A stretch of 50,923 nucleotides of DNA, taken from Clostridia bacterium. Lineage in GTDB: Bacteria; Bacillota; Clostridia; Oscillospirales; Acutalibacteraceae. Location: assembly GCA_017437005.1 (NCBI GenBank), contig JAFSBZ010000025.1, positions 1 to 50,923 on the forward strand, given 5' to 3'. The translations under genes were made by a program, and so were the position numbers. This document shows positions 1-50,923 of this stretch, one piece after another. The notes beneath the pieces were generated by a model. It saw nothing but the letters and a program-made list of their open reading frames with translations. It was not told the origin of the DNA and did not search any database. The first letter of the stretch is position 1, and each line of letters begins with the position of its first letter.

Positions 1-7
1 CAAAAGA

Positions 8-43
8 AAATCCGTGTCTCCCATAGGGGAAACACGGATTTTT
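8..43 (-). terminator. Terminator of tRNA-Pro
   Basis: A 10-bp inverted repeat (AAATCCGTGT at 8-17, ACACGGATTT at 32-41) lies just past the 3' end of the tRNA read on the minus strand and is A/T-flanked on both sides. It fits an intrinsic terminator for the tRNA transcript. Confidence 0.6.
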
Positions 44-119
44 GGTCGAGGCGACAGGATTTGAACCTGCGGCCTCTGCGTCCCGAACGCAGCGCTCTAC
101 CAAACTGAGCCACGCCTCG
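43..119 (-). tRNA. tRNA-Pro (anticodon CGG)
   Basis: Read on the minus strand this is a complete 77-nt cloverleaf with encoded CCA. The acceptor arms are CGAGGCG and CGCCTCG, the D-arm contains GGCTCAGTTTGGTAGAGC, the T-loop has GGTTCAAATCC, and the anticodon loop is TTCGGGA, which gives CGG and reads the proline codon CCG. A hairpin terminator follows. Confidence 0.95.
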
Positions 120-290
120 ATCTCTATTAAATTTTCACCACAAAATCACGATTTTTTTCGTAACTGTGGGTTTTTATGTGGTCGTAGCGGTGTTTACCGC
201 TATTTTTCAAATACTGTGCCACCGATAAAGTGGCTGTTTGTAAGGTGTTTGAGCAATTTGGTAGGTTCTGCCCGAACCGTTCGGTATGGT

Positions 291-330
291 ATCCCGAACG
301 CAGCGCTCTACCAAACTGAGCCACATCTCG
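291..330 (-). pseudogene. Broken tRNA-Pro 5' half, fragment 1
   Basis: On the minus strand this segment matches the 5' half of the intact tRNA-Pro (43-119) from the acceptor strand through D-arm, anticodon stem and most of the TTCGGGA loop. It then ends in unrelated sequence. The acceptor strand reads CGAGATG instead of CGAGGCG, so it derives from a related tRNA rather than being a fresh copy of the intact one. No 3' half is present. Confidence 0.7.
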
Positions 331-507
331 TTATTAAATTTTAACAGATAATTAAGAAAAGAAAAATAAATTTCTCCGCGCTGCTACTCCGCTTACACTT
401 GCGGTGCCCAAAGTTTATTACGGCTTGTAGCGCCTATAAACTTTGACCGCGGCGCCTTTTAAGCGCTCCCTTAATCTGCCACAGGCAGCGGTCGCACTTA
501 AAACTAC

Positions 508-529
508 CAAACTGAGCCACATCTCGTTA
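508..529 (-). pseudogene. Broken tRNA-Pro 5' fragment 2
   Basis: A shorter copy of the tRNA-Pro 5' end, covering only the acceptor strand (CGAGATG) and D-arm (GGCTCAGTTTGGTAG). It shares the variant acceptor and the following TTATT sequence with the fragment at 291-330, so the two fragments are related by duplication. Confidence 0.6.
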
Positions 530-596
530 TTGAGATTTTAAAGCCTATTTATTATATATAAACAGGCTTTAAAAGTCAATATTAAAATTAAAATGT

Positions 597-2696
597 TTAT
601 TCAACCGTTGGTTCGCTTGGGGTGGGTAGTTCGGGTGATTCGGGCGGTTCGCTCGGATCAACAGGAGGTATAGGCGCGTTAGGACCGCTGGTAGTGTCAT
701 CCTCCGGTTCGGAAGGAACGGGCTCTGGCGGTGCTATATACCTGTTAAAATAATCAAGCACACCGGCGGTTAGAGCCTTTGCTTTTTGAACATTAATTGC
801 TTCGTTTGCAATGTTTTTGCAATCTTCAATATTTGTCATAAATCCGTTTTCGGTAAGCACAACAGGGCAAGATGTAACTCGCGCTAAGTAAAAATAATGC
901 CATCCCTTTTTGATTTTTCTATAAAAATTACCTGCCGCTGTGCGATTGTATACAAAGTTCATAGCATCGTTTGAAAACGGAGTAGAACTATAAATACTTC
1001 CGCCGTGAGCCGATGCAGAGTTATTTCCGTCATGATGAATAGATATGCAATAATCAGGCGCCTGTTTCCTTAAAAATTCGCATCGCGCATCCGCCGACAT
1101 AGTGGTGTCGCCTGTTCGACTCATTATAACAGTAGCGCCGTAATTTTCAAGCTCGGCCTTTAATTTATAAGCAAGTGATAAATTGCGTTCGCTTTCATGT
1201 TTGCCACCATAAGCGCCGGTTGCGCCGGGGTCGCGGCCACCGTGACCTGCATCTATTACAATTTTTATTCCGGTCAAGTCGTTTTGCGCTTTGATTTTTG
1301 GTGGATTTAAAAATTGGAATACCAACTGACCTTCGGCATTGTAGGTAGCGTTCCAACCAAAAAACTCACCTGTCTTATTAAGATGTAATCTTAAAATATA
1401 TCCGTCGTTGCTTGACAAAATCTCGGCTGAAGAAAATAGCGGATGATTTTCAAACACAAATTTGCCGCCAAGCTCTTTTGTGTAGAAAAATTTAATATCA
1501 ATGTAAGTAAATGTTGCGCTCGAAATGCTATAGTCCTGATAAGCGGGGTTAGCATAGTTTTGCGGCGCCAGCGTTACCGCAAAAGGAGCGCGCCACGCTG
1601 TATCAAAGGTAAGATAAGTGTGTTTTCCGTCTTTTGTATGGTTCGCAAGGGAAATATCGTTGTACTCGGGTAGTTCGCCTTGATACGATTTAGAAACGGT
1701 TACTCTATCGGGGTCGGGAGCGTTCTTTTTGGTTATGTATACACGCTTACCACAACGTAAATTGTAATATGAATTTCCGCTTTCGGCATCATATATTATT
1801 CCGCCTACTTTGTAGTCTAATGTTCCCGCGGGCAAATAGCTGTTGGTTGGGCGCGACCAGTCATCAGTTGTGTCGCCGTTAAAGGTTTCGGCCTGACTTG
1901 CCACTATTTCAACAATTTGCGGTTTGTCAAGCGATTTATCACGCAAACAAGTAATAGCGGGCGAAGTAAAGCTACTTGTAAGACCTTGGCATGTACCGGT
2001 AAATTTAACGCCGCCAAGATTTAAATTTTTATCGTTACCGGTTGGTAAGGTAAAGCTACCTGTAAAGTTTGTAAACTGATCGCCCTCGTTGTATGGGTCG
2101 GGGGTAAGGGTTATGGTCTGTCCATTAAATTTTGCAGTAACCGAGCTTGAATCAACGCGCGCAAATACAACGGCAACAAAGGTTGAGCCGGCCTCGTAGC
2201 TTTGCTTTTCGTATGGCGCGTATGCCTTAATTACGGTAAATGTGTAACGGATGTTATATGTATATGTTTGTCCGTCGTGTTCAAATACAAATTTATTGTT
2301 TCCGGGATTAAGCTCTACGTCAAAAGAAAACTCTCCTGTCTCAAGTCGAGTGACCTCTTCACCGTTTAGTAGTAGCGGCTTAGTGGGGTCACTTGTACCG
2401 GTAAATACGCTTAGCGACTCTTTTACAGTTGTATCTGTTTTAGCGGGCGAGGTTATAACAAGTGAGGGTGTAGCCTCTTCGGGCTCGCTTACAACGGGAA
2501 TTTCCTCGGCGGAAGAAAAAACGTCCTCAACGGTTGAACTGCCGCTTATGTGCGATAAATAACCGCTCTCTGTAAAATCAACATCTTTTATTCTATCGGC
2601 AAATACAACCGCCAATATAACTGCCAATACGGCAGTCAGCAAAGCCGCTAGAACACAAATTATCAGTTTTTTATGCTTGTTAAAAAAGTTTTTCAT
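597..2696 (-). CDS. N-acetylmuramoyl-L-alanine amidase, membrane-anchored
   Basis: Predicted zinc amidase (Amidase_3 family) cutting the MurNAc-L-Ala bond of peptidoglycan at the outer face of the membrane. Residues about 10-32 form one N-terminal membrane anchor, followed by a long beta-rich extracytoplasmic region. The catalytic domain is at about 470-650, with DAGHGG, the glutamate of HESERN, SIHHDGN and the catalytic-type LTENGF. A Pro/Ser/Glu-rich tail of about 45 residues ends the protein, perhaps spanning the wall. The ATG at 2696 is preferred because GGGGA lies 6 nt upstream; an ATG 15 nt earlier would place that site inside the gene. About 699 aa, longer than typical single-domain amidases. 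The specific role (division, spore wall) cannot be told. Confidence 0.88.
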   Translation of the reverse strand: MKNFFNKHKKLIICVLAALLTAVLAVILAVVFADRIKDVDFTESGYLSHISGSSTVEDVFSSAEEIPVVSEPEEATPSLVITSPAKTDTTVKESLSVFTGTSDPTKPLLLNGEEVTRLETGEFSFDVELNPGNNKFVFEHDGQTYTYNIRYTFTVIKAYAPYEKQSYEAGSTFVAVVFARVDSSSVTAKFNGQTITLTPDPYNEGDQFTNFTGSFTLPTGNDKNLNLGGVKFTGTCQGLTSSFTSPAITCLRDKSLDKPQIVEIVASQAETFNGDTTDDWSRPTNSYLPAGTLDYKVGGIIYDAESGNSYYNLRCGKRVYITKKNAPDPDRVTVSKSYQGELPEYNDISLANHTKDGKHTYLTFDTAWRAPFAVTLAPQNYANPAYQDYSISSATFTYIDIKFFYTKELGGKFVFENHPLFSSAEILSSNDGYILRLHLNKTGEFFGWNATYNAEGQLVFQFLNPPKIKAQNDLTGIKIVIDAGHGGRDPGATGAYGGKHESERNLSLAYKLKAELENYGATVIMSRTGDTTMSADARCEFLRKQAPDYCISIHHDGNNSASAHGGSIYSSTPFSNDAMNFVYNRTAAGNFYRKIKKGWHYFYLARVTSCPVVLTENGFMTNIEDCKNIANEAINVQKAKALTAGVLDYFNRYIAPPEPVPSEPEDDTTSGPNAPIPPVDPSEPPESPELPTPSEPTVE

Positions 2697-2806
2697 ATTA
2701 GTCCCCAACAAAAAATAATTACTGCATACATTTTATCACACTTTTTTGCCTTTATCAATATTGCAATTATTAATTTTTAATGATAAAATAGCGTTGGTGA
2801 TATATT

Positions 2807-4687
2807 TTGCAAATAGAAATTCACAAGGGTCAGGTGGACCTTTCGGGAGAACCGATTTTAAGCGATATAAACTTAAACATAACCACAAACAGCCGCATAG
2901 GTCTTGTTGGACGAAACGGTTGCGGAAAAACAACACTGTTAAGGCTTCTTTGCGGTGAGCTTAGTCTTGCTAACGTAGAGAGTGACGGCGGATTTATGGC
3001 TATAAGCGGTAATCCGCAAATTGGTGCGCTTAACCAAATGACCTTTCGCGATGATTCGGTTTCTTTGGTTGAGGAAATTCGTAGCGCGTATGAATATATT
3101 TTAAAATTAAAAGCCGAGCTTGATGATGCCGAACAAAAAATGGCGGCATCGGCTACAGAGGATAACATAAAGCGCTATACCGATTTACTTGACACCTTTA
3201 CCCGCGAGGGCGGATTTTATTTTGAAAAAGAGTATGAAGCGGCAATTAAAAAATTTGGCTTTACCGACAGCCAAAAGCACCGTCCTTTAAGTGAATTTTC
3301 GGGAGGACAACGCACAAAAATTGCCTTTTTAAAACTGCTTTTATCTAAGCCTGATTTACTGCTTTTAGACGAACCGACCAACCATCTTGATATTGAGGCG
3401 GTTTCTTGGCTTGAGGATTATATAAAAAATTATAAAAAAGCCGTGCTTATCGTATCTCACGACCGTATGTTTTTGGATAATACCGTGAACGAAATTTACG
3501 AAATAGAGCACGGTAAAACTACCCGTTATATAGGCAATTATTCGCAATTTGTAAAACAAAAGAAGCTTCAGCGCGACCAACAGGCAAAGGATTTTGAAGC
3601 CCAACAAAAAGAAATTGCGCGTATACAGGCTACTGCCGACCGTTTTCGTTATAAAGCCACCAAGGCGGCTATGGCACAAAGCAAGTTAAAATCCATAGAA
3701 CGTATGGAGAAAATTGATGCTCCTGATTCCTATGATAACCGCACCTTTAAAGCAACGCTTGAGCCCGCCGTTCAAAGCGCTAAAGAGGTGCTTACAGTAA
3801 GCAATCTCACAATTGGTTTTGACAATCCGCTTGCTACACTTTCGTTTAATGTTTATCGCGGCGACCGAGTAGGTATTATAGGCGGAAACGGTAAGGGAAA
3901 ATCCACGCTTGTTAAAACCTTGGTTGGTAAAATTCCTGCTCTTTCGGGAAGCTTTAGCACAGGAGCGCTTGTAAATGCCGGATATTTTGATCAGCAATTG
4001 GCTCAAATACAGGGAAGCGAAACGATACTTGACAATATGCTCTCGACGTTTCCTTCTATGAACGATTTTGAAGCGCGTAGCGCATTAGGAGCATTTTTGT
4101 TTAGTGGTGAAGATGTTTTTAAAACCATTGATATGCTCTCAGGCGGCGAACGTGTAAGGCTTGCGCTTTGTAAATTGTTCCGCAAATCGCCCAATCTACT
4201 CATTCTTGACGAGCCTACAAATCATATGGACATTATTTCCAAGGAAACGCTTGAGGATATACTCGCGTCTTATAGCGGTACGCTGATATTTGTATCGCAC
4301 GACCGTTATTTTGTAAAAAAGTTAGCCGATAGGCTTATAACCTTTGAAAACGACGGCGCGACGGTTTGGGATTTTGGGTATGACGAATATATGCTTCGTC
4401 AAGAAAAGCAACAAACCGCGCCAACGCAAGAAATCAAGCAAGAAAAAAAGGAAAAGAAAAGTTACACCACACCGCTTAAAGAAAAACAAAAACGCGAAAA
4501 AGCGCTTAAAAAGGCAGAAGAAAAAATCAACGAGTTAGAAACAAGACTCGACCAGCTAAAACACGAACAGCAACTACCCGAAAACCTTGCCGATTACCAA
4601 AAGTTATCAGAGCTACAAGAGCAAATCGACACTCTTGAAGCAGAACTTTTAGAACAAATGGAAGTTTGGGAAGGATTATCGGAATAA
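2807..4687 (+). CDS. ABC-F family ATPase (ribosome-associated type)
   Basis: A soluble protein with two ABC ATPase domains and no membrane segments, the layout of ABC-F translation factors that act at the ribosomal E site. Domain 1 has Walker A GRNGCGKT (35-42), signature SGGQ (about 165) and LDEPTNHLD (about 187). Domain 2 has GGNGKGKST (about 360), LSGGE (about 443) and LDEPTNHMD. A charged linker joins them, and a Lys/Glu-rich coiled coil occupies about 530-626, as in Uup/YdiF-type members. Start is TTG with GGTGA 6 nt upstream. Whether it is housekeeping or gives antibiotic protection cannot be read from sequence. It converges on the LUD gene with a shared terminator between them. Confidence 0.9.
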   Translation: MQIEIHKGQVDLSGEPILSDINLNITTNSRIGLVGRNGCGKTTLLRLLCGELSLANVESDGGFMAISGNPQIGALNQMTFRDDSVSLVEEIRSAYEYILKLKAELDDAEQKMAASATEDNIKRYTDLLDTFTREGGFYFEKEYEAAIKKFGFTDSQKHRPLSEFSGGQRTKIAFLKLLLSKPDLLLLDEPTNHLDIEAVSWLEDYIKNYKKAVLIVSHDRMFLDNTVNEIYEIEHGKTTRYIGNYSQFVKQKKLQRDQQAKDFEAQQKEIARIQATADRFRYKATKAAMAQSKLKSIERMEKIDAPDSYDNRTFKATLEPAVQSAKEVLTVSNLTIGFDNPLATLSFNVYRGDRVGIIGGNGKGKSTLVKTLVGKIPALSGSFSTGALVNAGYFDQQLAQIQGSETILDNMLSTFPSMNDFEARSALGAFLFSGEDVFKTIDMLSGGERVRLALCKLFRKSPNLLILDEPTNHMDIISKETLEDILASYSGTLIFVSHDRYFVKKLADRLITFENDGATVWDFGYDEYMLRQEKQQTAPTQEIKQEKKEKKSYTTPLKEKQKREKALKKAEEKINELETRLDQLKHEQQLPENLADYQKLSELQEQIDTLEAELLEQMEVWEGLSE

Positions 4688-4690
4688 AAA

Positions 4691-4725
4691 AATTCCTCGG
4701 TAGATTTAATCTACCGAGGATAAAT
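4691..4725. terminator. Bidirectional terminator
   Basis: A perfect 10-bp stem (CCTCGGTAGA at 4695-4704, TCTACCGAGG at 4710-4719) with a 5-nt loop and A/T tracts on both sides lies between the convergent ABC-F and LUD genes. Confidence 0.85.
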
Positions 4726-4726
4726 T

Positions 4727-5380
4727 TTAATACCCTAATTCTTCGTTCACCAAAATTACCGTTATTCTATCCTTTTGGCGTTGCATTGCGCTTATCATAT
4801 AATCGCAACAAATGCGGTCGTCGCAATTACATCCGTCGGCAAAATCGGGGTTATCGTTATTAAGTAGCGATACGCAATGACCTAATTTTGCGCAGGGTGT
4901 GTTTTTGTTTAGTCGCACGCAGTTTTTTGGCGCGGCGATTTTTTTAACGCGTAAAAATGCTTGCTTTAAATCGGGTACTATTTTATTAACACCCACTATC
5001 ATTACAACCTTTTTAGGACCAAACGCGATAGAGGATATACGGTTTGCAAGCCCGTCTACGTTTAAAATTTCACCGTTTTCGGTAACAGCATTTGCCGAGC
5101 AAAAGAAAAAGTCGGCGCCAATACTTGCCTTAAAGCATTCCTGTTGTTCTTCGTTCGTAATGCCTGCGCGGCCTCTATCCATAAAGCAATATTTTTTATC
5201 GCGCAACAACTCATCAATGCCACATTCTATTACCGACATCGAGCCGCCCCAGGTTATAACACAACCGTCAAACAGCATCTCTTTTACAATATTTAGTGCA
5301 TCCGCTTTTGTTTGGGCAAAAAGTGGTTGCATTTTATTTTTTTGCAAATTTTTAAATAATTTTTCTATTTGTGGTGTCAT
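4727..5380 (-). CDS. LUD-domain (LutC/YkgG-like) protein
   Basis: A 217-aa protein of the LUD (DUF162) family, best known from LutC/LutB of lactate oxidation, although many stand-alone members have no known function. Family-like features are the WGGSMSV segment near residue 45, SANAVTENGEI near 97 and a GVNKIVPDL segment. A Cys-rich region near 160-192 (NTPCAKLGHC, DGCNCDDRICC) could bind metal. It is the last gene of the ygiQ-mnmA-LUD operon, its ATG directly abutting the mnmA stop. No lutA or lutB lies nearby, so a role in lactate use is not supported by context. Confidence 0.75.
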   Translation of the reverse strand: MTPQIEKLFKNLQKNKMQPLFAQTKADALNIVKEMLFDGCVITWGGSMSVIECGIDELLRDKKYCFMDRGRAGITNEEQQECFKASIGADFFFCSANAVTENGEILNVDGLANRISSIAFGPKKVVMIVGVNKIVPDLKQAFLRVKKIAAPKNCVRLNKNTPCAKLGHCVSLLNNDNPDFADGCNCDDRICCDYMISAMQRQKDRITVILVNEELGY

Positions 5381-5381
5381 A

Positions 5382-6437
5382 TTACTTTATTCCTTTCACA
5401 ATAATGCCGCCGCCCAAAACTACGTCGCCGTCATAAAACACTGCCGCCTGACCGGGTGATGGCGCGCGTTGTGGTATGTCAAATTCAAGTATAACGGTGT
5501 TTTTGGCTGTTTGATGTATTTTACAGGGTTGCTCTTGGTGGCGGTAACGCAATTTTCCTGCCGCGCAAATACCGTCAAGATTATCAGCAGCAATTATATT
5601 TACACCGCTTACTTCGACCTGTTTATAAAACAGGTGCTCTTCATCACCAAGTATTACTTCGTTAGTATTGGCATTTTTATTAAGTACAAAGGCGTGTTTA
5701 CCAAGTGCAATACCAAGACCTTTTCGCTGACCGATTGTGTAGTGGATAATACCCTTGTGCTTGCCGAGAATATTGCCTGATAAATCAAGATAATTACCGC
5801 TTTTTAAATTTACGCCGGTGCTTCGTTCTATAAACGCGGCATAATCACCGTCGGGAACAAAGCAAATGTCTTGACTGTCGGATTTTCTCGCTACGCAAAG
5901 CTTCATATTTTCGGCTATTTCGCGGGCTTGCGCTTTTGTATAATCGCCTAAGGGCAACACCGTTTTTGATAACTGCTCTTGTGTTAGGCCGTACAACACG
6001 TAAGATTGGTCCTTTGTGCTATCAAGCGCTTTTTTAAGCAAATATTTGTCGCCTTGTTTTTCAACGCGAGCGTAATGACCTGTGGCAATACTGTCAAATC
6101 CGTTTTGTTGCGCGTACTGTAGCATTGCCCCAAATTTTATATGAATGTTACACTGTATACAGGGGTTTGGTGTGCGACCTGCGATATACTCGTCTATAAA
6201 ATGTTTTATAACATAGTTGTAAAAATCCGTTTTTAAATCAAGTACGGTGTGGTCAATATTCAATTTTTTACACACATCGGCGGCATCCTGCGCCTCGCGG
6301 TCAAATTTTTGTATTAATTGGGGGTTATCCCCGTCATACAGCTTTAAGGTAATGCCTGCGGCGTTTTCACTTTTTGAAACAAGCGCCGCTGTAACGGCCG
6401 AATCAACACCGCCGCTCATACCTATTAAGGTTTTCAT
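5382..6437 (-). CDS. mnmA: tRNA 2-thiouridylase MnmA
   Basis: Transfers sulfur to U34 of Glu, Gln and Lys tRNAs, using ATP to adenylate the base. The PP-loop SGGVDS is at 8-13. The catalytic cysteine is C93 in NPCIQCN and the partner cysteine is C192 in DSQDICFVPDGDY; these correspond to the two conserved cysteines of the family. Also present are GHYAR and a C-terminal beta domain with IGQRKGLGI. At 351 aa it has the usual length. It is tightly packed between ygiQ (4 nt away) and the LUD gene, so the three are probably co-transcribed. The sulfur donor (IscS/NifS) is not in this window. Confidence 0.95.
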   Translation of the reverse strand: MKTLIGMSGGVDSAVTAALVSKSENAAGITLKLYDGDNPQLIQKFDREAQDAADVCKKLNIDHTVLDLKTDFYNYVIKHFIDEYIAGRTPNPCIQCNIHIKFGAMLQYAQQNGFDSIATGHYARVEKQGDKYLLKKALDSTKDQSYVLYGLTQEQLSKTVLPLGDYTKAQAREIAENMKLCVARKSDSQDICFVPDGDYAAFIERSTGVNLKSGNYLDLSGNILGKHKGIIHYTIGQRKGLGIALGKHAFVLNKNANTNEVILGDEEHLFYKQVEVSGVNIIAADNLDGICAAGKLRYRHQEQPCKIHQTAKNTVILEFDIPQRAPSPGQAAVFYDGDVVLGGGIIVKGIK

Positions 6438-6441
6438 TAAA

Positions 6442-8325
6442 TCACTTCTTCTTTTTGTGAATGTTTCTAATCGTCTTCTTTTTCTTTTGTTGGGGTCTTG
6501 CTTGAGTCCCCTTGCTTCCTATTGCTAACTTGTCTGGCGCTATAAGACAGTTTTTGCCGTGACCTATAAGGTCGGTTCTACCCGCTTTTTTAAGTGCCGA
6601 CAAAACAAATTGTCGGTTTTCGGGCTTGTAATACTGCAACAGCGCACGTTGCTGTGCCTTTTCTTCGGGTGTGCGCGGTACGTAAACGGGTTTCATATTC
6701 ATAGGGTTAATCCCTGTGTAGAACATACATGTAGAAACGGTACCTGGTGTAGGGTAAAAGTCCTGTACTTGTTCAGGGTGTAGGCCCTCTTTTTTAAGAA
6801 ATAGCGACAGCTCTATCGCATCGTTTATTGTGCTTCCGGGGTGAGAAGACATAAGATACGGCACCAAAAATTGCTTTTTGCCTGCCTTTTCAGTAAGCTC
6901 ATAAAACCGCTTTTTAAAGCGCTCGTAAACGTTTATATGCGGCTTGCCCATACAGTCAAGCACACGGCTTGAGCAATGCTCGGGGGCAACTTTTAATTGA
7001 CCGCTTACGTGATGCTCAACAAGCTCGCGGAAAAATTCTTCATCGTTATCCGCAACAAGATAATCAAAGCGAATGCCCGAGCGAATAAATATTTTTTTGA
7101 TTTTGGGCAGTTTTCGCAGTTTTCGTAAAAGGTCAAGATAATCGCTATGGTCAACCTCTACGGCTTTACACATAGTAGGCGCCAAGCACTTTTTATCTTT
7201 ACAAAGTCCACGTTCAAGCTGACCGCGACAACTGGGTGCTCTAAAATTGGCGGTTGGGCCGCCTATATCGTGTATATAACCCTTAAAATCGGGCATTTCA
7301 GTAATTTTTTTAACCTCATCAATAACCGATTCGTGACTGCGGCAACTGATTTGCCTGCCTTGATGGTAGGCAAGCGCACAAAAATTACACGCACCATAAC
7401 AGCCGCGGTTATGAATTACAGAAAATTTAACCTCTTCTATACCGGGTACACCGCCCAAGGCCTCGTAGCTTGGGTGATAATCGCGCATAAAGGGCAGTGA
7501 ATACACCGTATCCATATCTTTTGTAGAAAGCGGCGGCATTGGTGGATTTTGCACCACAATTTTTTTGCCGTGACGCTGTATTACCGTTTTGCCGCGAACG
7601 GCATCGTGTTCGGTTTGTTGAATATATGTGCTTTCGGCGTACTTTTTTCTGCCTTGGTCACTATTTTCGCTTACCGCCTCAAAGCTTGGACATTCCTTTG
7701 CGCTTTGTACGGTATAATCACGGGTATTTACGGCATAACAAGTGCCTAAAATATCATTTAAATCATTAATTTTTTCGCCGTTCGCCAATCGCCTTGCAAT
7801 TTCTACTACGTGGCGCTCACCCATACCGTACATAAGCAGGTCAGCGGTAGAATCTATAAGAATAGATGGGCGAACCTTATCATCCCAATAATCGTAATGC
7901 GCAAAACGGCGAAGAGATGCTTCTATTCCGCCAATGCAAATAGGGGTATCGCCAAAAATACGGCGAATGGCTTTTGAGTATACAATTACCGCGCGGTCGG
8001 GTCGTGCGCCTGCCTTACCGCCGGGGGTGTACGCATCGTCACTTCTTTTTCTTTTAGCGGCGGTGTAGTGCGCTACCATAGAGTCAATATTACCGCTGTT
8101 TACAAAAAAAGCAAGCCGCGGCGCGCCAAAGCGCTTGTAATCTTCATCGCTCTTAGGTTGCGAAATAATACACACCCTAAAGCCTGCCGCTTCAAGCACA
8201 CGCGACACAATAGCCGTACCAAAAGAAGGGTGATCCACATAAGCATCACCCGTAACTATAATTATATCAGCGGCATCCCATCCGCGCTCAAGCATTTCCT
8301 TTTTTGTAATTGGTAAAAATGGCAT
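6442..8325 (-). CDS. YgiQ family radical SAM protein
   Basis: A 627-aa radical SAM protein of the YgiQ family (UPF0313), whose reaction is unknown. The cluster motif CYGACNFC lies at about residues 304-311, preceded by a long N-terminal region containing GGIEASLRRFAHYDYW. DFYPTPGT near residue 530 and a basic Lys-rich C-terminus are also typical of the family. ATG at 8325 has AGAGG upstream. It heads the ygiQ-mnmA-LUD operon, and a consensus promoter lies 30 nt upstream. The family assignment is firm; the biological role is not. Confidence 0.9.
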   Translation of the reverse strand: MPFLPITKKEMLERGWDAADIIIVTGDAYVDHPSFGTAIVSRVLEAAGFRVCIISQPKSDEDYKRFGAPRLAFFVNSGNIDSMVAHYTAAKRKRSDDAYTPGGKAGARPDRAVIVYSKAIRRIFGDTPICIGGIEASLRRFAHYDYWDDKVRPSILIDSTADLLMYGMGERHVVEIARRLANGEKINDLNDILGTCYAVNTRDYTVQSAKECPSFEAVSENSDQGRKKYAESTYIQQTEHDAVRGKTVIQRHGKKIVVQNPPMPPLSTKDMDTVYSLPFMRDYHPSYEALGGVPGIEEVKFSVIHNRGCYGACNFCALAYHQGRQISCRSHESVIDEVKKITEMPDFKGYIHDIGGPTANFRAPSCRGQLERGLCKDKKCLAPTMCKAVEVDHSDYLDLLRKLRKLPKIKKIFIRSGIRFDYLVADNDEEFFRELVEHHVSGQLKVAPEHCSSRVLDCMGKPHINVYERFKKRFYELTEKAGKKQFLVPYLMSSHPGSTINDAIELSLFLKKEGLHPEQVQDFYPTPGTVSTCMFYTGINPMNMKPVYVPRTPEEKAQQRALLQYYKPENRQFVLSALKKAGRTDLIGHGKNCLIAPDKLAIGSKGTQARPQQKKKKTIRNIHKKKK

Positions 8326-8354
8326 AAATTAAACCTCTATAAAAATATAAATAT

Positions 8355-8383
8355 ATTGTATCATAATTTTTAAATCGTTACAA
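8355..8383 (-). promoter_or_regulatory. Promoter of ygiQ-mnmA operon
   Basis: On the minus strand: -35 TTGTAA (8378-8383), 17-nt spacer, -10 TACAAT (8355-8360), a good vegetative-type match about 30 nt before the ygiQ ATG. Confidence 0.55.
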
Positions 8384-8393
8384 GGGGTGTAAA

Positions 8394-8618
8394 ATGGAAA
8401 ACCAACCCGAAAGAACCGAAATTAAAGCTAAAAATATGTATATATCTATTTGCATTACTCAAGCCGTATGTGTGACGGTAATTTTAATTGCCGTTTTGGT
8501 AATTAAATACTTTTTTAGCGGCAGTTATGTAAAGCTTGAAAAATGGTATAGCGAAAATATTATGGAAGAAACCGAAATAACGGCTGATTTTGACGAGGAA
8601 ATAACAAGTGAAATTTAA
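8394..8618 (+). CDS. Small single-pass membrane protein upstream of SpoIVFB-like protease
   Basis: A 74-aa protein not recognised by family. It has a charged N-terminus, one membrane helix at about 16-42, then a short acidic tail outside or in the intermembrane space. AAGGGGTG precedes the ATG. Its end overlaps the protease gene by 11 nt, so the two are translationally coupled. In Bacillus the gene before spoIVFB encodes SpoIVFA, a membrane partner and inhibitor, usually carrying an M23-like domain. This protein is far too short for that domain, so it may be a minimal membrane partner (inference). Confidence 0.65.
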   Translation: MENQPERTEIKAKNMYISICITQAVCVTVILIAVLVIKYFFSGSYVKLEKWYSENIMEETEITADFDEEITSEI

Positions 8619-9201
8619 ATTTTTAGGAACAGAAATATATATATCATTTTTGTTTTGCGCGGTGTTTTGTTTTATGCTGGCAATTGACCGTACAGGACTT
8701 GTAATACCAACCTTTTTTGCAATTTTCATACACGAAAGTGCGCATTTGCTTGCAATGTGGGCGGCTGATTGTCAGCCTCGGGCTATACGTCTTATACCTA
8801 CAAGTGTACAAATTGTAAGGCCCTTTTCGGTCAAACGATATGGGGAAATCGCAATAAGCGCCTGCGGACCTGCGGCAAACTTGGTTGTATTTGGTACGCT
8901 GTATACGAATTATGTTATATTTAAAAACGAACAATCGCTCAACTTTGCAATACTTAACCTTGTGATTGCAATATTTAATTTACTGCCCGTATCTGGCCTT
9001 GACGGTGGCACAATACTAACGATTATTATATCAAAATTTACCGATGTTTACAAAGCAGAAAGTATTGTACGGCTTGTAACGGTCGGATTTGCTTTTATAG
9101 CTTTTGTTTTTGGAGTGTATTTGTGGGTCAGCGGCACGGTTAATATATCGGTATTTATTGTAACTGTGTATCTGGCAGTGTGTGGGTTGGTAAAAAAATA
9201 A
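8608..9201 (+). CDS. spoIVFB: M50 site-2 protease, SpoIVFB-like
   Basis: Intramembrane zinc metalloprotease. The HExxH motif is HESAH at 42-46, and the second motif is NLLPVSGLDGG at about 124-134, with Asp132 as the third ligand. About six hydrophobic segments fill its 197 aa, and there is no C-terminal CBS domain. In Bacillus SpoIVFB cleaves pro-sigmaK in the mother cell; the size and coupled upstream membrane gene match that role, but other M50 substrates are possible. The GTG start at 8608 has GAGGA 8 nt upstream, inside the preceding gene. A terminator follows. Confidence 0.78.
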   Translation: MKFKFLGTEIYISFLFCAVFCFMLAIDRTGLVIPTFFAIFIHESAHLLAMWAADCQPRAIRLIPTSVQIVRPFSVKRYGEIAISACGPAANLVVFGTLYTNYVIFKNEQSLNFAILNLVIAIFNLLPVSGLDGGTILTIIISKFTDVYKAESIVRLVTVGFAFIAFVFGVYLWVSGTVNISVFIVTVYLAVCGLVKK

Positions 9202-9228
9202 AAGCACCGACTTAGTCGGTGCTTTGTA
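9201..9228 (+). terminator. Terminator after M50 protease
   Basis: Perfect 11-bp stem (AAAGCACCGAC at 9201-9211, GTCGGTGCTTT at 9215-9225) with a 3-nt loop, starting at the stop codon of the protease gene. Confidence 0.8.
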
Positions 9229-9335
9229 GAATAAAAATGTTTCATCTTTTCTCTCTAATCTTTTTACTGGAAAAGTCTCAGTTTTTTAAGAGAAAAGTGA
9301 AAAGAGAACAGTGAAGAATGAAAAGAACAAAAAGA

Positions 9336-9359
9336 AAAAGCCGCACAAATGCGACTTTT
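9336..9359 (-). terminator. Terminator of tRNA-Arg
   Basis: Stem AAAAGCCGCA (9336-9345) with TGCGACTTTT (9350-9359), one G-U pair, just past the tRNA 3' end and ending in a U run on the minus strand. Confidence 0.65.
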
Positions 9360-9364
9360 CTTTT

Positions 9365-9441
9365 TGGCGCGCTGAAGAAGATTCGAACTCCCGACCTTCT
9401 GGTCCGTAGCCAGACGCTCTATCCAGCTGAGCTATCAGCGC
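9365..9441 (-). tRNA. tRNA-Arg (anticodon ACG)
   Basis: A complete cloverleaf on the minus strand with acceptor GCGCTGA/TCAGCGC, D-arm AGCTCAGCTGGATAGAGC, anticodon loop CTACGGA (ACG), T-loop GTTCGAATC and encoded CCA. It reads CGU/CGC after A34 deamination. Confidence 0.95.
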
Positions 9442-9550
9442 AAAACATATTAAAATGTTACGGTACTTAAAACCGCCATAGTATGATAACACAAAACTTT
9501 CATAAAATCAATAGTAAATTTTAAATTTTTTAAATTTATTTTTTTTGGAG

Positions 9551-10918
9551 GTGAAAAAAGCAATAGAAGTATTAAACAAAATTAATTCTATAGTGTGGGG
9601 AACCCCGACGTTACTGTTGATTTTTTTAACAGGGGTTATCTTATCACTACGAACGGGCTTTTTTCAAATAAGATTTTTTAAATCCTCGTTTAATTCATTT
9701 TTTAAAGGTCAGCCTTCCAAAACCGCAACACGTATGACTCCGTTACAATCGGCAAGCACGGCGCTTTCTGCAACAATGGGTACAGGCAACATAGTTGGTG
9801 TTGCGGGAGCCATAGCCTTGGGTGGTCCGGGTGCGGTTTTTTGGATGTGGGTTTCATCACTTTTTTGTATGATTATAAAATTTGCCGAAATAGTTCTTGC
9901 CGTACGTTATCGCGAGCAAAATCGTGACGGAAGCTTTTCGGGTGGGGCAATGTACTATATAAAAAATGCCTTGCCGCGTTTTTTGTCACCGTTGGGGATT
10001 GTTTTTTGCATTTGTGGGATTGCCGCGTCATTTGGTGTCGGCAATATGACACAAATAAACACAATGTCAACAAGTGTAAGCGCGCTGGCACGGGCATTTT
10101 TTAATATCTCTCCGCGAACCGACTTTTTAATCAAACTGTTTTTAGGTATATTTTGTGCCATGTGTTGCGTTTTTGTTTTAAAAAATGACAATACTATAGG
10201 CAAATTTTGTGAAAAGGTAATACCTATTATGACTGTGTTATATATATGTATGACCTTAGGCGCAATTATTGTAAATTACAATAAAATCCCATCGGCGCTA
10301 TTGCAAATTTTTGTTGGCGCATTTAGTCCAAAGGGTATTACGGGGGGAACTATTGGCTCGGCTTTTGTTGGGGTGCGATTTGGTATGTCGCGCGGTGTTT
10401 TTTCTAACGAGGCAGGGCTGGGTACCGCGCCTACGGCATACGCGTGTAGTGACGGTGATGAAATATCTCTTGGTCTTATGGGTATTATGGAGGTGTTTAT
10501 CGACACCGTTGTAGTGTGCACTCTTACAGCGCTTACGCTTCTTTGCGCTGGTGATATCACCTACGGTGTAGATGGTGCGGCAAACTTGACACTTGATGCA
10601 CTTTGTTCGGTTTACGGCAAAAACGTTATTTTGATTTTTTGTCCCGTGGTTTGCTTTTTTGCCTTTTCGTCGATGATTGGATGGGGATTATACGGCACAA
10701 AATTTATTTCCTTTATATTTGGAGAAGAATCAAAAAAGATTTTTTTGGCGCTTTTTGTTTTAGCACAAATACCTGCCGCTGTTTTTCGCGCGGATATGGT
10801 GTGGGTTTTGGCCGAAATATTAAATGGACTTATGGCTATTCCAAACATAACGGCGTTATTGTTTTTAACAAACGAGGTAACCGATATAACGTATAATTAC
10901 AACAAAAAATCGGCTTGA
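9551..10918 (+). CDS. Sodium:alanine/glycine symporter (AGCS family)
   Basis: A membrane transporter of the AGCS (AlsT/DagA) family taking up alanine or glycine with sodium. It is about 455 aa with roughly ten hydrophobic segments. Family motifs include TALSATMGTGNIVGVAGAI near residue 75, GGAMYYI near 135 and FSNEAGLGTAPTAYA near 290. The start is uncertain. The GGAGG at 9547-9551 is too close to GTG 9551 and overlaps TTG 9545. Homologues usually begin a few residues later, where the first in-frame candidate is the rare codon ATA at 9563. A hairpin terminator overlaps the stop codon. Confidence 0.88.
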   Translation: MKKAIEVLNKINSIVWGTPTLLLIFLTGVILSLRTGFFQIRFFKSSFNSFFKGQPSKTATRMTPLQSASTALSATMGTGNIVGVAGAIALGGPGAVFWMWVSSLFCMIIKFAEIVLAVRYREQNRDGSFSGGAMYYIKNALPRFLSPLGIVFCICGIAASFGVGNMTQINTMSTSVSALARAFFNISPRTDFLIKLFLGIFCAMCCVFVLKNDNTIGKFCEKVIPIMTVLYICMTLGAIIVNYNKIPSALLQIFVGAFSPKGITGGTIGSAFVGVRFGMSRGVFSNEAGLGTAPTAYACSDGDEISLGLMGIMEVFIDTVVVCTLTALTLLCAGDITYGVDGAANLTLDALCSVYGKNVILIFCPVVCFFAFSSMIGWGLYGTKFISFIFGEESKKIFLALFVLAQIPAAVFRADMVWVLAEILNGLMAIPNITALLFLTNEVTDITYNYNKKSA

Positions 10919-10938
10919 GATACCTCAAACCGATTTTT
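10905..10938. terminator. Bidirectional terminator symporter/rex
   Basis: Stem made of AAAAATCGG..TTGAG and CTCAA..CCGATTTTT with one mismatch and a 4-nt loop. It overlaps the symporter stop codon and lies directly before the convergent rex stop. Confidence 0.8.
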
Positions 10939-10939
10939 A

Positions 10940-11566
10940 TTAATTACTTAATTTATAAGACAAAGTCATCAAGCTATCGCCAAAATGTATATTTTCAACC
11001 TCGGCATCGGGGTGGTCAAGCGATATATCATAGTGGCTGAAGTTTAAAAAACCTTTTACGCCAAGCTTTATAAGCATATTGCAAATTTCCTTTGATGCTT
11101 CTTTTGGTATGCAAAGTATCGCTGCGCGGGGCATATTTTCGCGGCAAAATTCATCCAAAGTAGAAATATGTCTTATCGGTACGTTGCGCACCATTTGGCC
11201 TACAAGAGATTCCTTTGCATCAAAAATACCAATAAGATGAAATCCCTTTGCTTCAAAATTAATGTAATGCGCAATGGCTTTACCAAGGTTGCCTGCGCCT
11301 ATTAAAATAGCGTTTTGCGGTTTGTCAAGGCCCAAAATTTTTGCAATTTCGTTTTGCAGCAGCTCGATATTATATCCGTATCCTTGCTGACCAAACTCAC
11401 CAAAGCAGTTAAGATCCTGCCTTATCTGACTTGCGGTCAGGTGCATACGGTCAGACAACTCGCGAGATGATATTCGTGTCATACCTTCTTTTTTAAGCTC
11501 GCCTAAAAATCTATAATATCTTGGCAATCGCTTGATTACCGAATTTGAAATACCTGTAGGATTCAT
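10940..11566 (-). CDS. rex: Redox-sensing transcriptional repressor Rex
   Basis: Rex senses the NADH/NAD+ ratio and represses fermentation genes when NADH is low. The N-terminal winged helix covers about 1-80 (RELSDRMHLTASQIRQDLNCFG), followed by a Rossmann domain with GAGNLG at 90-95 and a C-terminal helix for domain swapping. The ATG at 11566 is chosen because GGAG sits 7 nt upstream and the resulting 208 aa fits the family; an upstream ATG would add 25 non-family residues. It is divergent from perR. A possible own operator lies between its promoter and start, so it may repress itself. Confidence 0.93.
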   Translation of the reverse strand: MNPTGISNSVIKRLPRYYRFLGELKKEGMTRISSRELSDRMHLTASQIRQDLNCFGEFGQQGYGYNIELLQNEIAKILGLDKPQNAILIGAGNLGKAIAHYINFEAKGFHLIGIFDAKESLVGQMVRNVPIRHISTLDEFCRENMPRAAILCIPKEASKEICNMLIKLGVKGFLNFSHYDISLDHPDAEVENIHFGDSLMTLSYKLSN

Positions 11567-11589
11567 ATAAAACTCCATATCATAAAAGA

Positions 11590-11608
11590 TTGTTAAAAAA
11601 TTGAACAA
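11590..11608. promoter_or_regulatory. Possible Rex operator
   Basis: TTGTTAAAAAATTGAACAA has the TTGTT...AACAA arms of the known Rex site (TTGTTAA-N4-TTAACAA), but spaced one base wider with one arm mismatch. It overlaps the predicted rex transcription start (about 11606), a fitting place for autorepression. Confidence 0.4.
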
Positions 11609-11612
11609 GTCT

Positions 11613-11641
11613 ATTTTAAAAAATTTTTTTAAAAAAGTCAA
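11613..11641 (-). promoter_or_regulatory. Promoter of rex
   Basis: On the minus strand: -35 TTGACT (11636-11641), 17-nt A/T-rich spacer, -10 TAAAAT (11613-11618). Confidence 0.55.
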
Positions 11642-11651
11642 GAAAAAATAC

Positions 11652-11679
11652 TTGACAAATGAAAAAAGATATGTATAAT
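11652..11679 (+). promoter_or_regulatory. Promoter of perR-rbr
   Basis: -35 TTGACA (11652-11657), 16-nt spacer, consensus -10 TATAAT (11674-11679). The predicted start falls at about 11686, just before the palindromic operator. Confidence 0.75.
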
Positions 11680-11689
11680 TAAAAATGTA

Positions 11690-11714
11690 AAAAGTAGTAA
11701 TGATTACTACTTTT
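11690..11714. promoter_or_regulatory. PerR box (perfect palindrome)
   Basis: Two perfect 12-nt arms around one central G: AAAAGTAGTAAT and ATTACTACTTTT. The core TAATGATTA has the inverted-repeat-with-one-base-gap form of known Per boxes. It sits at the predicted transcription start of perR, so peroxide-responsive autoregulation of perR and rubrerythrin is expected. Confidence 0.75.
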
Positions 11715-11730
11715 GAGAAAGAGGTGAGTT

Positions 11731-12105
11731 ATGGCAAACTATTCAAAACAGCGCGAGGCAATTTTAAACGAGTTAAGAGGACGCTGTGACCACCCCACAG
11801 CCGCGCAGGTTTACGAGGCTGTTCGCAAAACAATACCTAATATTAGTCTTGGTACGGTTTACCGTAACCTTGCAAGTCTTGTCGAAAGCGGCGAGATACT
11901 AAGCGTTACAGTAGGTGACGGCTACGAGCATTTTGATGGCGACAAGTCTTTCCACCTGCATCTGCACTGTAAATGTTGCGGTGCTATAATAGATTCAAGG
12001 GTTGAAGATAAAAAAATAAAAAGCATCGCTCAGTTCGATGGCTTTATACCTGAAACCAGCGTTTGCGTGGTATACGGTTTATGTAAAAATTGCAATAAGC
12101 AATAA
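11731..12105 (+). CDS. perR: Peroxide-responsive repressor PerR (Fur family)
   Basis: A 124-aa Fur-family repressor with an N-terminal winged helix (about 1-65) and a C-terminal metal-binding dimer domain. The structural zinc site is C80/C83 and C118/C121. The regulatory set seen in Bacillus PerR (H37, D85, H91, H93, D104) is matched by H21, D69, H75, H77 and D88. The aspartate at the last position favours PerR over Fur. It is short because the N-terminus lacks about 16 residues compared with Bacillus PerR. It is the first gene before rubrerythrin, with a perfect palindrome at its promoter. GAGGTG precedes the ATG. Confidence 0.9.
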
Positions 12106-12139
12106 TATAAATTTAAAAATTATTTTGGAGGATTTTAAA

Positions 12140-12682
12140 ATGAAAAAGTATGTATGTTTAATTTGTGGTTATGTTCATGAAGGTGACTCAGCTCCCGATG
12201 CTTGCCCAATTTGTAAGGCGCCTGCAAGCAAGTTTGAGGAACAGTCGGGTGAAAAGACCTGGGCTGCCGAGCACGTTGTAGGTATTGCGCAGGGTGTAGA
12301 CCAAAGAATCATTGACGGTCTTCGCGAAAACTTTAACGGCGAATGCTCTGAAGTAGGTATGTACCTTGCAATGTCACGTGTTGCTCACCGTGAAGGTTAT
12401 CCGGAAATTGGTCTTTATTGGGAAAAGGCAGCACTTGAAGAGGCAGAGCACGCTGCAAAGTTTGCAGAATTACTCGGTGAGGTTCTTACCGACTCTACCA
12501 AGAAAAATCTTGAAATGCGTGTAGATGCTGAAAATGGCGCAACAAAGGGTAAATTTGAACTTGCTAAATTGGCTAAAGAGCTTGGCCTTGATGCTATTCA
12601 CGACACCGTTCACGAAATGGCTCGTGATGAAGCTCGACACGGCAAGGCATTTGAGGGCTTACTCACTCGTTATTTTAAATAA
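12140..12682 (+). CDS. rbr: Reverse rubrerythrin
   Basis: Non-heme diiron peroxidase that detoxifies hydrogen peroxide and oxygen in anaerobes. The rubredoxin domain is N-terminal (C6, C9, C22, C25), followed by a ferritin-like four-helix domain with [12 protein letters not shown] and [10 protein letters not shown], the order of clostridial reverse rubrerythrins. Start ATG 12140 has TTGGAGG upstream; 180 aa. The last about 20 codons lie in the attachment site of the mobile element and come from the element rather than the original chromosome. The displaced native codons are at 18834-18893. The protein still ends RYFK in frame, so it should be functional. Confidence 0.93.
12623..12682 (+). repeat. 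attL: left attachment copy in rbr 3' end
   Basis: This 60-nt segment aligns without gaps to 18834-18893 with 52 identities, including an exact 17-nt core (12638-12654 = 18849-18865) and an exact 15-nt block at the stop codon (12668-12682). It is the gene-restoring end of the integrated element. Crossover probably falls in the 17-nt core. Confidence 0.88.
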
Positions 12683-12684
12683 GC

Positions 12685-12720
12685 AAAAACCGCATAAATA
12701 AAGGGTTTTAGAGAATTTAA
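12685..12720. repeat. Left subterminal inverted repeat of the element
   Basis: Blocks AAAAACCGC, AAATAAAGGGTTTTA and GAATTTAA recur in the same order, inverted, at 18781-18824. They probably bind the integrase or an accessory factor. Confidence 0.65.
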
Positions 12721-12724
12721 GGCA

Positions 12725-12757
12725 ACAGGCACGGATTTTGTTCCGTGTCTGTTTTTC
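12725..12757 (+). terminator. Terminator after rbr (element copy)
   Basis: Stem ACAGGCACGGA (12725-12735) with TCCGTGTCTGT (12742-12752), one G-U pair, followed by TTTTC. The element supplies this terminator for the host rubrerythrin mRNA. Confidence 0.75.
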
Positions 12758-12764
12758 TATATTT

Positions 12765-12840
12765 GGTGGGATTTTCGGTGGGATTTCTAATTTTAGAAAG
12801 ATATTAAAAATATTCCCTGTGGGACTGTGAGTGGGATTTT
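12765..12840. repeat. GTGGGATTT direct repeats (left cluster)
   Basis: Three exact GTGGGATTT copies (within 12765-12775, 12777-12786 and 12831-12840) and one near copy at 12819. One more exact copy and a near copy lie at 18761-18783. Clustered copies at both element ends suggest arm-type integrase sites. Confidence 0.6.
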
Positions 12841-12882
12841 TAGTATATAAATAAACAAATTTTCAAAAAAATCTTAAAAGCA

Positions 12883-12911
12883 TTGCTAAATGTAGCATAT
12901 TGTGGTATACT
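12883..12911 (+). promoter_or_regulatory. Promoter of structured RNA A
   Basis: -35 TTGCTA (12883-12888), 17-nt spacer, extended -10 TGG-TATACT (12903-12911). The predicted start is about 12917-12918, exactly where the outer stem of the RNA begins. Confidence 0.7.
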
Positions 12912-12916
12912 GTTTA

Positions 12917-13111
12917 TGCTACAAACTCACATTTAAATAGAATATTGTGCCTTCACATCGTTTTGAATGGGGAATAATACTTTTGTAAAAAAGTATATTT
13001 CCTCTTTTTACCCTATTCTCCAAGCGATTGAAGGTAGTGTGAGTGTGTAGCAACATTTAGGGGAATATATTTTTTATGGTGTATTCTCTCAATGGGGATA
13101 CACCTTTTTTT
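12917..13111 (+). ncRNA. Structured RNA A (6S-like shape), on the mobile element
   Basis: About 195 nt from promoter start to terminator. The outer stem pairs 12917-12931 with 13038-13052 (14 of 15 positions). An unpaired A/U-rich 5' stretch follows (12932-12949, only about 5 nt opposite). Then come CCTTCA/TGAAGG, ATCG/CGAT, GAATGGGG/CCCTATTC, and an apical TACTTTT/AAAAGTA hairpin. A terminator ends it at 13078-13111, before the SLOG gene. A long interrupted hairpin with a central asymmetric bulge that starts at the promoter resembles 6S RNA. Alternatively it is an attenuator leader of the SLOG gene. The fold is seen; the family is not proven. Confidence 0.6.
13078..13111 (+). terminator. Terminator of RNA A / attenuator before SLOG gene
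   Basis: Stem GGTGTAT (13078-13084) with ATACACC (13098-13104), then seven T. It ends 16 nt before the likely SLOG start codon. Confidence 0.75.
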
Positions 13112-13126
13112 GTTTTGGGGATATTT

Positions 13127-13597
13127 ATGAGGAATAAAACCGTTTGTTTTACAGGGCATAGAAAAATACCTCACGCAGAACGCAATATAATTGCCGACCG
13201 ATTAAAAACAATACTTATACAACTTATAAATGACGGATATTGTTATTTCGGTTGTGGCGGTGCGTTGGGTTTTGACACCATAAGCGCACAGGCAGTTTTA
13301 GACCTAAAAAGCCAATATCCACAAATCAAACTTATACTTGTTTTGCCGTGCTTTGCACAAACAAAAGGGTGGAACGCTGACGACGTGCGTATGTATGAAT
13401 ATATAAAAGGACTTGCCGACAAGGTAACATATACCTCTGAAAACTACTTTAACGGTTGTATGCAGAAACGTAATCGGCATTTAGTAGACCACAGTAGCGT
13501 GTGCATATCTTACCTAACCGAAGAAAAGGGCGGAACTTTTTACACCGTCAACTATGCCCGAAAAAACGGACTAAAAATAATAAATGTAGCAATATGA
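13127..13597 (+). CDS. SLOG family (DUF1273/YpsA-like) protein
   Basis: A 156-aa Rossmann-like protein related to the SLOG/DUF1273 group, thought to bind nucleotide-type ligands. Visible signs are TVCFTGHRKI near the N-terminus, the glycine-rich FGCGGALGFD near residue 40 and LILVLPCFAQTKGW near 76. ATG 13127 is preferred (GGGG 7 nt upstream, family-like N-terminus). An in-frame ATG at 13076 with its own AGGGG would add 17 residues translated through the terminator hairpin. It sits on the mobile element behind structured RNA A. Members occur on many clostridial mobile elements; a defence or signalling role is inference only. Confidence 0.8.
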   Translation: MRNKTVCFTGHRKIPHAERNIIADRLKTILIQLINDGYCYFGCGGALGFDTISAQAVLDLKSQYPQIKLILVLPCFAQTKGWNADDVRMYEYIKGLADKVTYTSENYFNGCMQKRNRHLVDHSSVCISYLTEEKGGTFYTVNYARKNGLKIINVAI

Positions 13598-13664
13598 ACA
13601 CTTACACCTTGTAATCATTATATATTTATGATAAAATAATTTTAAAAATAGGGGGAATTTGAAA

Positions 13665-14396
13665 ATGGCAAAAATACCTTGTGCCGTTTGTGGAAAACAA
13701 CTCGGTCTATTATCACCAAAGGCAAAAATATCGGACGGTGCTATATGTGCGGTGTGCTTACAAAGTGCAGGTATATCCTCGTTAAGCAATGCTACATCAT
13801 ACAACCAACAAACAATTAAAGAATATATACTCACTCGTCAGGCATTGGTTAAGAGTTACAATGCAACTAAGACATATGGTGGTTATATAGAAATTGATGA
13901 GGACAACAAGTTATTCAAATTATCAGGTGATTTATTTGAATTTAGCAACTTGTTAAGTTTTGAATTGTTAGAAGACGGCACAACAGTAACTAAAGGTGGT
14001 TTAGGCAGAGCTGTTGCTGGTGGTCTGTTATTTGGTGGAGTTGGTGCAATCGTCGGCGGTGTTACTGGCAGTAAAAAAGCAAAAAATATTTGTAATTCAA
14101 TGAAACTAAGAGTGTCGCTAAAAAATGCGCATACTGATGTTGTATACATAACCTTAATTTCAAGCGAAACAAAAACAAACGGATTTATGTATAAAATGGC
14201 ACAAGATAGTGCGCAAAAGGTTATTACCGCATTAGAATTTATAAATGACATTAACCAATCAACAGCACATTATCAAACCACGCCGACACAACAATCATCT
14301 GCAGACGAAATCGTAAAATACAAAGCGTTACTCGATCAAGGCATTATTACGCAAGAAGAATTTGAGGCTAAAAAGAAACAACTATTAGGTCTATAA
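13665..14396 (+). CDS. Zinc-ribbon, glycine-zipper, SHOCT-domain protein
   Basis: A 243-aa cargo protein of unknown function. The N-terminus has two CxxC pairs (C6/C9 and C27/C30 region), likely a zinc ribbon. A PH-like beta region around 65-190 is interrupted by a glycine-zipper stretch (GGLGRAVAGG, GGVGAIVGGVTGS) that could insert in a membrane or pack helices. A linker then leads to a C-terminal SHOCT motif (YKALLDQGIITQEEFEAKK) at about 213-243, often an oligomerisation tag. ATG 13665 has GGGGG 9 nt upstream. It follows the SLOG gene on the same strand with about 65 nt between, so the two may work together. Confidence 0.75.
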   Translation: MAKIPCAVCGKQLGLLSPKAKISDGAICAVCLQSAGISSLSNATSYNQQTIKEYILTRQALVKSYNATKTYGGYIEIDEDNKLFKLSGDLFEFSNLLSFELLEDGTTVTKGGLGRAVAGGLLFGGVGAIVGGVTGSKKAKNICNSMKLRVSLKNAHTDVVYITLISSETKTNGFMYKMAQDSAQKVITALEFINDINQSTAHYQTTPTQQSSADEIVKYKALLDQGIITQEEFEAKKKQLLGL

Positions 14397-14410
14397 TACA
14401 AAACATATTT

Positions 14411-14451
14411 ATAAGGACTATGACACAAAAAGTCATAGCCCTTATTTTTTT
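14411..14451 (+). terminator. Terminator after SHOCT gene
   Basis: Stem ATAAGGACTATGAC (14411-14424) with GTCATAGCCCTTAT (14432-14445), one A/C mismatch, followed by a T run. Confidence 0.85.
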
Positions 14452-14550
14452 GCAATTTTTTCAAAATCAACAGGCTTTTTGCCCCTATCGGTAGTGGTGA
14501 TTTCCCATATAATGTTTTTACAATTTAATATTATTCTATACTGATTTATG

Positions 14551-14596
14551 CCTTTTGCCTACAGAACGCCGTTCTGTTTGCCGAGCTTGTAAAAGG
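14551..14596. other. Nested hairpin upstream of Rep (candidate origin)
   Basis: A perfect ACAGAAC-GCC-GTTCTGT hairpin (14561-14577) is enclosed by CCTTTT (14551-14556) and AAAAGG (14591-14596). It lies about 40 nt before the HUH replication gene, the sort of place where rolling-circle initiators find their nick site. No nick sequence was verified. Confidence 0.4.
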
Positions 14597-14633
14597 TATT
14601 AACTCAACGACCACACAGCAGAAAGGAAGCATT

Positions 14634-15437
14634 ATGCAAAGAATATACCGAGAACGAAAATATATCTGTGGGGACTACATAGAGGTAGCAATTTACCCTG
14701 TTTACACCCAAACGAGAGGGCGAAGCAAACGCAAGAAGCCGACAAGTGAGGTGCAACAGCGACTTAATCGCCGACACGCCACCGACCGTCTGCGTAGGCT
14801 TCTGCATACGAATTTTACCCCGAAAGACCTTTTTGTAACCCTAACCTTTGACGAGGACAGCCTACCCGAAACGGTTGCCGACTGTCAACGGGCGGTGCAG
14901 AACTACCTGCGCCGAGTAAAGCGCAAGTATGCAAAGGCAGGGATTGAGCCTAAATACATATATATCCTTGAATATGGCGAGAAACACCAACGCCTACACG
15001 CTCACCTTGTAATCAGCGACGGCTTGAGCAGGGACGAGCTTTCGGCTCTTTGGGGACAGGGGACTGTTTCAGCCGACCGTCTGCGCTTTGAAGCTGACGG
15101 CTTGACGGCTCTTGCGGTATACCTAACAAAAGGCAAGGACGACGAGGACGACCGCCTCACTTTCAAGCGGTGGTGTGGTAGCCGTAGCCTTGAACAGCCG
15201 ACGATCACCGAGCGCGACGGTCGTATCTCGCACAAGAAAATGATTGATTTCTGCGAAAGGGACAGCGACAGCGCGATATATCTTGAAACGCATTACGACG
15301 GATTTGAAACGGTCGAAAATAGCCTTGATTACTGCGAGGACACCTACGGCGGTCTATACCTGACGGCTCTTTTACGGCGTATGCCGACAAAAAAAGACCT
15401 GCCGTTTTCGGCAAGTCCTAATTGGTTAGATTTCTAA
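14634..15437 (+). CDS. Rolling-circle replication initiator-like HUH endonuclease
   Basis: A 267-aa HUH endonuclease. Motif 1 is FVTLTFDED at about 67-75, the metal-binding HUH motif is HAH at 122-124 (QRLHAHLVIS), and the likely catalytic tyrosine is Y163 in AVYLTKGK. The N-terminus is strongly basic. Such proteins nick and join one strand to start rolling-circle replication; here it would let the excised circle replicate. Base composition is more GC-rich than the host genes, consistent with transfer. It converges with the coiled-coil gene, the two stops overlapping by 12 nt. Start ATG 14634 follows AGAAAGGAAGC. Confidence 0.82.
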   Translation: MQRIYRERKYICGDYIEVAIYPVYTQTRGRSKRKKPTSEVQQRLNRRHATDRLRRLLHTNFTPKDLFVTLTFDEDSLPETVADCQRAVQNYLRRVKRKYAKAGIEPKYIYILEYGEKHQRLHAHLVISDGLSRDELSALWGQGTVSADRLRFEADGLTALAVYLTKGKDDEDDRLTFKRWCGSRSLEQPTITERDGRISHKKMIDFCERDSDSAIYLETHYDGFETVENSLDYCEDTYGGLYLTALLRRMPTKKDLPFSASPNWLDF

Positions 15438-15926
15438 ATCGTAAGTTTGTTCCTCATAGTCAATATAAGGCTCTGCGCCTTGCGTATAGATTTCCGCGAT
15501 TTCTCTGTCGCGTTCCGTAACTTTCGCCTGTAAAAGCATATTTTCAGTTTTCAGGCGTTTAATTTCCGCCTCTGCCTCAATACAGCGTTTATAAATTGCG
15601 GTTTGCGAGGTTTCGCGCTTAAGCTGTGCGCCGAGTGTTTGCAATTTTTCATAATTTTGCTTTACCCTTGCAGGACAGCTAACAGCTTCAACCAAGTCGT
15701 TAAGCTCGGTTTCGTAAACAGTTACCTCTGCAAACTCAACCCTTACGCCGTTTACCCTTTTATAGCGTACCTTACGGCGCAAGATTGTCGGCGTAAGGTC
15801 TTTTGAAAAGGCTTCGCGCATGGCTTCCTCTATGCTTAACTCTGCTTTTACAGTTTCAAGCCTTGCTTCCGTACTTTCAATGCTTTCGTTTAGGTCAATA
15901 ACTCTATTTAAGTCTAAATTTTCCAT
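15426..15926 (-). CDS. Coiled-coil protein of the mobile element
   Basis: A 166-aa charged protein, not recognised. Helical coiled-coil segments occupy about 5-45 and 95-150 (AEAEIKRLKTENMLLQAKV), and a short middle part contains RRKVRYKRVNGVRVEF. It lies 13 nt downstream of the MobV relaxase on the same strand, so it is probably co-transcribed and may be a relaxosome accessory; this is inference from position. AGAGG lies 7 nt before ATG 15926; an ATG two codons earlier is closer to that site. Confidence 0.6.
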   Translation of the reverse strand: MENLDLNRVIDLNESIESTEARLETVKAELSIEEAMREAFSKDLTPTILRRKVRYKRVNGVRVEFAEVTVYETELNDLVEAVSCPARVKQNYEKLQTLGAQLKRETSQTAIYKRCIEAEAEIKRLKTENMLLQAKVTERDREIAEIYTQGAEPYIDYEEQTYDLEI

Positions 15927-15939
15927 AATCATACCTCTT

Positions 15940-17232
15940 TTATCGGGTGCGGTCGGAGTGTTCGGCTTCCTGACGTTCCCTGAATTTCTCTTTTATAAAA
16001 TTGCAAAATCTCTGCCATACCCCGATACGCCTCATAAATGCCTCTTGTTCGTGTAGGTCTTGGTAGGCTCGATCGAGGTTGTCGGTAAGCTGTTTTGCAA
16101 TCGCTTCTTTCTCTCTTGCTCGTCTTTCGGCTGTTTCAGCTCTTTCGGTTAGGTCGGACACAATTTTGTCCCTGCTGACCTCTTGCCAAAGCTGTTTGCC
16201 GTAGCGCTGCAGTTTGTCAAAAGCCGTTTTTATGCCGATTGTGAGCTTCGCACGTTCCTTCAGCCAATCAAAATCCGTTTGCTTAATTTTGACCTTTTTA
16301 GGCTCGACAACCTGACCCCTGTGGGTGCGCTCGGGCACGGCTTCGGCTTCGATGTCGATTTCAACCTCGTCAAAACTTGCCTGAATTGTCTTTGTAATGT
16401 TGTTTTGGTCTCGCAGGGTGTTGCGCTCGGCTGTCAGCTCGGCAACCGATTTTTGTAGTTGTTCGCACTTATACTCTAAAATGTCCCTATGCTTTTGGGA
16501 CGGATTTTTGACCTCGCGATCTATCTCAATATTGCCGTTTTTCTCGCAAAGGTCGTAAAACGTGCTTCTCAACATTTCGGAAAAGGTCATTAAGGGGTTG
16601 TTGTATTTGCCCTCTTTTTTGCTTGTGTCAGGGCGGTCAATACCCATTTGCGCGAACGCTCGAGCCTGATTCACAATAGTAAACCCATGCTTATCCACGG
16701 ATGACAGAACATAACGAGCGTGGATATGTTCTGACCCTGCAGATTCGTCGTTGTGTAGAGATATATCAAGAAAGCGTATGTTTTCACCGTATTTCTGCCT
16801 CAACTGTTCTATAAGCTCGAATGTTGAAGCAACCATAATTTGCTTTCGTTCTTCGGGGGACATTTCCGTCTGCCTGTTGCCGAGTTGGAAAATTGTTTCC
16901 ATAGGGCAAGTCTTGGGGTGCTGATAAACCTCTTTTACGGTTTTACAGCGTTCGGGGTGTCCGTCTTTTATATAGCGTTCGTTTTTGGCTGTTTGACCGT
17001 CGCCGAACAAAATCTCATACTGCGATAGCTCAAATTCCTTTGCATCAAAACTGTCGCATTTCTCGACGTTGCCGTTTGCATAAATTTTGAAATTGACATT
17101 AAGCGCCGTTCGGTCGTGGTCTATGTGTCCCTCGAGATTTCGGGTTTCTGCCCTTGTGTTGTGGTTTGGGTTGAAGACGCGTCCTGCTGAATTTGTCCGA
17201 CCGTTTCTAACTGTGGCTTTCATTTTTGCCAT
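15940..17232 (-). CDS. MobV-type relaxase (Pre/Mob plasmid recombination enzyme)
   Basis: DNA relaxase that nicks oriT to start conjugative mobilization. The N-terminal relaxase domain has NHNTRAETRN (about 23-32) and HIDHDRTALN, matching the first MobV motifs. The metal-binding motif is HNDE...HIH at 160-171 (HxDE..HxH). The C-terminal half is a long coiled coil (about 260-420), typical of the family. ATG 17232 is chosen because AGGCGGTG lies just upstream; the frame is open further but with unrelated residues. 430 aa is normal. A palindrome resembling an oriT lies 66 nt upstream. Confidence 0.9.
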   Translation of the reverse strand: MAKMKATVRNGRTNSAGRVFNPNHNTRAETRNLEGHIDHDRTALNVNFKIYANGNVEKCDSFDAKEFELSQYEILFGDGQTAKNERYIKDGHPERCKTVKEVYQHPKTCPMETIFQLGNRQTEMSPEERKQIMVASTFELIEQLRQKYGENIRFLDISLHNDESAGSEHIHARYVLSSVDKHGFTIVNQARAFAQMGIDRPDTSKKEGKYNNPLMTFSEMLRSTFYDLCEKNGNIEIDREVKNPSQKHRDILEYKCEQLQKSVAELTAERNTLRDQNNITKTIQASFDEVEIDIEAEAVPERTHRGQVVEPKKVKIKQTDFDWLKERAKLTIGIKTAFDKLQRYGKQLWQEVSRDKIVSDLTERAETAERRAREKEAIAKQLTDNLDRAYQDLHEQEAFMRRIGVWQRFCNFIKEKFRERQEAEHSDRTR

Positions 17233-17273
17233 AATAATCACCGCCTTTACTTCAGTATAGAAGTTTAAAAAAG

Positions 17274-17340
17274 CGGTTCGGCAGATAGTACTCAGTATGA
17301 TATGCCGAACGGCATATCTACTTCGCACTAACGGGATTTC
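17274..17340. other. Candidate oriT upstream of MobV
   Basis: A perfect palindrome GATATGCCG-AA-CGGCATATC (17299-17318) overlaps a second inverted pair GTTCGGCA/TGCCGAAC (about 17275-17310). On the minus strand TAGTGCG lies next to it, resembling the TAGTGNG nick-site core of MobV plasmids such as pMV158. The position directly before the relaxase gene supports oriT. Confidence 0.55.
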
Positions 17341-17373
17341 ACCCCTGCCGTGAGCTTCCCCCGAAAAAACGCT

Positions 17374-17404
17374 AAAAAAACACCCTACAAAAAGTAGGGC
17401 GTTT
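17374..17404 (-). terminator. Terminator of the integrase gene
   Basis: Stem AAACACCCTAC (17378-17388) with GTAGGGCGTTT (17394-17404), one G-U pair, followed by a U run when read on the minus strand; 10 nt past the integrase stop. Confidence 0.8.
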
Positions 17405-17413
17405 CAGACTAAT

Positions 17414-18721
17414 TTATTCAACAGGAAATAATTCGTCAAGCGTTTTTAGAGTACGCTCGTATAAGGTTTCATTTGAGGTATCAACATAATATTTCATTGT
17501 TGTATCAATTTTCTTGTGGCCGAGCATAGCCATCAATTTATACATGCTGACGTTGGCGGCGGCGCAGTTCGATGCATAGGTATGTCTTAACATGTGATAC
17601 CTAAATTCACGTTTATCTACACGAGCAATATCGTCAGGCAAACCAAACGTTTTAAATTTTGCCTTTTTTTCGGCATTTTTCTGTAATGCAGGGGTGATTT
17701 TTTTCGCCCAATACTTCATAGAATTGACCGTTAAAAGCTCACCATTCGTTTTTCGATTTACAAAATCGCTTCCTGTAATCCACTTTTTTTCAATCTCATC
17801 GTACACCTTTTCCGTATTCCGATACGCTTCGCCTAGTTCTTCCTTTTGCTTTTTCTCTAATAATCGCCTGATTGACAACTCATCATATAGAATGGTAGGC
17901 ATAATAACCTCGCGAACACCTTTTAGGGTTTTTACAGCGGTAAGTCGCAAAATTCCGTCAACATAATTTAGTTGCCGTCTAACGTGTATCGTTTTTGTGT
18001 TCCAATCTATATCTTGCCACCGCAGACCGAAACACTCACTAATTCTCAATCCTGCATACAAACCTAAACAAAAGGCAATATATAGGTTTCTGTCGCCGCT
18101 TTCAAAGAAACTGCGAATTATTTCGATTTCGTCGGAAGTATAGGAGTCAACGTGTTCATCCTCTTTGTTATCTTCTTGACGTTTTTTCGGCATAGTCAAT
18201 CGCTTGTTTGGGTTAATAAACGTTTCTTCGTACCAATCGCTATTGACTACTTGCATTTTGTCGGCGCGACCGAAAAGCAAATAGAGAAATTTCAAAAAAC
18301 CCTCAGTATATGCGTATGAGTGATTTTCGTACACATTTAGTAAAAAAGTGTCTAAATCATCTTGAGTAATGGAATTTATATCTCTATCGCCAAATGCCAC
18401 TTTCACATAATTGCGCCACATACTATCCTGTTTGCGTAGTGTAGCAGGGGCTTTTTCCTTTGCGGTGGTTTTTAGATAATGCTCATAAACGTCGGTTAGG
18501 GTAACCTTTTTGGGTTTACTTGCGCTTTCTTCTGGATTTGCTCTTATTCTTGTTTCGTGTTCCTTTTTAGCCTCAAAAGCCTGTCTTGCAGTTAAGAACG
18601 GATTGCCTCGACTATCCTTTTTAATGCGTGTATCTTTTACGCTACCGTCGGGCAACTTAATTTTAATTCTATAAGTCCACGAGCCGTCTGTATTTTGGGT
18701 AACACCTGTATATTTTGCCAT
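17414..18721 (-). CDS. int: Tyrosine-type site-specific integrase
   Basis: Catalyses integration and excision of the element. The N-terminal arm-binding domain (about 1-60) has an AP2-like DGSWTYRIKIKLPDGS pattern. A SAM-like core-binding domain covers about 73-170 and the catalytic domain about 200-430. The catalytic set is visible: R in AGLRISE (about 227), HMLRH (about 378), LGH (about 398) and nucleophile Y in KYYVD (about 409). 435 aa fits integrases of small clostridial elements. It sits next to the right att copy and reads inward. Its target here is the 3' end of rbr rather than a tRNA. Confidence 0.93.
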   Translation of the reverse strand: MAKYTGVTQNTDGSWTYRIKIKLPDGSVKDTRIKKDSRGNPFLTARQAFEAKKEHETRIRANPEESASKPKKVTLTDVYEHYLKTTAKEKAPATLRKQDSMWRNYVKVAFGDRDINSITQDDLDTFLLNVYENHSYAYTEGFLKFLYLLFGRADKMQVVNSDWYEETFINPNKRLTMPKKRQEDNKEDEHVDSYTSDEIEIIRSFFESGDRNLYIAFCLGLYAGLRISECFGLRWQDIDWNTKTIHVRRQLNYVDGILRLTAVKTLKGVREVIMPTILYDELSIRRLLEKKQKEELGEAYRNTEKVYDEIEKKWITGSDFVNRKTNGELLTVNSMKYWAKKITPALQKNAEKKAKFKTFGLPDDIARVDKREFRYHMLRHTYASNCAAANVSMYKLMAMLGHKKIDTTMKYYVDTSNETLYERTLKTLDELFPVE

Positions 18722-18760
18722 AATAATCCCTCTTTTCTGCCTTAATTATAACTCAAGGAT

Positions 18761-18783
18761 GGTGGGATTTCAAGTGGTATTTT
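18761..18783. repeat. GTGGGATTT repeats (right end)
   Basis: One exact GGTGGGATTT (18761-18770) and one near copy AGTGGTATTTTT (18773-18784), matching the cluster at 12765-12840. Confidence 0.55.
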
Positions 18784-18824
18784 TAAATTCAAAATCTTAA
18801 ACCCTTTTATTTCAAGCGGTTTTT
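18781..18824. repeat. Right subterminal inverted repeat of the element
   Basis: Inverted counterpart of 12685-12720, with TTAAATTC, TAAACCCTTTTATTT and GCGGTTTTT. It lies about 10 nt inside the right att copy. Confidence 0.65.
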
Positions 18825-18833
18825 ATATGGTTT

Positions 18834-18893
18834 CGTGACGAAGCTCGTCACGGCAAGGCATTTGAAGGACTTCTCAACCGTTATTTTAAATAA
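18834..18893 (+). pseudogene. attR: displaced native 3' end of rbr
   Basis: Encodes, in frame, the last 19 codons and stop of rubrerythrin ([19 protein letters not shown]) without the rest of the gene. Against 12623-12682 it has 8 differences in 60 nt. Five of the six changed codons are synonymous and one changes Thr to Asn. It is followed by a good terminator, so this was the chromosomal rbr end before insertion. Confidence 0.88.
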
Positions 18894-18904
18894 TTTTAAA
18901 TTTA

Positions 18905-18935
18905 AAGAGGAGTCGACAAGACTCCTCTTATTTTT
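18905..18935 (+). terminator. Original rbr terminator, now orphaned
   Basis: Stem AAGAGGAGTC (18905-18914) with GACTCCTCTT (18920-18929), then ATTTTTA. It directly follows the displaced rbr end. Confidence 0.85.
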
Positions 18936-18956
18936 ATACTAAGGATTGGTGATATT

Positions 18957-19469
18957 ATGTTAGACAAAAAGGTAATTGAACTATTAAACGATCAAATAAA
19001 CAAGGAATTTTACAGTGCATATCTTTATCTTGATATAGCAAACTACTATATCGATAATGACCTCGACGGTTTTGGCAACTGGTACACCATTCAGGCGCAA
19101 GAAGAACGCGACCACGCGATGCTTTTCTTAAAATATTTACAAAGCAATGGCGTAAAGGTTGTACTTAAGGCAATAGATCAACCCGACAAGGAGTTTAAAA
19201 ATCACATTGATCCATTGCTTACGGGTGCCGAACACGAGCGTTATGTAACAAATCTTATTCACACAATATATGATGCGGCTTACAGCGTAAAGGATTTTCG
19301 CACAATGCAGTTTTTGGACTGGTTTGTAAAGGAACAGCTTGAGGAAGAAGAAAATGCTGACAAGCTTGTAAACAAATACAAATTATTTGGAGATGACCCC
19401 AAAAGTCTTTACTTGCTCGATCAAGAGCTTGCGGCTCGCATATATACAGCACCAAGTCTGACACTTTAA
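18957..19469 (+). CDS. ftnA: Ferritin (non-heme, bacterial FtnA type)
   Basis: Iron-storage ferritin of 170 aa that oxidises and stores Fe(II), limiting Fenton chemistry. Diiron ferroxidase residues are visible in KEFYSAYLYL (E17), EERDHAMLF (about E50/H53) and the later EQLEEEENA helix. GGTGAT precedes the ATG. It was probably the gene after rubrerythrin in the ancestral perR-rbr-ftn block; the mobile element now separates it by 6.2 kb. No clear promoter is visible between the orphan terminator and the start, so expression may depend on read-through or a weak local promoter. Confidence 0.93.
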   Translation: MLDKKVIELLNDQINKEFYSAYLYLDIANYYIDNDLDGFGNWYTIQAQEERDHAMLFLKYLQSNGVKVVLKAIDQPDKEFKNHIDPLLTGAEHERYVTNLIHTIYDAAYSVKDFRTMQFLDWFVKEQLEEEENADKLVNKYKLFGDDPKSLYLLDQELAARIYTAPSLTL

Positions 19470-19493
19470 TTTAAAAAACAAGGAGAGAAAAAT

Positions 19494-19838
19494 ATGAAAA
19501 AGAATATAATAATATCTATGATTTTATCGGTAATTTCAATGATTGCATTGCCATTGCTAGTGGTATTTTATATCGGCGGAATGGATGCGATGGGCATACT
19601 GCTTTTGATGCTTTTTACACTTAATCCGATTGTATCAATTATAATTGGTGTTTTAAGTGGAGGCAAAAAGGTACGGTGGTACTTGCCTGTAATAAATGCA
19701 GCAATCTTTTTAATTGCTCAAAGTGTTATAACAGGCTTTGATATTATGTATATATTAGCGGCAGTAACTTATGCGGGCTTTGGTTTTGCAGCGGCGTATA
19801 TTATAAAAGCCGTTAAAAACAAAAAACAAGCTGTATAA
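19494..19838 (+). CDS. Small four-helix membrane protein, unknown
   Basis: A 114-aa hydrophobic protein with about four membrane helices (about 5-28, 32-53, 60-80, 82-105) and a basic C-terminus (KAVKNKKQAV). No family recognised. AAGGAG lies before the ATG. It starts 24 nt after ferritin and may be co-transcribed with it; a strong terminator follows. Confidence 0.7.
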   Translation: MKKNIIISMILSVISMIALPLLVVFYIGGMDAMGILLLMLFTLNPIVSIIIGVLSGGKKVRWYLPVINAAIFLIAQSVITGFDIMYILAAVTYAGFGFAAAYIIKAVKNKKQAV

Positions 19839-19861
19839 GTAAGAAGACAATTTTCTGTAAC

Positions 19862-19897
19862 AAAAAATACCAAGTCAATTGACTTGGTATTTTTTTA
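19862..19897. terminator. Bidirectional terminator
   Basis: A fully symmetric hairpin (AATACCAAGTCAA and TTGACTTGGTATT, A tract before and T tract after) between the small membrane protein and the convergent lipoprotein gene. Confidence 0.85.
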
Positions 19898-19916
19898 TAA
19901 AGCAATAATCGCTCTA

Positions 19917-21170
19917 TTATAAAGAAATATCGTAAGGAACTATAACCACAATATTGGCAGGATTAATGTGGAAAACAGCTACCAGAGCCATATTTTTGGT
20001 AACAAAAACATAACTCATATCTTCAAGATCGCTTAAAAGCATATAAGTGTTTGTATCAAAAATACCTTTTGGTGTTACAACAAAATTTTCATCTGCATGG
20101 TAGAATGAGTAACCGCTATATTCGCCGATTAAATTTTCTGCGCTGTCCGCACCAAAACGAAAACCGCCCCAAAAAACATTATCGTTTACAAAGTACATTG
20201 TTCTATACCAGTTTGATAAACCGTAATTGTCCTTTTTGTATACCGAGTGCATACTAAGGTCGGACGTATTATAATAATAAAGCGCGCTACCGGTAGAACC
20301 GGATTCGCCAATATAAAGCAGGCCTAATTTTTTGTTTAGCAAAAGCTTTGGCTCTGAAAATGTTCTTGGAAAATTTCCGTCGGTAAGAATAGCCTTTGTT
20401 TCATTTGTTTGCAGATTTGTGCAAAAAACCTTACAGTGTTGATCGTCTTCCGCATAATACACAACATCACCGTCAATACAAAAAGAGGAAACCACATTAG
20501 GCAGTGATACGGATTTTATTTCACTAAAATCGTTTTTATTGTATACTCTTATGCATTTAAGATCAGGGTAAGAAATTAACAAATTGTTGCCATCAACCTG
20601 TACTTCTGCGGGTCTTCCGGGAAGAGCGCGACTATAAACTATATCTAAATTTTCAGCATCATACGCGGTGATAGAGTTTGGATTTTTAAAGATAGTATAC
20701 ATCATATTGCCGTCAAGCGTATAGGTCAAAAAATTACCTGTATACGCAAACGCGCCGTAATCTTCACCCAAAACAAGATCTGATCCTTCAATTGTATCGT
20801 CGTCAATTATTCCGCCCGGTAACTGTTCTTCAATTTTTTCTTCGGTAGAATCATCGATATCCTCCGATACAGAGGGAGTCTGACTTTCAGCAGGGGAAGA
20901 GTTACCTGTGCTTTCTGTATAACTGGGCTTTTCTTCCGTTTTTGAAGAGATTTCTTCTTTGGAAGATGTCGAGGAAACAACGCTTTCGTCGGAAGTGTCG
21001 GTATTTTCGGTCGATGTTTCTTCAGATGAATTTTCTTTTGTATCACTTTGTGTCGAAACAATTTTATCGGTATTTGTTGAAACAACACTTAAATTATCTT
21101 CAACTTTTTTGCAAGAAACTAAAGATAATACTATGGCAAAACAAAAAATAATACTGATTAGTTTTTTCAT
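19917..21170 (-). CDS. Secreted lipoprotein with Ser/Thr-rich stalk
   Basis: A 417-aa predicted lipoprotein. The signal peptide ends in the lipobox LVSC, with C20 as the lipidated residue. Residues about 30-125 are a low-complexity Ser/Thr/Glu stalk. The C-terminal part (about 135-417) has repeated short beta-strand blocks with aromatic and Asp/Asn turns (AYDAENLDIVYSRAL, VYNKNDFSEIKSVSL, YYAEDDQHCKVFC), like beta-propeller repeats. No enzyme motif seen. AGGAGC precedes the ATG. Function unknown; probably surface-exposed. Confidence 0.72.
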   Translation of the reverse strand: MKKLISIIFCFAIVLSLVSCKKVEDNLSVVSTNTDKIVSTQSDTKENSSEETSTENTDTSDESVVSSTSSKEEISSKTEEKPSYTESTGNSSPAESQTPSVSEDIDDSTEEKIEEQLPGGIIDDDTIEGSDLVLGEDYGAFAYTGNFLTYTLDGNMMYTIFKNPNSITAYDAENLDIVYSRALPGRPAEVQVDGNNLLISYPDLKCIRVYNKNDFSEIKSVSLPNVVSSFCIDGDVVYYAEDDQHCKVFCTNLQTNETKAILTDGNFPRTFSEPKLLLNKKLGLLYIGESGSTGSALYYYNTSDLSMHSVYKKDNYGLSNWYRTMYFVNDNVFWGGFRFGADSAENLIGEYSGYSFYHADENFVVTPKGIFDTNTYMLLSDLEDMSYVFVTKNMALVAVFHINPANIVVIVPYDISL

Positions 21171-21276
21171 ACTATTGCTCCTATAAAATGATTGCTTTTT
21201 ACGTTTAAATAAATTGTATCATATAGTTTTATTTAATTCAATAATTATTTAAGATAATAAAATGTAGTAAATTATA

Positions 21277-21317
21277 AAAAGCAACGAGATAAGCAATTTG
21301 ACTATCTCGTTGCTTTT
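21277..21317 (-). terminator. Terminator of tRNA-Leu
   Basis: A 15-bp stem (AAAAGCAACGAGATA at 21277-21291, TATCTCGTTGCTTTT at 21303-21317) directly past the tRNA 3' end. Confidence 0.8.
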
Positions 21318-21403
21318 GGTGCGGGTAACAGGAGTTGAACCTGCACCGAGGAACCTCGACTAGAACCTGAATCTAGCGCGTCTGCCTATTCCGCCATACC
21401 CGC
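21317..21403 (-). tRNA. tRNA-Leu (anticodon CAG)
   Basis: A class II tRNA of 87 nt on the minus strand with long variable arm, acceptor GCGGGTA/TACCCGC, anticodon loop TTCAGGT (CAG, reads CUG), T-loop GGTTCAACTCC and encoded CCA. Confidence 0.95.
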
Positions 21404-21491
21404 AAATATTTAGTAAATATAATAACTTTTACTGATTCGTCAGCAAAAGTTATTATACATAAATACTTTATAAAAGTCAAGGACAATGCTA

Positions 21492-21971
21492 CTATTTGTG
21501 GTATGTAGAGCCTTCGTTTATTTTAAACGCGCGGTAAATTTGCTCTAAACACATTACCCTAAAAAGTTGGTGTGGAAAGGTCATTGCCGATAGCGACAAT
21601 CTTAAATCGGATTTTTGCTTTATAGAGTCCGAAAGTCCATACGAACTGCCTATTATAAAGCACATATTCTTTCCGTTATTTATGTTCTGTTGAACAAAAT
21701 CCGCCAATTTTTCGCTGGAAAGGCTTTTACCCTCTACGCAAAGCGATGTAACAATGCAATTTTCGGGAATGCGTTTTTCTATTAATTCTGCTTCCTTTGA
21801 AAGTGCTACATCAATTTCGCTTTGTGATGGTTTTTCGGAAAGATTAATCGGTGCAAGTTCTATAATATCAAGCTTGCAGTATCTTGATAAACGCTTAGCG
21901 TATTCGTCGGTGGCATCGCGAAGATATTTTTTCTTTAATTTTCCAAGTGTTATAAGTGTAATTTTAATCAA
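21492..21971 (-). CDS. rlmH: 23S rRNA pseudouridine-1915 N3-methyltransferase RlmH
   Basis: SPOUT-class enzyme that methylates pseudouridine 1915 in helix 69 of 23S rRNA on assembled 70S ribosomes. At 159 aa it has the full family length. The knot region is intact: CFIIGSSYGLSD near residue 100 and the C-terminal LSAMTFPHQLFRVMCLEQIYRAFKI...YHK. Usual members read GGPYG where this has GSSYG. Its start overlaps the walJ stop by 4 nt, so the pair is translationally coupled, the same neighbourhood as in many Firmicutes. Confidence 0.93.
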   Translation of the reverse strand: MIKITLITLGKLKKKYLRDATDEYAKRLSRYCKLDIIELAPINLSEKPSQSEIDVALSKEAELIEKRIPENCIVTSLCVEGKSLSSEKLADFVQQNINNGKNMCFIIGSSYGLSDSIKQKSDLRLSLSAMTFPHQLFRVMCLEQIYRAFKINEGSTYHK

Positions 21972-22753
21972 AACGCAGTCACCCCTATAGTTGTTGGTTT
22001 GGCTGTCTCCAAAATATAATCTATGCCGTCTTTTGCTCCAATTTGCATAAGTGTTGCTTGCGCTGATTGTCGTGCCAATAGCGGAGTATTATTTTCGGCG
22101 CTTAAATGACCCAAGATTATACGGTTGGTGCCGCTTTTTAAAAGTGAGGGAAGCTCTGTGGCACAAGCACTGTTAGAAAGATGACCTTCGTCTGACAGTA
22201 TGCGCAACTTTAAGCTTGCAGGGTACGGACCTCGACGAAGCATTTCGACATCGTGGTTTGACTCCATAAGAACAACCTCGCAACCCAAAAGCTTTGATCT
22301 GATTTCATCGGTCATAATACCAAGGTCGGTACATATTGCCGCGCGTCTGCCGTCGGGAATGGTTATAACATAACCGCCCGAGCCTTTAGCGTCATGGCTT
22401 GTTTTAAAAAAGTCAATGTTTAAATCGCCAATAGATATAGCGCCGTTATCGGCAATAATTGTCTTAATTCCTGCAGGTAAAAGATTACTTGTAGCAAGAG
22501 CTTCCAACGTATCTGTCGATGCAATAACGGGAATCTTTACCTTGTTTAAAAAAGGCTTTAACCCGTTTATATGGTCAGAATGAGTGTGGGTAATGGCTAT
22601 GGCGCGCAATTTTGAAATATCGCCAATTTGACTAACTGCGGTAAGTAATGCTTTGGCAGAAATTCCCGCGTCAACAATTATGTCGCCGTCGGTTGTTGAA
22701 ATGTATGTGCTATTGCCCTTAGATCCGCTTGCTAATGTGCAAAGACGTGCCAT
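21968..22753 (-). CDS. walJ: MBL-fold hydrolase WalJ/YycJ
   Basis: A 261-aa metallo-beta-lactamase-fold protein of the YycJ/WalJ group, linked in Bacillus to DNA processing and cell-wall coordination. Zinc ligands are in THTHSDH (H56, H58, D60, H61), with further ligands expected in SHDAKGSGG, CTDLG and GHLSAENN. The start GSKGNSTYI is typical. It is followed by rlmH with a 4-nt overlap and preceded by murA. The Bacillus partner walK/walR genes are not in this window. Confidence 0.88.
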   Translation of the reverse strand: MARLCTLASGSKGNSTYISTTDGDIIVDAGISAKALLTAVSQIGDISKLRAIAITHTHSDHINGLKPFLNKVKIPVIASTDTLEALATSNLLPAGIKTIIADNGAISIGDLNIDFFKTSHDAKGSGGYVITIPDGRRAAICTDLGIMTDEIRSKLLGCEVVLMESNHDVEMLRRGPYPASLKLRILSDEGHLSNSACATELPSLLKSGTNRIILGHLSAENNTPLLARQSAQATLMQIGAKDGIDYILETAKPTTIGVTAF

Positions 22754-22786
22754 AAATCCATCTCCTTTTGTAAATTAATATTAAGT

Positions 22787-22810
22787 ATGGCGGCTTAAAC
22801 AAGCCGCCAT
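22787..22810 (-). terminator. Hairpin between murA and walJ
   Basis: Perfect 10-bp stem ATGGCGGCTT/AAGCCGCCAT with a 4-nt loop in the 78-nt gap. The downstream U tract on the minus strand is weak, so it may be a partial terminator or an mRNA-stabilising hairpin. Confidence 0.5.
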
Positions 22811-22831
22811 TTGTTCGTGATGTTATTTTAA

Positions 22832-24094
22832 TTATTCTGTTACGGGAACGCGCTTTATATCAGCGCCAAGCATTTGTAGCTTTTCGGCAACGTTTTCGTA
22901 ACCACGATCAATATAAATCGTGTTTTCAACCTCGGTAGTGCCGTTTGCCATAAGACCCGCAATAATCATTGCGGCACCTGCTCTTAAATCCACCGCCTTA
23001 ACCTTTGCAGGACCCAACCTGTCCACACCGGTTATAATGGCTGTTTTACCGTTAACCTGAACATTCGCGCCCATTTTTGCAAGCTGCTCAACATATCTGA
23101 AGCGGTCATCCCACACACCGTCGGTTACTGTGCTTACACCTGTTGCTACCGATAAAAGCGTTGTAATTTGCGGCTGCATATCGGTGGGAAATTTAGGGTG
23201 TGGTAATGCCAAAACATTGCAGCATCGGGGACGTTCGGTCATTTTAACGCGAACCGATTCATCAAACACAGAAACATCGGCTCCCGCATCGACCAAGGTG
23301 TCGATAATAGATTTAAGATGACGGGGTGTTACGTTGTCAATAAGAACGTTGCCGTTTGTCGCGGCAGCGGCAACCATATATGTTCCTGCCTCAATCTGAT
23401 CGGGAATAATGCGATATGTTGTGCCATGTAAGGTTTCGACACCGCTTATTTTAATGGTACTGGTGCCTGCGCCCGTAATGTTTGCACCCATAGAGTTAAG
23501 AAAAATTGCAAGGTCAACTATATGCGGCTCACACGCGGCATTGTTAATTACAGTAAATCCATGCGCCTTTACAGCGGCAAGCATAATATTTATGGTTGCT
23601 CCAACCGATACCATTTTAAGACGTACCGAGCAGCCGCGCAGTTCATCGGCATGAGCTTCAACCAAATCGGGTGAATCCTTTACCTGAGCGCCCAGCGCAC
23701 GAAAGCCCATAATATGCTGATCTATAGGTCTTTCGCCAAAGTTGCAACCTCCCGGAGGTGCAACGCGAGCGTGATTGCATCGTCCAAGCAACGCGCCAAG
23801 AAAATAGCAAGAAGCACGCATGCCCTCGGCCATTTCTTTGTCAACAACAAAAGAATTTGCAGGGCGAGGGTCGATTTTTACAGTAGATTTATTTATAACA
23901 TCAACAGTTGCGCCTAAACGTCGTAATGCGTTAATAAGTGTCGCAACATCAGATATATCGGGTAAATTTTCAACAATGCAAGGACTATCTGCAAGAAGTA
24001 CTGCGGGCAATATAGCAACTGCGGCATTTTTTGCGCCGCTTATACGTACAGTGCCGGACAGTGCCTTACCACCGTTTATAACAAACTTATCCAA
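22832..24094 (-). CDS. murA: UDP-N-acetylglucosamine 1-carboxyvinyltransferase MurA
   Basis: First committed step of peptidoglycan synthesis: transfers enolpyruvate from PEP to UDP-GlcNAc. Catalytic residues are visible: K22 in SGAKN, C117 in PPGGCNFGERP (the cysteine attacked by fosfomycin) and the RPID segment. The start is taken as TTG 24094 (MDKFVING), with GGGAG 9 nt upstream, giving 420 aa as usual; the open frame continues 25 residues upstream with unrelated hydrophobic sequence. Its position near spoIID resembles the murA-spoIID neighbourhood of Bacillus. Confidence 0.93.
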   Translation of the reverse strand: MDKFVINGGKALSGTVRISGAKNAAVAILPAVLLADSPCIVENLPDISDVATLINALRRLGATVDVINKSTVKIDPRPANSFVVDKEMAEGMRASCYFLGALLGRCNHARVAPPGGCNFGERPIDQHIMGFRALGAQVKDSPDLVEAHADELRGCSVRLKMVSVGATINIMLAAVKAHGFTVINNAACEPHIVDLAIFLNSMGANITGAGTSTIKISGVETLHGTTYRIIPDQIEAGTYMVAAAATNGNVLIDNVTPRHLKSIIDTLVDAGADVSVFDESVRVKMTERPRCCNVLALPHPKFPTDMQPQITTLLSVATGVSTVTDGVWDDRFRYVEQLAKMGANVQVNGKTAIITGVDRLGPAKVKAVDLRAGAAMIIAGLMANGTTEVENTIYIDRGYENVAEKLQMLGADIKRVPVTE

Positions 24095-24259
24095 ATACGG
24101 CAACTCCCGTCTTTTGAAATTAAAGAAAATGCTAAAAATTAATTGTTTATAGTAAATTTTATATGCCATTTAAAAGTATAGACAAAACTTTACACTATAA
24201 ACGATTATATATCAAAAACTATCTTTTGTCAATCTCAAACCATATTAGGTAACGTGGTG

Positions 24260-25066
24260 TCATGAATGCTTTGAGGTGACTTTTTTGACGGGCTCTTTTG
24301 GACAAAAATTACATATTATGTGCGAAAGCATAAATACCGCCTGTGACAGCATAAGCAGCAAAGAAGAAATGTCAGCAATCGACAGCTGCACATTTTGGTC
24401 AGAAACCAAAAGCAGTTTTGGTAATGCAGTTACAACACATAGTAAAGATGCCGTTATACCACAGGCAAAGATGGTTTTTGGCCTTTTGCTCGAATTATTA
24501 ATTTCGTTTTCAAAACTTGCAAAAGCAAAAGCAAACCATAGCAAAGCGCTGTTTGCAAAAAGTAAAAAAATATTTTCCGTAACAAGAGATAAAGACGATG
24601 TAGAAATAAATAATTTTATCAGTTTTACAACGTAGTAAATGGTTGGTATTATCAAAGTAATTGCCGGAAAATTATAAGGATAGATTTTATTAATTCCATA
24701 AGCTAAATAACTTAGCGCAGAGAGTAAACCTAAAAACATCAGCAATATTCCGGAAATGCCATTGATTTCTGAAAAACAGGCAAACATTTCAAACAAGTAC
24801 ATACCGCTTGTAAGTATACCGGTAATGGCAACTGCGGGCTGACTCTCGGAATTTTTAAGGGCAATATTTTCGGTAAAAAATGCCAGCACACACATAGTGG
24901 CAACCGTAGCAAATATAACAAGGGTTATCAGCGTTGCAATATCGTTGTACTGCTGTTTTATAAAGCCGGTGGTACCGTCTATTGTAAAATGAATTTGTAT
25001 TGCACGTAATAATACGCATACGGGCAATGCTATACAAAAAAGATTTATTATCTGGCGATGCTTCAT
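24260..25066 (-). CDS. Multi-pass membrane protein, unknown
   Basis: A 268-aa protein with about seven to eight hydrophobic segments (about 8-24, 40-64, 78-98, 105-128, 132-158, 170-192, 205-228, 235-255) and a short basic tail. No family recognised. ATG 25066 is chosen for GAGGTG 6 nt upstream; the frame is open for 24 more residues. It is divergent from spoIID. Confidence 0.65.
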   Translation of the reverse strand: MKHRQIINLFCIALPVCVLLRAIQIHFTIDGTTGFIKQQYNDIATLITLVIFATVATMCVLAFFTENIALKNSESQPAVAITGILTSGMYLFEMFACFSEINGISGILLMFLGLLSALSYLAYGINKIYPYNFPAITLIIPTIYYVVKLIKLFISTSSLSLVTENIFLLFANSALLWFAFAFASFENEINNSSKRPKTIFACGITASLLCVVTALPKLLLVSDQNVQLSIADISSLLLMLSQAVFMLSHIICNFCPKEPVKKVTSKHS

Positions 25067-25159
25067 ATTTGTCACCTCAAAGAATTTACTGCATAAACAT
25101 AACATATATATTTTATATAGACAACCGTAAAAAGTCAATAAAATTAAAGCAGGTGTAAT

Positions 25160-26131
25160 ATGAAAGGAACATTTTTGATTGCGATTATACTAATATTTTC
25201 TATGCTGGCAGTACCGTTGTCGGCGCTTGACAAAAGTAAAGATACAGTGTATTTACCAACCGCAAACGCTCAAAGCGATATACCCTATGAAAAAAACGAT
25301 AAAACATCAACAAAAGAAAGCATAAAGGTTTTAAAGGAAGGCGAAGTTGTTGAGTATAGTATAGGCGATTACATTTTTGGTGTTGTTGCTGCCGAAATGC
25401 CCGCGCTTTATGACGAGGAGGCATTAAAGGCGCAAGCCGTGGCAGCATACACATTTGCAAACTACAAAAAAGAGCAATCGGACAGTAAAGATTATGACAT
25501 ATCTTCCGATCCGGACACAGCACAGTGCTTTATAACACGTGAGGAGGCCACTGCTCGTTGGGGTGCAAAGGCAACTGAATATATAGAAAAAATTGATAAA
25601 TGTATAGATGCCGTACAGGGTGAAATTTTAACCTATAACAATAAGCCCATTTTTGCGGCATATCACGCAATATCATCGGGTGTTACTAACAGCTGCGCGG
25701 ATGTATGGGAAAGTGATTTGCCGTATTTAAAGCCCGTCGACAGCGTGGGCGATACGCTTGCAAGCGGCTATTTAAGCGAGGTAAAATTAACGGCAGACGA
25801 GGTAGCAGAAAAACTAAAGTCAATAGCTGAGGTATCGGGAGATAAAAACGATTATTTTACCAACATAACCGTCAACAACAGCGGATACGTAACAAAACTG
25901 AGCTTTTGCGGTAAACAGACAACGGGCAATGAAATTGCAAAGCTGTTGGGACTGCGCTCCAGTTGTTTTGAAATTAAGCTCGACGATGCTGGATTTATTT
26001 TTACCGTAAAAGGCTACGGTCACGGTGTGGGTATGAGTCAAACAGGCGCTGATCATATGGCAAAACAGGGTAAAACCTATAAAGAAATACTTGAGCATTA
26101 TTATCCTGAAGCAGTTTTACAAAAAAATTAA
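25160..26131 (+). CDS. spoIID: Stage II sporulation protein D (SpoIID)
   Basis: Lytic transglycosylase that cuts denuded glycan strands during forespore engulfment, acting in the mother cell. A signal peptide/anchor is at about 1-22. The SpoIID domain covers about 70-315, with the catalytic glutamate in VAAEMPALYDEEALKAQAVA near residue 80 and the C-terminal GHGVGMSQTGADHMA and YPEAVL signatures. 323 aa. AGGTG precedes the ATG. Its presence implies that the organism can sporulate, or descends from sporulators. The partners SpoIIM and SpoIIP are not in the window. Confidence 0.92.
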   Translation: MKGTFLIAIILIFSMLAVPLSALDKSKDTVYLPTANAQSDIPYEKNDKTSTKESIKVLKEGEVVEYSIGDYIFGVVAAEMPALYDEEALKAQAVAAYTFANYKKEQSDSKDYDISSDPDTAQCFITREEATARWGAKATEYIEKIDKCIDAVQGEILTYNNKPIFAAYHAISSGVTNSCADVWESDLPYLKPVDSVGDTLASGYLSEVKLTADEVAEKLKSIAEVSGDKNDYFTNITVNNSGYVTKLSFCGKQTTGNEIAKLLGLRSSCFEIKLDDAGFIFTVKGYGHGVGMSQTGADHMAKQGKTYKEILEHYYPEAVLQKN

Positions 26132-26139
26132 AATTTTAC

Positions 26140-26168
26140 TTGACAAATGATATACGATTATGTATAAT
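26140..26168 (+). promoter_or_regulatory. Promoter of rplJL
   Basis: Consensus -35 TTGACA (26140-26145), 17-nt spacer, consensus -10 TATAAT (26163-26168). One of the strongest promoters in the window. Confidence 0.85.
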
Positions 26169-26174
26169 GTTTGA

Positions 26175-26292
26175 GCAATCCAAAGACAGTAGGTGGCATT
26201 TGCCGTAAGTTTAACGCCTACCGAGGTGAGCGTGAAATGTTATTTTGACTTTTTCATGTCTACCCTTGTGTCCTTGGGTGGACATTTTTTAT
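26175..26292 (+). promoter_or_regulatory. Ribosomal protein L10 leader
   Basis: The leader between the promoter and rplJ contains paired segments (GTAGGTGGCA...CGCCTACCG) where L10(L12)4 is known to bind. It ends in an attenuator hairpin: ATGTC.ACCC (26256-26265) with GGGT.GACAT (26276-26285), then a T run. Excess L10-L12 complex should reduce its own synthesis. Confidence 0.8.
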
Positions 26293-26313
26293 TTTCACTC
26301 GGAGGTGAACACA

Positions 26314-26835
26314 TTGCCAAACGCAAAGGTTTTAGAAGCAAAAAAGCAGGCTGTTGCTGAACTCTCCGAAAAACTCGGCGCCGCTATAACAGGTGTTGTT
26401 GTTGACTATAAGGGTATCACAGTTGCTGACGATACCGCTCTTCGTAAAGAGCTTCGTGAAGCTGGTGTGCAGTACTTTGTAGTTAAAAACTCTATCTTAA
26501 AGCGCGCAGTTGAGGGTACAGACCTTGGTGACATCGCAAGCGTATGTGAAGGCACAACCGCTATCGCACTCGCAAACGAGGATTACACCGCAGCAGCAAG
26601 AATACTTTGCAAATTTGCCGACAGCCACGATAACTTCACAGTTAAATCAGGCTTCCTTGATGGCAAAGTTGTAAGTGTTGAAACCATCACAGAACTTGCA
26701 AAACTTCCTTCCAGAGAAGTTCTTCTTGCAACAGTTCTCAGTGCCTTCCAGGCACCTATCGCAGCATTTGCACGTGCTGTACAGGCTATCGTTGACAAAG
26801 ACGGTGAGCCAGCAGCTGAGGAATCAGCAGAATAA
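26314..26835 (+). CDS. rplJ: 50S ribosomal protein L10
   Basis: Base of the ribosomal stalk; binds 23S rRNA and anchors L7/L12 dimers. 173 aa from a TTG start at 26314 (GGAGGTG upstream), giving the usual N-terminus PNAKVLEAKK; the frame is open further upstream into the leader attenuator, which is not coding. Family features include VVDYKGITVADDTALRKELR and VKNSILKRAV. rplL follows 45 nt later. Here rplJL is separate from rplKA, unlike most Firmicutes. Confidence 0.96.
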   Translation: MPNAKVLEAKKQAVAELSEKLGAAITGVVVDYKGITVADDTALRKELREAGVQYFVVKNSILKRAVEGTDLGDIASVCEGTTAIALANEDYTAAARILCKFADSHDNFTVKSGFLDGKVVSVETITELAKLPSREVLLATVLSAFQAPIAAFARAVQAIVDKDGEPAAEESAE

Positions 26836-26880
26836 ATTAAAAACAAACTAAACTAAAAACATTAATTGGAGGAAACTAAA

Positions 26881-27258
26881 ATGGCATCTGAAAAGATTAC
26901 AGCTATGATTGAAGAGTTAAAAACTCTTACCGTTCTTGAGCTTTCTGAGCTCGTTAAAGCAGTAGAAGAGGAGTTTGGCGTATCTGCAGCAGCTGCAGTA
27001 GCAGTAGCAGCACCTGCAGCAGGCGGTGCAGCAGCAGCTGAAGAGAAGACTGAATTTGACGTTATTCTCGCAGAAGCAGGCGCTGAAAAGATTAAGGTTA
27101 TTAAGGCAGTTCGTGAAATCACAGGTCTTGGCCTTGCAGAAGCAAAGGCACTTGTTGATGGCGCTCCTAAGACTCTTAAGGAAGCTGCAAGCAAAGACGA
27201 CGCTGAATCAATCAAGGCTAAGCTTGAAGAAGTTGGCGCAAAGGTTGAGCTTAAGTAA
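26881..27258 (+). CDS. rplL: 50S ribosomal protein L7/L12
   Basis: Stalk protein recruiting translation GTPases. 125 aa with an N-terminal dimerisation domain, an Ala-rich hinge (about 38-56) and the C-terminal factor-binding domain with [25 protein letters not shown] precedes ATG 26881. A strong terminator follows directly, so rpoBC is not co-transcribed here. Confidence 0.97.
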
Positions 27259-27278
27259 TTTAAGTTTTTCTAAAATTT

Positions 27279-27320
27279 ATTCCCCCGACCGTTTTAATAC
27301 GGACGGGGGAATTTTTTATT
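27279..27320. terminator. Terminator after rplL
   Basis: GC-rich stem (ATTCCCCCG...CGG at 27279-27291 with CGG.CGGGGGAAT at 27299-27312) followed by six T. It also faces the convergent ywaF gene. Confidence 0.88.
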
Positions 27321-28191
27321 TTGTTAATACTGCTTCTTTTTCTAAAACTTTGTTTTTGTCGGGATGCTTTTTTAGAAAAATTGATATTAACAATATTATA
27401 TAAGCCGCAATCGAAAAGGCAAGTAAATATATTAAAAGGCAAAATGGATAGGGAACTACCTTTTGGACGATGGAGTAAACCGGCAGGCTGGGTTCACAAT
27501 AGGGACTTATGTAAAACATATTAAAGCTTTCGCGAGTCAATAGTCCACTTTGGTTTGCAACTTCGTTCATAATCATTGCCAGAATAATCATAACCGCAAA
27601 AACAGGAGTTGCATATAATATGGTTTTGTGCTCTGATTTTATGTAATTGCAATACAGCAACCATATTCCTACTACAATCATTGCACCGTGACAAACCATA
27701 GTTTGAATATTTATGCCAATAGTGCCTATAAAAACCTGCTCAGGATAAGTATAAACACATAATCCTGCAAAAACCGAAAAGGTTGCAAGATATGCGCAAA
27801 GAGCATTGTGCAGTTTGGTTTGTTTTACAAACGATGCCAAAAGCGCCACATACATAGGCGTAGAGCAAAACTGAAACGGAAAAGCGTACCACTGGTAATC
27901 GGTAATAATTTTATTTCCGTCATATGTAAACGTGTAGTTAATTTGTTTATATACCTCAAGAACAATAGAAATGGCGGCAAAAACAAACAAAATTTTTCTT
28001 GTTGTTTTTTCGCTTGGATTTTTAAAATATTGGCACATAACAATTGTTGCAGCTATCGTTATTGATATAAAGAGCAAATGAAACCAACCGTAAATTGTAG
28101 GTTCTGTCATTTGCGTGTCTAAAAGGTTTAATAATTCACCCCAAAAATGCAGTTTTTTCATCCCCTTTGTCGATTTATTAAATTGTATCAC
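27316..28191 (-). CDS. YwaF family membrane protein (TIGR02206)
   Basis: A 281-291-aa integral membrane protein with about seven helices, resembling the YwaF/TIGR02206 family of unknown function. Seen are the FHLLFISITIAATIVMC first helix, LPFQFCSTPMYVALLAS-like third segment (FPFQFCSTPMYV) and a FYISPYCEPSLPVYS loop near the C-terminus. The start is unclear. GTG 28191 has no good ribosome site; ATG 28161 has GGGG directly touching it, too close to be ideal. It lies between two ribosomal protein blocks with no obvious functional link. Confidence 0.72.
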   Translation of the reverse strand: MIQFNKSTKGMKKLHFWGELLNLLDTQMTEPTIYGWFHLLFISITIAATIVMCQYFKNPSEKTTRKILFVFAAISIVLEVYKQINYTFTYDGNKIITDYQWYAFPFQFCSTPMYVALLASFVKQTKLHNALCAYLATFSVFAGLCVYTYPEQVFIGTIGINIQTMVCHGAMIVVGIWLLYCNYIKSEHKTILYATPVFAVMIILAMIMNEVANQSGLLTRESFNMFYISPYCEPSLPVYSIVQKVVPYPFCLLIYLLAFSIAAYIILLISIFLKKHPDKNKVLEKEAVLTK

Positions 28192-28268
28192 ACAAAATCG
28201 ACATATACAACTAAAACCATGAATATTAATCTAAATTTAATATTTAAAGGTATTTATACAGTTTTTGC

Positions 28269-28297
28269 TTGCTTATGTAAAGCATGTGCAGTATAAT
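28269..28297 (+). promoter_or_regulatory. Promoter of the ACT/UPF0210 pair
   Basis: -35 TTGCTT (28269-28274), 17-nt spacer, -10 TATAAT (28292-28297), 31 nt before the ACT gene. Confidence 0.65.
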
Positions 28298-28327
28298 AAC
28301 TATAATTAAGTTTGTGGGGGATATGTC

Positions 28328-28600
28328 ATGAAAAAAACAGTTATTTCAGTAATGGGAAAGGATACTGTAGGTATCACAGCAAAGGTGAGCACGGCCTGTG
28401 CCGAGTTTAATGTAAATATTATTGATATTACACAGTCTGTTTTACAAGATATGTTTGTAATGGTTATGCTAACCGATATTTCAGGGCTTAACTGTAATTT
28501 TAAAGAGTTTTCCGAAAAAATGCAGGCTTTGGGTGAAAGTATGAATTTGGAAATTCACGTTATGCACGAGGACATTTTTAATTCTATGCACAGAATTTAG
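28328..28600 (+). CDS. ACT domain protein (UPF0237)
   Basis: A 90-aa protein consisting of one ACT ligand-binding domain (KTVISVMGKDTVGITAKVSTACAE-type start), plus a second strand-helix unit. It belongs to UPF0237, which is nearly always next to UPF0210, as here (12 nt gap). It may sense an amino acid and regulate the neighbour; the ligand is unknown. GTGGGGG lies before the ATG. Confidence 0.9.
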   Translation: MKKTVISVMGKDTVGITAKVSTACAEFNVNIIDITQSVLQDMFVMVMLTDISGLNCNFKEFSEKMQALGESMNLEIHVMHEDIFNSMHRI

Positions 28601-28612
28601 GGTGAAATATAA

Positions 28613-29968
28613 ATGATTAATCTTAACGATATTTTAGAAACTATAAATATGATAAGGCAAGAAAATCTTGATATCCGTACAATCACAATGGGTATTTCAT
28701 TGCTTGATTGCGCCGATAGCGACATTGATGTTTCTTGCGAAAAGGTTTATAACAAAATTGTACGTCTTGCCGGCAATCTTGTAAAAACAGGCGAAGATAT
28801 AGAGGCTGAATATGGTATCCCGATTATCAACAAGCGCATATCGGTAACACCTATTTCTATGCTTGTAGCCGTTTCGGGCGGCGATCCCGTAAAATATGCT
28901 CACGCGCTTCAGCGCGCGGCAGATACTGTCGGCGTAAACTTTATAGGCGGTTATTCCGCGCTTGTGCAAAAAGGCTTTGCCGCAGGCGATGTTGAGCTTA
29001 TTAAGTCTATTCCACGCGCACTTAACGAAACGACAAACATTTGTTCATCGGTTAATATCGGCTCTACCAAAGCGGGTATCAATATGGATGCCGTAAAGTT
29101 AATGGGAGAAATTGTCAAGGAGAGCGCCGAGCTTACAGCAGATAGAGATTGTATAGGTCCTGCAAAGCTGGTTGTATTTTGCAATGCGCCGGAGGATAAT
29201 CCCTTTATGGCGGGCGCATTCCACGGTGTAGGCGAGCCCGACTGTGTTATTCACGTTGGTGTTTCAGGCCCCGGTGTTGTTTATGCCGCGCTTAAAAAGT
29301 GCGACGGTGACTTGGGCGCCGTTGCCGAAACTATAAAGCGTACTGCATTTAAAATTACCCGCGTAGGTCAGCTTGTAGGCAGTGAAGCCGCTCGTCGATT
29401 GGGAGTGCCTTTTGGTATTGTTGACTTATCTTTAGCACCAACCCCAGCGGTTGGCGACTCGGTTGCAAAAATACTTGAAGAAATTGGTCTTGGGGTTTGC
29501 GGTACTCACGGTACTACCGCGGCGCTTGCTATGCTTAACGATGCTGTTAAAAAAGGTGGCGTTATGGCTTGTAACTCGGTAGGTGGGCTTTCGGGCGCGT
29601 TTATTCCTGTGTCTGAAGACGAAGGTATGATTGCTGCAGCACGCAGCGGAGACCTTAAAATAGAAAAGCTTGAGGCAATGACTGCCGTTTGTTCGGTTGG
29701 TCTTGATATGGTGGTAATTCCCGGCGATACACCGCCAGAGGTTATCTCGGCAATAATTGCCGATGAAGCCGCGATCGGTATGGTAAACTCAAAAACCACC
29801 GCCGTTCGTGTTATTCCCGCCATTGGTAAAAAGGCGGGCGAAGAGCTCAATTTTGGCGGTCTTTTAGGCGAAGGACCAATTATGGACGTGAACTTAAGTG
29901 CAAGCCCCGCAAAATTTATTAACCGCGGCGGTCGAATCCCCGCGCCGATGCAAAGCCTTAAAAACTAA
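28613..29968 (+). CDS. PFL-like family protein (UPF0210/DUF711)
   Basis: A 451-aa protein of the UPF0210 (DUF711) family, distantly related to glycyl-radical enzymes in fold but lacking their radical glycine motif; reaction unknown. Glycine-rich blocks such as [24 protein letters not shown] and [23 protein letters not shown] are typical. It follows the ACT protein in the same operon and ends at a terminator. Confidence 0.9.
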
Positions 29969-29997
29969 TGCACAATTCATAATACACAATAAAACAA

Positions 29998-30030
29998 AAA
30001 AGCAAGACTCATTTAAGTCTTGCTTTTACT
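29998..30030 (+). terminator. Terminator after UPF0210 gene
   Basis: Stem AAAAGCAAGACT (29998-30009) with AGTCTTGCTTTT (30016-30027). Confidence 0.8.
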
Positions 30031-30073
30031 ATATCCGTGCCGAAGGCACAATTTAATTTTCAATTTTCAACTA

Positions 30074-30104
30074 AAAAAAATAAGCTGTCCCGTAGGACAG
30101 CTTT
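30074..30104 (-). terminator. Terminator of the rpmG-secE-nusG-rplKA operon
   Basis: Stem AAGCTGTCC (30082-30090) with GGACAGCTT (30095-30103), loop CGTA, followed by eight U when read on the minus strand; 11 nt past the rplA stop. Confidence 0.85.
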
Positions 30105-30114
30105 AATTTTTTTA

Positions 30115-30810
30115 TTATGCTCCAAACTTAGCAACGTTAATCTTAACGCCAGGACCCATTGTTGTAGCCACTGTGCAAGATTTTACGTACTGACCCTTGG
30201 TAGCGGCAGGCTTAGCCTTGATGATAGCACCCATAAGCGCGTCAAGGTTTTCCTGAAGCTTTTCTGGACCAAAAGATACTTTGCCGATTGGGCAGTGAAT
30301 GATGTTGGTTTTGTCAAGACGGTACTCAATTTTACCAGCCTTTGCTTCGGTAACTGCCTTAGCAACGTCAGGTGTTACAGTACCAGCCTTTGGTGAAGGC
30401 ATAAGACCACGAGGACCAAGAACCTTACCAAGACGACCAACCATACCCATCATATCAGGAGTAGCGATAACTACGTCAAAATCCATCCAGTTTTCTTTTT
30501 GGATTTTCTCTACCATATCTTCAGCACCAACGTAGTCAGCACCTGCTGCAAGAGCAGCTTCGGCCTTGTCAGCCTTTGCAAGAACAAGAGTTCTTACGGT
30601 TTTACCTGTACCGTTTGGAAGAACAACGGCGCCTCTAACCTGCTGGTCAGCGTGACGTGAGTCAACACCGAGGCGAACGTGAAGTTCAACGGTTTCATCA
30701 AATTTTGCAGAAGCGGTTTTTACTGCTACTGCAACTGCTTCTTCAACATCGTAAAACTTACCAGCTTCGATAAGCTTTGCGCTGTCGTTGTATTTCTTTC
30801 CGTGTTTCAT
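30115..30810 (-). CDS. rplA: 50S ribosomal protein L1
   Basis: Binds 23S rRNA at the E-site stalk and is often an autogenous repressor of rplKA. 231 aa, full length, with the N-terminal KHGKKY, the [25 protein letters not shown] block and [15 protein letters not shown]. It lies 13 nt after rplK. GAGGT precedes the ATG. Confidence 0.97.
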
Positions 30811-30823
30811 AGTCGTTTACCTC

Positions 30824-31249
30824 TTAATCTACAACTTCAACGCCCATGCTGCGAGCTGTACCAGCAATCATGCTCATTGCTGCTTCAATGCTTGCTGCGT
30901 TAAGGTCGGGCATTTTTGTTTCTGCGATCTTTCTTACTTGTTCGCTTGTAATCTTAGCAACCTTAGTTTTATTAGGTGTACCCGAAGCAGTTTCAATACC
31001 GCATGCTTTTTTAATAAGAACGGCTGCTGGTGGGGTTTTTGTAATAAAACTGAAAGAACGGTCTGCGTAAACAGTGATGACAACAGGTATAATCATACCT
31101 ACGTCGTTTTTGGTTCTTTCGTTGAATGCTTTGGTAAACTCCATGATGTTAACACCATGCTGACCGAGTGCAGGACCAACCGGTGGAGCCGGTGTTGCCT
31201 TACCTGCAGGAATTTGTAATTTAATATAACCTGTAATTTTCTGAGCCAT
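30824..31249 (-). CDS. rplK: 50S ribosomal protein L11
   Basis: Part of the GTPase-associated centre, needed for RelA-type stringent signalling. 141 aa, full length, with [25 protein letters not shown] near the N-terminus and the C-terminal rRNA-binding domain ending [20 protein letters not shown] precedes the ATG. A 195-nt spacer separates it from nusG. Confidence 0.97.
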
Positions 31250-31444
31250 AATAGCACCTCCATTATTCGTGGTAACCGTGTTTAGTCAAAGCTTTTGCTT
31301 TGCTAAAGTAACACTTGGCGGAACGCTCATATACGCGCTCCTCCCACCGTGACATACAGATGCTCACATTTTTACGGACGGTTAACCTTGACCGCAAAAA
31401 AATCTATATGCCGGAAGTTAATAAGCATTTCTGCGTATTAACAC
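31250..31444 (-). promoter_or_regulatory. Leader/spacer before rplKA
   Basis: The gap between nusG and rplK is long for this operon and folds partly, for example TTTAG.AAAGC / GCTTTG.CTAAA with an AAAA loop at about 31290-31317. An L1-binding leader is plausible because L1 controls rplKA in many bacteria, but I did not identify a known L1 site. Confidence 0.4.
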
Positions 31445-31972
31445 TTAAACATCGAGAGAGATTTGGTCAAGTTCAAGCTCAACCGGTGTTTCTCTACCGA
31501 ACATTGAAAGTACAACACATACGTTATTGTTTGCCAAATCAATTGATTTGATAACGCCGCTGTAGCCTTCAAGCGGACCGCTTATAATCTTAACGGTGTC
31601 ACCCTCGCTGTAGCCTACCTGAACGCTGTGCTTTTCAACGCCCAATGCTGCAACCTCGGCATCTGTAAGAGGAACCGGTTTTGAAGCCGGACCAACAAAG
31701 CCTGTACAACCGCGGATGTTTCTTACAACATACCAGCTGTCGTTGGTAACAATCATTTTGATTAAAACGTATCCCGGAAAAATCTTTCTTTCAACCTCAC
31801 GAACCTTGTCATCTTTAATCTCGGTAACGGTTTCCATCGGGATTTTAATATCCTGAATTAAATCCTGCATACCGCGATTTTCAACAACGGTCGCCAAGTC
31901 AGTCGCTACTTTATTCTCATATCCTGAGTATGTGTGAACGACGTACCATCTTGCTTCGCTGTTTTCAGCCAT
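31445..31972 (-). CDS. nusG: Transcription termination/antitermination factor NusG
   Basis: Binds RNA polymerase and couples transcription to translation or termination. 175 aa with the NGN domain at about 6-110 (ARWYVVHTYSGYENKVA) and the KOW domain at about 123-170 (GDTVKIISGPLEGYSGVIKSI). It follows secE by 24 nt. AGGAGGT precedes the ATG. Confidence 0.96.
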   Translation of the reverse strand: MAENSEARWYVVHTYSGYENKVATDLATVVENRGMQDLIQDIKIPMETVTEIKDDKVREVERKIFPGYVLIKMIVTNDSWYVVRNIRGCTGFVGPASKPVPLTDAEVAALGVEKHSVQVGYSEGDTVKIISGPLEGYSGVIKSIDLANNNVCVVLSMFGRETPVELELDQISLDV

Positions 31973-31996
31973 AAACGCTAACCTCCTAAATACTTA

Positions 31997-32689
31997 TCAC
32001 TTAAGGATAAGTTTTAAAAGTTCGCCAAGTCCCTTATCAATTGCGAAAATAAATAAACAAAGAATAAGGCACATAACAAGAACGATTGCTGTGTTTTTAG
32101 CAACATCCTTAATACCGGGCCAAACTATCTTTTTAACTTCGCTCTTGTAATCCTTTAAAAATGCGATTACGCGTTTAAAGATTGTGCGTTTTGTACCCTT
32201 AGACTCGGTTACCTCGATATAATCGTCAATAAGTAAGTACGCTGCTGCAGCTACTGCGAAAAGCAAAAGTGCGATTGCGGCAAACAATACAAAACTTGTG
32301 TATTGAACGCTGTAACCAAGAGTAGGAGCGATTGGACGAGCATCTACAAATTTTAAAGGATTGCTAAGAGCAATTACCAACATGTAAATACCAGCGCCCA
32401 AACCTACTGCAGGTGCTGTGTAGCGAACCTTTTTCGATTTGAACGAGAAAACGCTGAGTACAAGACCAATTACTGTAAGCCAGAAGCAGAAAAGAATGTC
32501 TGCCGATCTTGCCATATCGTACTCTACGCCGGCGATTTCGGTTTTAGCACCAAAACCAAGCGCTGCACCAACCATTGTAGTATCACCCTTTAAGGTTTCG
32601 ATAGTAGCAAAGTCGGTGAAAAAGAGTACCAAAGAAACAGCCGCGAAGATAATCGAAAGAATCTGACAAATTCTATTGACAGTTTTCAT
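31997..32689 (-). CDS. secE: SecE with long N-terminal membrane extension
   Basis: The C-terminal about 62 residues are a normal SecE (FLKDYKSEVKKIVWPGIKDVAKNTAIVLVM, then one membrane helix), which clamps SecY in the Sec translocon. Before it lie about 165 residues with about four hydrophobic segments (about 10-30, 64-85, 92-112, 130-156). Typical SecE in Firmicutes has only 60-80 residues. The whole reading frame is continuous, and the only good ribosome site (AAGGAGGG) is at the upstream ATG, so the fusion looks real. The position between rpmG and nusG confirms the SecE identity. The role of the extension is unknown. Confidence 0.88.
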   Translation of the reverse strand: MKTVNRICQILSIIFAAVSLVLFFTDFATIETLKGDTTMVGAALGFGAKTEIAGVEYDMARSADILFCFWLTVIGLVLSVFSFKSKKVRYTAPAVGLGAGIYMLVIALSNPLKFVDARPIAPTLGYSVQYTSFVLFAAIALLLFAVAAAAYLLIDDYIEVTESKGTKRTIFKRVIAFLKDYKSEVKKIVWPGIKDVAKNTAIVLVMCLILCLFIFAIDKGLGELLKLILK

Positions 32690-32702
32690 CACGTTACCCT
32701 CC

Positions 32703-32852
32703 TTACTTGGTTTCCTTGTGCAAGGTGTGCTTTCTGCAGAATCTGCAGTACTTGTTCATTTCAAGTCTGTCAGGGTCGTTTTTCTTGTTTTTCATTGTGT
32801 TGTAGTTGCGTTGCTTGCATTCTGTGCAAGCGAGTGTAATTTTTACTCTCAT
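32703..32852 (-). CDS. rpmG: 50S ribosomal protein L33
   Basis: A 49-aa ribosomal protein, [19 protein letters not shown]..., with two CxxC pairs (CTEC, CRFC) of the zinc-binding form and the C-terminus HKETK. It is the first gene of the rpmG-secE-nusG order common to Firmicutes; its stop is 14 nt before secE. GAGGTGCC precedes the ATG. Confidence 0.95.
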
Positions 32853-33029
32853 AACGGCACCTCCCGCTTTACGGAATTATTTTTTTCTTGCCTCAAGGGG
32901 CAAGATTGCCTCCCTCATTACAGTGCGACTCAAACTGTACCAAAACCCACATATTGCGAGTTGTTGGAAAGCACACTACAGTATGTTGTGCAACTGCGTT
33001 GATAAGGTCATTTCGACCTTTGCAGAGGT
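32853..33029 (-). promoter_or_regulatory. Long 5' leader of rpmG-secE-nusG
   Basis: About 175 nt of non-coding leader between the promoter and rpmG, with several small inverted repeats (CTTGCC-TCAA-GGGGCAAG at about 32889-32907; GCACA...TGTGC at about 32973-32993; AAGGTCATTTCGACCTT at 33005-33021). No known riboswitch or tRNA-Trp gene was recognised. Confidence 0.45.
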
Positions 33030-33035
33030 AGAACG

Positions 33036-33064
33036 ATTATACCACAAAAGCACCTCAAGGTCAA
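33036..33064 (-). promoter_or_regulatory. Promoter of rpmG operon
   Basis: On the minus strand: -35 TTGACC (33059-33064), 17-nt spacer, consensus -10 TATAAT (33036-33041). Confidence 0.75.
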
Positions 33065-33106
33065 GCATTTTTTTGAACTTTATAATAAACTTTTGTGTGA
33101 TTTTTC

Positions 33107-33135
33107 TTGATATAATTTTAATTTGATTGTATAAT
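33107..33135 (+). promoter_or_regulatory. Promoter of serine dehydratase
   Basis: -35 TTGATA (33107-33112), 17-nt spacer, consensus -10 TATAAT (33130-33135), 30 nt before the start codon. Confidence 0.7.
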
Positions 33136-33165
33136 GAATACGAATTGAAATTTGAGGTGAAAAAT

Positions 33166-34371
33166 ATGTCTGGTATGACTTCTATTAAAGAAATTTATAA
33201 AATCGGTCGCGGACCGTCAAGCTCGCACACGATAGGTCCTGAGCGCGCGTGCAAAATATTTAAAGAACAAAACAACGATGCCGACAGCTTTAAGGCAATA
33301 CTTTTTGGCTCGCTTGCAAAAACGGGTAAAGGACACGGCACCGATACCGTAATTGTAAAAACCTTTGAGCCTACGCCTTGCGAGATAGAATTTAATATGA
33401 CTGACGATAATATTCCCCACCCTAACACTATGGTGCTTGTAGCCTTTAAAGATGGCAAAGAGATTGCACAAACCAGAGTATTTAGCGTGGGTGGCGGCTA
33501 TATTGAGTTTGAAAATATGAGCCCCGAACGCTTAGAAAACGTTTACCCCCATGACAAATTCACCGATATTGCCGCTTACTGCAAGGATAAATCCATTAAG
33601 CTGTGGCAATACGTGTTGGAGTTTGAGGGTGCCGAGGTTAAGCAACATATCGCAACTATATGGGACGCTATGAAGCGCTCTATTAAAAACGGTCTTGAGG
33701 ACGAGGGTATATTACCGGGCGGACTTGAGGTGCAAAAGAAGGCAAAAACGCTTTTTAATAGCCAGCACATAGACGAAAGCCCTGAAACGCGTCAAAACCG
33801 TATGGTGTGTGCTTATGCGTTTGCCGTAGGCGAGCAAAACGCGGCGGGCGAAACAATCGTTACAGCACCAACCTGTGGTGCGGCAGGTGTGCTACCGGCA
33901 ACACTGTTTTACCATCAGCAAAAATCGGGCTTTACTGATGAAGAAATCTATCACGCTCTTATGACAGCTGGACTTATTGGTAATCTAATTAAAACTAATG
34001 CATCCATTTCGGGCGCAGAGTGCGGCTGTCAGGCCGAGGTTGGTTCGGCTTGCGCTATGGCTTCAGCTGCACTGGCCGAGCTTTTTGACCTTACAATTGA
34101 TAAAATTGAGTACGCCGCCGAGATTGCAATAGAGCATCACCTTGGTCTTACCTGTGACCCAATTTGCGGCCTTGTGCAAATACCTTGTATCGAACGCAAC
34201 GCCGTTGCGGCAATGCGTGCTATAAACGCTGTTAATCTTTCAAGCTTTTTGTGGAACAGCCGTAAAATATCGCTCGACCACGTAATACACACTATGAAAG
34301 AAACGGGACTTGACCTGTCCTCGCGATATAAAGAAACCTCCGAAGCAGGCCTTGCTAAAATTAAATTATAA
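33166..34371 (+). CDS. L-serine ammonia-lyase, single-chain [4Fe-4S] type
   Basis: Converts L-serine to pyruvate and ammonia with an oxygen-labile [4Fe-4S] cluster. 401 aa: the beta-type domain at about 5-140 (YKIGRGPSSSHTIGPERA) is fused to the alpha-type catalytic domain, so both subunits of the two-chain enzymes are in one protein. Candidate cluster cysteines are in SGAECGCQAEVGSACAM and in LTCDPICGLVQIPCIERN near the C-terminus. ATG 33166 is preferred (GAGGTG 6 nt upstream). It is a single gene with its own promoter and terminator. Confidence 0.92.
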   Translation: MSGMTSIKEIYKIGRGPSSSHTIGPERACKIFKEQNNDADSFKAILFGSLAKTGKGHGTDTVIVKTFEPTPCEIEFNMTDDNIPHPNTMVLVAFKDGKEIAQTRVFSVGGGYIEFENMSPERLENVYPHDKFTDIAAYCKDKSIKLWQYVLEFEGAEVKQHIATIWDAMKRSIKNGLEDEGILPGGLEVQKKAKTLFNSQHIDESPETRQNRMVCAYAFAVGEQNAAGETIVTAPTCGAAGVLPATLFYHQQKSGFTDEEIYHALMTAGLIGNLIKTNASISGAECGCQAEVGSACAMASAALAELFDLTIDKIEYAAEIAIEHHLGLTCDPICGLVQIPCIERNAVAAMRAINAVNLSSFLWNSRKISLDHVIHTMKETGLDLSSRYKETSEAGLAKIKL

Positions 34372-34377
34372 AAGTGA

Positions 34378-34406
34378 AAGCCACGGATTATCCGTGGCTT
34401 AATTTT
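34378..34406. terminator. Bidirectional terminator
   Basis: Perfect stem AAGCCACGGA/TCCGTGGCTT with a short TTA loop (34378-34400), then AATTTTA. It serves the serine dehydratase and the convergent SGNH gene. Confidence 0.85.
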
Positions 34407-35448
34407 ATGCTAATATTTCTTTTAGTTTTTTGCTGTATGCTTTCGCCATACTTGCAAAGCCGCAATCGTTTGGGTGACAGTTTTCTATAAGCGAAACTTC
34501 GGCAACCGAGTCTTCAAGTAAATCACAGCCCTTTATGTAGTAAACGTTTTTATCCCCTGCATCAACTGCGTTCTGATAGGTTTGCATCATAACGTTTACA
34601 CGCTCAATTTCGCCGTTTGTTAGGTGCTTTTTAGGCCGAGTTGTCATAATTATAGGAAGCTCGGGTTGTGCCGCCCTTATTATCTTAAAGAACTTTTCGT
34701 GGGTTTCTTTATATTCCGCTAATGAATTCGCGTTATAGTCATAATCATAGCAAAAGGCTGTCATATCAAGTGTTGATATATATCGCGCAACCTCTTCTTC
34801 GCCCTTGGCGCTTCCCGCCAAACCAAAGCTTATAAAATCGGTATTAAGCTCACGTGAAATTTGTGCGGGGTATGTATTGCCCGGACGTGACGCACATCCG
34901 CCTTGTGTTATAGACGAACCGTAAAACACTATAGGCTTTGTAATGTTATAATCGGGAGCCGCTTTTAACGTACTGCCCTCTTTTATGCCAATGTATATTT
35001 TATGCACACAGGAATAAATAGGCATATTTACGGTGTACTCGCGCTCGCAAGGGTCGGGAATATCAACTACATTTTCGTATTCGGCGACGGTGTCAAGCGG
35101 CGGAATTATTGTGCCGTAGTAGCGCTTGCCCGAGTAAACGTCGCAACCCATAATTCCCGTAACCGAGAAAAATGAAAATTTACTGCTACCGCTTATCTGC
35201 GCCTGCACAGCAATATAAGGACTGTCGGTTACAAAACGAATTCTACCGCCCGAGGTGTGACCGTTTAGCCAGCGAATACTATCGTTAATACTTTCGGCAA
35301 AATCTTGAGGCATACGCACGTATCGGTCGCCCTCGCGAAATACACCGTGAATTTTAAACGGAGCTTGGTCTATATCATAAAACCTAAGTCCATCGCGTTC
35401 TATCTTGGTTTCAACCTTCATATTTTTGTCAATTTTTGTAAAATCCAT
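34405..35448 (-). CDS. SGNH/GDSL-type hydrolase, paralogue B
   Basis: A 347-aa esterase-like protein. An N-terminal beta-sandwich (about 1-165) precedes an SGNH hydrolase domain with the nucleophile serine in FYGSSITQGG (about 177) and the Asp/His pair in ENCHPNDCGF near the C-terminus. ATG 35448 is preferred for AGGGA 7 nt upstream and because it aligns with paralogue A (MDFTKIDKNMKVETK). There is no signal peptide, so it is cytoplasmic. Substrate unknown; related proteins deacylate carbohydrates or lipids. 14 nt after paralogue A, same operon. Confidence 0.85.
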   Translation of the reverse strand: MDFTKIDKNMKVETKIERDGLRFYDIDQAPFKIHGVFREGDRYVRMPQDFAESINDSIRWLNGHTSGGRIRFVTDSPYIAVQAQISGSSKFSFFSVTGIMGCDVYSGKRYYGTIIPPLDTVAEYENVVDIPDPCEREYTVNMPIYSCVHKIYIGIKEGSTLKAAPDYNITKPIVFYGSSITQGGCASRPGNTYPAQISRELNTDFISFGLAGSAKGEEEVARYISTLDMTAFCYDYDYNANSLAEYKETHEKFFKIIRAAQPELPIIMTTRPKKHLTNGEIERVNVMMQTYQNAVDAGDKNVYYIKGCDLLEDSVAEVSLIENCHPNDCGFASMAKAYSKKLKEILA

Positions 35449-35462
35449 AGTCAAATCCCTTT

Positions 35463-36509
35463 TTACTTTAAGATTTCTTTCAGCTTTCCGCCAATGCTTT
35501 TTGCCATACACCAAAAGCCAATATCGGTTGGATGAACGTTGTCAACAAGCGCCGACTCGCGCATTTCGGGTGGAAATATTGTAGTACCGTCTATATAGTA
35601 AACGTTTTTATCGCCTGCCGATATCGCGTTGTTATACGTTACCATTAACACCTCTTCAAAAAATCTTCTTTCGTTTGGTGTTACGTGGTATTTAGGTCGC
35701 GATACCATAATTATAGGCAAATCGGGGTTTTTCTCACGTATTATCTTAAACATACGCTCGTGGGTGTTTTTATAATGCTCAAGCGTACCCGCATTATATT
35801 CATAATCGTATACAAACGCGCTCATATCAAGGCTTGCTATGTAGTTTGCAATTTCATCCTCGGCTCTCGCGCTGCCCGAAAAACCAAGGTTTGTAAAATC
35901 GCAGTCAAGCTCGCGAGAAATTATGTTTTGATATGCGTTACCGGGTCTTGTTGCGCATCCGCCCTGAGTTACCGAAGAGCCATAATAAACTATCGGCGTA
36001 GTTATTTCGTAATCGGGAGCCACCTTTAAAACGCTGCCCTCTTTTATGCCGATATACATTTTATCTATTCCGCTGTAAAGCGGCATATTTATCGTGTATT
36101 CGCGTTCGTCTGTAAACGGAACGTTTATAACGCCTTCATATTCGTTGGTAACGTTAGCAGGGGGAACCACAGTGCCAATATATCTAGTGCCGCTATACAT
36201 ATCACAACCAATGCTACCCGTAAAGGCAAAGTGTGACATTTTATATGCGTTATTAAGCTTCATGCTTATTGCAACGTAGGGACTGTCGGTTACAAAACGA
36301 ACTCGACCACCCGCCACGTGAGTATGTAGACCAAAAACACCGTTACTAACAGTTTTGGCTACCTCTGCAGGCATACGAACATAATGCTCACCCTCACGAA
36401 AAACACCATAAATTTTAAAGGGAGCTTCATCTATATCATAAAAGGTAAGTCCTTCGCGTTCAATTTTGGTTTCAACCTTAAAATTTTTATCTATTTTTGA
36501 AATATCCAC
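35463..36509 (-). CDS. SGNH/GDSL-type hydrolase, paralogue A
   Basis: A 348-aa protein closely similar to its downstream neighbour over the full length (IDKN.KVETKIER.GL.FYDID.APFKI.GVFREG). The nucleophile serine is in YYGSSVTQGG (about 178) and the Asp/His pair in DNVHPTDIGF. The GTG at 36509 is chosen because AGGCGG lies 8 nt upstream and the N-terminus then aligns with paralogue B. Tandem duplication is clear; conserved catalytic motifs in both suggest both are active, perhaps on different acyl substrates. A promoter lies just upstream. Confidence 0.85.
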   Translation of the reverse strand: MDISKIDKNFKVETKIEREGLTFYDIDEAPFKIYGVFREGEHYVRMPAEVAKTVSNGVFGLHTHVAGGRVRFVTDSPYVAISMKLNNAYKMSHFAFTGSIGCDMYSGTRYIGTVVPPANVTNEYEGVINVPFTDEREYTINMPLYSGIDKMYIGIKEGSVLKVAPDYEITTPIVYYGSSVTQGGCATRPGNAYQNIISRELDCDFTNLGFSGSARAEDEIANYIASLDMSAFVYDYEYNAGTLEHYKNTHERMFKIIREKNPDLPIIMVSRPKYHVTPNERRFFEEVLMVTYNNAISAGDKNVYYIDGTTIFPPEMRESALVDNVHPTDIGFWCMAKSIGGKLKEILK

Positions 36510-36531
36510 TTTAGACACCGCCTTTATTTAA

Positions 36532-36560
36532 ATTTTAGCACAATGGGATTTAATAATCAA
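36532..36560 (-). promoter_or_regulatory. Promoter of the SGNH pair
   Basis: On the minus strand: -35 TTGATT (36555-36560), 17-nt spacer, -10 TAAAAT (36532-36537). Confidence 0.5.
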
Positions 36561-36612
36561 TATTGTAATGATAATATTTTTTTGATATAATGTTACACGG
36601 TATATCAAATTT

Positions 36613-36639
36613 GTAGGGCGATTCGTGAATTGCCCCTAC
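36613..36639. repeat. Small REP-like palindrome before rsmE
   Basis: GTAGGG-CGATTC-GT-GAATTG-C-CCCTAC pairs over 12 positions with one bulge. It stands alone just before the rsmE ribosome binding site and resembles short palindromic repeats scattered in clostridial genomes. Confidence 0.45.
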
Positions 36640-36657
36640 GCAAAGGTGGGTAAAGTT

Positions 36658-37398
36658 TTGTACAATTTCTTTGTAACAAGCGAAAACAAAAAAGAAAATT
36701 GCTATTTTATTACGGGTGATGACTATAACCATATAAAAAACGTTTTACGTATGAGTGTGGGCGAGCAGTTTTTGGTAAGCTGTAACGATATAAGCGACCT
36801 TTGCGAAATAGAAAGCATTGAAAGCGATACAGTAATTGTAAAAATAATTAAGGAAAACTACCAAAGCACCAACCTGCCTATAAATATCCATCTTTTCCAA
36901 GGTTTGCCCAAGAGCGATAAATTGGAACTAATTATACAAAAGGCAGTAGAGCTGGGCGTTGCTACAGTAACTCCTGTTTCTATGAAGCGAAGCATTGTAA
37001 AAATAGAGGATAAAAAGAAAAAGTCAAAGCAAGAGCGCTGGCAGGCAATAGCCACCGCCGCCGCCAAGCAAAGCAAACGCACAAGCGTGCCTGAGGTTTG
37101 CGATATTTTGTCTTACAAAGAATTTATTGCAAAGGCAAAAAACCTTGATTTACTGCTAGTTCCTTACGAATGTGCCGAGGGTATGAGCGCTACAAAAGAG
37201 GCTTTAAAACAAATTAAAAGCGGTATGAATGTTGGCATTATCATAGGCCCCGAGGGTGGATTTGAAGAAAAAGAGATTGATGCCGCATTAGAAGTTGGCG
37301 GCAAGGTTATATCTTTAGGTAGTCGTATTTTACGCACCGAAACAGCGGCTATTACAAGTGTAGCTATGTGTATGCTACATAGCGAAATGGAATTATAA
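36658..37398 (+). CDS. rsmE: 16S rRNA m3U1498 methyltransferase RsmE
   Basis: SPOUT-class methylase acting on U1498 of 16S rRNA in the 30S subunit. 246 aa from a TTG start at 36658 (GGTGGG 7 nt upstream, giving MYNFFV); the frame is open 11 codons further. PUA-like N-terminal part (ITGDDYNHIKNVLRMSVGE), then the knot domain with LPKSDKLELIIQKAVELGV, IGPEGGFEEKEI and LGSRILRTETAA. All core motifs are intact. Confidence 0.93.
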   Translation: MYNFFVTSENKKENCYFITGDDYNHIKNVLRMSVGEQFLVSCNDISDLCEIESIESDTVIVKIIKENYQSTNLPINIHLFQGLPKSDKLELIIQKAVELGVATVTPVSMKRSIVKIEDKKKKSKQERWQAIATAAAKQSKRTSVPEVCDILSYKEFIAKAKNLDLLLVPYECAEGMSATKEALKQIKSGMNVGIIIGPEGGFEEKEIDAALEVGGKVISLGSRILRTETAAITSVAMCMLHSEMEL

Positions 37399-37427
37399 AA
37401 TTTTTAATTCATAATCGCGAAAAACAA

Positions 37428-37576
37428 AGGCCCCCTTGCCTAAAGGGGGCTGTCAGCGAAAGCTGACTGGGGGATATTGTGACAAAATAATACTTTTTTA
37501 GAGTGTTGCGTTTTGCCGCACCCAAATATCCCTCCACCGCTAACGCGGTCCCCCTCCCTTTAGGCAAGGGAGGCCT
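37428..37576. repeat. 149-bp MITE-like inverted-repeat element
   Basis: The ends AGGCC.CCCTTGCCTAAAGGG (37428-37447) and CCCTTTAGGCAAGGGAGGCCT (37556-37576, inverted) match except for one base. Each arm continues with its own tetraloop-type hairpin (GTCAGC-GAAA-GCTGAC and ACCGC..GCGGT) and GGGGGATATT/AATATCCCTCC. No coding capacity. This layout is that of a non-autonomous miniature element or palindromic unit; it separates rsmE from the RsmF-like gene and could also act as a terminator. Confidence 0.7.
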
Positions 37577-37605
37577 GAAACAATAGGGGTGAAGACGAAT
37601 CTGTT

Positions 37606-38964
37606 ATGAAAAATTTACCACAAGATTTTGCAAACCGAATGAAAGCCTTGCTTGGTGACGAGTACTCGCTTTATGAAAAGGCGTTAAACGAGCCGCCCGT
37701 AAAGGCATTTCGTGTTAATAAATCTAAAATATCAATTGATGATTTTGAAAAGATAAATCCCTTTGGAAAAGAAAAAATCCCCTATGTAGAGGGCGGATAT
37801 TACCTAAATTTTGAAAAGGTTGGTAATCACCCCTTTCATCACGCGGGAATGATTTATGTGCAAGAGCCTGCCGCTATGGCACCCGCCGAGTGTATCGACA
37901 TTGACACCGATTTCAAAATTCTTGATATGTGCGCCGCCCCCGGTGGCAAAAGCACACAGCTTAAAAATAAATTAGGTGACAAGGGCTTACTGGTTTCAAA
38001 CGAGATTATCCCCGCAAGGTGTAAGATACTGACAGGTAATATAGAACGATTAGGACTTAAAAACTGTGTTACTACCTGTATGGATACATCTCGCCTTGCT
38101 GATACGTTCCCCGACACCTTTGATATTATTATGGTAGATGCGCCCTGCTCGGGCGAGGGTATGTTCCGTAAAGAGCAAATTGCAATTGACGAGTGGAGCC
38201 GCGAAAACGTAAAAATGTGTGCCGAGCGTCAAAGCGGTATTTTAGATAATGCAGTAAAATGTTTGGCATCAGGCGGTACAATAATTTATGCTACCTGTAC
38301 CTTTTCGCTCGAAGAAAACGAAATGCAAATAGATGCTTTTTTAAAACGGCATCCCGATTTTGAAATAATGCCTGTAAAAGACGAGGTTAAAAACGCATCA
38401 CAAGACGGTATCAGCTATGACGGATGTGAGTGTAAAAATATACATTTTGCCCGTCGCTTTTACCCACACACCTCGCGTGGCGAGGGTCAGTTTATGGCAG
38501 TTCTTCGCCACAAGGGCGAAAAAGCGACAGCTTATAAACAATCTAAAAAGCAAAACGTTAAATTAAACCCCGTTTTAACCGATTTTCTTGACGATACGCT
38601 GCAAAATTACAATAAAGATGACATTATCCTTTATGGTGATACCCCCGTTTTTTATGGCGGTGATATTGAAATTAAAAAAGGCAGCGCGTTTATGTGCGGT
38701 GTAACAATAGGCGAAATAAAGAAAAACTATGTTTTACCGCATCACCAATTATTTATGGCATACGGAGATAGCTTTAAACGCAAAATTGACCTTGACCCAA
38801 ACGGTGAAGATATAAAAAAATATCTTCGCGGCGAGGAAATAAGGGTTGACTGTGCTAATGGCTGGGCGGCAATTACCGTTTGCGGTGTTACAGTAGGTGG
38901 CGTAAAGGTATCAAACGGCGTGGCTAAAAATCATTATCCAAAAGGTTTACGAATGCATAATTAA
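37606..38964 (+). CDS. RsmF/NOP2-Sun family rRNA m5C methyltransferase
   Basis: A 452-aa SAM-dependent RNA cytosine-C5 methylase. The SAM site is LDMCAAPGGKSTQL near residue 107, and the two functional cysteines lie in MVDAPCSGEGMFRK (about 182) and YATCTFSLEENE (about 229). A C-terminal RsmF-type RNA-binding domain follows (FMAVLRHKGE, KKNYVLPHHQLFMAYG). Family members methylate 16S rRNA; the exact base cannot be given. A terminator follows. Confidence 0.9.
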   Translation: MKNLPQDFANRMKALLGDEYSLYEKALNEPPVKAFRVNKSKISIDDFEKINPFGKEKIPYVEGGYYLNFEKVGNHPFHHAGMIYVQEPAAMAPAECIDIDTDFKILDMCAAPGGKSTQLKNKLGDKGLLVSNEIIPARCKILTGNIERLGLKNCVTTCMDTSRLADTFPDTFDIIMVDAPCSGEGMFRKEQIAIDEWSRENVKMCAERQSGILDNAVKCLASGGTIIYATCTFSLEENEMQIDAFLKRHPDFEIMPVKDEVKNASQDGISYDGCECKNIHFARRFYPHTSRGEGQFMAVLRHKGEKATAYKQSKKQNVKLNPVLTDFLDDTLQNYNKDDIILYGDTPVFYGGDIEIKKGSAFMCGVTIGEIKKNYVLPHHQLFMAYGDSFKRKIDLDPNGEDIKKYLRGEEIRVDCANGWAAITVCGVTVGGVKVSNGVAKNHYPKGLRMHN

Positions 38965-38967
38965 TTC

Positions 38968-39006
38968 AAAATCAATCCTCTGCATATTGTGGAGGATTGA
39001 TTTTTG
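38968..39006 (+). terminator. Terminator after RsmF-like gene
   Basis: Stem AAAATCAATCCTC (38968-38980) with GAGGATTGATTTT (38992-39004). Confidence 0.85.
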
Positions 39007-39045
39007 TAATATTTTATTTTCTTTTGAAATGTTTTGTCGAAGGTC

Positions 39046-39074
39046 TTGACGGTAAAATTTATTTATGTTATCAT
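39046..39074 (+). promoter_or_regulatory. Promoter of structured RNA B
   Basis: -35 TTGACG (39046-39051), 17-nt spacer, -10 TATCAT (39069-39074). The predicted start at 39081 is the first base of the RNA's closing stem. Confidence 0.7.
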
Positions 39075-39080
39075 AATTTT

Positions 39081-39267
39081 GCCAAATCCAAATTTAAAAA
39101 TTCAATATTCGCAATAGGGGATATTATGCCCATTTTTCTTTACATCTTGAATTTGTAAAAACTCAAGTTTCGTAGATGTAGAGATATGCGAATATTTTTA
39201 TGTTTGGGTTTGGCGACCGACGGAGCTTGCGTTTTATGTGCGATTGCTTCGGCGGTCGCACTTTTTT
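39081..39267 (+). ncRNA. Structured RNA B (6S-like shape)
   Basis: About 187 nt. The closing stem pairs 39081-39092 (GCCAAATCCAAA) with 39203-39214 over 12 positions with one G-U. An A/U-rich bulge follows, then a perfect 10-bp stem AATATTCGCA (39104-39113) with TGCGAATATT (39187-39196). Inside lie a small GGG/CCC hairpin and TACATCT/AGATGTA (39141-39147, 39174-39180). A strong terminator ends it. No reading frame of note. Start at the closing stem, length near 190 nt and long interrupted hairpin agree with 6S RNA, the RNA polymerase mimic; the family is unproven. Confidence 0.6.
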
Positions 39268-39268
39268 G
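39213..39268 (+). terminator. Terminator of RNA B
   Basis: Stem GCGACCG.CGGAGC (39213-39226) with GCTTCG.CGGTCGC (39246-39259), one mismatch, then CACTTTTTT. Its 5' strand overlaps the last two bases of the RNA B closing stem. Confidence 0.8.
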
Positions 39269-39274
39269 TTTTGT

Positions 39275-39306
39275 ACAATGGCCATTGTAACAAATATTAT
39301 TTTGTT
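39275..39306. promoter_or_regulatory. Two short palindromes before the 41-aa ORF
   Basis: ACAATGGCCATTGT (39275-39288) is a perfect palindrome, and AACAAA-N6-TTTGTT (39289-39306) follows it. They lie within or next to a weak promoter-like pair TTGTAC (39271) / TATTAT (39295), so an operator is possible. Confidence 0.35.
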
Positions 39307-39325
39307 ATAAGAGGAGGGTAAGTTT

Positions 39326-39451
39326 ATGCCTGATTATAAGCTGTTGTACTTAACATTGCTTGACGGTGTCGAAAAAGCGATAAATTTGTTGATCGACACC
39401 CAAAAAGCTTGCGAAGAAATATATGTTGATACCGACGAAACAAAAGAATAA
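39326..39451 (+). CDS. Small 41-aa protein, unknown
   Basis: Encodes MPDYKLLYLTLLDGVEKAIN..., 41 residues, ending in an acidic tail (DTDETKE). GAGGAGGG lies 8 nt before the ATG, one of the best ribosome sites in the window, and a terminator follows at once, so it is likely translated. Predicted to be a single amphipathic helix. It follows structured RNA B. No family recognised. Confidence 0.65.
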   Translation: MPDYKLLYLTLLDGVEKAINLLIDTQKACEEIYVDTDETKE

Positions 39452-39452
39452 C

Positions 39453-39485
39453 AAAAGTCACGAGGTAAAATTGCCTCGTGACTTT
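39453..39485. terminator. Bidirectional terminator
   Basis: Stem AAAGTCACGAGG.AA with TTGCCTCGTGACTTT (39454-39484) between the 41-aa ORF and the convergent tetR gene. Confidence 0.85.
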
Positions 39486-39488
39486 ATT

Positions 39489-40007
39489 TTATCTTCCGCT
39501 GTATTCTTGCTTTAACACTTCGGCCATTTCGGCGGGGGTTTCCTTGCAACCGCCGTCAAGCCAAAGTTTTATTATGGCGTTAAGCCCGTTTCTAAAAAAT
39601 TCGATATGGTATTTAATGTTTTTGTTTATATGCTCTTTTTCGGCTCTTTTGGGGTCATATATCGATACAAGATGCTTGCTGTCGTAGCACAGTTTAAAAT
39701 ACGTTTTATAAAAAAGTTGATTATCCTTTATATGCGCAAACATCTTTTCGGCGCCTGTTCGCTCATTAAAATAATCATAATCTGCAAAAAGGTTTGAAAA
39801 CTCACGTTCAAGGCTTTCGCGTGTTTTGTCGGCAAGGTCATATATATCTAAAAAATTAGAATAAAAGGTGCTGCGGTTAAGCCCTGTAAGCTTGCATATA
39901 TCAGACACAGTAATCTTATCAAGGGCGCTTGTTTGAAGCAGCTCTATAAATGCCTTTTTTATCTTTTCTACCGATTCTTTTCGTCTTTTGTTATTTGCTA
40001 CATTCAT
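39489..40007 (-). CDS. TetR/AcrR family transcriptional regulator
   Basis: A 172-aa repressor. The N-terminal helix-turn-helix (about 8-55: IKKAFIELLQTSALDKITVSDICKLTGLNRSTFYSNF) is followed by a helical ligand domain with a FRNGLNAIIKLWLDGGCKE segment, as in the TetR_C group of short Firmicute regulators. It is divergent from the two membrane protein genes at 40137-41263, with a 15-bp palindrome between them, so it probably represses them and itself. Ligand unknown. Confidence 0.85.
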   Translation of the reverse strand: MNVANNKRRKESVEKIKKAFIELLQTSALDKITVSDICKLTGLNRSTFYSNFLDIYDLADKTRESLEREFSNLFADYDYFNERTGAEKMFAHIKDNQLFYKTYFKLCYDSKHLVSIYDPKRAEKEHINKNIKYHIEFFRNGLNAIIKLWLDGGCKETPAEMAEVLKQEYSGR

Positions 40008-40057
40008 AAAAATCCCCTTAAATTTTATTATTCCGACACCTGTTGGAATTTTGATGG

Positions 40058-40087
40058 TTGTATTTTTATCGCTGCTTGCATTATACT
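40058..40087 (+). promoter_or_regulatory. Promoter of the membrane protein pair
   Basis: -35 TTGTAT (40058-40063), 18-nt spacer, -10 TATACT (40082-40087). The palindrome at 40103-40117 lies just after the predicted start. Confidence 0.5.
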
Positions 40088-40102
40088 ATATTTGCAATAA
40101 AC

Positions 40103-40117
40103 AAACAAGTGTTGTTT
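40103..40117. promoter_or_regulatory. Candidate TetR operator
   Basis: AAACAA-GTG-TTGTTT, a perfect palindrome of 6-bp arms around 3 bp. It lies in the divergent spacer between the TetR gene and the membrane operon, downstream of the latter's promoter. Confidence 0.55.
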
Positions 40118-40136
40118 TAATGAAAGGAGAATTTTT

Positions 40137-40505
40137 ATGAAAAAAAGTAGTTTTGTAGCAATGATTTTGGGCACAATAAGCGGTGTGTTGTTTGCGCTTG
40201 GTATGTGCATGGCACTTCTTCCCGAATGGGACAGCTTTAAAGAGGGTATTGTTTTTGGTGCAGTAGGTATTGTTCTTGGACTAATTACTCTGTTTGTATG
40301 GCGCAAAATGGAAAACAAAGAACCAATAAAGCTTAGTGGTAAAAGTGTTTTGTGCATTGCGATTGGTGTTGTTGGCGCAATAGTGCTTGGTGTTGGTATG
40401 TGCTTTTGTCTTGTGTGGGAAAAGTTTGTAATCGGCACACTTATAGGACTTGTAGGCATTGTGGCATTGCTTTCGCTTATTCCAATAATTAAAGGCATAA
40501 AATGA
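40137..40505 (+). CDS. Small four-helix membrane protein
   Basis: A 122-aa hydrophobic protein with four membrane helices (about 5-27, 38-56, 68-90, 94-116). Two halves have similar patterns (LGTISGVLFALGMCMALLPEW and IGVVGAIVLGVGMCFCLVWEK), so it looks like an internal duplication. AAAGGAG precedes the ATG. It overlaps the next gene by 4 nt (ATGA). Unknown function; probably under the divergent TetR regulator. Confidence 0.75.
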   Translation: MKKSSFVAMILGTISGVLFALGMCMALLPEWDSFKEGIVFGAVGIVLGLITLFVWRKMENKEPIKLSGKSVLCIAIGVVGAIVLGVGMCFCLVWEKFVIGTLIGLVGIVALLSLIPIIKGIK

Positions 40506-41263
40506 AAAAGCCAAACATTTTTCAACTTGCAAGCTTAAACTTTGGTTTAAATTTTGCATTTGGTATTTACAATGCAGTACTTGGTATGCTAAATCAATCG
40601 TATTGGTTTTTGGCGCTGGCGGCATATTTTATAGTGCTTGGTGTTATGCGCTTTGCGGTTGTTCTTACCGAAAAGAAGAGTGACAACAACGTAAGCGATG
40701 TATTTATAATGCGTTTTACAGGAGCATTACTGCTTTTTATGGGTATAACTCTTGCAGGTATTACCTATATTTCCGCATCCGAAGAAAAGGGCGACCGTCA
40801 CGGTGAGATTGTTATGATAACAATTGCGGCTTTTGCATTTACAAAGATTACGTTTGCTATTATAAATTTTGTAAAAGCAAGAAAAAATAATAGCGCAACC
40901 GTAAGGATTTTAAGAAATATAGCGCTCGCAGATGCGGCGGTGTCAATTTTTACACTACAACGATCAATGCTTGTATCGTTTGAAGGTATGACATCAAGCG
41001 ACATATTTTTAATGAACTGCCTTACAGGTACGGCAGTATATATATTAATGTTTATTTTAGGAGTAAATCTTATGGCAAAATCAAAATTAGTTAAAGCGGG
41101 TCAAAAAATTGCCGATGCAGTAGTAGATGGCTATAAAAAAGTGGAGGATACTGTGGTTAAGGGTTATACAAAAATCGAAGATAAATTTGTTGACCAGTAC
41201 CTAACCCGCGATGGCGAAACGGTAGAGCAGGCAAAAGAAAGACTAAAAAAAGAAAATAAATAA
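40502..41263 (+). CDS. Membrane protein with amphipathic C-terminal repeats
   Basis: A 253-aa protein with six hydrophobic segments (about 8-30, 36-54, 74-92, 103-124, 136-155, 165-188), then a charged cytoplasmic tail. The tail contains two similar 11-residue units, VVDGYKKVEDT and VVKGYTKIEDK, followed by a charged helix, as if wrapping into an amphipathic surface helix. No enzyme motif. Translationally coupled to the preceding gene. Function unknown. Confidence 0.72.
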   Translation: MKKPNIFQLASLNFGLNFAFGIYNAVLGMLNQSYWFLALAAYFIVLGVMRFAVVLTEKKSDNNVSDVFIMRFTGALLLFMGITLAGITYISASEEKGDRHGEIVMITIAAFAFTKITFAIINFVKARKNNSATVRILRNIALADAAVSIFTLQRSMLVSFEGMTSSDIFLMNCLTGTAVYILMFILGVNLMAKSKLVKAGQKIADAVVDGYKKVEDTVVKGYTKIEDKFVDQYLTRDGETVEQAKERLKKENK

Positions 41264-41265
41264 AA

Positions 41266-41300
41266 GCAAAAAGCAAGGACATTGTGCCCTTGCTTTTTTA
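41266..41300. terminator. Bidirectional terminator
   Basis: Stem AAAGCAAGG (41270-41278) with CCTTGCTTT (41288-41296) plus flanking A and T runs, between the membrane gene and the convergent pflA. Confidence 0.75.
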
Positions 41301-41999
41301 AATCAAATTGTTTAACTCTTGCATTATCTCTTTGGTAGGCTCGGGTAAATGCCCAAATTTAAACGCAAGTCCCATATTGTCATACTTTGTTTGACAAATT
41401 TTTCTAAATGGCAAAAGCTCGATTTTATCAATAACAGAATACTTTTTGGCAAGCTGCTTTAAAAACACAACGTTTTCCTCGTTGTCGGTAAGGGTAGGTA
41501 TAATTACCTGTCTTATCGTCACGGGGATTTTTTGCGTTTGCAGATATGCCAAAAACTCAAGCGGTTTTTCTATGCTACAGCCTACGTGCTCGAGGTAATC
41601 GGCGGCATTTGTATATTTAATATCAAGTAATACCCTGTCGGTGACGGTGAGCAGTTTTTTAACCTCGTCATTTAAAATACTACCCGACGTATCAAGACAG
41701 GTGTTAATATCATTCTTATGGCAAAGAGAAAAAAGCTCACAGCAAAATTCACTTTGCAGAAGTGGCTCACCGCCCGAAATGGTAATGCCGCCCGCTTCTC
41801 CAAAATAATCCTTACAGCGCAACACCTTTTGGAGTATCTGATCGGGTGTATATTCGGTGCCACCGTCAAGCTCCCAAGTGTCAGGGTTATGACAGCAACC
41901 GCAACGCAGGCTACACCCTTGCATAAACACCACAAATCGAATACCCGGACCATCTACTGTGCCAAGTGATTGTAGTGAATGTATATTACCTTTTATCAT
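41298..41999 (-). CDS. pflA: Pyruvate formate-lyase-activating enzyme
   Basis: Radical SAM enzyme that places the glycyl radical on PflB under anaerobic conditions. 233 aa with the cluster motif CSLRCGCC (C29, C33, C36) and GGEPLLQ at about 77. Position 35, usually Tyr in CxxxCxYC, is Cys here. The start overlaps the pflB stop by 4 nt, so the two are translationally coupled. It ends at a bidirectional terminator. Confidence 0.94.
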
Positions 42000-44227
42000 A
42001 ATACTGTGTGGAAGGTGCGGCTTATAACCTCACGCTGATGCTCGCGGGAAAGCTTGTTAAAGTTAACGGCATAGCCCGAAACACGAATGGTGAGGTTGGG
42101 GTACTTGTCGGGATTTTCGTATGCGTCCATCAGTGTTTCGCGATTAAGCACGTTTACGTTTATGTGATGCGCGCGTTTAGCAAAATATCCGTCAAGAATT
42201 GTGACAAGGTTATCAACACGTTCTTCATCGGTTTTACCAAGTGCTTCAGGTGTGATAGAGAATGTGTTAGATACACCGTCGCGGCAATCGTCATAGCTGA
42301 TTTTTGCAACTGAATTGAGTGATGCAAGCGCGCCGTTTTCTTCACGGTTGTGCATTGGGTTTGCACCGGGGGCAAACGGTTCGCCCGCTTTTCTTCCGTC
42401 GGGGGTAGAGCCTGTGTTTTTACCGTACATAACGTTTGAAGTAATGGTAAGAACAGACAATGTATGCACAGCATTGCGGTAGGTCTCGTTTTTGCGAAGT
42501 GCTTCAATAAAGCGGTGGGTCATATCCTGAGCGAGTGAGTCAACACGGTCGTCGTCGTTGCCGAATTTTGGAAAATCGCCGCTTGTATTGTAATCAACAA
42601 TAAAGCCTTCTTCGTTTCTTATCGGCTTAACACAGCCGTATTTAATAGCGCTAAGTGAGTCGGCAACAACCGAAAGACCTGCAATACCAAATGCCATAAG
42701 GCGCTCAACCTCGGTATCGTGAAGCGCCATCTGCACCTTTTCGTAGCAGTATTCATCGTGCATATAGTGGATAACGTTCATAGTTTTTACATACAACTGT
42801 GAAAGCCACTGAATGTAAATATCATAACGCTCCATAACCTTGTCAAAATCTAATTTTTCATCGGTCATAGGTTCCATTTGTGGACCAATGTGTATGCCGC
42901 TCATAGCATCGTAACCGCCATTGAGAGCAATATTGAGTAGCTTTGCCAAGTTGCAACGCGCGCCAAAGAACTGCATTTGTTTACCAAGCTTCATTGCCGA
43001 TACACAGCAAGCAATAGCGTAATCGTCGCCGTAAATCGGACGCATAATATCGTCATTTTCGTACTGGATAGAATCGGTATCCTTTGAAACCTTTGCGCAA
43101 AACTTTTTAAAGCCTGTGGGTAACTGCTTTGACCACAAAACCGTAAGATTAGGCTCTGGTGAAGAACCTAAGGTATAAAGTGTGTTAAGCACACGGAAGC
43201 TGCTCTTACTAACAAGCGTTCTTCCGTCTTCACCCATACCGCCAACAGCCTCGGTAATCCACATTGGGTCGCCGCCGAAAAGCTCGTTGTATTCGGGTGT
43301 GCGAAGGTGACGGGCTATACGGAGCTTGATTACAAAATCGTCAAACAGCTCTTGTGCGCCCTCTTCGGTCAAAACACCGTTTTTAATGTCACGCTCTATA
43401 TAAATATCAAAAAATGTTGCCACACGGCCCAAGGACATAGCGGCACCGTTTTGTTCTTTAATAGCGGCAAGATACGCAAAGTATGTCCACTGTATTGCCT
43501 CGCGTGTGTCGCGTGCGGGGCCACTTATATCATAGCCGTACATAGCAGCCATATCTTTAAGCTTGCCAAGGAAGTTTATTTGTTTAAAAAGCTCGCTACT
43601 GATTTTTATGTTTTCGGCAATAAATGGCTTTTCGGCCATTGCCGCTTTATCCTTTTTCTTCTCTTCGATAAGTCTGTCTATACCGTAAAGTGCAACGCGG
43701 CGATAGTCGCCTATAATACGACCGCGGCCGTAAGCATCAGGTAGCCCCGTAATTACATGGCAACGGCGAGCTAAACGCATTTCGTCGGTATAAGCACGAA
43801 AAACACCTTCGTTATGGGTAGTTCTAAACTTAAACTCGTCCTCAATAGTTTCGGATAGCTTGTAGCCGTAGGCTTCACATGCCTGACGTGCCATACGTAT
43901 ACCACCAAAAGGACTAACGCCACGTTTTAGTGGGCGGTTGGTTTGCATACCAACAATAATTTCGTTTTCTTTATCTATATACCCCGGAGAAAAGGTTGTA
44001 AGCGAGGAAACAGTCGCCGTATCAATATCAAGCACACCGCCAAACTGACGCTCAAGCGCAAAAAGCGCCTGAACCTTTTTCATAAGTGCATTTGTTCGTT
44101 CGGTAGCACCCGACAAGAAAGAATCGTCACCGGTATATTCGGTATAGTTAGCTTGAATAAAGTCGCGCACGTTAATTTGCGTTTGCCATACGCCTGCTTT
44201 AAATCCGTTCCAATTTTCGTGTGTCAT
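41996..44227 (-). CDS. pflB: Formate acetyltransferase (pyruvate formate-lyase)
   Basis: Converts pyruvate and CoA to formate and acetyl-CoA, the main anaerobic route to C1 units and ATP. 743 aa. The adjacent catalytic cysteines are in IACCVSAM (about 404-405), and the glycyl radical glycine is in RVSGYAV (about 716) near the C-terminus; both motifs are intact. AGGAATAG-type site before the ATG is modest. A ZTP-type riboswitch lies in its leader, linking expression to folate/C1 status, since PFL supplies formate for 10-formyl-THF. Confidence 0.96.
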
Positions 44228-44249
44228 ATACTATTCCTCCGTTATTGCC

Positions 44250-44352
44250 GTAAAAAAAGAGCAAATCAGCCTTTAATAACTGACTTGCCCAGACGGTCGG
44301 CATTAAAAATCTTTTACATTTCCTATGCGTAAACTCGCAAAACCCGTCAGTT
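44250..44352 (-). promoter_or_regulatory. ZTP (pfl) riboswitch with terminator
   Basis: On the minus strand the aptamer is closed by AACTGAC (44346-44352) and GTCAGTT (44278-44284). It contains ACCGTCTGGGCA, close to the conserved CCGCCUGGGCA of the pfl motif. The terminator stem GCAAGTCAG/CTGATTTGC (44280-44288 with 44261-44269), followed by TCTTTTTTT, uses the 3' strand of the closing stem, so aptamer and terminator are mutually exclusive. This predicts an ON switch with ZTP/ZMP. Location before pflB fits the motif's original name. Confidence 0.7.
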
Positions 44353-44379
44353 ATGTAAAAGCATTATACTGTATTGGTT

Positions 44380-44409
44380 ATTATAATATATGTACACGTA
44401 TTTTGTCAA
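44380..44409 (-). promoter_or_regulatory. Promoter of pflBA
   Basis: On the minus strand: consensus -35 TTGACA (44404-44409), 18-nt spacer, consensus -10 TATAAT (44380-44385). The start falls at about 44373, shortly before the riboswitch. Confidence 0.75.
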
Positions 44410-44429
44410 TGCAAAATGCTATGTTTTTG

Positions 44430-44458
44430 TTGTGCAAAAGCTAAAAATAGAATATAAT
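44430..44458 (+). promoter_or_regulatory. Promoter of the DUF4080 gene
   Basis: -35 TTGTGC (44430-44435), 17-nt spacer, -10 TATAAT (44453-44458), 30 nt before the start codon; divergent from the pfl promoter. Confidence 0.6.
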
Positions 44459-44488
44459 AAATTTAATGTAATTTTAGGGGGTGGCAAA

Positions 44489-46132
44489 ATGAAGCTTGTA
44501 ATAGCCTGTCTTAATTCTAAATACATTCACGCATCACTTTCGCCTTGGTGCTTGCTTGCCGGTGTACGAGAATTTTGTAAAAGCAAGGTAAATGCAACCG
44601 TTGTTGAAAGCACAATAAATGCAAATCTTGACGATTTTGTTAAAAGCATCAACAAAGCCGATGTCTACGCCTTTTCTTGTTATATATGGAATATAGAGCA
44701 AACCCTTTACGTTTGCGAAAAAATTAAGCAAAAATTTGGCGCAAAAATTATTCTTGGCGGACCCGAGGTTGCCTACCGCGCAAAAGACGTTTTACAAAAA
44801 TATAGTTTTGTAGATTTTGTGCTGTCGGGCGAGGGGGAATTTAACCTACCAAAGCTTATGGATGCAATATGTCTGTCACATTCTTTTGCCGATGTTGACG
44901 GACTAACATACCGAGTAGATAACACAATTTTGTCGAATTTTGAAATTGAGTATAATATTACGCCGCCTACACCTTATGTACAAGAGTTTTTTGATAATTT
45001 GCGAGGTAGAATTTGTTATATCGAAACCAGCCGCGGTTGTCCTTATCGATGCGCGTTTTGCCTTTCGGGAAGATGCTCAAAATTGCGATATTTTGATATG
45101 GATGTTGTAAAAGAAAACATTTTGCTGCTTGCAAATTCGGGCGCCAAAACCGTAAAGTTTGTTGACCGAACCTTTAATTCCAACCCGTCAAGAGCAAATG
45201 AAATTTTGCTTTTTATAAAAGAAAATTATGGCGCAAAAATTCCAAACGGGGTATGTTTTCATTTTGAAATTGCGGGTGATATTTTACGTGAGGATACACT
45301 TACTATATTGTCATGTATGCCTTATCGTTCTGTTCAGCTTGAAATAGGTATGCAGTCTTTTAACGAAGAAACTTTAAAGCTTATTAACCGCAAAACCAAC
45401 ACGCAAAAGCTTATTAAAAACATAAAAACACTTTTAAGCTTTCAAAATATGCACATTCATATAGATTTAATTGCAGGGCTTACAGGCGAAGATTTAAGCA
45501 GTTTTAGAAACAGCTTTAATATTGGTTATAATTTGCGCGCGCATATGCTGCAAATGGGATTTTTAAAACTGCTTTATGGTGCCGATATGCGTGAAAATCC
45601 CGATAAATACCCTTGTGAATATAGTGATAAACCGCCGTATGAGGTAACTGAAACGCCGTGGCTTTCGTCCGATGAAATTGTTAAGCTTAAAAATTGCGAG
45701 GACGCATTAGACAGGCTTTACAACAGCGGTAGATTTTTGTTTACTCTTGATTACTTGATAAACGATATCGGCATACAGCCCTTTGATTTATTTTTTGATT
45801 TTGGTAACGCGTGCAGCGGTAATAAACTGTGCCTTTCGCTTTATGTTCAAAAGCTGTATGATTTTTATAAAAATAAATGCGACAAAGAAATACTGCGCGA
45901 AAAAATTGTGTGCGACTTGCTTTCTTGCGGCGCGCAAAAGGATATACCTGACAGTCTTAAAATAATGGATACGCTTTATAAAAAGGTAAAAGCAGAGCTT
46001 ACAAATCAATTTGGCAAAAATTTTAGCTTTGCATTGCTTTACAAAACTAATAAAATCTTTGTTATCAAACATAATGAGGCAACGGATTTGTTTGGCAGAA
46101 AAAAAGGAAAATTTTTAAAATTAACAAAATAA
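44489..46132 (+). CDS. B12-binding radical SAM protein (DUF4080)
   Basis: A 547-aa class-B-type radical SAM protein. The N-terminal cobalamin-binding-like Rossmann part covers about 1-140 (ILGGPEVAYRAKDVL, SGEGEFNLPKL), and the radical SAM core has CPYRCAFC (C184, C188, C191). A C-terminal DUF4080 region follows (about 380-547). It may be a methyltransferase, but the substrate is unknown. ATG 44489 follows GGGGGTGG; the frame is open 33 codons upstream. Its stop codon lies inside the left terminal repeat of the element at 46128. Confidence 0.85.
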   Translation: MKLVIACLNSKYIHASLSPWCLLAGVREFCKSKVNATVVESTINANLDDFVKSINKADVYAFSCYIWNIEQTLYVCEKIKQKFGAKIILGGPEVAYRAKDVLQKYSFVDFVLSGEGEFNLPKLMDAICLSHSFADVDGLTYRVDNTILSNFEIEYNITPPTPYVQEFFDNLRGRICYIETSRGCPYRCAFCLSGRCSKLRYFDMDVVKENILLLANSGAKTVKFVDRTFNSNPSRANEILLFIKENYGAKIPNGVCFHFEIAGDILREDTLTILSCMPYRSVQLEIGMQSFNEETLKLINRKTNTQKLIKNIKTLLSFQNMHIHIDLIAGLTGEDLSSFRNSFNIGYNLRAHMLQMGFLKLLYGADMRENPDKYPCEYSDKPPYEVTETPWLSSDEIVKLKNCEDALDRLYNSGRFLFTLDYLINDIGIQPFDLFFDFGNACSGNKLCLSLYVQKLYDFYKNKCDKEILREKIVCDLLSCGAQKDIPDSLKIMDTLYKKVKAELTNQFGKNFSFALLYKTNKIFVIKHNEATDLFGRKKGKFLKLTK

Positions 46133-46526
46133 GAGTGCTGCCGTAGGGAGAACACTTCGTAAAGAAGTGTTCTCCCTACTTTCTTTTTATATAAAAATTG
46201 ACACTTTCGGTTTGAAAGTGTCATAGTGGGTTACGCACTTTCAAAAGGTGCGTAACGAGGTTATATACTTTTAAAATTAACCTATCTCAAAAGTAAGAAT
46301 AATAAGTGGTATTGTGAGACAGGTCTCACAGTTATATTTTGCCTATTGGCAAAGTGATATTAAAACCTTTGGTTTTAGTGATATTATATTCGCCTCCAAA
46401 ACTGTCCGAAGGACAATATCACAATGCGAAGCATCATATCACTGCGAAGCAATATCACTCGCCGTAAGGCGAATATAACTGAGGCACCTTCCTTACGGAG
46501 GGTGCCTCTACGGAAGCACTCTTATT
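46128..46526. repeat. Modular palindromic element, copy 1
   Basis: A 399-bp non-coding element with 19-bp ends AATAAGAGTGCT.CCGTAG and its inverse (46128-46146, 46508-46526; one mismatch). Inside are large hairpins (46144-46181; TGACACTTTC/GAAAGTGTCA; GTTACGCAC/GTGCGTAAC-type). Then come four 9-mers of the type AGTGATATT (46305, 46330, 46353, 46377), each followed by a different mini-hairpin, a centre ATATTCGCC...AAAACTG, and inverted 9-mers AATATCACT/AATATAACT, also separated by mini-hairpins. It fills the gap between convergent genes and probably also terminates both. Confidence 0.8.
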
Positions 46527-46529
46527 AAT

Positions 46530-48485
46530 TTATGCTTGCAAAACAGTATTTGCTTTCTTCTTTGTTAAAAATTGTATAAGAACAACTACAGCCAAAATAC
46601 CAAGACCTATAAGGTCGGTTTGAAGTCCGGGGTATATAAGCAGTAGTCCTCCTGCAAGGCTGGCTATTCGTTCATACCACTTCATATTGTGTAGAAAATA
46701 TCCTTCGAGTGAAGCCGATACTGCAAACATACCTACAACCGATGTAATGCAAATAAGAATAACATCAAGTACGGTAGCATCTATAAACAGCATATTTGGG
46801 CTAAGAGCAAAGATATAAGGAATTATAAATGCGCCAACAGCAAGCTTTGTAGCCGTAAATGCGGTTTTCATTGGGTTTGCGCCTGCAATTGCCGCGCCGG
46901 CATAGGCTGCCAGTGCTACGGGTGGTGTAAGGTCGGCAACAATACCAAAATAGAAAACAAAGAAATGCGCCGCAAGATCGGGTACACCCATTTTTATAAG
47001 TATGGGCGCGCAGGTTGCCGCCATAATACAGTAGTTTGCAGTGGTTGGAACACCCATACCCAAAACAATACAACAAAGCATTGTAAGGAAGAGTGCGATT
47101 ATAACATGCTCGCCCGCAAGTGCTACAATTCCGTTAATAAGCACGTTTGCAAGACCGGTCATAGTAATTGTTCCAGCAATAATACCTGCAACACCGCAGG
47201 CAACTGCTACGGTAATCATACCCTGACCGCCTGCCGCTAATGCTTCCCAAATACGTTTTGGGGTAATGCGATCCTCTTTGTTAAAAATACCTACAACAAT
47301 TGCGGCAATAATTGCGATTGCGGCGGCAAAGGCAATTGAGCGCGAGCCCGAGCCTACAAGCGCTATAAGAATTATAAGCGGTAACAAAAGATATGATTTT
47401 TTCAAAAGCGGTAAAAATCTTGGTAGCTCGTCTTTAGTAAGACCGCGAAGACCTTCTTTTTTGGCTTCAAGATGAACGGTGATAAATACACCCAAAAAGT
47501 AAAGTGCTGCGGGCAAAATTGCGCGAACAACAAGATTGCTATAAGGTACACCGATGTTTTCTGCCATCAAAAATGCAGCGGCGCCCATAATAGGCGGCAT
47601 AATCTGACCACCCGTAGAGGCTGATGCTTCGGCTGCTGCTGCAAATTCGGGCTTGTAGCCGGTTTTTTTCATAAGTGGTATTGTTACCGAGCCCGAACCT
47701 ACGGTGTTTGCCACCGAAGAGCCCGAAACCATACCCTCGAGCGCGCTTGCCACAACGGCAACCTTTGCAGGTCCGCCCGAAAATCTACCAACGATAGAGT
47801 TAGAAATTTTTATAAAGAAGTCGGCAATACCGGTTCTTTCAAGAAATGCGCCAAATATAATAAATATTGCAATAAATTTTGCGCAGGTGTTAACAGGGGT
47901 AGACAAAACACCCGATGTGGTGGTGTAAAAGACCTTACCTACAAAGCCTGACACTCTGCGCCACATATCAGGATTAGTAAGACCCCAACCAAGCGCGTAA
48001 ACGATAAAACCTAACGCAACAATAATAATCGGTATACCAACACATCTGCGGCAAAGCTCTAACAAACAAAGCACGCCTATAATACCAATGATTATTTGGT
48101 GTAATTCGTATCTGCTGCCTTGATTTATAATGGTCATGGCATTTGCCGTGTGGTAAAAGAACGAGCCTGACCCTACAATTAGCAAAATAATGTCATACCA
48201 AGGCATAGAGTTGGTTTTTTGTTTACCCTTTTTTGCAGGGAATACCAAAAAACCAACAAATACTATACAACCCATAAAGCTTGAAAGTCTTACTGTATCA
48301 AGCCAGGTTGCAAAAAATGTTACATATATACAAAAGAGAGAAAATATGGCGAGAACGCAGTTAATAATAATTTTTGGAACGCCTTCCCATACGCGCGTAT
48401 TAGATTCGCGGTCAAACTTTTTCATTACCGCATCTAAATCCATATTTTCTACAGCTTCGGTATTTTTCTTTTTAGAAAAAAACAA
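46530..48485 (-). CDS. TRAP transporter fused permease (TAXI type)
   Basis: Membrane component of a TRAP-TAXI secondary transporter, with the small (DctQ-like) and large (DctM-like) subunits fused in one chain of about 651 aa and about 16-18 hydrophobic segments. Typical blocks are FIIFGAFLERTGIADFFI, GGPAKVAVVASALEGMVSGSSVANTVGSGSVTIPLMKK and ILGMGVPTTANYC. The TTG at 48485 is preferred because AAAGGAAG lies 7 nt upstream; an ATG six codons earlier has no ribosome site. The partner binding protein is just upstream; substrate unknown. Confidence 0.9.
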   Translation of the reverse strand: MFFSKKKNTEAVENMDLDAVMKKFDRESNTRVWEGVPKIIINCVLAIFSLFCIYVTFFATWLDTVRLSSFMGCIVFVGFLVFPAKKGKQKTNSMPWYDIILLIVGSGSFFYHTANAMTIINQGSRYELHQIIIGIIGVLCLLELCRRCVGIPIIIVALGFIVYALGWGLTNPDMWRRVSGFVGKVFYTTTSGVLSTPVNTCAKFIAIFIIFGAFLERTGIADFFIKISNSIVGRFSGGPAKVAVVASALEGMVSGSSVANTVGSGSVTIPLMKKTGYKPEFAAAAEASASTGGQIMPPIMGAAAFLMAENIGVPYSNLVVRAILPAALYFLGVFITVHLEAKKEGLRGLTKDELPRFLPLLKKSYLLLPLIILIALVGSGSRSIAFAAAIAIIAAIVVGIFNKEDRITPKRIWEALAAGGQGMITVAVACGVAGIIAGTITMTGLANVLINGIVALAGEHVIIALFLTMLCCIVLGMGVPTTANYCIMAATCAPILIKMGVPDLAAHFFVFYFGIVADLTPPVALAAYAGAAIAGANPMKTAFTATKLAVGAFIIPYIFALSPNMLFIDATVLDVILICITSVVGMFAVSASLEGYFLHNMKWYERIASLAGGLLLIYPGLQTDLIGLGILAVVVLIQFLTKKKANTVLQA

Positions 48486-48512
48486 GTTTAAACTTCCTTT
48501 CATAAAAACATA

Positions 48513-48538
48513 TAGCTGCGACCGTTAAGCCGCAGCTA
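48513..48538 (-). other. Intercistronic hairpin between TAXI protein and permease
   Basis: Stem TAGCTGCG/CGCAGCTA with a 10-nt loop and no U tract. Such hairpins after binding-protein genes often stabilise the upstream mRNA or lower downstream transcription. Confidence 0.55.
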
Positions 48539-48573
48539 CGATAGCTTTTAAATCTTTGGTTTTGAGTTACTGC

Positions 48574-49560
48574 TTATTTAGTAGTAACGTCAATTCCTTT
48601 TTCTTTAAAGTACTTAGCAGCGCCTGCGTGGAAGGGAACGGTAAGGCCATCGGTTGCATTTTCAAGGGTAAGCTCTGCGCCCTTTGCGTGTTCTTTTGAA
48701 ATAGCATCGATGTTGTTAAAGATAGCTGCAGTAAGGTTATAAACATCGTCTTCGCTTGCATCAGCGCTTACAATCAATGTAGCCTTAACTGTAACGGTAA
48801 GGATTTCTTCGGTCTGATTTGCGTAGGTATCTGCAGGAATTTTGTATACAGAATAGAAGGTGTTGTCCTTCATAAGCTTTTCTGCTACGTCACCGTCAAT
48901 AGGAACGATACGTGTGTTAGCATTTGTCATACAAAGCTCGGTAATAGCAGGTGTTGGAGCGCCGGCTACAATAAATGCTGCATCAATTTTACCGTCTTTA
49001 AGAGCGTCAGCACTTTCGTCAAAGTTTTGATACTGAGGCTTAATGTCCTTTTCGGTAAGGCCTGCGGCGGTAAGGGTGTCCATTGCGTTAAAGTATACGC
49101 CTGAACCGGGAGCACCTATAGAAACCTTTTTGTCTTTAAGGTCAGCAACCGATTTGATGTCGGGATTGGTTGTGATAAGCTGAACAGCTTCGGCATAAAG
49201 ACCTGCAACTGTACGGAAGGTATCAATTTTGCCGTCTTCTTCAAAAGTACGTGTGCCGTTCCAAGCATAGTCCATAACGTCGGACTGAACAGTACCTAAC
49301 TGATAGTCGCCTGAATCAATGCTTTGAATGTTGTCTTTAGAGCCACCGGTCGATACCGGCTTAACGGTAATGTTGGTATTGTTTTGAACATACTGACCAA
49401 GAACACCGCCGTAAGCGTAATATGTACCTGTTGGGCTACCTGTACCCATTGTCATAGATGTTTTTTGGGCTGCAGGGGTTGATGAAGTGTCGGTATTGCC
49501 ACAAGCTACAAGTGAAAAAGCAAGTGCTAAAACCAATAAGATTGAAAGAATTTTTTTCAT
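48574..49560 (-). CDS. TAXI family TRAP solute-binding lipoprotein
   Basis: Extracytoplasmic binding protein of a TRAP-TAXI transporter, tethered to the membrane. 328 aa; the signal peptide ends in LVAC (C20), followed by a Ser/Thr linker. Family features are MGTGSPTGTYYAYGGVLGQYV, VQSDVMDYAWNG, KKVSIGAPGSGVYFNA and DGKIDAAFIVAGAPTPAITEL. AGGAGGA precedes the ATG, stronger than the permease site, as expected for an abundant binding protein. The substrate could be a carboxylate or amino acid; not decidable. Confidence 0.92.
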   Translation of the reverse strand: MKKILSILLVLALAFSLVACGNTDTSSTPAAQKTSMTMGTGSPTGTYYAYGGVLGQYVQNNTNITVKPVSTGGSKDNIQSIDSGDYQLGTVQSDVMDYAWNGTRTFEEDGKIDTFRTVAGLYAEAVQLITTNPDIKSVADLKDKKVSIGAPGSGVYFNAMDTLTAAGLTEKDIKPQYQNFDESADALKDGKIDAAFIVAGAPTPAITELCMTNANTRIVPIDGDVAEKLMKDNTFYSVYKIPADTYANQTEEILTVTVKATLIVSADASEDDVYNLTAAIFNNIDAISKEHAKGAELTLENATDGLTVPFHAGAAKYFKEKGIDVTTK

Positions 49561-49593
49561 TTTTATTTCCTCCTAAAAACAAATATTTGTACT

Positions 49594-49622
49594 ATTATAC
49601 ATTAAATCGTTAAAGTTTGCAA
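49594..49622 (-). promoter_or_regulatory. Promoter of the TRAP-TAXI operon
   Basis: On the minus strand: -35 TTGCAA (49617-49622), 17-nt spacer, consensus -10 TATAAT (49594-49599). Confidence 0.7.
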
Positions 49623-49735
49623 CAAAAATTTATAAATTAGCTCAAATATAAATTATTGAGTTGTTTCTATAATAGTTTTTCGTGGGAAATGGATAGGGTG
49701 GTTTTTGACCCATGTGTTCGAACTCTTACGTATTT

Positions 49736-49938
49736 AGTGATATTGTGCTATGGCACAGTGATATTTTCACTTTGTGAAAGTGATATTGAAACCTTACGGT
49801 TTCAGTGATATTATATTCGCCATAAAACTGGGCGAAGCCCAATATCACTCGGCTTTAGACGAATATCACTGCGTAGCAATATAACTCGCCGTGAGGCGAA
49901 TATAACTGAAAACGACAGGTTTCGACAGAAACTTGTCG
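49736..49938. repeat. Modular palindromic element, copy 2
   Basis: Four exact AGTGATATT units (49736, 49757, 49779, 49804) separated by mini-hairpins GTGC-TATG-GCAC, TTCAC-TTT-GTGAA and GAAACC-TTAC-GGTTTC. The centre has ATATTCGCC and a GGGC-GAA-GCCC hairpin. Then AATATCACT (49841, 49862) and AATATAACT (49878, 49899) follow with CGCC-GTGA-GGCG and other spacers. A hairpin CGACAGGTTTC/GAAACTTGTCG (49913-49938) ends it. The same plan as copy 1 with mostly different hairpin sequences. The 19-bp ends of copy 1 are absent. The rest of the 460-nt gap holds nothing else recognisable. Confidence 0.8.
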
Positions 49939-50020
49939 CTTTCTTTGTGTAATAACACACTCGTTAATACAATGAACTACCGAAAGTAGCAATTGTGCAT
50001 TGTCCTGACGACTTGTTTAT

Positions 50021-50437
50021 TTAATGGCCACTATGACCGCCGCAGTTGTGCGTATAGCAACCGTGATCTCCACAATTATGCCCCCCATCACTGTGCTCGT
50101 TGTCATGGTGATCGCACTTGACGTTGGGGTTATAGCCGAGATTGTGCGCAAGAAACGCCTCGACTGCTGCATCGCAAGAACCGCTGACACCGCCGTAGAG
50201 CTTGATGCCCGCCTCCGCAAGAGCCATCTGTGCGCCACCGCCGATACCACCGCAGATAAGAACGTCTGCTCCGAGTGTTTTTAACAGACCTGCTAAAGCA
50301 CCGTGACCCTGTCCGTTGGTATCGATTACTTTATAGGATATGATTGTATTGTCCTCAATTTCATAGACCTTGAACTGCTCCGTGTGACCGAAATGTTGAA
50401 AGATCTGTCCGTTCTCGTAAGAAACTGCTATTCTCAT
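50021..50437 (-). CDS. NifB/NifX-family iron-molybdenum cluster-binding-like protein
   Basis: A 138-aa protein. The N-terminal about 100 residues form the dinitrogenase FeMo-cofactor-biosynthesis domain (MRIAVSYENGQIFQHFGHTEQFKVYEI, GADVLICGGIGGGAQMALAEAGIKLYGG). The C-terminal tail is a dense His/Cys/Asp stretch (about 112-138) that should bind metal. ATG 50437 is preferred (AAGGAG 9 nt upstream). No nif genes are present, so a general Fe-S or metal-cluster carrier role is likelier than nitrogen fixation. It follows the partial gene at the window edge. Confidence 0.85.
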   Translation of the reverse strand: MRIAVSYENGQIFQHFGHTEQFKVYEIEDNTIISYKVIDTNGQGHGALAGLLKTLGADVLICGGIGGGAQMALAEAGIKLYGGVSGSCDAAVEAFLAHNLGYNPNVKCDHHDNEHSDGGHNCGDHGCYTHNCGGHSGH

Positions 50438-50460
50438 GCTTTTATACTCCTTATCATAAA

Positions 50461-50923
50461 TTACATTTCCCAGCTTCCGAGCCAATTGGAAAATTCCATA
50501 TAAATCTGCTGCATTTCAGCAGTAAGCTCTTCCCCTTTGTTCAGCGTAAATACCAAATCCTCTTTGCCAAACTTTTCAACGTATTTGTATTCGGAAGTGT
50601 AGTTTTTGTTTTCAAGCTCACCGAGAGCCTTTTTTGCAAGAGCTTCCGCTTTACGTACATTGGCAACAAGATCCGCAAATGCAGTTTTATCCACTGCTTC
50701 AATTTCGGCTACGATAGAATCAAAGTATCCCTCCTTATAGCCGTAATTGTACTGCGCGCCGTCTTTATAGATAAAGTTTTCTGCATCGCTTGCATACAGA
50801 AAATATCCCGGTTGAGTTACACCGTTTTCGTCTGTATAGCTATTGACGAAATAAGTATTCCAAGCACACAGGAAGTTGACGTAATCATACATTTTGTAGA
50901 TATCATTCACTACGTCGGTATTG
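50461..50923 (-). CDS. Unknown protein, 5' end cut by window
   Basis: At least 154 residues of an open frame that stays open to the window edge (codons before the internal GTG 50910 read N-T-D-V), so the true start lies outside. The visible part is rich in Tyr, Asn and acidic residues (YFVNSYTDENGVTQPGYFLY, YKDGAQYNYGYKEGYFD) and ends in a helical region. No family recognised; the composition resembles a secreted or substrate-binding-type domain. It ends 23 nt before the NifX-like gene. Confidence 0.6.
   Translation of the reverse strand, partial: NTDVVNDIYKMYDYVNFLCAWNTYFVNSYTDENGVTQPGYFLYASDAENFIYKDGAQYNYGYKEGYFDSIVAEIEAVDKTAFADLVANVRKAEALAKKALGELENKNYTSEYKYVEKFGKEDLVFTLNKGEELTAEMQQIYMEFSNWLGSWEM

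Follow-up and report, generated by a model that had tools for sequence, protein, structure and literature searches.

A predicted integrative element at the end of the rubrerythrin gene

In the window, the whole 50,923-nucleotide stretch of a Clostridia-type genome that was analysed, a predicted 6.2-kb integrative element (positions 12623-18893) is lodged at the tail end of the rubrerythrin gene, rbr, with genes aboard for a tyrosine integrase, a phage-type HUH replication protein (Rep) and a MobA-like protein (Table 1). The rbr reading frame is open in the window, encoding 180 aa with the RUBY_RBDX and Rubrerythrin families of Pfam, and its end recurs as a direct repeat of 61 nt (12622-12682 and 18833-18893), 53 of the 61 bases being identical. 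The longest identical run between the two att copies is the 17-nt CACGGCAAGGCATTTGA (12638-12654 and 18849-18865), with further runs of 8 nt (GAAGCTCG; 12629-12636 and 18840-18847) and 15 nt (CGTTATTTTAAATAA). The attR copy matched the rbr-end profile at E = 5e-17, a value obtained with both window copies among the profile's training sequences.

Table 1. Features of the element and its flanks, in window coordinates
Feature	Position	Strand	Basis
Rubrerythrin (rbr), target gene	12140..12682	+	Pfam RUBY_RBDX, Rubrerythrin above cut-off; ORF stops within attL
attL, coding copy of rbr 3' end	12623..12682	+	Direct repeat D1; rbr-end profile
Likely exchange region (inferred), E-A-R-H-G codons	12629..12643	+	attL/attR covariation, 21 elements
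Left-end motif AAAAACCGCATAAATAAAGGGTTTT	12685..12709	+	Common to class A left ends; inverted relative at right end
Terminator-like hairpin just inside left end	12724..12753	+	Pattern scan; the sister element of G201 has one like it
Two pairs of GTGGGATTT-type repeats, candidate integrase arm sites	12765..12841	+	Repeat family D2; kept in G201
Promoter-like site ahead of candidate RNA	12883-12911	+	Pattern scan
Candidate structured RNA	12915..13060	+	z = -7.9
Terminator-like hairpin past candidate RNA	13078-13104	+	Pattern scan
YpsA-type SLOG protein	13127..13597	+	PF06908, E 7e-19
DUF4428/SHOCT protein, cargo	13665..14396	+	PF14471, PF09851; other gene in its place in G201
HUH rolling-circle replication protein	14634..15437	+	PF23343; phrog_3584 E 1e-66
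168-aa protein	15426..15932	-	No family match; 461/507 nt identical in G201
MobA-like mobilization protein (probable relaxase)	15940..17232	-	28-34% identity, 4 plasmid records
Tyrosine integrase	17414..18721	-	PF00589 E 3e-18; Arg, His-x-x-Arg, His, Tyr motifs present
Right-end repeat pair GGTGGGATTTCAAGTGGTATTTTT	18760..18784	+	Within type I right-end profile
Inverted relative of left-end motif	18799..18824	+	Read from sequence and class A left-end comparison
attR, displaced rbr 3' end	18834..18893	+	Direct repeat D1; rbr-end profile
Ferritin (ftn), right-hand chromosomal neighbour	18957..19469	+	PF00210; directly 3' of rbr in G032, G009

Like an IME, the element has an integrase of its own with the catalytic motifs (which were read in 13 of the 14 integrases, all except that of G499), and it has att repeats at a specific site of which the empty form is known. 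The integrase matched an integron model weakly, below cut-off. One of the four plasmid records resembling the MobA-like protein is annotated MobA, and conjugal transfer of the element may be envisaged; the protein gave no match in Pfam, NCBIfam or PDB sequences, and its fold model (pLDDT 38.6) was unusable. Comparison of the six element proteins with PHROGs returned integrase, replication and GTP-binding/DprA-like families together with families without assigned function, and a phage or satellite phage was rejected because no structural or packaging match was found among them. No relative of the integrase or Rep was found in viral contigs by exact-peptide seeding, which reaches close relatives only, and the integrases of phage records were less than 60% identical to that of the window (24-26% for the ten listed). 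The candidate structured RNA had no Rfam match at E<=1, and its sole full-length relative in 300 family genomes was identical in sequence.

The rbr 3' end is shared by related integrases

An empty rbr-ftn junction, which the preliminary description proposed to seek in related genomes, was found in two genomes of the same genus (G032 and G009; gap of about 60 bp), and the window's flanks, when joined, align to these junctions with 219 matching bases out of 261 in G032 and 203 out of 257 in G009. A sister element lies at rbr of G201, a member of another genus, with the SLOG gene matching at 456 of 468 nt versus 385 of 486 for the rbr body. Relatives of the integrase were also present beside other rbr 3' ends, as that description anticipated: in 12 of the 13 genomes with a related integrase an rbr end was within approximately 1.5 kb of it, the exception being G650 with no rbr end nearby. 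An rbr end adjoins a related integrase in a sheep-colon MAG as well, and neither of the two other tyrosine integrases of the window's own genome has an rbr end beside it. The rbr-sited relatives span several families of the order, and by these comparisons the rbr 3' end is a common attachment site for a group of related integrases.

A conserved oxidative-stress gene, rather than a tRNA, had been described as an uncommon target for a tyrosine integrase. According to a review of IMEs (PMC5704250), those with tyrosine integrases usually target the 3' ends of protein genes, among them housekeeping genes such as rpsI, rplL, rpmG and guaA. The element resembles the IMEs described there in its terminal integrase, its target gene preserved by the repeat and its replication and putative mobilization genes, and differs in its target, the word 'rubrerythrin' being absent from the review's main text, and in a probable relaxase that belongs to no recognised family. 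The dusA islands (PMC4482086) likewise pair one integrase family with one protein gene and have imperfect direct repeats and an island-derived gene end, although they lie at the 5' end of dusA and the present element at the 3' end of rbr. Both the use of protein-gene ends as integration targets and the supply of gene ends by islands are known.

Divergence of the two rbr ends

Over the 60 in-frame bases, attL and attR differ by 8 mismatches across 6 codons (6 of the 8 at third positions), with synonymous changes at D, R, E, G and L and a single Thr/Asn replacement; repeat and codon comparison thus reproduced the divergence first described. When 8 substitutions were placed at random in 20,000 trials, 0.02% of the trials gave 5 or more synonymous codons with no more than 1 non-synonymous, and because of this synonymous bias both copies read like working rbr gene ends. 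The 8 differences might instead be drift following a plain insertion duplication, with no foreign end brought in: copies can diverge after insertion, and near-identical copies at L061 (1 difference), L055 (2), L079 (2) and L065 (3) indicate that elements with similar ends are in some cases simply inserted. We consider this improbable for the window, however, as the distal copy is untranslated and yet differs almost only synonymously, as the changed codons over 25 pairs were 119 synonymous versus 44 non-synonymous, and as the tails of class A, the end-class of the window (8 loci), are linked to the element class.

The proximal tails of class A are more alike than rbr divergence would lead one to expect (27 nt, permutation p ~7e-4), and on this test are linked to the element class; those of class B showed no such link over 27 nt (p 0.33). 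One identical 33-nt tail occurs in G049, G067 and G002, where the rbr bodies match at 395, 382 and 363 of 486 bases. The window's proximal tail is slightly nearer its three closest element-free relatives than the distal (0.818 vs 0.768). Among the 11 informative loci, being those having a relative of at least 80% (L058 left out), the native-like copy was distal at 6 and proximal at 4 with 1 tie (sign test 0.75), and dropping the 80% filter gave 7 versus 6 and 1 tie over 14 loci. Because of these figures, a foreign-end swap by the window's own element is not established: class A tail linkage and the synonymous bias give partial support to the earlier proposal that the rbr end of a diverged host is swapped in with the protein kept intact, and at this site either copy may be the foreign one. 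That the distal copy is always native was not borne out by the same counts, G056, G067 and G049 being suggestive at most.

Covariation between attL and attR in 21 elements (L058, L010, L091 and L092 left out) favours an exchange point at 12629-12643. The agreement at the E-A-R-H-G codons was reached by 0 of 5000 shuffles and holds for the 16 pairs with differing tails, and that at the K-A-F codons, which account for a large part of the 17-nt core, was at chance level. Agreement in the tail was also above the shuffles, 19 of 5000 reaching it among the differing-tail pairs; over all 21 pairs it equals that of E-A-R-H-G, which stands out after omission of the 5 pairs with near-identical tails. 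The favoured region lies only partly inside the 17-nt core, and the first prediction of a crossover within that core is not supported in that form. The covariation result points to GAAGCTCG-CACGG; the core had been given as AAGGCATTTGA.

Small inserts without integrases at rbr

In the window's own genus, 12 of 45 rbr loci lacked an integrase but had another rbr end no more than 2.5 kb away; some of these inserts contain a single gene and some are in tandem. The 45 are what was left of 54 loci after removal of 9 whose downstream sequence was shorter than 2.5 kb, two of which, L124 and L010, have a second copy. The window integrase had no match in 21 of 25 att-to-att segments (tblastn E<=1e-5, with distant recombinases beyond its reach), and these 21 have the makeup of CIMEs, namely two att copies without integrase or transfer genes. 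Duplicate loci L128 and L117 were removed from the class, right-end, covariation, tail and native-copy counts, and L096 and L088 were left out of the insert map. The inserts are mostly shorter than 1.5 kb with one plausible gene, and their cargo comprises small membrane proteins, lipoproteins and short hydrophobic peptides, mostly without a known family. A 66-aa insert protein had no match in 300 family genomes, which tells little because the positive genomes are not known to be in the 300-genome draw.

Right-end profiles built from integrase-bearing elements only recovered 11 of the 21 integrase-less inserts and a one-sided one across all loci fetched. Over 966,514 bases the profile matches comprised these 12 integrase-less inserts, each 2-19 nt from an rbr-end copy, with the next match at E 0.15 and none other below 0.1; the remaining 10 of the 21 were missed by both profiles. 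An insert common to G056 and G026 has 4 of 201 ORF bases changed, with rbr bodies matching at 406 of 486, and several distinct insert genes start at the same distance of 125-128 nt from the rbr copy. The promoter-like left end of class B resembled an element end but is not diagnostic of one, because the same module follows ftn (G004, G037) and rubredoxin (G016, G063) elsewhere.

Homologous recombination or gene conversion among rbr genes, rather than site-specific integration, could give class B right ends and tails their mosaic look and leave G056 and G026 with the same ORF and differences in the 60 nt that immediately precede the site. It is a very unlikely source of the rbr-end copies, since the conserved right ends directly before them match those of integrase-bearing elements and the integrase relatives lie at rbr in several families. 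That the small inserts are CIMEs left behind by the decay of earlier rbr elements, fixed and immobile, with nothing cassette-like about them, is a plausible reading to which we give somewhat less than even weight. CIMEs and accretion are established in the review's account (PMC5704250), degenerate copies occur at L058, L010, L091 and L092, a recognised right end is absent from the 10 inserts above, and class A inserts retain the first part of the integrase element's left end with the rest lost; but a near-identical ORF is found in two species with rbr bodies 16% different, random decay would not place the start of distinct genes at one fixed distance, and tandem stacks exist. The integrase-less inserts of related genomes suggest that exchangeable gene cassettes dock at the rbr end; we read them as CIME-like and probably moved in trans.

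Proposed mechanism and relation to known systems

The anatomy of the element, the empty sites, the rbr-directed integrase group and the integrase-less inserts with common right ends, all read directly from the DNA, make it highly likely in our judgement that 12623-18893 is an integrative, and probably mobilizable, element targeted to the rbr end, and that the same site docks small inserts. The tyrosine integrase would recombine an rbr-like site of the element with the chromosomal rbr 3' end, so that element sequence past the exchange point (the last rbr codons, stop and terminator-like hairpin) would complete rbr and the old end would be left on the far side, beside ftn. Small inserts with element-like right ends, which are a substantial share of the total, would most likely be mobilized by such integrases acting in trans and would accumulate as tandem stacks.

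Integrase-less, att-flanked inserts in tandem at one dock are also features of CIMEs and tandem accretion (PMC5704250) and of the ssrA islands of Dehalococcoides, 15 of 31 of which are without an integration module (PMC3146451); those islands use serine recombinases and a tmRNA gene, whereas the rbr inserts are associated with tyrosine integrases and a protein gene. Integron gene cassettes and the dif modules of Acinetobacter are similarly small recombinase-less modules with tyrosine recombinase sites acted on in trans, but the site of the rbr inserts is the end of a protein-coding gene, and no kinship with IntI, attC or Xer is claimed. A bolder and rather doubtful extension is that this Clostridia order has a cassette system akin to integrons, with its permanent dock at the rbr 3' end, in which several integrase lineages would serve one protein-coding site, and integrase-less cassettes would cross species as circles, from some hundred bases up to 2 kb in size, and stack in tandem, each arrival re-supplying the last codons, the stop and sometimes a terminator.

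The rbr site adds a conserved oxidative-stress gene to the dedicated integration sites and illustrates how the end of a coding gene can be used as a dock again and again, with selection on the encoded protein keeping it open. Should the small inserts prove mobile, a cassette system outside integrons would exist in common anaerobes, and circles of about 400-1,000 bp are expected. Two contig arrangements were observed in G023, rbr followed by a cassette and the integrase followed by the same cassette start, which may reflect polymorphism within the population or a single genome carrying two similar cassettes, and were counted as neither.

An integrase group at rubrerythrin gene ends

Searches with the integrase of the window element matched 3/296 relatives at E<=1e-60, and 6/398 family and 7/394 order genomes at E<=1e-40, with the source genome of the window included in each of these overlapping sets (13 distinct genomes matched). 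The preliminary description had anticipated this integrase beside other 3' ends of the rubrerythrin gene (rbr), and 12 of the 13 genomes indeed had an rbr end no more than ~1.5 kb from the integrase, the sole exception (G650) having an integrase that adjoins a gene reading as an IS transposase. A sheep-colon Oscillospiraceae MAG, reached by an independent route, also carries an integrase with two adjoining rbr-end copies. Two other tyrosine integrases of the source genome have no adjoining rbr end.

The two rbr-end copies flanking the window element had been described as diverged, and this was confirmed, with in-frame mismatches at 8/60 positions comprising synonymous changes in D, R, E, G and L codons and one Thr/Asn replacement. 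Comparable synonymous bias arose in 0.02% of 20,000 trials with 8 substitutions placed at random, and the Thr/Asn position is unconstrained among the rbr tails of relatives, where A, N, G, K, D, E, T, S, Y and V all occur. Between the copies lie genes for a SLOG protein, a DUF4428/SHOCT protein, an HUH Rep, a 168-aa protein, a MobA-like protein and the tyrosine integrase. Both element ends carry paired GTGGGATTT-type repeats and related motifs, AAAAACCGC...AAAGGGTTTT, inverted relative to each other. As a pattern scan placed a terminator-like hairpin immediately within the left end, the element appears to furnish rbr with its last codons, stop and terminator.

Coordinates of features of the element at rbr in the window
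Feature	Left or only position	Right position
Element (~6.2 kb)	12623-18893	
att copies (attL, end of rbr; attR, before ferritin gene ftn)	12623-12682	18834-18893
E-A-R-H-G codons (favoured exchange region)	12629-12643	
17-nt identical run	12638-12654	18849-18865
Left-end motif ACCGCATAAATAAAGGGTTTT	12685-12709	
Candidate structured RNA	12883-13104	

The candidate RNA is a long hairpin (-51.4 kcal/mol, z = -7.9) framed by a promoter-like site upstream and a terminator-like hairpin downstream; an Rfam search gave no match for it, and 206 nt of the region are identical in a sister element from another genus.

Empty rbr-ftn junctions, also foreseen, were present in the same-genus genomes G032 and G009 with a gap of ~60 bp, the joined window flanks being identical at 219/261 and 203/257 aligned bases, respectively. 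The sister element sits at rbr in G201 (same family, other genus). The identity of its SLOG (456/468), Rep (743/804), mobilization (985/1287) and integrase (855/1299) genes to those of the window compares with 385/486 nt for the rbr bodies, and a different cargo gene follows SLOG ahead of Rep, a combination that suggests recent transfer accompanied by mosaicism.

Exchange point and origin of the tail

Third-position agreement between attL and attR across 21 elements exceeded shuffled values at every E-A-R-H-G codon (observed/shuffled: E 0.76/0.46, A 0.76/0.39, R 0.71/0.28, H 0.95/0.72, G 0.67/0.45), was weak at K-A-F and was high again in the tail. When five pairs with nearly identical tails were dropped, agreement in the remaining 16 held at E-A-R-H-G (reached in 0/5000 shuffles), was weaker in the tail (19/5000) and was at chance at K-A-F (1461/5000), these shuffles ignoring relatedness among elements. 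This covariation favours exchange within the E-A-R-H-G codons, a placement we infer from sequence. A tyrosine recombinase requires identity in its overlap. The crossover had been expected within the 17-nt run, which overlaps the favoured region at CACGG only; the rest of that region lies outside the run. At four loci (L080, L084, L087, L089) the rbr product continues past the usual YFK/YFG end with a C-terminal extension (YFGAELLADG... or a similar sequence), so the attachment segment there is not the end of the gene.

The proposal that a foreign rbr end is swapped in was borne out in part. Two end-classes, A and B, were compared among the inserts at rbr. Class A tails, that of the window element among them, resemble one another more closely than expected from rbr divergence (p ~7e-4 over 27 nt, p ~3e-4 over the last 9 nt); class B tails gave p 0.33 and 0.046, respectively. 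However, a native-copy test across loci was split, 6 vs 4 with 1 tie.

Small integrase-less inserts

Among 45 rbr loci of the genus with at least 2.5 kb visible downstream, 12 lacked any integrase match and showed a further rbr end inside this 2.5 kb (in one, L058, a partial copy only), 2 had an integrase element and 31 had neither; of nine further loci with shorter downstream sequence, 2 had a second copy. All fetched loci, in and outside the genus, together contained 25 att-to-att segments, of which 4 include an integrase; the other 21 (278-1,932 bp) do not.

Right-end profiles were built solely from integrase-bearing elements, with three sources for type I and a single one for type II, and searched against 966,514 bases. 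Beyond their own sources, type I gave seven matches (E 5e-5 to 0.015) and type II five (E 4e-7 to 0.0012), the next-best matches having E 0.15 and 0.19, and all 12 stop 2-19 nt short of an rbr-end copy. Eleven of them each fall in a different integrase-less insert (11 of 21); the twelfth is in G037, which has ftn rather than an rbr copy on the left side. The other 10 inserts matched neither profile type, and among them paired GTG repeats were seen by eye in five segments at four loci (L074, L078, L086 twice; L077, L079 spelled differently).

Many of the 21 integrase-less inserts hold one plausible gene apiece, and none of ten such proteins scored above the Pfam cut-off. In class B inserts, distinct genes start at a distance of 125-128 nt from where the rbr copy begins, with start codons chosen by us. 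Short hydrophobic peptides of ~20-30 aa in three inserts (L010, L061, L074) bear a resemblance, judged by eye, to holin-like toxins. Rbr ends can be stacked, with three in succession on one contig of G002 and three tandem copies behind a partial integrase gene on a contig of G023. G056 and G026 have one insert in common, its ORF differing at 4/201 bases and their rbr bodies being identical at 406/486, and this insert recurs in the sheep MAG (323/365 aligned bases). Relatives (47-52% identity) of a lipoprotein from a G023 insert (L116) lie downstream of rbr in G063 (L049) and G064 (L060), where no second rbr copy was sighted in the visible sequence; inserts may capture genes neighbouring rbr.

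Relation to known systems and recurrent motifs

A conserved oxidative-stress gene, rather than a tRNA, had been considered an uncommon target for a tyrosine integrase; integrative and mobilizable elements at 3' ends of protein genes, att-flanked inserts without integrase or transfer genes (CIMEs), and accretion are already established (PMC5704250). In Dehalococcoides, islands that lack an integration module are known to stack at a single site (PMC3146451), and dusA provides a case of island-derived gene ends with imperfect repeats (PMC4482086). The window element itself belongs to an already known type; the rbr dock holding small integrase-less inserts is a new variation on known systems, and its novelty would be greater if these inserts proved mobile. 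No related report of rubrerythrin as an integration site was found in the literature searched, which is weak evidence of absence, most subscription journals lying outside its coverage.

Many genomes of the genus also carry the motif ACCGCATAAATAAAGGGTTTT at sites other than rbr (L144-L164), with tRNA genes within the fetched stretch at 3 of 13 loci scanned, and the motif may mark where other integrative elements end. Many insert genes have upstream of them a hairpin/promoter-like module (TTGAAAA, then GATGTGCTATCATAACGGTAGCACATC), which in other genomes also follows genes for ferritin (ftn) or rubredoxin (module loci L037, L050, L055, L060, L116, L119, L039, L047 and L049).
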